Shown in pieces: positions 1 to 38,016 of a stretch of DNA of 38,016 nt (positions are counted from its first letter, which is position 1; every line of letters begins with the position of its first letter). The notes under the pieces were generated by a model that saw only the letters and a program-made list of their open reading frames with translations, did no database searches and had not been told where the DNA came from. The stretch is from Methylothermaceae bacterium (GTDB lineage Bacteria > Pseudomonadota > Gammaproteobacteria > Methylococcales > Methylothermaceae), in assembly GCA_026982635.1 (NCBI GenBank), contig JALSGR010000306.1, positions 1-38,016 of the forward strand, given 5' to 3'. A program made the translations under genes and the position numbers.

Positions 1-2
1 CC

Positions 3-161
3 GAGCTGATGCGTTGGTTCGTCAATCCGGTGTTCGTGTTCGAGCTGGAGCTGACGCCGCAGCGCCGACTGGCCCGCGCCGACGTCGGCCAGGTGATGGC
101 GGCGCTGCGCGAACAGGGTTGGTACCTTCAGCCCCCACCACCGCCGGAGCCTCTTGGCTGA
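3..161 (+). CDS. C-terminal end of an unrecognised protein (partial)
   Basis: An open frame enters from the left edge and ends at TGA 159-161, directly before the GTG start of rsmE, which suggests co-transcription. About 52 residues are visible: a mixed hydrophobic/charged stretch ([18 protein letters not shown]) followed by a proline-rich tail ([10 protein letters not shown]). I do not recognise the family and no catalytic motif is visible. A competing frame starting at 14 runs across the rsmE start and is low-complexity R/A/P, typical of a shadow frame in high-GC DNA. Confidence 0.5.
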
Positions 162-887
162 GTGCGCCGCTCCCGCCTGTACCTGCCCGCCTCGCTGCAG
201 AGCGGTCGTGAGGTGACCGTCGAGGGTGAGCGCGCCCACTATCTGCGCAGCGTGCTGCGGTTGCGTGCCGGCGCGGCGTTGACGGTGTTCGACGGCGAAG
301 GCGGCGAGTTCGAGGCCGAGGTGCTTTCCGTCGAGCGCCACCGGGTCCGTCTCCGGCTCGGTGCCTGGCGCGACGTGGACCGGGAATCGCCCTTGCGCGT
401 CCATCTGGGGCTGGCCGTCGCCAAGGGGGAGCGGATGGACTGGGCGGTGCAGAAGGCGGTGGAACTGGGGGTGGCCTGCATCACGCCGCTGCTGACCGAG
501 CGCGGCAACGTCGTGCTCGAAGGCGAACGCGCCGAGCGCCGCCGCCGCCACTGGCAGGCCGTCGCCATCGCCGCCTGCGAGCAATGCGGCCGCAACCGGG
601 TACCGGCGGTCGCCACGCCGCAGCCGCTGCCGGCCTGGCTGCCGGGCCGCCGTGGTCTGGTCCTCGATCCTTCGGGTGCTGCGCTGGGCGCGTTGCCGGA
701 ACCGGCGGGGGAGTTGGCGCTGCTGGTCGGTCCCGAGGGGGGGTTGACCGACGCCGAGCTGCGTCTGGCCGAGGCCGAAGGACTGGCACCCACGGCCCTC
801 GGCCCGCGGATTCTACGGGTGGAGACCGCGGCGGTGGCGGCCCTGACGGCGGTGCAATGCCGCTGGGGGGATCTGGCGAGCCGGTAA
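162..887 (+). CDS. rsmE: 16S rRNA (uracil1498-N3)-methyltransferase RsmE
   Basis: This is a 241-residue protein of the family's usual length. It methylates N3 of U1498 in 16S rRNA in the 30S subunit, using S-adenosylmethionine. The N-terminal part (residues 1-70, with RLYLPASL and AHYLRSVLRLRAG) fits the PUA-like RNA-binding domain. The C-terminal SPOUT knot carries LVGPEGGLTDAE (188-199) and LGPRILRVETAAVAAL (213-228), the SAM-binding loops of this family. The start is GTG at 162, immediately after the upstream stop, so translation is probably coupled. The next gene is about 85 nt downstream and has its own predicted promoter. Confidence 0.95.
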   Translation: MRRSRLYLPASLQSGREVTVEGERAHYLRSVLRLRAGAALTVFDGEGGEFEAEVLSVERHRVRLRLGAWRDVDRESPLRVHLGLAVAKGERMDWAVQKAVELGVACITPLLTERGNVVLEGERAERRRRHWQAVAIAACEQCGRNRVPAVATPQPLPAWLPGRRGLVLDPSGAALGALPEPAGELALLVGPEGGLTDAELRLAEAEGLAPTALGPRILRVETAAVAALTAVQCRWGDLASR

Positions 888-892
888 CCCCC

Positions 893-937
893 TTGTCATC
901 GGCCGCTCACGCGTTTGTAACGCCGGTGTCGGAGAAT
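893..937 (+). promoter_or_regulatory. Candidate Pho box and -10 upstream of the phosphoesterase gene
   Basis: Three 7-mers sit at exact 11-bp phase: TTGTCAT (893-899), CGCTCAC (904-910) and TTGTAAC (915-921). A weaker fourth, GTGTCGG, lies at 926-932. The PhoB consensus half-site is CTGTCAT repeated every 11 bp; the first copy matches 6/7, the others about 4/7. GAGAAT (932-937) begins exactly 10 nt after the third copy, the spacing expected for a PhoB-activated -10. It is weak taken alone; the better-phased sites at 3345-3430 raise its plausibility. Confidence 0.35.
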
Positions 938-971
938 GGCCTCTCCGATCCGCTTTAGGAGGGCGCGTCTC

Positions 972-1769
972 ATGCTGGAATATCGCACCGTCTGCCTTTC
1001 CGATCTCCATCTGGGTACCCGCAGCTGCAAGGCCGACTATCTGCTGGATTTCCTCCGTCACGTCCATTGCCGGAAGCTGTATCTGGTGGGCGACGTTCTC
1101 GACCTGTGGCGGCTGCGCAAGGGGGGGTGGTTCTGGCCCGCCTCGCACGATGCCGTGGTTCGGCGGATTTTCGCCCTGGCCCGGCAAGGGACGGAAGTGA
1201 TCTACATCCCCGGCAATCACGACGGGACGATGCGCGATTACGAGGGGACGGGGATCGAAGGCGTGCGTCTGCGTGGTCGTTGCTGTCACCGAAGCCTTGA
1301 CGGCCGCCGTCTGCTGGTGCTGCACGGTGACGAGTTCGATACCGTCATCAACGGCGGAGGCGCGTTGCGTTTCCTTGGCTGTCTCACCTACGACAGTCTG
1401 GTGGAGATCAACCGTTGGGTGAACCTGTACCGGGTTCGCCGCGGCTTGCCTTACTGGTCCTTCTCCGGATTTCTCAAGTCCCGGATCGAGAACGCGCGCC
1501 GTTACATCGCCAACTTCGAAGAAACCTTGATGAGGAACGCCCGCCGTCACGGTTTCGACGGTGTGATCTGCGGCCACATCCACCACCCGGCGCTGCGCCA
1601 GGTGGACGGGGTGTTCTACGCCAACTGCGGCGACTGGGTGGAAAACTGTACGGCCCTGGTCGAGGATACCGCGGGTCGGTGGCGTCTCATCCGCTGGGCG
1701 ACCGAGAGCGCCTACCTGCTCGATCTCGAGCGGGAAGAAAATGCGGGAGCGGCGTTGCTGACGGATTAG
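972..1769 (+). CDS. Calcineurin-like phosphoesterase, PlcP/LpxH-like
   Basis: This is a 265-residue dinuclear-metal phosphoesterase of the COG2908 type. Metal-site motifs are DLH (11-13), GD at 40-41, GNHD (81-84), HGD (118-120) and GHIHH (201-205). The start at 972 is chosen over 936 because AGGAGGG (957-963) lies 8 nt upstream. Proteins of this shape are usually named UDP-2,3-diacylglucosamine diphosphatase (LpxH, lipid A synthesis). The length and the blocks RRGLPYWS, FEETL, GVICGHIHH and NCGDWVE resemble, from memory, the PlcP group, which cleaves phospholipid head groups to give diacylglycerol during phosphate starvation. The neighbouring ornithine-lipid, PAP2 and glycosyltransferase genes and the upstream 11-bp repeats favour PlcP. 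The family is sure; the choice between PlcP and LpxH is inference. It ends with a 4-nt convergent overlap with olsA. Confidence 0.85.
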   Translation: MLEYRTVCLSDLHLGTRSCKADYLLDFLRHVHCRKLYLVGDVLDLWRLRKGGWFWPASHDAVVRRIFALARQGTEVIYIPGNHDGTMRDYEGTGIEGVRLRGRCCHRSLDGRRLLVLHGDEFDTVINGGGALRFLGCLTYDSLVEINRWVNLYRVRRGLPYWSFSGFLKSRIENARRYIANFEETLMRNARRHGFDGVICGHIHHPALRQVDGVFYANCGDWVENCTALVEDTAGRWRLIRWATESAYLLDLEREENAGAALLTD

Positions 1770-2524
1770 CCGGCCCGTCGTGCCGGTGCCACCGATACCG
1801 TGGCGATGGTGTTCCTGGCCCGGCGGGCAAGCGATCGGCGACAGCGGTCCTGGATCGGCGGGTGCCAGTGGCAGCGGACGTCCACCTCGGATAGGCACAG
1901 CAGGCGCCACAGGGAAGCGGCGAAGGTGTCGTCGCCGACGAACGGCGCGGCGGCTGCTGCAGCGCCGAGATAATTCAAGCTGACCGGCTGGACCGGGACG
2001 CCGGCGTCGATCGCCGCCTGCAGGAGCGAGGAGGCGAACGGCAGGACCCGGTCGCCCCGGCTGGTCGTCCCTTCGGGAAAGAGCGCCACCCGCTCGCCCC
2101 GTCGGAGCCGTCCACCGACCGCCGCCCGGATTCGGTGCATCGACCTCAGGCTGCCCCGCCGGATGAATAAAGTGCCGCTGCGGCGGGCCAGGGTTCCGAT
2201 CAGCGGCCAGCGGGCGACTTCTTCCTTGGCCACGAACGTCAGCGGCGCTTGACAGCCCAGGACCACGATGTCGAGCCAGCCGATATGGTTGGCGACGACG
2301 AGGAGCGGGCCTGTGGCGGGCCGGCCCATTGCCTCCAGGCGCAGGCGCAACAGGCGGGCCAGCCCCCGGAACCAGCGCAAGCGGACGGCGTCACAGCGGT
2401 GGGCGTCGAGACGGGTGAGCCAGGGAAAGACGGCGATCAGAATCACGACGCCCCAGATCAACCACGCCAGGACGACGGCGGCCCGTCCCAAGGCCCGCCA
2501 CGTCGTTGCGCTGGCGTCAGGCAT
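1766..2524 (-). CDS. olsA: Lyso-ornithine lipid O-acyltransferase (PlsC family)
   Basis: This 252-residue membrane acyltransferase has an N-terminal hydrophobic helix (about 15-35), the catalytic NHxxxxD motif as NHIGWLD (79-85), FIRRGS (120-125) and FPEGTTS (149-155). These are the hallmarks of the PlsC/LpxL-type glycerolipid acyltransferase family. By sequence alone it could be a 1-acyl-glycerol-3-phosphate acyltransferase. It directly follows an OlsB-type gene with an 8-nt overlap, the known olsB-olsA arrangement, so it most likely adds the second, ester-linked acyl chain to lyso-ornithine lipid. A second PlsC homologue beside glyS (5642-6376) is the better candidate for the housekeeping enzyme. 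Confidence 0.8.
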   Translation of the reverse strand: MPDASATTWRALGRAAVVLAWLIWGVVILIAVFPWLTRLDAHRCDAVRLRWFRGLARLLRLRLEAMGRPATGPLLVVANHIGWLDIVVLGCQAPLTFVAKEEVARWPLIGTLARRSGTLFIRRGSLRSMHRIRAAVGGRLRRGERVALFPEGTTSRGDRVLPFASSLLQAAIDAGVPVQPVSLNYLGAAAAAAPFVGDDTFAASLWRLLCLSEVDVRCHWHPPIQDRCRRSLARRARNTIATVSVAPARRAG

Positions 2525-3296
2525 GACCGTGGATTTCCGCAGGCCGCCGGATGAAACGACGGGAATAGCGGGCCTTGAGGCGGGTCAACGGCAGGAGGAT
2601 GAACACGTCCATGCAGTCGAAGGCTTCGTCCCAATACGGCTCGCCGCAGACCCAGGCGCCCAGCCGGAGATAGGTCTGCAGCAGCGGCGGCAGGCCGCAG
2701 TCGTCGCGCTGACAGCGTAGATGATCGGGCACCGGCCGCAGCGATCGCACGTTCAGCCACAGGGGGCCCCGCTGTGCCGGGGTGAGGCGGCGTTGGAACG
2801 CCTCGACGGCGAATCCCGACGGCCCTGGGGGGATGCTGGCGCAACCCATCAGATAATCGAAACCGCGTTCGATGGCGTAACGCGCCAGACCGGACCACAA
2901 AGTCGTCAGGACGATGCCGCCGCGGCAGGCGGGATCGATGCAAGTGCGCCCCACCTCGAGGAATCGCCCCGGCAGGGTGAAGATCGCGTCGATGTCGAAT
3001 TCCGTTTGGGAATAGAATCCTTCGCCGCGTTCGGCGGCCTGGTCGCTGAGCAGGCGGGTGGTGGCGACGATGCGGCCGTCCTGGCGGTCCTGGACCACGA
3101 GATGATCGCAGTATGGATCGAAACGATCCTGTTCGATGCCGTCGCCGGGCAGACGGGCGCCGAGTTCTTCGACGAAGACGCGGTATCGCAGTCGATAGGC
3201 GGCCGCCACCGTGGCGGGATCGAGGGCGACGAGCGTCTGATAACGGCCGGAAATCTCGGAACGTTGCCACCGGCCGGTGGGAATATCTTGTCGCAT
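2517..3296 (-). CDS. olsB: L-ornithine Nalpha-acyltransferase (OlsB-like, GNAT fold)
   Basis: A 259-residue protein resembling the hemolysin-like GNAT acyltransferases (COG3176) to which OlsB belongs. OlsB moves a 3-hydroxyacyl group from acyl-ACP to the alpha-amine of ornithine, the first step of phosphorus-free ornithine lipid. Visible blocks are YRLRYRVFVEELG near the N-terminus, FDPYCDHLVV, the central strand FLEVGRTCIDPACRGG and YLMGCASI. ATG 3296 is chosen because GGAG (3306-3303) is spaced 6 nt from it; in-frame ATG 3308 and TTG 3329 lie upstream. The gene overlaps olsA by 8 nt and diverges from the PAP2-glycosyltransferase pair across a region of phased repeats. Some autoinducer-synthase-like proteins share the fold, but OlsA next door settles the call. 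Confidence 0.83.
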   Translation of the reverse strand: MRQDIPTGRWQRSEISGRYQTLVALDPATVAAAYRLRYRVFVEELGARLPGDGIEQDRFDPYCDHLVVQDRQDGRIVATTRLLSDQAAERGEGFYSQTEFDIDAIFTLPGRFLEVGRTCIDPACRGGIVLTTLWSGLARYAIERGFDYLMGCASIPPGPSGFAVEAFQRRLTPAQRGPLWLNVRSLRPVPDHLRCQRDDCGLPPLLQTYLRLGAWVCGEPYWDEAFDCMDVFILLPLTRLKARYSRRFIRRPAEIHGHA

Positions 3297-3328
3297 GGTC
3301 GGCTCCATGTTCGTGAAACGCGGCGTCA

Positions 3329-3384
3329 ACCCTAAGACGGCGATATGACAATGTGACGATGAGTTTGTGACGGTTCGATGGCAG
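3329..3384 (-). promoter_or_regulatory. Candidate Pho boxes and -10 for olsBA
   Basis: On the minus strand, 7-mers lie at exact 11-bp steps: CTGCCAT (3384-3378), CCGTCAC (3373-3367), TCATCGT (3362-3356, poor) and TTGTCAT (3351-3345). Three of the four match the CTGTCAT half-site at 5-6 of 7 positions. Ten nt after the last copy is TAGGGT (3334-3329), a weak -10. This is the architecture of a PhoB-activated promoter, in which the box replaces the -35. The exact phase was worked out by hand from the coordinates. Confidence 0.5.
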
Positions 3385-3390
3385 CATCAC

Positions 3391-3446
3391 CGGTCATCGA
3401 GCGGTAACCGAACGGTGATCGATTTGTCATTTGCGGCGGCTAGTTT
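3391..3446 (+). promoter_or_regulatory. Candidate tandem Pho box and -10 for the PAP2-glycosyltransferase operon
   Basis: Four 7-mers repeat every 11 bp: CGGTCAT (3391-3397), CGGTAAC (3402-3408), CGGTGAT (3413-3419) and TTGTCAT (3424-3430). They are alike in the GT.A core and resemble the PhoB half-site CTGTCAT. Exactly 10 nt follow before TAGTTT (3441-3446), a weak -10, which is the spacing of PhoB-dependent promoters. The start codon is about 40 nt further on. The divergent olsB promoter lies immediately to the left, so up to eight half-sites occupy 3345-3430. Confidence 0.55.
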
Positions 3447-3484
3447 GGGAAAGGTCCGTTTCATCGTTGACGAGGGGATTTCCC

Positions 3485-4012
3485 ATGCGTGTTCTCCAGT
3501 CGCTGCAGCATTACGACGAGATCCTGTTTCTCTGGCTTCTCCAACGGCGTTGCCATCGATGGCTGGTCGCCGCCAGCCGGTGGGTGTCGCGCACCGGCGA
3601 CGGTTACTGGTACGCTCTCCTCGGGGCCGGGTTGGGGTGGTTCGACGGGGACCGCGGGGCGGCGTTCCTAGGCGCCGGTCTGGTCGCTTTTCTCATCGAG
3701 CGGCCGACGTATTTTCTGCTCAAGAACGGTTTTCGGCGGGGACGTCCCCAGACCCGTCTGGCCGGGTTTCGCAGCTACGTGGTGCCGGCCGACGAGTTCA
3801 GCTTCCCTTCCGGTCATACTTCGGCGGCCTTCGTCACTGCGGTGTTGCTTTCCTGGTTCTATCCGGCGCTTTCCCTGCCGGTCTTTCTCTGGGCGGCGGC
3901 GGTCGGCCTGTCGCGGGTCTTGCTCGGGGTCCATTATCCCGCCGACGTTCTGGCCGGCGCGGTGATGGGGACGCTGTGCGCCTGGGCCGGGTTGATCTGG
4001 TCGGGCGGATGA
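3485..4012 (+). CDS. PAP2-family membrane phosphatase
   Basis: A 175-residue polytopic membrane protein with the complete PAP2 signature: K80 with RP at 87-88 (KxxxxxxRP), PSGH (108-111) and SRx5Hx3D spanning S143, H150 and D154. Such enzymes remove phosphate from lipid phosphates or diphosphates at the outer face of the inner membrane (phosphatidate, undecaprenyl diphosphate). ATG 3485 is chosen because GAGGGGA (3472-3478) sits 6 nt upstream; the frame is open further upstream without an SD. The stop overlaps the next start (ATGA), so the protein is translationally coupled to the glycosyltransferase. Coupling to that gene and facing olsBA suggests it makes diacylglycerol from phosphatidate, but recycling of undecaprenyl diphosphate is not excluded. 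Confidence 0.9.
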   Translation: MRVLQSLQHYDEILFLWLLQRRCHRWLVAASRWVSRTGDGYWYALLGAGLGWFDGDRGAAFLGAGLVAFLIERPTYFLLKNGFRRGRPQTRLAGFRSYVVPADEFSFPSGHTSAAFVTAVLLSWFYPALSLPVFLWAAAVGLSRVLLGVHYPADVLAGAVMGTLCAWAGLIWSGG

Positions 4013-5049
4013 GGATCCTCTACGGCGTCCAGGGGACCGGCAACGGCCATTTGACTCGGGCTCGGGTCATGGCCCCGGCGCTCGCGGCGGCCGGCATCGA
4101 AGTCCAGTTCCTGTTCAGCGGCCGCCCGCGGGAACAATTCTTCGACATGGCCCTCTTCGGCGACTGGTGGTGGCGTCGCGGCTTGACCTTCGTTTCCCGG
4201 GGCGGGCGCGTCGATTACTGGCGAACCCTGGCGAAGGCCGGCGACCTTCCCGCCTTCGTCCGTGACGTGCGCCGCCTGGATCTGACCGGCTTCGATCTGG
4301 TGCTCAGCGATTTCGAGCCGGTATCGGCCTGGGCCGCCCGCCTTCAGGGGGTGCCGGTGATCGGCATCGGCCATCAGCAGGCGTTTCGCCACGCCGTTCC
4401 CAAATGCCGTGGTGGCTGGCACGCGCGTCTGTTGATGCGCTGGTACGCCCCGGCTCCCGTCGGCCTCGGGTTGCACTGGCATCATTTCGATCAGCCGATT
4501 CTGCCGCCGCTGGTGTCGCCCTTGCCGGAGGCGGCGGCCGATCCCCGGAAGGTGCTGGTCTACCTGCCGTTCGAGTCGTTGGCGAGTATCCGGGCGTTGT
4601 TGCGGCCTTTTTCCGCATGGCGCTTTCACGTCTATCACGGTCAGGTGCTTCGACGCGCTTCCGAAGGCCATCTTCACTTGCGACCGTTTTCTCGGGATGG
4701 TTTTCAGCGGGATCTGGCCGCCTGCGGCGGTGTGATCTGCAACAGCGGCTTCGAGCTCATTTCCGAGGCGCTGGCGGGGGGTAAGAAGATTCTCACCAAG
4801 CCCCTGGGGGGGCAGTGGGAACAATGCAGTAACGCCCGGGCGCTGGAAGCGTTGGGGTGGGGGACGGTGATGCCTTGCCTCGATTCGGCGGCGGTGGCCC
4901 GGTGGCTGGAAAGCGGCGTGGCGGTGCAGGTGCGTTATCCGGACGTAGCCGGCGCTATCGTTGCCTGGTTGCGGGAGGGGGCGGGAAGGATCGATCCCGG
5001 CTGGGCCGCTTCCGTCTGGGAGGGCTGCGAGGTCCGTCAGGTGGCCTGA
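4009..5049 (+). CDS. MurG-like glycosyltransferase of the MJ1255/VC2487 family
   Basis: A 346-residue two-domain GT-B glycosyltransferase. The N-terminus MRILYGVQGTGNGHLTRA is characteristic of the MJ1255/VC2487 group related to MurG and to family GT28, which also holds diacylglycerol glycosyltransferases. The C-terminal domain has the donor-site region ICNSGFELISEALAGGKKIL (about 240-260) and then GGQWEQ. ATG 4009 overlaps the PAP2 stop by 4 nt. The true acceptor is unknown. Because it is coupled to a lipid phosphatase and adjacent to ornithine-lipid genes, a glycolipid made from diacylglycerol is a reasonable inference. It ends 13 nt inside the convergent gene 5037-5645. Confidence 0.8.
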   Translation: MRILYGVQGTGNGHLTRARVMAPALAAAGIEVQFLFSGRPREQFFDMALFGDWWWRRGLTFVSRGGRVDYWRTLAKAGDLPAFVRDVRRLDLTGFDLVLSDFEPVSAWAARLQGVPVIGIGHQQAFRHAVPKCRGGWHARLLMRWYAPAPVGLGLHWHHFDQPILPPLVSPLPEAAADPRKVLVYLPFESLASIRALLRPFSAWRFHVYHGQVLRRASEGHLHLRPFSRDGFQRDLAACGGVICNSGFELISEALAGGKKILTKPLGGQWEQCSNARALEALGWGTVMPCLDSAAVARWLESGVAVQVRYPDVAGAIVAWLREGAGRIDPGWAASVWEGCEVRQVA

Positions 5050-5645
5050 TAACGGTCGTAGGTGGCGGCGGTGGCGGCGTTGTTGGCCCGCACCCGGCGT
5101 TCGATCTCCTCGGCGCTGACGGGGCCGGCGGCGTCCAGTTCACCGATCAGATCGCGGCGGATGGCGATGGTCAGTTCCGCCAGCGCGTCATGGAGGTCGT
5201 CTCGTTCGCGGTGGTCGAGGCGGCGGTCGCCGATGCTGGCCGAGAAGATTCGCAGCAGGTTCTGGAAGCGCCGCAGCACTTCCGGGCTGGCGGAGATGGC
5301 CAGCTTGTGGGTGAGGAATTGGAGGCGGACGACGTCGTCCTCGGTGATCTGGGGTTGATGGAACAGCCCTTCCAGGTAATGGAGCAGATCCAGGTAGATG
5401 GTGGTCTTGAGGTCGAGGAACTTGACGTTCTGTTCCTTGGTCAGCTCCACTTCGGTCTGTTTGTTGAGCAGGATGGCGGTGATGAGCACGGTGGCCAGGG
5501 TGCCGAGGACCACCAGGACGATTTCCTGGGTGAAGGGCATCGGTTCGGCCACATGGTAGGCGGCGCGCAGAAAGAAATAACCGCCGACGAAGAGGACGGC
5601 GGTCAGCCCCATCTGGAGCAGGGTTTGCAGGCGGATCCGGGTCAT
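5037..5645 (-). CDS. Unknown two-TM membrane protein
   Basis: A 202-residue protein with two predicted transmembrane helices (about 8-28 and 42-62). A polar, helical cytoplasmic part rich in charged residues follows, with the block EQNVKFLDLKTTIYLDLLHYLE (roughly 70-91). I do not recognise the family; there are no Cys clusters or enzyme motifs. Its ATG (5645) overlaps the stop of the acyltransferase gene (5642) as ATGA, making it the last gene of glyQ-glyS-plsC. This placement suggests constitutive expression. Its end overlaps the convergent glycosyltransferase gene by 13 nt. Confidence 0.75.
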   Translation of the reverse strand: MTRIRLQTLLQMGLTAVLFVGGYFFLRAAYHVAEPMPFTQEIVLVVLGTLATVLITAILLNKQTEVELTKEQNVKFLDLKTTIYLDLLHYLEGLFHQPQITEDDVVRLQFLTHKLAISASPEVLRRFQNLLRIFSASIGDRRLDHRERDDLHDALAELTIAIRRDLIGELDAAGPVSAEEIERRVRANNAATAATYDRYQAT

Positions 5646-6376
5646 GAATGGCTGATGTCGGCCATTGTCGCCTCGATCCACGCCTCGGCGCGGCGGTTGA
5701 TCTCCTCGGCCGGCAGTTCGGCGCCGTCCAGGGGCGGGCCGATGACCAGGGTGATGGTGCCGGGATGTTTGAGGAAGCCGTTGCGGGGCCAGTGTTCGCC
5801 GGCGTTGTGGGCCACCGGTACCACCGGCGCTTTGGCGCGGGCGGCCAGCACCCCGCCGGAGCCGGCGTAGCGGCGCCGTTCCCCCGGGGCGACCCGGGTT
5901 CCCTCCGGAAAGATGATGATCCAATGACCTTCCTGCAGCCGGCGCAATCCCTGTTTCATCAACGCCACCATCGCTTTCTTGGGTTTGCTGCGGTCGATGG
6001 CGATGTGGCGGTAACGCCCCAGGCACCAGCCGAAGAAGGGAATCCTCAACAGTTCCTGCTTGAGGACGTAGACGGTGCGGGGAAAGATCAGGAACAGCAT
6101 CAGGGTTTCCCAGGCCGACTGGTGCTTGCTGAGGACGACGCCGTTGCGCGCCGGGATGTTTTCCCGCCCCTGGATGTCCCAGTCGATGCCGCAGATCCAG
6201 CGTAGGGCGGTGAGAATCGAGGCGGCCCACAGCCGCGCCAGCCGGTAGCGGTATTCGTACCGGGGCAGGGTCGAGGCCGCCAGCACGATGGGGGTCATCA
6301 CCACGGTGATGGTGGTCTGCACCAGGAGGAACAGCGCCGAGCGCAGGAAAAGCAGGGGGGTGAGGTCGCGTTTCAT
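5642..6376 (-). CDS. plsC: 1-acyl-sn-glycerol-3-phosphate acyltransferase (PlsC family)
   Basis: A 244-residue membrane-anchored acyltransferase. An N-terminal hydrophobic region (about 8-35) is followed by the catalytic HxxxxE as KHQSAWE, the LLRIPFFGW block, AIDRS, and the acceptor-site FPEGTR. This set is typical of enzymes that acylate lysophosphatidic acid to phosphatidic acid. Both ends overlap neighbours as ATGA (glyS upstream, the unknown two-TM gene downstream). In many Gammaproteobacteria glyS is followed by gmhB and then such an acyltransferase; gmhB is absent here. Confidence 0.88.
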   Translation of the reverse strand: MKRDLTPLLFLRSALFLLVQTTITVVMTPIVLAASTLPRYEYRYRLARLWAASILTALRWICGIDWDIQGRENIPARNGVVLSKHQSAWETLMLFLIFPRTVYVLKQELLRIPFFGWCLGRYRHIAIDRSKPKKAMVALMKQGLRRLQEGHWIIIFPEGTRVAPGERRRYAGSGGVLAARAKAPVVPVAHNAGEHWPRNGFLKHPGTITLVIGPPLDGAELPAEEINRRAEAWIEATMADISHS

Positions 6377-8447
6377 CCTTGCAGCTTGGAAATGTCCGCG
6401 ATTTCGAGGAACAGCCGCGCCACCTGGGCCAGCAGATCGAGGCGGTTGCGGCGTACGGCCTCGTCCTCCACCATCACCATCACCTGGTCGAAGAAGGCGT
6501 CGACGCTGGTGCGCAGCCCGGCCAAGCGTTTGAGGGCGGCGGTGTAGTCGTGCCGGGCCAGCAATGGTTCGACGTCGGTGCGGGCGGCCTGCAGTTCGTG
6601 GAACAGGGCGCTTTCCGCCTCGGTTTCGAACAGGGCAGGATCGACCTTGCCGGCGGCGGTCACCGGCCTTTCCGCCTGACGCAGGATGTTGCGGATGCGT
6701 TTGTTGGCGGCGGCCAGGGTTTCGGCCTCCGGCAGGCGGCGGAAAGCGTGGACCGCCTCGAGGCGGTGGTGGAAGTCGAGCAGGCTGACCGGCTCGACGG
6801 CGGCGACGGCCTCGAACTCGTCGGCGGAGAAACCGCGCTCGCCGAGATGATGGCGCAGGCGTTCCAGGATGAATTGGAACACCTGGCGCACCACGGCCTT
6901 GCGCTCGAAGGTATGCTCGTAGAGGTCCGCGGCCCGGCGCAGCAACGCTGTCAAGTCCAATTCCAGCCGCCGTTCCAGGATGATACGGATCACTCCCAGG
7001 GCGGCTCGGCGCAGGGCGTAAGGATCCCTGGTGCCGCTGGGGATTTGGCCGATGCTGAAAATGCCCACCAGGGTGTCTATCTTGTCGGCCAGGGCCAACG
7101 CCTGACCGGACGGGGTTTCCGGCAGCCGGTCGCCGGCGAAGCGGGGGCGATATTGTTCCTCCAGGGCGGCGGCCACCTCCGGGTCTTCTCCTTGGGCGAG
7201 GGCGTAGTAGCGTCCCATGACGCCCTGGAGTTCCGGAAACTCCCCTACCATGTCGGTGACCAGGTCCGTCTTGGCCAGGCGGGCGGCGCGTCCGGCCTTT
7301 TCCGGATCCGCTCCCACGCGGGGGGCCAGATCGGCGACCAAGCGCTCCAATCGCCGGGTTTTGTCCAGCAGGGTGCCGAGCTTCTTTTGAAACAGGATGC
7401 CGGCCAGTCGGTCCAGGCGCCGTTCCAGCGGCGTTTTCAAGTCCTGGTGCCAGAAGAACTCGGCATCGCTCAGTCGCGGGCGGATGACGCGCTCGTTGCC
7501 GGCGCGCACCGTCGCCGGATGCTTGCTGTCGAGATTGGCGAAGGCGATGAATCGGGGCAGCAACCGCCCGTCGGCGTCGAGGACCGGGAAGTATTTCTGG
7601 TGGGTCTGCATGACCGTGATCAACACCTCCTTGGGCAGGGCGAGGAACCGGTCCTCGAATGCGCCCACCAGCCCCACCGGCCATTCCACCAGGGCGGTGA
7701 CCTCGTCGAGGAGATCGTCCTCGATGTGGGCGCGGCCGCCGGCCTCCTGCGCCAGTCGGTCCGCCTGCTGGCGAATGTGGTTGCGACGTTCGGCGAAGTC
7801 GGCCAGTACCCGGCCTTCGCTCAGCAGCAGTTGGGGGTAGTGATCCGGCTGGCGCAGCCGCAGCGGCTGCGGACAGTGGAAACGGTGGCCGTGGGTGGTG
7901 GCGCCGGTCTGCACGCCGAGGATTTCCGTCTCGATGACCTGCTCGCCGTAGAGGAGCACCGCCCAGTGGACCGGGCGGACGAATTCGGCCTCCCCGTCGC
8001 CCCAGCGCATCCGCTTGGGGATGGGCAGGGCGGCCAGGGCGCGGTTCAGGATTTCGGGCACCAGTTCCTCGGCTTTTCGGCCCTGCTGGTGAATCCGGCA
8101 CAGGAGCCAGCGGCCTTTCTCGTTCTCTAGGATTTCCAGATCCTCGACGGCGACACCGCAGCTCTTGGCGAAGCCCAGGGCGGCGGCGGTCGGTTTGCCT
8201 TCGGCGTCGAAGGCGGCTTTTACGGCCGGACCCCGGCGCTCGACGGTTTTGTCCGGCTGGGCTTCGCACAGTTCGTGGACGATCAGCGCCAGACGCCGGG
8301 GGGTCGCGTAGGCGTCGATGTAGGCGAAGGCCAGGTCGGCCTTGGTCAGACGCTCGGCCACCCCGTCGCGCAGGGCCGCCATCAAGGTGCGCAACGCTTT
8401 GGGGGGCAGTTCCTCGGTACCCAGTTCGAACAACAGATCGTGACGGT

Positions 8448-8451
<4 letters not shown>
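6373..8451 (-). CDS. glyS: Glycine--tRNA ligase beta subunit
   Basis: A 692-residue protein of the usual length for bacterial GlyS, the large subunit of the alpha2beta2 glycyl-tRNA synthetase, which binds tRNA-Gly. The N-terminus [15 protein letters not shown] is diagnostic, and [21 protein letters not shown] and the HD-like region [17 protein letters not shown] fit the family. The C-terminus ends ADISKLQG, as usual. Its ATG overlaps the glyQ stop by 4 nt and its stop overlaps plsC by 4 nt. Confidence 0.97.
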
Positions 8452-9350
<899 letters not shown>

Positions 9351-9379
9351 GGTCGCTGGCCTGTCGGTTAAAAGCGGGT

Positions 9380-9385
9380 ATTATA
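9380..9385 (-). promoter_or_regulatory. Candidate -10 element for glyQ
   Basis: The minus strand reads TATAAT in the glyQ-lptE divergent region, about 30 nt before the glyQ start. No convincing -35 lies 16-18 nt upstream. The plus strand of the same spot reads TATTAT (9379-9384), so it could also serve lptE. This is only a -10 match. Confidence 0.3.
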
Positions 9386-9418
9386 CGGCTTTGTCACGCA
9401 AGTTGGGGATGTGCCTCC

Positions 9419-9913
9419 ATGCGATTGCTACCGTTACTGCTGGCCTGGTCGCTCTTGAGCGGCTGCGGTTTCCACCTGCGCGGCGCCGTGGATTTGCCGC
9501 CCGACGAGCGGGTCGTCGCCCTGGCGGGTATCGGCCTGGACCGGCCGTTCGCCCGTGAGCTGCAGCGGCTGCTCGAGCTGGTGGAAGGCCGCCTGACACG
9601 CGATCCCAAGGAGGCTGGCAGCGTGGTGGTCGTCCATCAGATCCAGCAGGACCGGCGTATCGTCTCTCTGGACGAACACGGCAAGGCGATCGAGTTCGAG
9701 CTGGTCTATCGGGTGCGCTTCGAGGCGCGCAAACCGGATGGCCGCGTGCTGTTGCCCATGCAGACCATCACCATCCGTCGCATTTATCTCAATCCCCAGT
9801 TCCAGATCATCGGTAAGTCGGAAGAAGAATCCGTCATCCGGGAGGAAATGCGGCGGGAGGCGGCCCGCACCCTGTTGCGCCGGTTGCGGAGGGTTCTGGT
9901 CAATGCGGATTGA
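9419..9913 (+). CDS. lptE: LPS-assembly lipoprotein LptE
   Basis: A 164-residue outer-membrane lipoprotein that plugs the LptD barrel and helps place lipopolysaccharide on the cell surface. It starts with a short signal peptide and lipobox LLSGC, with Cys16 as the acylated residue, followed by the family hallmark GFHLRG. ATG 9419 is used because it places the lipobox correctly; the longer open frame upstream has no SD. The gene overlaps holA by 11 nt, the usual gammaproteobacterial order. leuS, commonly upstream of lptE, is replaced here by the divergent glyQ. Confidence 0.93.
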   Translation: MRLLPLLLAWSLLSGCGFHLRGAVDLPPDERVVALAGIGLDRPFARELQRLLELVEGRLTRDPKEAGSVVVVHQIQQDRRIVSLDEHGKAIEFELVYRVRFEARKPDGRVLLPMQTITIRRIYLNPQFQIIGKSEEESVIREEMRREAARTLLRRLRRVLVNAD

Positions 9914-10940
9914 TTTCCCGCAGTTGGCGTCCCAGCTGCGCCAAGGCCCCAGGCCGGTCTATCTGCTTCACGGTGACGAGCCGCTTCAGCTTACCGAGGC
10001 CGCCGACGCGATCCGCCGTTGTTGTCGGGATCACGGCTTCGAGGAGCGCCGGATCTTCACCGTGTTGCCGGGATTCGATTGGGGGGAACTGGCGGCGGAG
10101 GCCGAAGCTTTGCCCCTGTTCGCCAGTCGTCGTCTCCTCGACGTCCGGGTGCCGGAGGGCAAGGTGGGGAACGAGGGTGCCAGGGTGCTGGGCCGCTATG
10201 CCGAGGCGCCGGCCGCCGACACCGTCTTGCTGTTGATCCTGGAGAACGCGCCGGCGGCGGTGACTCGGGCGGGTTGGTTCCGGAGCCTGGAGCGCCTCGG
10301 CGTCGCGGTGCAGACTCGGGTCCTGCATGGCCGGGAGTTCCTCGCCTGGCTGGATCGTCGTGCCAGGACACGGGGGTTGCAACTGAGCGGTGACGCCCTT
10401 CAGTTGCTGGCTCTGCGCACCGAAGGCAATCTGTTGGCCGCCGCTCAGGAGATCGATAAACTGCACGTTTTGTTCGGCGCCGCCGTCGTCGATGCCGACC
10501 GGCTGGCCCGGGCGGTGGCGGACAGCGCCCGCTTCGACGTCTTCGATCTGGTGGAGGCGATGCTGCTGGGGCGGGTGGTGCGCTGTGACCGGATCCTGTC
10601 CGGCCTGGCGGCGGAGGGCGTGGCCCCGGCCGTGGTATTATGGGCGGTCACCCGGGAGGTGCGGCTGTTGCTGACTTTGTTGGACGACCGGCGCCGCGGC
10701 GTCGCGCTGGCGGAGAGTTGTCGTCGGCTGCGGCTGTGGGATCGGCGCAAGGCCCAACTGGAACGGGCCCTGCAGCGGCTGCGGCCGGCGGACTTGCATC
10801 GGGCCGTCCGTCTGGCGGCGCGAATCGACGCCCGGATCAAGGGACAGCAGGACGGCGAGGCGTGGCCGGGGCTGCGCGATTTGTGCCTCGGCCTGGCCGC
10901 CGGCGCCGATCGGTGGATGGGTATGATGGAGACAGGATGA
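9903..10940 (+). CDS. holA: DNA polymerase III delta subunit
   Basis: A 345-residue clamp-loader subunit that opens the beta clamp as part of the DnaX complex. The blocks [21 protein letters not shown] (N-terminal), [34 protein letters not shown] and the later [18 protein letters not shown] are typical of HolA. The start ATG 9903 lies within the end of lptE (11-nt overlap), implying coupled translation. proA follows after 7 nt. Confidence 0.93.
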
Positions 10941-10947
10941 GAGAGCG

Positions 10948-12213
<1,266 letters not shown>

Positions 12214-12852
12214 ATGATCGGCGTTTACGGCGGCACCTTCGATCCGGTTCACTACGGCCATCTGCGCACCGCCCTGGAGGTCATGGAGAACCTGGCGCTG
12301 CGGGCGGTCCATTTCGTCCCCTGCCGGGTTCCCCCCCATCGCCGCCAACCCCATTTTTCCGCCCGCCAGCGATGCCGCTTTCTCCAGCTGGCGCTGGCGG
12401 ACACGCCTGGGTTCGTCCTCGATACCCGCGAACTGGAGCGTCCGGGGCCCTCCTTCATGGTGGACACCCTGGCTTCGCTGCGCCAGGAGATCGGCAGGGA
12501 GCCGCTTTGCCTGATTCTGGGCCTGGACGCCTTTCTGGGGTTGCCGGGCTGGCATCGCTGGCAGCGCCTGTTCGATCTGGCCCATATCGTGGTGATGGAC
12601 CGTCCCGGTTATCAGCCCGACTGGCCTCCTCCGCTGGTGGATTGGGTCGAACGGTTGGGGACGGCGGAAACGCAGGAATTGCAGCGGCTTCCGTCGGGCC
12701 GGATCCATTTCACCCGCGTGACCCGGCTGGAAATTTCCGCCACCCTGATCCGGCAGTGTTTGCGCCGGGGGCGGGATCCCCGCTATTTGTTGCCCGATCC
12801 CGTACTCGATTTGATCAAACGGTCCTATGCGACGGAGTCGAAACATGACTGA
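12214..12852 (+). CDS. nadD: Nicotinate-nucleotide adenylyltransferase
   Basis: A 212-residue nucleotidyltransferase making deamido-NAD from nicotinate mononucleotide and ATP. The N-terminal [13 protein letters not shown] holds the (H/T)xGH ATP-binding motif, and ISATLIR near the C-terminus is the ISxTxxR motif. PDPVLDLI at the end is also typical. It begins one base after the proA stop and overlaps the rsfS start by 8 nt. Confidence 0.96.
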
Positions 12853-13186
12853 ACGATTGCTCCAGTGGGTGCTCGATGCCCTCGACGACATGAAGGCCCG
12901 GGAAGTGACCGTGCTCGACGTGCGCGGCAAGACCAGCGTGACCGATTACATGGTGGTGGCTTCCGGCACTTCCGAACGCCACGTTCATGCCCTCGCCGAT
13001 CACGTGGTCGAGGCGGTGGCGGTGCATCGCATCAAGCCCCTCGGGGTCGAAGGCGAGCATTCCCGCGACTGGGTGCTGGTGGACCTGGGGGATGTCATCG
13101 TCCATGTGATGCTGCCGGAAACCCGCCAGTTCTACCAATTGGAAAAATTGTGGCAGGTGGAGGAGGAAGGCGGCCAAAGCGCCTGA
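12845..13186 (+). CDS. rsfS: Ribosomal silencing factor RsfS
   Basis: A 113-residue protein that binds bL14 on the 50S subunit and blocks subunit joining when nutrients are scarce. [43 protein letters not shown] and the end segment [10 protein letters not shown] match the family closely. ATG 12845 is chosen with GGAG (12834-12837) 7 nt upstream. rlmH, the usual next gene, is missing; instead a convergent soxZ-like gene ends 2 nt after the rsfS stop. Confidence 0.96.
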
Positions 13187-13188
13187 GC

Positions 13189-13479
13189 TTATGGCAGGAC
13201 GATCTCCAGGACGCCGCTGCGGCCCTGGTTGGTATGCCAGCGGATTTCCAGCCGGTCCCCGGGGCGGGTGCCGTCGATGCGCAGGGCGAAAAAAGGTTCC
13301 GCTGCGATGCCGGGGCCGAAGCCGGCTTCCAGGATCAGGGCGCCGTGGAGATGGAGGCTTAGACGATCCAGGTGGCGTTCGGGCCAGGTCTCCTCACCGG
13401 TCCAGATCTCGCTGGCCGGGAAAAACAGACGAAGCTCGACGCTGTCGTCGCGGTGCCGCTTGCTGCGGTATTCGATCAT
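13189..13479 (-). CDS. soxZ: SoxZ-like sulfur-carrier subunit
   Basis: A 96-residue all-beta protein. The C-terminal two thirds (LSLHLHGALILEAGFGPGIA, PFFALRIDG, GDRLEIRWHTNQG) follow the SoxZ pattern, in which the NPYF and W-x-D-x-x-G regions are recognisable in diverged form. SoxZ pairs with SoxY in the periplasm and presents the sulfur-carrying Cys arm to partner enzymes. It has no signal peptide, as expected when it is exported with a Tat-dependent SoxY. The ATG shares one base with the soxY stop (TGATG), indicating coupling. It is the last gene of thiD-thiE-soxY-soxZ. No soxAX, soxB or soxCD is visible in this window. Confidence 0.78.
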   Translation of the reverse strand: MIEYRSKRHRDDSVELRLFFPASEIWTGEETWPERHLDRLSLHLHGALILEAGFGPGIAAEPFFALRIDGTRPGDRLEIRWHTNQGRSGVLEIVLP

Positions 13480-13910
13480 CAGCTGCACCCTTCCGAGACG
13501 CTGATCTTGGCGCTTTGGCGGAAATAACGGCCGTCGGCGCGCACCACCGCGATCACCTCGCTGTCCTGCAGAATGCGCAGATGGGTGCGGATGGCGGGGC
13601 GCATGCGGGGAGACAGATTGAAGCGGGCTGCCAGGGGGTCGGGATGATCCCGGACGAGCAGCGCGATCATGTCCACCCGGCGAAGGCGACAGGCCACCCG
13701 GACCGGCACCGCCAGACGGGAGACCGCCCGCGACGGCATCCGCAGACCGACGCCCGGATGGTATTTGGGCAGGGTGCCGCCCGTCAATTCCTGAAGCGCT
13801 TGCCGCAGGCGGGCATCGTCCGGGTACCCCAAGCGGGGCCACAGAGGCAAGCCGCTGCACCAGGCCAGCAGACGCAAGAACCGTCTTCGCGGCGGGGAGA
13901 CCGGGCTCAT
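13479..13910 (-). CDS. soxY: SoxY-like sulfur-carrier protein with unusual C-terminus
   Basis: A 143-residue protein with a twin-arginine signal (RRRFLR, 8-13, then a hydrophobic run to about 24). The SoxY core includes DPLAARFNLSP (91-101) and VIAVVRADGRYF (119-130). In SoxY the sulfur-binding Cys sits in a terminal GGCGG arm; here the chain ends VSEGCS with Cys142 second from last. The carrier Cys is thus kept but most of the glycine arm is lost. The start ATG (13910) overlaps the thiE stop as ATGA. It could carry sulfur for thiosulfate or sulfide oxidation elsewhere in the genome, or serve another sulfur transfer; the altered tail leaves activity uncertain. Confidence 0.8.
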   Translation of the reverse strand: MSPVSPPRRRFLRLLAWCSGLPLWPRLGYPDDARLRQALQELTGGTLPKYHPGVGLRMPSRAVSRLAVPVRVACRLRRVDMIALLVRDHPDPLAARFNLSPRMRPAIRTHLRILQDSEVIAVVRADGRYFRQSAKISVSEGCS

Positions 13911-14542
13911 CTCCGTTTCGGTTCCGGGAACAGGCGGGCGAAACCGGCAGCGGCCCTTCGGAGGTCCGGTGCGTGGAACAGGGCGCTGATCGCCGCGATC
14001 AGATCGGCGCCGGCCTCGATCACTTCCGGGGCCCGCTCCAGGGTGATGCCGCCGATGGCGACGACCGGGCATCGCAGGGCCCGGCGCGCCTGCCGCAGCA
14101 GCGCCAGGGGAGCGGGGGCGGCTTCCGGTTTGCTGGGCGAGGGGAAGAAAGCGCCGAAGGCCACGTAGCTGGCGCCCGCCCGTGCGGCGGCATCGGCCCA
14201 CGCCAGGTCCCGGTAACAGGAGATGCCGATGATGGCCTCGGGGCCGAGGATCTTGCGGGCTTGGTGGATGTCGGTGTCGTCGCGTCCCAGATGAACGCCG
14301 TCGGCGCCGGCGCGACGGGCCAGATCGACGCGATCGTTGACGATCAAGGGGGTCTGGAAGTCGTGACACAGCGCCACCAGTTCCTCCACCTGAGCCAGGG
14401 ACAGGCGGCCGTGCTTGTCACGCAACTGGACGACCCGGGCGCCGCCGCTCAAGACGGTCCGTATCTGCCGTTTCAGCCGTTCGAAGTCTTCCGGATCGGG
14501 GGTGACGGCGTACAAGCCGCGACGGGGAAAGGGCAGGGTCAC
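13907..14542 (-). CDS. thiE: Thiamine-phosphate synthase
   Basis: A 211-residue TIM-barrel enzyme that joins hydroxymethylpyrimidine diphosphate and thiazole phosphate to thiamine phosphate. Motifs are GLYAVTPD at the N-terminus, GGARVVQLRDK, VNDRVDLARRAGADGVHLG and VAIGGIT. The start is GTG 14542, supported by a GGAG 6 nt upstream; there is no in-frame ATG near. It follows thiD by 2 nt and overlaps soxY by 4 nt. Confidence 0.93.
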   Translation of the reverse strand: MTLPFPRRGLYAVTPDPEDFERLKRQIRTVLSGGARVVQLRDKHGRLSLAQVEELVALCHDFQTPLIVNDRVDLARRAGADGVHLGRDDTDIHQARKILGPEAIIGISCYRDLAWADAAARAGASYVAFGAFFPSPSKPEAAPAPLALLRQARRALRCPVVAIGGITLERAPEVIEAGADLIAAISALFHAPDLRRAAAGFARLFPEPKRR

Positions 14543-14544
14543 GG

Positions 14545-15312
14545 TCAGCTCCAGAAGAATCGGTAGGGGATTTTCCTTCCCTTTCCGGGGCGAAAGGCAT
14601 ACTTGATCGCGTTCCAGGTGTATTGCTGGGCTTTGCGGACGGCTTCCTCGAGCTCGAGGCCGCGCGCCAGCAGTGCCGCCAGTGATGCCGCCAGGGTGCA
14701 GCCGGAGCCGTGGGCGCCACCGGGAAGCTTTTCCCAGGTGAAGGTTTTGTGGTGGTGTTTCCAGTACAGGGTGTTGTAGACCAGGGGCGTCGGTTCGTCG
14801 CCGCCGGTGATCAGAACCGCCTGGCAGCCCCGCGCCAGCAGCCAGTCGGCGCACTGATGGGGAAGTTCCTTGCCGCTCAGCCGCCGGGCTTCCTGAAGGT
14901 TGGGAGTGACGACGGTGGTCAGCGGCAGCAGCTCCTCGCACAAGACCTCGATCAGGCGTTCGTCCGCCAGCTCGGTTCCGCCGCCGGCGCGGAGGACCGG
15001 ATCGAGGATCACGGTTTCACAGGGATCGTCCCTGAGCAGGGCGCCCAGACGGCTGGCGATTTCCGCCGAGCCCAACAGGCCGATTTTGACAGCCTGGATG
15101 GGCATGTCGGACCGCAGCACCGCCCACTGCGCCGCCAGGATTTCGGGAGGCTGGGGATACAGTCTGTGGACGTTGCGGGTGTCCTGGCTGGTCAGGCAAG
15201 TGACCAGGGTACAGGGGTGGCACCCCTGACTCAAGATGGCTTCGATGTCGGCCTGGATACCGGCGCCGCCGGTCGGATCGTGGCCGGAAACGGCGAGTAC
15301 GATGGGTTTCAA
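14545..15312 (-). CDS. thiD: Hydroxymethylpyrimidine/phosphomethylpyrimidine kinase
   Basis: A ribokinase-fold enzyme that phosphorylates HMP to HMP-P and HMP-PP for thiamine synthesis. It begins IVLAVSGHDPTGGAGIQADI, has VKIGLLGS, VILDPVLRAGGG, VVTPNLQEA and the ATP-site GGAHGSGCTLAASLAALLA. There is no ATG at the start. TTG 15312 is proposed because it places the family N-terminus right and has a weak AGG upstream, giving 255 residues; TTG 15360 is an alternative. It is the first gene of thiD-thiE-soxY-soxZ and no TPP riboswitch fits in the 63 nt upstream of TTG 15312. Confidence 0.9.
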   Translation of the reverse strand: MKPIVLAVSGHDPTGGAGIQADIEAILSQGCHPCTLVTCLTSQDTRNVHRLYPQPPEILAAQWAVLRSDMPIQAVKIGLLGSAEIASRLGALLRDDPCETVILDPVLRAGGGTELADERLIEVLCEELLPLTTVVTPNLQEARRLSGKELPHQCADWLLARGCQAVLITGGDEPTPLVYNTLYWKHHHKTFTWEKLPGGAHGSGCTLAASLAALLARGLELEEAVRKAQQYTWNAIKYAFRPGKGRKIPYRFFWS

Positions 15313-15375
15313 GGAGGACCTGACGGGATCGTCTAAACTTGGAATAGATTCGGTCTTCAAGGCGGATGCCGAAAC

Positions 15376-15843
15376 ATGGATAGCGATTATAACAAGTTGA
15401 TCGAGGCGATCGCAGAGTTTTGCCGGACGGTGGAACGGTTCGAGTGTTATCGATGCCTGCCCTGGTTGAGAAAAATCGAAAGGTTGTTGCGAATCATCGA
15501 CGACGGCATGGCCCGGTTGGACGTGAAGACGGAGGCGGGTGTCTTCCCGTTGCCGGATCTGGATCGGCGCTTCGAGCTCTACCGCCGGTTGAAGGCGTTT
15601 CTGGGGGATTTGGACGGTTATCCCCTGGCCGGGGACCGGGTCGATGATCCGTTGGACTACTCCGGCAGTCTGGCCGACGACATCACCGATCTCTATTTCG
15701 AATTGCGCCGTGGCCTGAGGTTGTACGAGACGGAATCCACCGGTCTGCTGCCGGCGCTGAGCCTTTGGTATGCGGGGTATCGTCTGCATTGGCGGGATCA
15801 TCTTCTCGGCGCGCGAAGCCGGCTCCGGGAGCTGCAGCCCTGA
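15376..15843 (+). CDS. DUF5063-like small cytoplasmic protein
   Basis: A 155-residue, mostly helical acidic protein without signal peptide or TM segment. The layout (N-terminal NKLIEAIAEFCRTVE, central DDPLDYSGSLADDITDLYFELRRGL, C-terminal WRDHLLGARSRLREL) resembles DUF5063 proteins, whose function is not known to me. It is divergent from thiD and ends about 110 nt before the porin gene, separated by its own Fur-type promoter, so it is probably a single-gene unit. Confidence 0.75.
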   Translation: MDSDYNKLIEAIAEFCRTVERFECYRCLPWLRKIERLLRIIDDGMARLDVKTEAGVFPLPDLDRRFELYRRLKAFLGDLDGYPLAGDRVDDPLDYSGSLADDITDLYFELRRGLRLYETESTGLLPALSLWYAGYRLHWRDHLLGARSRLRELQP

Positions 15844-15878
15844 AGTGACGTCGAACTCGATCATGGAGAGAAATGTAT

Positions 15879-15907
15879 TTGATAACGGTTATCATTTGTA
15901 TTACTAT
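15879..15907 (+). promoter_or_regulatory. Promoter with Fur-type operator for the porin operon
   Basis: TGATAAC-G-GTTATCA (15880-15894) is a perfect inverted repeat in the 7-1-7 form of the Fur-binding site. It overlaps a -35 TTGATA (15879-15884, 5/6), which is followed by a 17-bp spacer and TACTAT (15902-15907, 4/6) as -10. Bound repressor would cover the -35. The surrounding stretch is clearly more AT-rich than the neighbouring coding DNA. Fur as the regulator is inferred from the motif. Confidence 0.7.
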
Positions 15908-15954
15908 CTGTTCCCCAAAAACGATTCATCAACTCAATCAAGGGAGGATGGTTC

Positions 15955-17331
15955 ATGCGAACTTTGATCCGGGCCGTATCGACCCTGAGTGTGGCTGCCT
16001 TGTCCATTGCCCCCGCTCTGGCGGAATCGACGATGCCGACCCCGGAGGAACTGTGGCGCATCGTGCAGCAGCAACAGAAGGAGATCGAGGCCCTCAAGGC
16101 CAAACTGGCGGAAAAGGAGAAGGTCGGCAAAACCGAGGCCAAGGCGGCACCCGAGGAAGTCGAGGAGTTGAGACGCGAAACCAGCATCCTGGCGCAGGAG
16201 CTGGAGAAGATGCGTACTCTGTTGGTGATTCCCGAGGAACCGGAATACAAATCCATGTACGGTCTGGGTCCGGCGGCCTCCAAGGTCTATCAGGTGGGCA
16301 AGGGGTTGTCCATCGGCGGCTACGGTGAAGGACGTTATCAGGTATTCACCGATGATCAGAACGGCAGGAAGGACAACGCCGACTATTTGCGATTCGTGCT
16401 CTATGTGGGTTACAAGTTCAACGACTGGATTCTGTTCAACAGCGAGCTGGAGTTCGAGCACGCCACGACGGGTCGGGGGGGATCGGTATCGGCGGAGTTC
16501 GCCGCCCTCGATTTCTTTCTCGATCCCCGGGCCAACGTCCGCGCCGGAATCGTGTTGATCCCGATGGGCTTCATCAACCCGATCCATGAACCGCCGTTCT
16601 TCTTCGGCAACCACCGTCCGGAGGTGGAGCAGCGGATCATTCCCACCACGTGGCGCGAATTGGGGGTCGGGTTGTTCGGGGAATTGTTCCCGGGTCTGAC
16701 CTATACTACATATGTGGTCAACGGTATGGACGCCACCGGGTTTTCCGCCACCGGTATCCGCGGCGGTCGTCAGAACGCCAGCAGGGCCAAAGCGGAAAAT
16801 CTGGCCTGGGTCGGCCGGGTGGATTATGCGGTGCCCTGGGTGCATGGGTTGCTCGTCGGCGGATCGGCCTATCTGGGCAACTCGGGGCAGGACGAGATCG
16901 GCAGCGCTGACGTCTTCACCCAGATCTACGAAGGTCATCTCGAATGGAAGTATCGGGGTTGGGAGGTGCGCGCCCTGGGCGCTTGGAGCCACATCGACGA
17001 CGCCGACAAGGTCAGTCGGGTGGTGGGTGAGACGGTGGGCCGCGAACAGTTCGGCTGGTACGCCGAGGCCGGTTACAACGTCTTGCCCTGGCTGCTGCCG
17101 GATTCCACTCAGTATCTGGCGCCCTTTTTCCGCTACGAGCGTTGGGACACCCAGGCCGAGGTGGCCGGCGGGTTCGAACAGAACGGCAACCTAGACCGGC
17201 GCTTGTGGCAGGTGGGGATTCACTACAAACCGATTCCCAACGTGGTCATCAAAGCCGACTATCGGAATTTCGATGCCGATCAGGGCGAGGTGGCCGACGA
17301 GCTCAACTTGGGGGTCGGCTTCATTTTCTGA
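15955..17331 (+). CDS. Outer-membrane porin with N-terminal coiled coil (phosphate-selective-porin-like)
   Basis: A 458-residue outer-membrane protein. A signal peptide ends near ALA-ES (cleavage about residue 23). A periplasmic coiled coil follows (about 30-90, rich in E/K/L), then a beta-barrel with alternating aromatic strands ending in F (GVGFIF), the usual C-terminal signal for barrel insertion. It resembles OprO/OprP-type porins in layout. AGGGAGG (15941-15947) is spaced 7 nt from ATG 15955. It is first in an operon with an FMN-binding protein and a four-TM protein, under a Fur-type palindrome, suggesting a role in iron-limited cells rather than phosphate uptake. The substrate is unknown. 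Confidence 0.82.
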   Translation: MRTLIRAVSTLSVAALSIAPALAESTMPTPEELWRIVQQQQKEIEALKAKLAEKEKVGKTEAKAAPEEVEELRRETSILAQELEKMRTLLVIPEEPEYKSMYGLGPAASKVYQVGKGLSIGGYGEGRYQVFTDDQNGRKDNADYLRFVLYVGYKFNDWILFNSELEFEHATTGRGGSVSAEFAALDFFLDPRANVRAGIVLIPMGFINPIHEPPFFFGNHRPEVEQRIIPTTWRELGVGLFGELFPGLTYTTYVVNGMDATGFSATGIRGGRQNASRAKAENLAWVGRVDYAVPWVHGLLVGGSAYLGNSGQDEIGSADVFTQIYEGHLEWKYRGWEVRALGAWSHIDDADKVSRVVGETVGREQFGWYAEAGYNVLPWLLPDSTQYLAPFFRYERWDTQAEVAGGFEQNGNLDRRLWQVGIHYKPIPNVVIKADYRNFDADQGEVADELNLGVGFIF

Positions 17332-17340
17332 GGGGTTGAT

Positions 17341-17904
17341 ATGCGTAGGTTCGTATCCCTTTGCGTTTGCGCGCTGCTGGCGGTCTTTTCGGCCGCCGGC
17401 GTCGCCAAGATCTATTACAGCAAGCAGGAGGCCATGGTGCTGGCGTTCGGTGAGGGGGCCAGTGTGGAAATGCGTCCCCTTTTCCTGACCGAGGATCAAC
17501 GGAAGACCATCGAGCGTCTTGGCCACGTGCGATTGGAATCGGCGCTGTACACTTTCTATGTCGGTAGACGCGATGGCGAGATCGTCGGTTATGCCGCCAT
17601 CGAGACCCATACGGTGCGCACCAAGCCGGAAACCTTGCTGATCGTCCTCACGCCGGACGGCAGGTTGAGGGACGTGGTGGTGCTGGCGTTTCACGAGCCG
17701 CCCGAGTACCAGCCGCCGGAACCCTGGTTTCGGCAGTTGTTGGAAAAGGACGTCGATACCTTGCGCGTGGGTGTGGTGGAAGGCGTCTCCGGGGCGACGC
17801 TCAGTGTCCGCGGGACGCTCGAAAGCGTCCGGAAGGTGTTGTCGATCTATCGGGTCGCCCTCGCCGGGGAAAGGCCGGTGACCGTTGCCGCGGGGGGGGA
17901 ATGA
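17341..17904 (+). CDS. Exported FMN-binding domain protein
   Basis: A 187-residue protein with an N-terminal signal or anchor (about 3-22) and a C-terminal FMN_bind domain. The motif SGAT (150-153, in GVVEGVSGATLS) is the site where ApbE-type transferases attach FMN to the Thr, here T153, as known for NqrC/RnfG. Such domains pass electrons in the periplasm. It starts 9 nt after the porin stop and overlaps the next gene as ATGA. Its place between a porin and a membrane protein suggests it relays electrons from the membrane to a periplasmic acceptor, possibly ferric iron; that is inference. Confidence 0.82.
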   Translation: MRRFVSLCVCALLAVFSAAGVAKIYYSKQEAMVLAFGEGASVEMRPLFLTEDQRKTIERLGHVRLESALYTFYVGRRDGEIVGYAAIETHTVRTKPETLLIVLTPDGRLRDVVVLAFHEPPEYQPPEPWFRQLLEKDVDTLRVGVVEGVSGATLSVRGTLESVRKVLSIYRVALAGERPVTVAAGGE

Positions 17905-18422
17905 TGCGGTTCTTCGTCACCGGCGAGCATCACCGCAAGGTGCTGCTCAACACCTGCATCCTGTTGTTCCTGGGGTATATCGTCCTGTTCGCCGTCAGCG
18001 CGGCGCTGATGTACTTTCACAACATGGATCTGAGCCCGGCGTCGGTGGTGGCCTACTATCTGGGGAACGAGGCAGAATTCCGCCCGCCCCGGTCCTATGA
18101 GAGCCTGCTGGAAGTCAGTCATTTTCATCTCTTCGCCCAGGGGATGCTGGCGATGACCCTGGTGCATCTGCTCCTCATGACCGAGTTGCCGGTGTGGTGG
18201 AAGGTCGCGTTGGGCGGGGTGAGTTTTTTCAGTGCGGTGGCCAACGAAGTCGCCGGTTGGCTGGTGCGTTTCGTGCATCCGGCCTTCGCCTGGATGAAGG
18301 TGGGAACCTTCCTGTCGTTGGAATTGTCTTTGGCGATGCTCGTTCTGTGTGTCGGGGCGTCTTTGATCGGCGGACGGAAAAAGTCCAGATCACGGCTTCG
18401 ATCCGCCAGATCCTCGGCATGA
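17901..18422 (+). CDS. Four-TM His-rich inner-membrane protein
   Basis: A 173-residue protein with four predicted helices (about 14-38, 72-93, 98-120, 131-157) and a basic C-terminal tail. His residues lie at 10, 11, 40, 74, 76, 89 and 126. H74/H76 and H89 fall on the same helix (SHFHLFAQG, LVHLL), a layout that could ligate haem. I do not recognise the family. The start overlaps the FMN-protein stop (ATGA), so it is the third member of the Fur-type operon. A quinol-oxidising or haem-bearing electron donor to the FMN protein is possible, not shown. Confidence 0.75.
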   Translation: MMRFFVTGEHHRKVLLNTCILLFLGYIVLFAVSAALMYFHNMDLSPASVVAYYLGNEAEFRPPRSYESLLEVSHFHLFAQGMLAMTLVHLLLMTELPVWWKVALGGVSFFSAVANEVAGWLVRFVHPAFAWMKVGTFLSLELSLAMLVLCVGASLIGGRKKSRSRLRSARSSA

Positions 18423-18457
18423 GGGTCATCGAAACCGGGTCGGGTGGGCCGCGATGC

Positions 18458-18486
18458 TTTACAGAGCAGGGTTTATGTTGCATAAT
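18458..18486 (+). promoter_or_regulatory. Promoter of tRNA-Val
   Basis: TTTACA (18458-18463, 5/6 to -35) and CATAAT (18481-18486, 5/6 to -10) are separated by 17 bp. The predicted start point is about 8 nt before the mature tRNA. Confidence 0.7.
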
Positions 18487-18500
18487 TAATCAAATCCGAC

Positions 18501-18577
18501 AGGCGCGTAGCTCAGTTGGTTAGAGCACCACCTTGACATGGTGGGGGTCGTTGGTTCGAATCCAATCGCGCCTACCA
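18501..18577 (+). tRNA. tRNA-Val (anticodon GAC)
   Basis: A 77-nt cloverleaf read by hand. The acceptor stem AGGCGCG pairs with CGCGCCT, the D arm is GCTC/GAGC, the anticodon stem CCACC/GGTGG encloses TTGACAT with anticodon GAC, and the T arm has GTTCGAAT. CCA is encoded (18575-18577). It precedes thrS and is separated from it by a terminator. Confidence 0.95.
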
Positions 18578-18587
18578 ATTCGTAACG

Positions 18588-18616
18588 AAAAGCATCGCCG
18601 GGCGATGCTTTTTATT
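18588..18616 (+). terminator. Rho-independent terminator after tRNA-Val
   Basis: Inverted repeat AAAGCATCG ... CGATGCTTT around a CCGGG loop, followed by a T-rich run. It ends the tRNA unit; the adjoining T-rich DNA leads directly into the thrS leader. Confidence 0.8.
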
Positions 18617-18633
18617 TTTATATTCAGGTTCCT

Positions 18634-20565
18634 ATGCCTACGATCACGCTTCCTGACGGTAAACAACTGGCGTTCGATCGCCCGGTGACGGTTCGGGAGG
18701 TCGCCGAGGCCATCGGTCCCGGGCTGGCGAAGGCGGCCGTCGCCGGCAAGGTGAACGACCGGCTCGTGGACCTGAGCTACGTCATCGATCAGGACGCCCA
18801 GGTGCAGATCATCACTCCACGGGAGCCGGAGGGGTTGGAGGTGGTGCGCCACTCTACCGCCCACCTGTTGGCTCAGGCGGTCAAGGAGCTGTACCCGAAA
18901 GCTCAGGTGACCATCGGTCCGGTGATCGAGGACGGCTTCTATTACGACTTCGCCTTCGAGCGCCCCTTCACCCCCGAAGACCTGGAAAAGATCGAGAAGA
19001 AGATGCAGGAGCTGGCCAAGGCCGCCCTGCCGGTCGAGCGTCGGGTGATGCCGCGGGAGCAGGCGATCGAATTCTTCCGCCGTCAGGGTGAGGAGTACAA
19101 GGCTCGAATCATCGAGGAGATTCCCGAAGGGGAGACGATTTCCCTCTATTCCCAGGGAAATTTCACCGATCTGTGCCGGGGGCCCCACGTACCCGACACG
19201 GGCAAGCTGAAGAGCTTCAAGCTCACCAAGGTGGCGGGCGCCTACTGGCGCGGCGATTCCCGCAACGAGATGCTGCAGCGCATCTACGGTACCGCCTGGG
19301 CCGACAAGAAGCAGCTCAAGGAATACCTGCGCCGTCTGGAAGAGGCGGAAAAACGGGACCACCGCCGCCTGGGCAAACAACTCGACCTGTTCCACATCCA
19401 GGAAGAGGCGCCCGGCATGGTGTTCTGGCACGACAAGGGCTGGCGCCTCTATCAGACCATCGAGCAGTACATCCGGGGTAAATTGCGCCGGAACGGCTAT
19501 CAGGAAGTCCGGACGCCGATGGTGGTGGACCGTTCCTTATGGGAAAAGTCGGGTCACTGGGACAAGTTCGGTGACATGATCTTCACCACCCATTCGGAGA
19601 ACCGGGACTACGCCATCAAGCCCATGAACTGCCCGTGCCACGTGCAGATCTACAACCAGGGCCTGAAGAGTTACCGCGATCTGCCCCTGCGCATGGCCGA
19701 ATTCGGATCCTGTCACCGCAACGAGCCGTCCGGCACCCTGCATGGCCTGATGCGGGTGCGGGCCTTCACCCAGGACGATGCCCACATTTTCTGTACCGAG
19801 GCCCAGATTCAGGAGGAGGTTTCCCGTTTCATCGATCTGTTGTACGAAGTGTATCGGGACTTCGGCTTCGACGACGTGCTGGTGAAGCTTTCCACCCGTC
19901 CGGAGCAGCGGGTCGGCAGCGACGAAATCTGGGACAAGGCGGAAAAAGCCCTGGAAGAAGCCCTCGATCGCAAGGGGCTGGACTGGGAATTGCAGCCCGG
20001 CGAAGGCGCCTTCTACGGTCCCAAGATCGAATTCGCCCTCAAGGATTGCCTCGGCCGGGTCTGGCAGTTGGGCACCATCCAGGTGGACTTTTCCATGCCC
20101 GGGCGTTTGGGTGCCAGCTACGTGGCCGAGGACGGTTCCAGGAAGACGCCGGTGATGTTGCACCGGGCCATTCTCGGTTCCCTGGAGCGTTTCATCGGTA
20201 TCCTCATCGAACATTACGCCGGGCTGCTGCCCCTGTGGCTGGCGCCGGTGCAGGCGGTGGTGCTCAACATCACCGACCATCAGCGTGATTATGCCCTGGA
20301 GGTGGAAAGCTTCCTGCGATCCCGGGGTTTCCGGGTCGAGTCCGACTTGAGAAACGAGAAGATCGGCTATAAAATCCGCGAGCACTCCATGCAACGGGTG
20401 CCGTATCTGCTGATCGTCGGCGACAAGGAAATGGCGGCGCGCCAGGTGGCGATACGGACCCAGAAGGGCAAAGATCTGGGCGCCATGTCGCTGGATCGGT
20501 TGGCATCCTGGTTGCAGGAGCAGGTGGCGGCCAAACGGTTGGTCGTGGATGTGCAGGAATCGTAA
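18634..20565 (+). CDS. thrS: Threonine--tRNA ligase
   Basis: A full-length 643-residue class II synthetase that charges tRNA-Thr. The TGS domain (1-61), the N2 editing domain with HSTAH (73-77) and [10 protein letters not shown], the catalytic core with [31 protein letters not shown] and the anticodon-binding C-terminal domain are all visible. The Cys and His of the zinc site are present. ATG 18634 follows a weak CAGG. It heads the conserved thrS-infC-rpmI-rplT-pheST-ihfA cluster. In E. coli ThrRS represses its own mRNA; I did not find a clear tRNA-like operator in the very short leader here. Confidence 0.98.
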
Positions 20566-20585
20566 ATCAACGGGGGGATAACCTC

Positions 20586-21107
20586 ATCGCAGCGAAAGTT
20601 ACAGAAGTCCGTCGCAACGAGGACATTCGGGCTCCGCGGGTTCGTCTGATCGGGCCGGACGGGGAGCAGATCGGGGTCGTGCCGCTGGCCGAGGCCCTGC
20701 GGGTCGCCGAGGATGCCGGCTTGGATCTGGTGGAGGTGGCGCCGCAGGCCGATCCGCCGGTGTGCCGGATCATGGATTACGGCAAGTTCCGTTTCGAACA
20801 GAGCAAAAAGCTCCAGGCGGCCCGGAAGAAGCAAAAGCAGATCCAGGTCAAGGAAATCAAGTTCCGCCCGGGAACCGGCGAAAGCGATTATCAGATCAAA
20901 CTGCGCAATTTGATTCGGTTTCTGGAGGACGGCGACAAGGCCAAGGTCACGGTGCGCTTCCGCGGTCGGGAGATGGCCCACAAGGAGCTGGGTATGGAGC
21001 TGTTGAAGCGCGTCGAAAGGGATCTCGAGGAATATGCCGTCGTCGAACAGCATCCCAAGATGGAGGGGCGGCAGATGGTGATGGTGCTGGCGCCGAAGAA
21101 GAAATGA
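20586..21107 (+). CDS. infC: Translation initiation factor IF-3, rare ATC start
   Basis: A 173-residue IF-3, which keeps ribosomal subunits apart and checks the start codon. The N-domain [20 protein letters not shown], the linker rich in K/Q, and the C-domain [39 protein letters not shown] and [10 protein letters not shown] are all typical. No ATG, GTG or TTG sits at the family N-terminus. The proposed start is ATC 20586-20588, 7 nt after a strong GGGGGGA (20572-20578). AUU-type starts in infC mediate autoregulation in E. coli because IF-3 rejects them. The first internal ATG (20679) would remove the conserved N-domain. Confidence 0.95.
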
Positions 21108-21161
21108 GCGCGACCGTCCCTGCCTCGTATAGAGCGTAAGTCATTCATTGAGGAGCGAACG

Positions 21162-21359
21162 ATGCCGAAACTGAAGACCAATCGCGGCGCAGCGAAGCGC
21201 TTCAGCCGGACCGCCGCCGGCAAATTCAAGCGCAATCACGCCAATCGCCGCCACATTCTCACCAAGAAAACGACCAAGCGCAAACGCCACCTGCGTCACA
21301 AGGCGTATCTCAGTCATGCCGACGCGCGTGAGGCCAGGCAGTTGCTGCCTTATGCGTGA
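21162..21359 (+). CDS. rpmI: Large-subunit ribosomal protein bL35
   Basis: A 65-residue, very basic protein, the usual bL35 length. [21 protein letters not shown] and [11 protein letters not shown] are diagnostic. It has a GAGGAGCG SD upstream. It lies between infC and rplT in the order found throughout bacteria; L20 represses this pair in E. coli. Confidence 0.97.
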
Positions 21360-21400
21360 CGGACAATCCTTTTCCTGAAACTTAGAACGGAATTGCCATC

Positions 21401-21751
21401 ATGCCGAGAGTCAAACGCGGGGTGACTGCCCGTCGCCGTCACAAGAAAATTCTCAAACAGGCCAAGGGTTATTACGGAGCCCGCAGTCGGGTGTTCCGGG
21501 TCGCCAAGCAGGCGGTCATCAAAGCGGGTCAGTACGCCTATCGGGACCGGAAGCAGCGCAAGCGCCAGTTCCGTTCCCTGTGGATCGTCCGTATCAATGC
21601 CGCCGCGAGGGAAAACGGCCTGTCGTACAGCCGCTTCATGGCGGGGCTGAAGAAGGCGTCCATCGACATCGATCGCAAAGTTCTGGCCGATATGGCGGTG
21701 CACGACAAAGAAGCCTTCGCCGAACTGGCCAGGATCGCCGCCCAGGCCTGA
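21401..21751 (+). CDS. rplT: Large-subunit ribosomal protein bL20
   Basis: A 116-residue basic protein needed for early 50S assembly. [31 protein letters not shown] and [18 protein letters not shown] are the bL20 signature. pheS begins 6 nt after its stop, so no pheM-type leader or attenuator separates them here. Confidence 0.97.
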
Positions 21752-22777
<1,026 letters not shown>

Positions 22778-22789
22778 GAATTTTCGTTC

Positions 22790-25180
22790 ATGCGCTTTAG
22801 CGAAGCCTGGCTCCGGGAATACGTCGACCCGCCGCTGGATACCGAACACCTGGTGGAACAGTTGACCATGGCGGGACTGGAGGTGGACGCCGTCGAGCCG
22901 GCGGCTCCCCCTTTCTCCGGCGTCGTGGTGGCCGAGGTGATTTCGGTGGAACCTCATCCCAACGCCGACAGGCTGCGTGTCTGTCAGGTGGTGGCGGGTG
23001 CGGAGACGCCGTTGCAGATCGTCTGTGGTGCGCCCAACGTACACCAGGGCATGAAAGCGCCGCTGGCGACGGTCGGGGCGGTGTTGCCGGGTGGGGCGAA
23101 GATCCGGAAATCCCGGTTGCGGGGGGTCGAGTCCTTCGGCATGCTGTGTTCGGCCAAGGAACTGGGACTGGCCGAGACGGCGGAAGGGCTTTGGGAACTG
23201 CCGGCCGATGCTCCGGTGGGAGAGGATCTGCGGGCCTATCTCCAGCTCGACGACCGTGTCATCGAGGTGGACTTGACCCCGAATCGGGCCGACTGCCTCA
23301 GCGTCGAGGGAATCGCCCGGGAAGTGGCCGTTCTCAACCGCATCGATTGGCGTCCTGGAGCCGTCGAAGCGGTAACGCCTCTCCACGAGGAGCGGTTGTC
23401 CGTCGAGGTCGCCGAGGAAGCCAAATCGGGCTGCCCCCGTTATCTGGGGCGGCTGATCCGCGGCATCGACCCCAGGGCGCCGACCCCCATGTGGATGCAA
23501 GAGCGCCTGCGCCGCAGCGGCATCCGCAGTCTCGGTGCCGTGGTGGACGTGACCAATTATGTCCTGTTGGAGCTGGGACAGCCGTTGCATGCCTTCGATG
23601 CCGCCCGGATCGACGATGGCATTCAGGTACGGCTGGGGCGTCCGGGGGAGAAACTGACGCTGCTCAACGACCAGGAAATCACGCTCAGCGGTGACGAGCT
23701 GGTCATCGCCGACGCCCGGCGGCCGTTGGCTCTGGCCGGCATCATGGGTGGTCGCGAGTCGGCGGTCGACGACACCACCGAAGACATCCTGCTGGAGTGC
23801 GCCTTCTTCGCGCCGGCGGCTATCATGGGCAAGGCGCGCCGCTACGGTCTGCATACCGACGCTTCCCATCGATTCGAGCGGGGCGTCGATCCCCAATTGC
23901 AGGCACGGGCCATGGAACGGGCTACCCGGCTGATTCTGGAGATCGCCGGTGGCCGGCCGGGACCGGTGGTGGCCGCGGTCGCCACCGAGCACCTGCCGCG
24001 GAAGCGGCCGATTTCACTCCGTGCCGCCCAAATCGAGCGAATTCTGGGGCGTGGGTTTCCAGCGGCGGAAGTGACGGCGATCCTGAAACGTTTGGGTATG
24101 GCGGTGGAAGCCGATCGGCCCGGTCACTGGCAGGTGACCCCGCCCAGTTTCCGCTTCGACATCGACATCGAAGCCGATCTGATCGAAGAACTGGCCCGAA
24201 TCGCCGGTTATCAGAACTTGCCAACGCGGAGTCCCCGCTTGCCTGTGACCCTGCGGTCGGTTCCGGAAGAACGTCTGTCGCCGGCGCGGGCGAATGCGTT
24301 GCTCTGTGACCGAGGTTACCAGGAGGCGATCACCTACAGTTTCGTCGATGCGGCGTTGCAGCAAAAGCTGGCGCCGCAACGGGAGCCGGTGCCCCTGGTC
24401 AATCCGCTTTCGTCCGACATGGCCGTCATGCGGACCACCCTGTGGACCGGCCTGCTACAAGCATTGCGTTACAACCTGAGCCGGCAACAGAGCCGAATCC
24501 GCCTGTTCGAGAGCGGTCTGCGGTTTTGCCGGAAGGATGGGGCCATTCGCCAGGAAAAATGCCTGGCGGGGATCCTCAGCGGGGATGCGTTCCCCGAGCA
24601 GTGGGCCCTGCCGCGGCGGCCGGTCGATTTCTACGATCTCAAAGGGGATGTAGAGGCGTTGTTGGCGTTGACCGGCAGGCGTACCTTCATCTTTCGCCCC
24701 GAGTCGCATCCTGCCCTGCATCCGGGGCAGAGTGCCGCCATCGTCGATCGTGCCGATCAACGCCATTGCGGTTGGCTGGGAATGCTGCATCCGGTGCTGG
24801 CCGAGGAATTGGGGATCGATCAGGACGTGTTTCTGTTCGAACTGGATCAGGACGTGATCGAACGATGTCGGCTCCCCTTTTACCGGGCGGTTTCCCGGTT
24901 TCCCGTGGTACGCCGGGATCTGGCTGTCGTGGTCGACGAGGCGGTGCCGGCCCAGGCGTTGCTGGACACCGTCGCGGACAGTGTCGGAAAATTATTGGTC
25001 GATCTAGTCCTGTTCGATGTCTATCGGGGATCGGGGCTGGCGGAAAAGGAAAAAAGCCTGGCTCTGGGTTTGGTGCTGCAGCATCCCGAACGTACCCTGA
25101 CCGATGACGAGGTCGATCGTCTTATCGATCAAGTGCTCGAAACCCTGGAACAACGTTTCGGAGCCAGGCTGAGAGGATAG
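22790..25180 (+). CDS. pheT: Phenylalanine--tRNA ligase beta subunit
   Basis: A 796-residue beta subunit of normal length. Domains in order are B1 and an EMAP-like tRNA-binding domain (about 40-150, with [13 protein letters not shown]), B3/B4 editing (about 200-400), B5 ([16 protein letters not shown]), the inactive class II-like core and the C-terminal anticodon-binding FDX-ACB domain ([14 protein letters not shown]). It follows pheS by 12 nt and precedes ihfA by 2 nt. Confidence 0.97.
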
Positions 25181-25182
25181 AG

Positions 25183-25521
25183 ATGACCTTGACCAAAGCG
25201 GATATCGTGGAACGGTTGTTCGAGGATATCGGTCTCTCCCGAAAAGAGGCCAAGGAACTGGTGGATCTCTTTTTCGAGGAGATCAAACGTTCCCTCGAAC
25301 GTGGCGACCCGGTCAAGTTGTCCGGATTCGGCAATTTCGACCTGCGTGACAAGAACGAGCGTCCCGGCCGCAATCCGAAGACCGGCGAGGAAATCCCGGT
25401 CAGCGCCAGGCGGGTGGTGACGTTCAAGGCGGGCCACAAACTCAAAAGCCGCATCGAAGCCTATTCGCAGCAATGGCGGGAGCACGAGGCGATGCAGAAT
25501 CCGGCATCGGAGGGTGAGTGA
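25183..25521 (+). CDS. ihfA: Integration host factor alpha subunit
   Basis: A 112-residue HU/IHF-family DNA-bending protein. [46 protein letters not shown] with the Pro of the intercalating arm, and [17 protein letters not shown] identify IHF-alpha. E. coli IhfA has 99 residues; the extra polar C-terminal tail (about 100-112) is probably disordered. The MerR-like gene that often follows ihfA in other Gammaproteobacteria is missing. Confidence 0.96.
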
Positions 25522-25601
25522 TAGCCGGGATTCGATCACTCTGGTCTTCCCGGGCGCTGGAAATCCGGATCGATAGGCGGGGAGGACGGCACCAAAGCCG
25601 A

Positions 25602-25630
25602 TTGATGGAAGGCGAAGTTTGGGATATAAT
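25602..25630 (+). promoter_or_regulatory. Promoter of tRNA-Pro
   Basis: A perfect TATAAT (25625-25630) lies 17 bp after TTGATG (25602-25607, 4/6). It starts 12 nt before the tRNA. Confidence 0.75.
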
Positions 25631-25641
25631 TTGGAATTCAT

Positions 25642-25718
25642 CGGGGCGTAGCGCAGTCTGGTAGCGCACCACAATGGGGTTGTGGGGGTCGCAGGTTCAA
25701 ATCCTGCCGTCCCGACCA
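25642..25718 (+). tRNA. tRNA-Pro (anticodon TGG)
   Basis: A 77-nt cloverleaf. The acceptor CGGGGCG pairs with CGTCCCG (one G-T), the anticodon stem CACAA/TTGTG encloses TGG, the T arm contains GTTCAAAT, and CCA is encoded. Its position after ihfA is conserved in many Gammaproteobacteria. Integrase remnants start about 115 nt downstream, so the tRNA may once have served as an integration site. Confidence 0.95.
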
Positions 25719-25739
25719 AATACCCTCCCATGACGTCTC

Positions 25740-25764
25740 AAAGCCCGCATCATGCGGGCTTTTT
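25740..25764 (+). terminator. Rho-independent terminator after tRNA-Pro
   Basis: A 10-bp stem AAAGCCCGCA / TGCGGGCTTT with a TCA loop, ending in five T. Confidence 0.9.
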
Positions 25765-25831
25765 CATGCTTGTTTATTCCCATAACGTTCCATAAGATTT
25801 CACTGCATGCCCCCAAAGTGGGGGCATTCTG

Positions 25832-25945
25832 GGACGCACCCGGTTTCTTCAGCAGCGCCGGGAGATGATGCAAGCCTGGGACGACGATCTGGACGGGCTG
25901 AGAGCTGGAGCCAATGTGATGCCAATCGCAAGGATGCGGGCATGA
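25832..25945 (+). pseudogene. C-terminal remnant of a phage-type tyrosine integrase
   Basis: The frame gives about 37 residues, including RRREMMQAW-like QQRREMMQAWDDDLDGL and RAGANVMPI, before TGA 25943-25945. Such an end (basic, then MMQAWAxYLDxL, then GAxVxPI) is what I associate with P4-type integrases. The catalytic core (R...HxxR...Y) is absent, so only the tail survives. It lies downstream of tRNA-Pro. A GCCCCC/GGGGGC hairpin (25809-25825) precedes it. No start codon or repeated tRNA end was found nearby. Confidence 0.5.
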
Positions 25946-26106
25946 GCCGCAATCCCAAGGCAGTGAGATTTGATGATGCCTGCAAGGTGGCTGAGGAACG
26001 CCCCGAACACCTGGCCAGCGCACCAGGCCCGTACCGGCTTCCATTCATGAGGTGCCGTAGCCTCCTCCTGACGGACAGCCGGTCGTTCCGCCAGGCCGAA
26101 CCATGA
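25942..26106 (+). pseudogene. Possible HicA-like toxin remnant
   Basis: ATG 25942 overlaps the integrase-tail stop as ATGA and begins MSRNPKAVRFDDACKVAEE, which resembles the start of some HicA-family mRNA-interferase toxins. After residue 20 the similarity ends and the frame runs to a stop at 26104-26106 without the expected GSHR segment, as if it were truncated or frameshifted. The remaining DNA up to the tetR promoter (26107-26165) shows no gene I can support. Confidence 0.35.
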
Positions 26107-26167
26107 GTGGAGTGGAGAAAAAGCGCATCGGCCGGCTTTCGCACTAGATCGAGCATTCAATCGAAAT

Positions 26168-26197
26168 CTGACGAAGCGGAGAGAAAAGGCATAAAAT
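26168..26197 (+). promoter_or_regulatory. Candidate tetR promoter
   Basis: CTGACG (26168-26173, 4/6) and TAAAAT (26192-26197, 5/6) are 18 bp apart, in an AT-rich stretch before the regulator gene. No clear operator palindrome was seen. Confidence 0.35.
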
Positions 26198-26231
26198 AAC
26201 GCTTTCTCATTTCAGAACGCATAACAACAAT

Positions 26232-26822
26232 ATGGTAGCCACATCACTCGATACCGTGGAAAAGAAAAATCCCAAAGAGGAAATTATGAAGGCGGCCCTG
26301 AGACTCTTTACCGAAAAGGGCTACTTCAACACTTCCATCGCCGACATTCGCCAACTGGCGGATGTGAGTACCGGAACAATCTACCACTATTTCAAAAACA
26401 AGGAGGCGATCGCCGAGGCCCTGTTCGAGGAAGTGGTGCACAGCCTGGAGGATTCGATTCGGGAGATCCGCAAGCTCAACAACGCCTTCGAACGTCTGCG
26501 GGCCATCGTCGAATTGTTTTTCGAGCTTACGGAAAACGAACCGGAGATCATGCGTTTCATCGTCGTGGTGCGCCATCAGGAATTTCTCGGCAACCGTCCT
26601 TCCCTGAGTCTGTCGCCGCCTTTCCAGAAACTGACTCAAATCATGGAGGAGGGAATCCGGGCGGGGGAACTGCGACGAATGGATCCGATCGTGGCAAGCG
26701 GTGTCTTTTACGGCACCGTGGCCAGAATGATACAGCTTCGTTTGGAGGGGGTGTTGGAAAAACGGCTCGACTGGTATTTGTTGGATACCTGGACGGCGAT
26801 CTGGCGGGCGCTGTCACCCTGA
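26232..26822 (+). CDS. TetR-family transcriptional regulator
   Basis: A 196-residue repressor-type protein. The N-terminal HTH (about 14-60: KEEIMKAALRLFTEKGYFNTSIADI, STGTIYHYFKNKEAIAEALF) is clear; the helical C-terminal ligand domain is not assignable. ATG 26232 keeps helix 1 whole but lacks an SD; ATG 26286 has AGAGG just upstream but would cut helix 1. The target is unknown: the gene stands alone between phage remnants and the convergent gltD, so it may regulate only itself or a distant locus. Confidence 0.92.
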   Translation: MVATSLDTVEKKNPKEEIMKAALRLFTEKGYFNTSIADIRQLADVSTGTIYHYFKNKEAIAEALFEEVVHSLEDSIREIRKLNNAFERLRAIVELFFELTENEPEIMRFIVVVRHQEFLGNRPSLSLSPPFQKLTQIMEEGIRAGELRRMDPIVASGVFYGTVARMIQLRLEGVLEKRLDWYLLDTWTAIWRALSP

Positions 26823-26844
26823 CGTCTTCGGTCTTCCGGCACAC

Positions 26845-26873
26845 GGGAAGGATCCGTCAACCGGATCCTTCCC
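26845..26873. terminator. Hairpin between convergent tetR and gltD
   Basis: A perfect 12-bp stem GGGAAGGATCCG / CGGATCCTTCCC around TCAAC. It lacks a T run on either strand, so it is a possible bidirectional transcription barrier rather than a textbook terminator. Confidence 0.5.
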
Positions 26874-26906
26874 GGCCGCCGCAAAGACGAAACGGCTGAG
26901 GATGCC

Positions 26907-28349
26907 TCAGTAGGGTAGTTCCGAATAACCCATCAGGTATTCGTCGACGGCCCGTGCGGCCTGGCGGCCTTCCCGGATCGCCCATACCACCAACGATTGG
27001 CCGCGGCGCATGTCACCGGCGGCGAAGACCTTGTCGATGGAGGTGCGGTAGCTTTGGGTGTCGGCCTTGACGTTGCCGCGCGGGTCCAGTTCGGGGCCGA
27101 GTTCCTGAATCAGGCCCTCGTGGACCGGATGGACGAACCCCATGGCCAGCAGCACCAGATCCGCCTCCAGGGTGAATTCGCTGCCGGGGATTTCTTTCAT
27201 CTGCCAACGGCCGTCTTCGTCCTGATTCCATTCCACCCGCACCAGGTGGATTTTATTGACCTTGCCGTCCTTGCCCTCGAACGCCTTGGTGCTGACGCTG
27301 AACAGACGCTCGCAGCCTTCCTCGTGGGAAGAGGAGGTGCGCAGTTTGGTGGGCCAGTAGGGCCAGGTCAGCAGCTTGTTTTCCTTCTCCGGCGGTTTGG
27401 GCAGGATTTCCAGCTGCACCACGGATACGGCTCCCTGACGGATCGAGGTACCGATACAGTCGGAGCCGGTGTCGCCGCCGCCGATGACCACCACCCGTTT
27501 GCCGGTGGCGAGGATTTCCTCCTCCGGCGGGATGACGTCGCCGGCCACCCGCTTGTTCTGTTGTCGGAGGAAGTCCATGGCGAAGTGGATGCCCTCCAGT
27601 TCACGGCCCGGAACGGGCAGGTCGCGGGGCTTTTCCGCGCCACCGGCCAGGACGACGGCGTCGTAGCGGTCCAGTAGTTCCCGCGCGGGAACGTCGACCC
27701 CGATCCAGGTGTTGGGACGGAAGATCACGCCCTCGGCGCGCATTTGCGCCATGCGGCGGTCGATGTGATGTTTTTCCATCTTGAAATCGGGAATGCCGTA
27801 ACGCAGCAGACCGCCGATTCGATCGTTCTTCTCGAACACCACCACCCGGTGCCCGGCCCGGGCCAATTGCTGGGCGCAGGCGAGTCCCGCCGGCCCGGAG
27901 CCGACGACGGCCACCCGTTTGCCCGTGCGGGCCTTGGGAATCTCCGGTTTGATCCACCCTTCTTCCCAGGCCCGGTCGATGATGGCGCATTCGATCGTCT
28001 TGATGGTGACCGGTTCGTCTTCCAGATTCAGGGTGCAGGCCGCCTCGCAAGGGGCCGGACACACCCGACCGGTGAATTCGGGAAAGTTGTTGGTGCGGTG
28101 CAGTTCGCGGATGGCTTCCCGCCAGCGTTCCCGATAGACCAGATCGTTCCAGTCGGGGATCAAGTTGTTGACGGGGCAGCCGTTGTGGCAGTAGGGAATG
28201 CCGCAGTCCATGCAGCGGGCTCCCTGTGCCGTCAGTTCGTTCTCGGGCAGGGGAATGACGAACTCGCGGAAATGACGGATCCGGTCGGCGACGGGCGCGT
28301 AACCTCGGTCGCGGCGTTGGATTTCCAGGAAACCGGTCGGTTTGCCCAT
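26907..28349 (-). CDS. gltD: Glutamate synthase (NADPH) small subunit
   Basis: A 480-residue iron-sulfur flavoprotein that takes electrons from NADPH and passes them to GltB. The N-terminal Cys clusters (C46, C49, C54, C58; then C97, C101, C105) bind [4Fe-4S]. VVGSGPAG (148-155) binds FAD, and [13 protein letters not shown] (about 288-300) binds NADPH. The C-terminal [18 protein letters not shown] is a second FAD motif. It follows gltB with a 70-nt gap holding a strong hairpin. Confidence 0.97.
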
Positions 28350-28389
28350 GAAATTACCTCTTCAATCCTATCCGAATGGGTTGGCGACG

Positions 28390-28409
28390 GGCCCGGGTCG
28401 CCCCGGGCC
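28390..28409 (-). other. Intercistronic hairpin between gltB and gltD
   Basis: GGCCCGGG / CCCGGGCC, 8 bp of pure G-C with a TCGC loop, lies in the gltB-gltD gap. It has no T run. It could protect or process the mRNA and set the ratio of the two subunits. Confidence 0.5.
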
Positions 28410-28419
28410 ACCGATGGAG

Positions 28420-33054
<4,635 letters not shown>

Positions 33055-33149
33055 GTTCAACCTCGTCTGAACAAGCTGCCAAGGACTTTCATGAGCACCG
33101 CGCGCCGGCACAGGCCCGTTTCTCAGCCCTATCCACAGAAAAGCACTAA

Positions 33150-33178
33150 AGAATAGGGAAGTTGGCAGCGATTTGCAA
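33150..33178 (-). promoter_or_regulatory. Candidate gltB promoter
   Basis: On the minus strand TTGCAA (33178-33173, 4/6) and TATTCT (33155-33150, 4/6) are 17 bp apart, leaving a leader of about 90 nt before gltB. Half matches only. It overlaps the leader of the divergent nlpD-like gene. Confidence 0.35.
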
Positions 33179-33206
33179 GACGCCGGGTGACGGAGAGAAG
33201 CGGCGG

Positions 33207-33908
33207 ATGTCAGGGGGCGGCCGGTGGCTGATCGTCCTCCTGGTGCTGGGCCTGACGGCCTGCGCCGGCTCCAATCCGCCCCGAAAGCGCTATTTCCCGC
33301 CGATCCACGGTCAGTTTTACCGTGTCCGACCCGGCGACACCCTCTATTCCATCGCCCGCCGCAGCGGTCATCGGTATCGGGACCTGGCGCGTTGGAACCA
33401 TATCCGTCCGCCTTACACGATTTACGTCGGACAGGTTTTGCGCCTCAAGCCCCGTCCCACGATCGAGAAAAAAACAGTCAAAAAAGTCAGGCGCCGGAAG
33501 ATTCCGTCCCGCCATCCGAAAAAAAACGGGAAAAAAAATTTAAAGATTTTTTTCCGCTGGCCGTTAAGGGGGGTGATCGTCAGAAATTTCACCCAGACCG
33601 GCCGGAAAGGGATCGACATCGCCGCAGCGCCGGGCACCCCGGTAAGGGCGGCCGCTTCCGGAAAGGTGGTCTACAGCGGCAACGGCTTGGTCGGTTATGG
33701 GAATCTGGTGATCATCAAGCATGGCGAAACCTATCTGTCCGCCTACGGCAACAATCGCCGGCTCAGGGTTCGGGAAGGACAGCGGGTGAAAAGCGGTCAG
33801 ACGATCGCAGAGGTCGGGACAGGGAGCGACGGCCGCGCCGTGCTTCATTTCGAGATCCGCAGAAACGGGGATCCGGTGGATCCGCTGCGGTATTTGCCGA
33901 AACGCTGA
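33207..33908 (+). CDS. nlpD: NlpD-like lipoprotein: LysM plus LytM (M23) domain
   Basis: A 233-residue lipoprotein. The signal peptide ends LTAC with Cys19 as lipidated residue. A LysM peptidoglycan-binding domain (about 34-80: [33 protein letters not shown]) is followed by a Lys/Arg-rich linker and a LytM domain (about 118-230). M23 zinc residues look lost: GIDIA lacks the HxxxD His, and YLSAYGNN replaces the usual H-x-S. Only the last LHFEIR His is clear, as in non-hydrolytic NlpD, which activates the amidase AmiC at the septum. ATG 33207 gives the proper lipobox. Being directly upstream of rpoS is the classical nlpD-rpoS order; in E. coli the main rpoS promoter lies inside nlpD. Confidence 0.9.
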
Positions 33909-33933
33909 TCGAATCTAGCGGGAGGAGTAGGGG

Positions 33934-34878
33934 ATGGTAAGCACGATGGGCATCGACATGACGAATTCCACCAATCTCGAAGCGTTTCCGGAATGGTTGG
34001 GCGACGGTCCGGCCGACGACGTCGGTACCGGTGATGGGGGAGGGCAGTTCGACGCGACCCAGATCTATCTGAACGAGTTGAGCAAGTCCAAGTTGCTGTC
34101 CGCCGAAGAGGAAAAGTACTACGGCACCCTGGCGCGGCAGGGAGACGAGGCGGCCCGCAGGCGCATGATCGAGAGCAACCTTCGCCTGGTGGTCAAGATC
34201 GCCCGGCGTTATCTAAACCGCGGTTTGCCGCTGCTGGATCTGATCGAGGAAGGGAATCTAGGGCTGATCCGGGCCGTGGAGAAGTTCGAGCCGGAACGGG
34301 GGTTTCGTTTTTCCACCTATGCCACCTGGTGGATTCGCCAGACCATTGAGCGGGCCTTGATGAACCAGACCCGCACCATCCGCCTGCCGATCCACATCGT
34401 CAAGGAGATGAACGTATATCTCAAGGCGATGCGTCATCTGGCCCAGCAGCTGGATCGCGATCCGACCCCCGAAGACATCGCCGAATATCTCGACAAACCG
34501 GTCAAGGACGTCGAGCGGATGCTCAAACTCAACGAGCGCACCAGTTCGGTGGACGTGCCCTACGGCAAGGAATCGGACAAGCCGCTGCTGGACGTGATCA
34601 CCGATGAAACCATCGACGGTCCGGAAGTCCAGGTCCAGGAGGACAGCATTCGTAACCACATGAACCGTTGGTTGCGGCAATTGCCGGAGAAACACCGCGA
34701 AGTGCTGATGCGCCGCTACGGCTTGGGTGGTTACGAAGTCTCCACGCTGGAACAGGTGGCCAAGGAGCTGCGGGTGACTCGGGAACGGGTGCGGCAGATC
34801 CAGATGGAGGCGGTGAGGAAGATGCGCGAGATGCTGGAAAGCGAAGGCTTTTCCGTCGAGGCGGTTTTCCATCATTGA
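33934..34878 (+). CDS. rpoS: RNA polymerase sigma factor RpoS
   Basis: A 314-residue group 2 sigma factor for stationary phase and general stress. Region 1.2 ([21 protein letters not shown]), region 2 ([57 protein letters not shown]), region 3 and region 4 ([33 protein letters not shown]) are complete. A strong GGAGGAG SD precedes ATG 33934. Position after nlpD supports RpoS over other group 2 factors. Confidence 0.96.
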
Positions 34879-34951
34879 GGCCGTTCCGTGGGCGCGGTGG
34901 GCTCATGAATGGGTAGGCGGGATTGCCCTGTTCTTGCCGCCTCTGGTTTGC

Positions 34952-35092
34952 TAGAATAATCGATTCCTCAGCCCGCTTTACGGAGCGGGCCGGTTCCTTA
35001 CTCATGTAGTTCCAGATGCCTTGGCGCCTTTCGGATTCTGTGCGGCGCGGCGCATCGGGCTGCCGTGTTCCACCAAGATCCAAGGTATCTGA
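34952..35092 (+). other. Long leader of the DEAD-box helicase gene
   Basis: From a possible -10 TAGAAT (34952-34957, no good -35) to ATG 35093 there are about 135 nt without a gene. It contains a stem-loop GCCCGCT / AGCGGGC with a TTACGG loop (34971-34990). Long structured leaders are known in cold-shock RNA-helicase mRNAs. The hairpin could also be read as an rpoS terminator, though the T run is missing. Confidence 0.4.
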
Positions 35093-36691
35093 ATGTCCAA
35101 TATTTCCTTCCAAGAATTCAATCTGCCCGAAGCGATTCTCGGCGCCATCCGCCAGGCCGGTTACGAATCGCCCACACCGATTCAGGCCGGTACCATTCCC
35201 CATGTGTTGGCGGGGCGCGATGTCATTGCCCAAGCGCAGACCGGCACCGGGAAGACGGCCGCCTTCGCCCTGCCGCTGTTGGCGCGTATCGACGTCGCCC
35301 GTCCCGTTCCCCAGGTATTGGTGCTGACGCCGACGCGGGAACTGGCGCTTCAGGTGGCCGAAGCGTTTCAGACCTACGCCGCCGGTTTGCCTCGTTTGCA
35401 CGTCGTTCCCATCTACGGTGGTCAGGAATACGGTCGCCAGCTCCGGGCGCTGCGGCGCGGCGTCCACGTGGTGGTCGGCACGCCGGGGCGGGTCATGGAT
35501 CACATGCGCCGCGGCACCCTGGACCTTTCCGGATTGACGACTCTGGTGCTGGACGAAGCGGACGAGATGCTGCGCATGGGATTCGTCGACGATGTGGACT
35601 GGATTTTGGAGCAGACGCCCGCCGGCCGCCAGGTGGCCCTGTTCTCCGCCACCATGCCGGCGCCGATCCGGCGCATCGCCAGACGCCACTTGCGCAATCC
35701 CGAAGAGATCAAGATCCAGGTGAAGACCGCCACCGCCGACACTATCCGCCAGCGTTATTGTCTGGTCGCTCCCCAGGCCAAGCTGGACGCGCTGACCCGG
35801 CTTCTCGAAGTGGAAGATTTCGAGGCGGTGATTCTGTTCGTGCGCACCAAGACGGCCACGGTGACGCTGGCGGAAAAATTGGCGGCCCGCGGCTATGCGG
35901 CGGCTCCCTTGAACGGAGACATTCCCCAAAGCCAGCGGCAGCGTACCGTCGAACGGCTCAAGGACGGCCGGCTCGACGTCATCGTCGCCACCGATGTCGC
36001 CGCCCGTGGTCTCGATGTCCAGCGCATCAGCCATGTGATCAACTACGACGTGCCGCTGGACACCGAGTCCTATGTCCATCGGATCGGCCGGACCGGCCGT
36101 GCCGGGCGCAGCGGCGAGGCCATTCTGTTCGTCACCCCGAGGGAAAAACGCTTGCTGTGGGGTATCGAGCGGGCCACCGGACAGAAGATCGCCCCCATGG
36201 AATTACCGACGGCCGAGATTATCAATGACCGGCGGATGGCGAAATTCCGGCAGCGCATCAGCGACACGCTGGCGAACAAGGATGTCCGCTTCTTCCGCGA
36301 TCTGCTCCAGCAGTTCGAGCGCGACCATGATCTGCCGGCCATCGACATCGCCGCTGCGTTGGCGGTTCTGCTGCAGGGTGACGATCCCCTGTTGCTGGAG
36401 GAAGCGCCGCGGCCGGAACGCCGCATGACGCTGAAGCGCAAACCCCGCCGCGATGCGGTGGCGATGGCCAGTTACCGGGTCGAGGTGGGGCGCGCTCACG
36501 GCGTCAAACCGGGCAACATCCTCGGCGCCATCGCCAACGAGGCCGGCCTCGACAGCCGCTTCATCGGCCGTATTCAGATTCATGAGGATTTCAGCACCGT
36601 CGATCTACCAGAAGGCATGCCCAGGGAGGTGTTGCGTACCCTGAAGCGGGTATGGGTGGCCGGGCGGCCGCTCAACATTTCCAGGGCATAG
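35093..36691 (+). CDS. deaD: DEAD-box RNA helicase (DeaD/CsdA type)
   Basis: A 532-residue ATP-dependent RNA helicase. The Q motif (GYESPTPIQ), Walker A AQTGTGKT, PTRELA, GTPGR, DEAD in LDEADEML, SAT in LFSATMP, VATDVAARGLD and HRIGRTGRAGR cover all core motifs. A C-terminal DbpA-like RNA-binding domain (about 460-532: YRVEVGRAHGVKPGNILGAIANEAGL, IGRIQIHEDFSTVDLP) marks the DeaD/DbpA group. It is about 100 residues shorter than E. coli CsdA, lacking its basic tail. The role is ribosome assembly and mRNA unwinding, above all in the cold. Confidence 0.93.
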   Translation: MSNISFQEFNLPEAILGAIRQAGYESPTPIQAGTIPHVLAGRDVIAQAQTGTGKTAAFALPLLARIDVARPVPQVLVLTPTRELALQVAEAFQTYAAGLPRLHVVPIYGGQEYGRQLRALRRGVHVVVGTPGRVMDHMRRGTLDLSGLTTLVLDEADEMLRMGFVDDVDWILEQTPAGRQVALFSATMPAPIRRIARRHLRNPEEIKIQVKTATADTIRQRYCLVAPQAKLDALTRLLEVEDFEAVILFVRTKTATVTLAEKLAARGYAAAPLNGDIPQSQRQRTVERLKDGRLDVIVATDVAARGLDVQRISHVINYDVPLDTESYVHRIGRTGRAGRSGEAILFVTPREKRLLWGIERATGQKIAPMELPTAEIINDRRMAKFRQRISDTLANKDVRFFRDLLQQFERDHDLPAIDIAAALAVLLQGDDPLLLEEAPRPERRMTLKRKPRRDAVAMASYRVEVGRAHGVKPGNILGAIANEAGLDSRFIGRIQIHEDFSTVDLPEGMPREVLRTLKRVWVAGRPLNISRA

Positions 36692-36759
36692 CTACACCGC
36701 CCCGTTCGCTTTTTCGACGTGATCGGCCCTTGGCAAGGGGCCAGGGGAAGACCATCATA

Positions 36760-37203
36760 ATGGTCATGAAGCGAGCGAGGGCCAAAACCCTGTCCGCCGG
36801 TGTGGTCGTGGTCCGATTTCGTGATCGGCGGCCCCACTATCTCTTGCTGAGGGCCTATCGTCATTGGGATTTCCCCAAGGGGATCGTGGAACCGGGGGAA
36901 CAGCCGCTGCAGGCGGCGATCCGGGAAGTGGCGGAGGAAACTGGGATCCGGGATCTGAGGTTCCGTTGGGGCGACATCCACCGTGACACCCCGCCCTACG
37001 GCAAAGGGAAAGTGGCCCGCTACTACGTGGCGGAATCCCCGGCGAACGCCGTGCATCTGCCCATCAATCCGGAACTGGGCCGTCCGGAACATCAGGAATT
37101 TCGCTGGCTGCCCTACGAACGGGCGCGCTCCCTGTTGGTGCCGCGCTTGCAGGAAATTCTCGACTGGGCCCATGGGGTCGTCACCGGGGCGGAGTCACAC
37201 TGA
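36760..37203 (+). CDS. Nudix hydrolase (Ap4A-hydrolase-like)
   Basis: A 147-residue protein with a perfect Nudix box: G41, E47, then REVAEETGI (55-63), matching Gx5Ex7REUxEExGU. It hydrolyses nucleoside diphosphates linked to another moiety; the DFPKG before the box is typical of bis-nucleotidyl-polyphosphatase relatives. ATG 36760 is preceded by AGGGGA (36743-36748) at 11 nt; ATG 36766 is an alternative. The start lies about 70 nt after deaD and the stop overlaps the next ATG by one base. Confidence 0.9.
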   Translation: MVMKRARAKTLSAGVVVVRFRDRRPHYLLLRAYRHWDFPKGIVEPGEQPLQAAIREVAEETGIRDLRFRWGDIHRDTPPYGKGKVARYYVAESPANAVHLPINPELGRPEHQEFRWLPYERARSLLVPRLQEILDWAHGVVTGAESH

Positions 37204-38016
37204 TGGACGGTGAGGTGTCGTTGGCGGCCAAGGTGGCCTTTCTGGGCGACCCTTCCCATCATCCGGATCGTCCGGCACGGGTGGAAGTGATCGAGACCCA
37301 CATGGCCTGGGTGTTCCTGACCGAGCGTTTCGCCTACAAGCTGAAAAAGCCGGTGCGCTATCCGTATCTCGACTTCAGCACGCTGGCGGCCCGGGAATAC
37401 TACTGCCGGGAGGAAGTCAGGCTCAATCGGCGCCTGGCACCCGGTGTCTATTTGGGGGTGACGGCGCTGAACCGACACGACGGCCGGCTGGCCCTGAACG
37501 GCGACGGGGAGGTGGTCGACTGGCTGGTGTCCATGCGTCGGTTGCCCCGGGCGCGGATGCTGGATCGGCTGATCCGGCGCTGGACCCTGGAGGGGCGGCA
37601 GCTGGCGTCTTTGGCCCAGCGGCTGGTGGAATTCTACCGCGGCTGCGTACCGGAACCCCTCAGCGGGGAAGCCTATCGTCGCCGCTACCGCGAGGCGGTT
37701 CTCGTGAATCTTAGGGAACTGCAAAGACTGCGGGCGTTTTGCCGCGGTTTGGACATTCAGCGTCTCTCCGAGCTGAAGCTGACCTTTCTCGAGCGCCGCG
37801 CCTACTGGTTCGACGCCCGGGCGGGGGAGGGGCGGATCGTGGAGGGCCACGGCGATCTGCGACCGGATCACGTTTGTTTCGAGCGCCCATGGCCTTTCAT
37901 CATCGATTGTCTCGAGTTCAACCGGGCGTTCCGCATTCTCGACAGCGCCGATGAAACCGCCTATCTGGCGATGGAATGCGCCTTCCTCGGCCAGCCGGAG
38001 GTGGGGGAGTCGTTTC
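37203..38016 (+). CDS. Aminoglycoside-phosphotransferase-like protein, likely fused to an AAA kinase (partial)
   Basis: The frame is open from ATG 37203 to the window edge, 271 residues seen. ETHMAWVFLTERFAYKLKKPVRYPYLDFSTL and the later GHGDLRPDHV with IIDCLEFNRAFRILD are the catalytic regions of the COG2187 family, whose members often continue into a P-loop AAA domain. That second half would lie beyond the window. These proteins resemble antibiotic kinases but their substrate is generally not known. The start shares one base with the Nudix stop (TGATG), implying coupling. Confidence 0.85.
   Translation, partial: MDGEVSLAAKVAFLGDPSHHPDRPARVEVIETHMAWVFLTERFAYKLKKPVRYPYLDFSTLAAREYYCREEVRLNRRLAPGVYLGVTALNRHDGRLALNGDGEVVDWLVSMRRLPRARMLDRLIRRWTLEGRQLASLAQRLVEFYRGCVPEPLSGEAYRRRYREAVLVNLRELQRLRAFCRGLDIQRLSELKLTFLERRAYWFDARAGEGRIVEGHGDLRPDHVCFERPWPFIIDCLEFNRAFRILDSADETAYLAMECAFLGQPEVGESF

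Follow-up and report, generated by a model that had tools for sequence, protein, structure and literature searches.

Genes for the sulfur carrier SoxYZ are routinely taken as evidence of thiosulfate oxidation, and the twin-arginine signal of SoxY takes SoxZ to the periplasm. A recent methanotroph description infers thiosulfate oxidation from SoxB and SoxYZ (PMC12662621). The canonical carrier, represented by Paracoccus pantotrophus (2ox5/2oxg) and Thermus (4uwq) structures, shares with the pair described here a two-subunit fold, a Tat motif on SoxY, an arm cysteine and the adjacency of soxY and soxZ. The present pair differs in that the SoxY arm reads GC(S/D/R) rather than GGCGG, SoxZ lacks HPMETG, the scores of both subunits lie under the equivalog cut-offs, no SoxB or complete SoxA was found, and the genes are joined to a thiDE operon.

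Divergent SoxY proteins outside sox clusters have already been published for symbiotic sulfur oxidisers; they have altered arms and non-sox neighbourhoods and were proposed to be repurposed (Sudo et al., 2024; PMC11237559), as is proposed here. Unlike the thiDE-linked pair, they lie near DMSO/tetrathionate reductase and alcohol/methanol dehydrogenase genes and include several SoxYZ fusions, and the word 'thiamine' is absent from the main text of that paper. In the sHdr pathway of the methylotroph Hyphomicrobium denitrificans, periplasmic SoxYZ acts as a sulfane carrier, the role also suggested here, but its loading depends on SoxXA and SoxB, with SoxT1A as the importer of sulfur for sHdr (PMC11582611); no SoxB, complete SoxA, PF04143 or CCG protein was found here. 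The quinoprotein dehydrogenase-associated SoxYZ-like carrier (TIGR04557) is likewise a SoxY-SoxZ relative found in methylotrophs. It is, however, a single fused chain of ∼280 residues, whereas the present subunits come from two separate genes and score 43.3 bits against a cut-off of 140; such fusions are present in other Methylococcales families and were not found in this genus. SoxY_para_1 (TIGR04487) has an AACIE arm, in contrast to the SEGCS arm of the present SoxY, which scores 19 bits against a cut-off of 172. The open-access literature yielded no paper joining soxY with thiE and thiD, or one that treats SoxYZ together with thiamine and a thiE operon; an orphan carrier encoded in a thiDE operon has so far been seen in Methylococcales only.

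The window, a stretch of 38,016 nucleotides, comes from a methanotroph of the Methylothermaceae, a family of the Methylococcales, whose draft genome (G000) is 98% complete and encodes a single SoxY. Four genes follow one another on the minus strand. thiD (14545–15312, TTG start) encodes a 255-residue HMP/HMP-P kinase that matches PF08543 with 239.7 bits and falls ∼5 bits short of the TIGR00097 cut-off in the NCBIfam scan (199.7 against 204.95 bits). thiE (13907–14542, GTG start) encodes a 211-residue thiamine-phosphate synthase scoring 189.8 bits with TIGR00693, above the cut-off, and 200.3 bits with PF02581. ThiD and ThiE are ordinary family members by their Pfam and NCBIfam scores. soxY (13479–13910) encodes a Tat-type sulfur-carrier subunit of 143 residues, predicted to be exported, and soxZ (13189–13479) the second carrier subunit of 96 residues. 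A 2-nt gap separates thiD from thiE, thiE and soxY overlap by 4 nt (ATGA), and soxY and soxZ overlap by 1 nt (TGATG), exactly the chain read in the preliminary description. The unit comprises precisely these four genes, because a divergent DUF5063 gene (15376–15843, plus strand; PF16702, 54.7 bits) has its first codon 63 nt upstream of thiD, and the convergent rsfS (12827–13186, plus strand; PF02410, 120.9 bits) ends 2 nt from soxZ. thiD-thiE-soxY-soxZ is one tight minus-strand unit, translationally coupled to judge from the overlaps. Control by a riboswitch was considered and ruled out, since an Rfam search of the operon matched no TPP riboswitch and no other Rfam element. Sulfur-oxidation enzymes are absent among the Pfam-scanned genes of the window, in agreement with the earlier remark that no sox enzymes lie nearby. 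Further along the window, before thrS, lies a block of a porin-like 458-residue protein, an FMN-binding protein and a 173-residue membrane protein (15955–18422); two of the three are without a Pfam match, and the block is kept in several genomes of the genus.

SoxY and SoxZ score above the gathering thresholds of PF13501 (66.4 against 28.4 bits) and PF08770 (37.9 against 25 bits). With the NCBI equivalogs for the thiosulfate-pathway proteins (the TIGR04488/TIGR04490 pair), SoxY reaches 55.8 bits against a cut-off of 125 and SoxZ 41.2 against 76. Judged by profile scores, the two proteins are members of the SoxY and SoxZ families yet score far too low for the thiosulfate-pathway equivalogs. Their AlphaFold models have mean pLDDT values of 84 (SoxY) and 88 (SoxZ); in Foldseek comparisons the SoxY model best matches solved SoxY structures (2nnc/2ox5; E = 2e-9 for 2nnc_A) and the SoxZ model the SoxZ of the 2oxg SoxYZ complex (2oxg_C, E = 3.5e-5). 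The SoxY signal peptide carries the twin-arginine motif PRRRFL (residues 7–12; 13875–13892, minus strand), of which R8 and R9 do not vary within the alignment of the genus; the motif as a whole is mostly kept. At the other end of the protein the swinging arm is degenerate: the last codons specify G-C-S followed by the stop (13479–13490, minus strand), replacing GGCGG, as seen from the translation and the comparison of 49 genomes. The arm cysteine, Cys142, is invariant in the genus and present in all 49 SoxY-bearing Methylococcales genomes.

Across these 49 genomes the GGCGG arm is found in 12/12 that bear SoxA and in 3/37 that lack it, one of the latter three (G052) being cut by a contig end. 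The association comprises only 2–5 independent changes and is not significant once relatedness is corrected for; each supported pair either had both traits shifting the same way or showed no difference in the arm. The tie between arm decay and SoxA absence is thus suggestive. The HPMETG-type motif of SoxZ is lost in the seven soxYZ-bearing members of the genus and kept in every other readable SoxZ of the order. In close pairs, dN/dS is 0.27–0.29 for soxY and 0.26–0.35 for soxZ, with thiE at 0.35 and rsfS at 0.12; values are lower in G002/G006, a pair whose dS is near saturation. soxYZ are maintained by purifying selection, although not strongly.

The usual partners of SoxYZ were sought beyond the window. 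HMM searches found no SoxB and no full-length SoxA in G000, and neither a SoxB over the cut-off nor a full-length SoxA in the 14 genomes in which thiE adjoins soxYZ. True SoxB occurs in 9/61 genomes of the order and full SoxA in 12, none of them thiDE-linked. DsrE2 (PF13686) and SoxT/YeeE (PF04143) gave no match in any of the ten genus members searched; G003 and G009 among them are near-complete assemblies of 1–2 contigs. The CCG domain (PF02754, HdrB-type), which we take sHdrB to contain, gave none in G000, the one genome searched for it. These absences rest on a 98%-complete draft and are backed, for all but the CCG domain, by G003 and G009. A complete sox cluster elsewhere in G000 is ruled out by the single SoxY and the lack of SoxB and full SoxA, and a hand-off to DsrE2, SoxT or sHdr is ruled out for the genus (for the CCG protein, in G000) by the lack of matches. 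What G000 does contain is a cluster with the look of a SoxA/SoxB pair, made up of genes for a MauG-type di-haem cytochrome, a Tat phosphoesterase of calcineurin fold and a half-length cytochrome c resembling SoxA/TsdA (L070, contig C251, 4641–7500; also L072, 4150–6806, and L073, 6742–9515).

Within the genus, soxYZ are present in 7/10 genomes, with intact reading frames and the 1-nt soxY/soxZ overlap in all seven. G001 and G008 (L055, L056) have the same locus, with rsfS, thiE-thiD and DUF5063, from which soxYZ are precisely absent. Their absence from G004 (91% complete) is uninformative, as its main thiE is missing too. A search with the genus SoxY alignment returned two Methylothermaceae loci (MAGs, 87% and 47% SoxY identity) and three Methylophaga loci.

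The positions of SoxY and ThiE were compared across 61 Methylococcales genomes. thiE and soxYZ are adjacent in 14 of the 49 that bear SoxY, spread over four families. This genus contributes seven; the others are G017 and G023 (f2), G019 (f4), and G022, G047, G053 and G056 (f8). A contig end cuts thiE short in G006 and G007. What flanks the block varies by family, except that moeA, encoding a molybdenum insertase, follows soxZ in f2 and G056. In other f4 and f8 genomes soxYZ adjoin mtnP or other housekeeping genes. Outside the order, 143 gammaproteobacterial genomes, nearly all of different families, were searched, and none of the ∼70 with both proteins had ThiE within 5 kb of SoxY, on coordinates compared by eye and with a few cases possibly hidden by contig breaks; the SoxY neighbourhoods sampled there are mostly soxY-soxZ-soxA-like. 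As far as sampled, the thiE-soxYZ linkage is a trait of Methylococcales. The arrangement is more than chance, because the overlap recurs in seven genomes of the genus and the adjacency in 14 of the order while the flanks turn over; congeners and other families likewise rule out a fluke of a single draft. The linkage, whose conservation in relatives the preliminary description had proposed to check, is therefore not unique to this genome, which has no second soxYZ in a full sox cluster.

In the ThiE tree most sequences group by family, and both branches of the deepest split contain linked genomes, whereas the SoxY tree is poorly resolved. One ancient linkage followed by losses or moves fits the ThiE tree, the SoxY tree being too unresolved for proof. 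Horizontal transfer of the whole block was rejected, since the ThiE tree, unlike the poorly resolved SoxY tree, mostly tracks families. The order thiDE-soxYZ-moeA occurs in L049, L052 and L054, and soxYZ-(soxA)-moeA in L039 and L044; soxYZ-soxA-moeA is found in G016 and G026. moeA thus stands after soxYZ or soxYZ-soxA in several families (L054, 7532–8794; L052, 7698–8969; L039, 8144–9403; L044, 5695–6945).

These data lead us to favour, with confidence and doubt about equally balanced, an orphan, Tat-exported SoxYZ made from the thiD-thiE-soxY-soxZ operon and repurposed as a periplasmic sulfane carrier. This agrees with the first of two options raised earlier, an orphan carrier that follows thiDE, and the absence of SoxB, full SoxA and an HdrB-type CCG protein supports it. 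Judging from synteny, an ancestral methanotroph would have had a sox cluster (soxYZ-soxA-moeA) beside thiDE, from which the present soxYZ probably descend. Loss of SoxAX and SoxB may then have relaxed two features: the SoxY arm, GGCGG becoming GCx, and the HPMETG loop of SoxZ, the latter in this genus only. The Tat motif of SoxY would direct it to the periplasm with SoxZ carried along, and there the arm cysteine may still bind sulfane sulfur, a carrier function suggested by the cysteine and the modelled fold, with no partner gene identified. Because no SoxA or SoxB was found, the loading of the arm would have to be chemical instead of SoxAX-dependent, with sulfide, polysulfide or thiosulfate-level adducts as the exchange partners. 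In vitro, SoxYZ takes sulfane or polysulfide adducts by thiol exchange without SoxAX, and exchange with sulfide yields such adducts when a leaving group is already in place (PMC5336275). SoxYZ would serve as a sulfur buffer or as a donor to some further partner. thiDE would lend soxYZ a promoter and, going by the overlaps, translational coupling, and would not be served biochemically in return. Against an orphan carrier stands the dispensability of soxYZ in G001 and G008, and a block kept across families could indicate a link to thiamine instead.

The decayed motifs of both subunits, the two congeners from which soxYZ are precisely absent and the position of the genus on a long SoxY branch would also fit a fading relic, left from a lost thiosulfate pathway and drifting behind thiDE with little or no function. 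This is unlikely, given that dN/dS lies at 0.05–0.35, all seven genomes keep intact frames, the arm cysteine is present in 49/49 genomes, the Tat motif is mostly retained, the overlap architecture is retained, and the linkage goes back far enough to be shared between families. Thiosulfate might still be oxidised with substitute enzymes, for instance the products of the MauG-type cytochrome/Tat metallophosphoesterase/half-SoxA-like cytochrome cluster. The cytochrome matches PF21342 (SoxA-TsdA_cyt-c) with 65.6 bits (L070, L072), and its neighbour, predicted to be exported by its Tat signal, is a calcineurin-fold enzyme of the SoxB superfamily. The cluster, however, is also present in G001, which lacks soxYZ; the cytochrome is found in G008, again without soxYZ, and was missed in G009, which has them; and the SoxY arm has decayed, whereas relatives with SoxA and SoxB keep the motif. 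Substitution of this kind appears very unlikely.

The second option raised earlier, that the arrangement ties thiamine metabolism to sulfur supply, is not supported in the sense of sulfur delivery. Direct donation of sulfur by SoxYZ to thiazole formation has only the co-location with thiDE in its favour. SoxYZ is predicted to be exported, however, whereas the thiamine enzymes are cytoplasmic; ThiD and ThiE carry out no sulfur chemistry; ThiG was matched in 21/21 genomes searched and is canonical and intact in G000, therefore pointing to the usual sulfur route to thiazole; and G001 and G008 retain thiDE without soxYZ. On account of compartment, chemistry and the intact ThiG, direct supply is hardly credible. 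What stands of this option is a looser physiological or regulatory link, which is possible because the block is conserved while its surroundings are not, and it is conceivable that sulfur handling and the rebuilding of thiamine are expressed together. thiDE and soxYZ might be co-expressed when (per)sulfide or sulfite threatens thiamine: sulfite splits thiamine into halves, ThiD and ThiE would rebuild it, and SoxYZ would take up periplasmic reactive sulfur. Sulfite is known to degrade thiamine (PMC8362232). The conservation of the block in four families with changing flanks argues for such a link, as do two genomes of the sister family f4 with thiE behind genes for a persulfide-dioxygenase-like metallo-beta-lactamase-fold protein and a TauE sulfite exporter, and a third with thiE behind a YeeE-type pair (L112, L108 and L109 for all three). 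On the other hand, no riboswitch was found on the operon, thiE also lies by aceEF (f4) and elsewhere without sulfur genes, soxYZ adjoin mtnP in other genomes, and two congeners have dropped soxYZ. Moreover, cleavage by sulfite yields a sulfonated pyrimidine, which is not known to be a ThiD substrate. We regard this co-expression under sulfur stress as rather unlikely, and as distinctly unlikely the wider proposal of a methanotroph module that couples a sulfane carrier to thiamine rebuilding under sulfide or sulfite stress, with a SoxYZ partner unlike SoxAX, SoxB or SoxCD. Were the latter true, co-expression would keep thiamine-dependent metabolism running under such stress.

Most SoxY-bearing Methylococcales genomes lack SoxA and true SoxB and have changed SoxY arms, and therefore thiosulfate oxidation should not be deduced from SoxYZ alone. 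For the orphan carrier favoured here, the conserved thiDE-soxYZ block is a concrete and genetically tractable case in which the role of an orphan SoxYZ could be learned.

Several neighbourhoods seen during the survey deserve mention. In G001 the ThiG match (contig C25, 8903–9642) is split across two overlapping frames with stop codons, possibly by a frameshift or an assembly error; this is also one of the genomes without soxYZ. In the sister family, the thiE that follows the persulfide-dioxygenase-like and TauE exporter genes (L112, 2900–6945; L108, 3055–8516) is divergent from a PAS/sigma-54 regulator gene, and L108 additionally has two YeeE-type half transporters before thiE, with aceEF next. 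In other Methylococcales, orphan soxYZ lie by methylthioadenosine-phosphorylase-like and nagZ/hpt-like genes in L064 (6093–8097), L066 (5978–8093) and L063 (5736–7295), and the mtnP-like neighbourhood is possibly another sulfur-salvage context. In Methylophaga (L076, 6662–9720; L078, 950–4010), soxYZ follow an M48-type peptidase gene and are divergent from tusA- and dsrE2-like genes, after which come two-component regulators.
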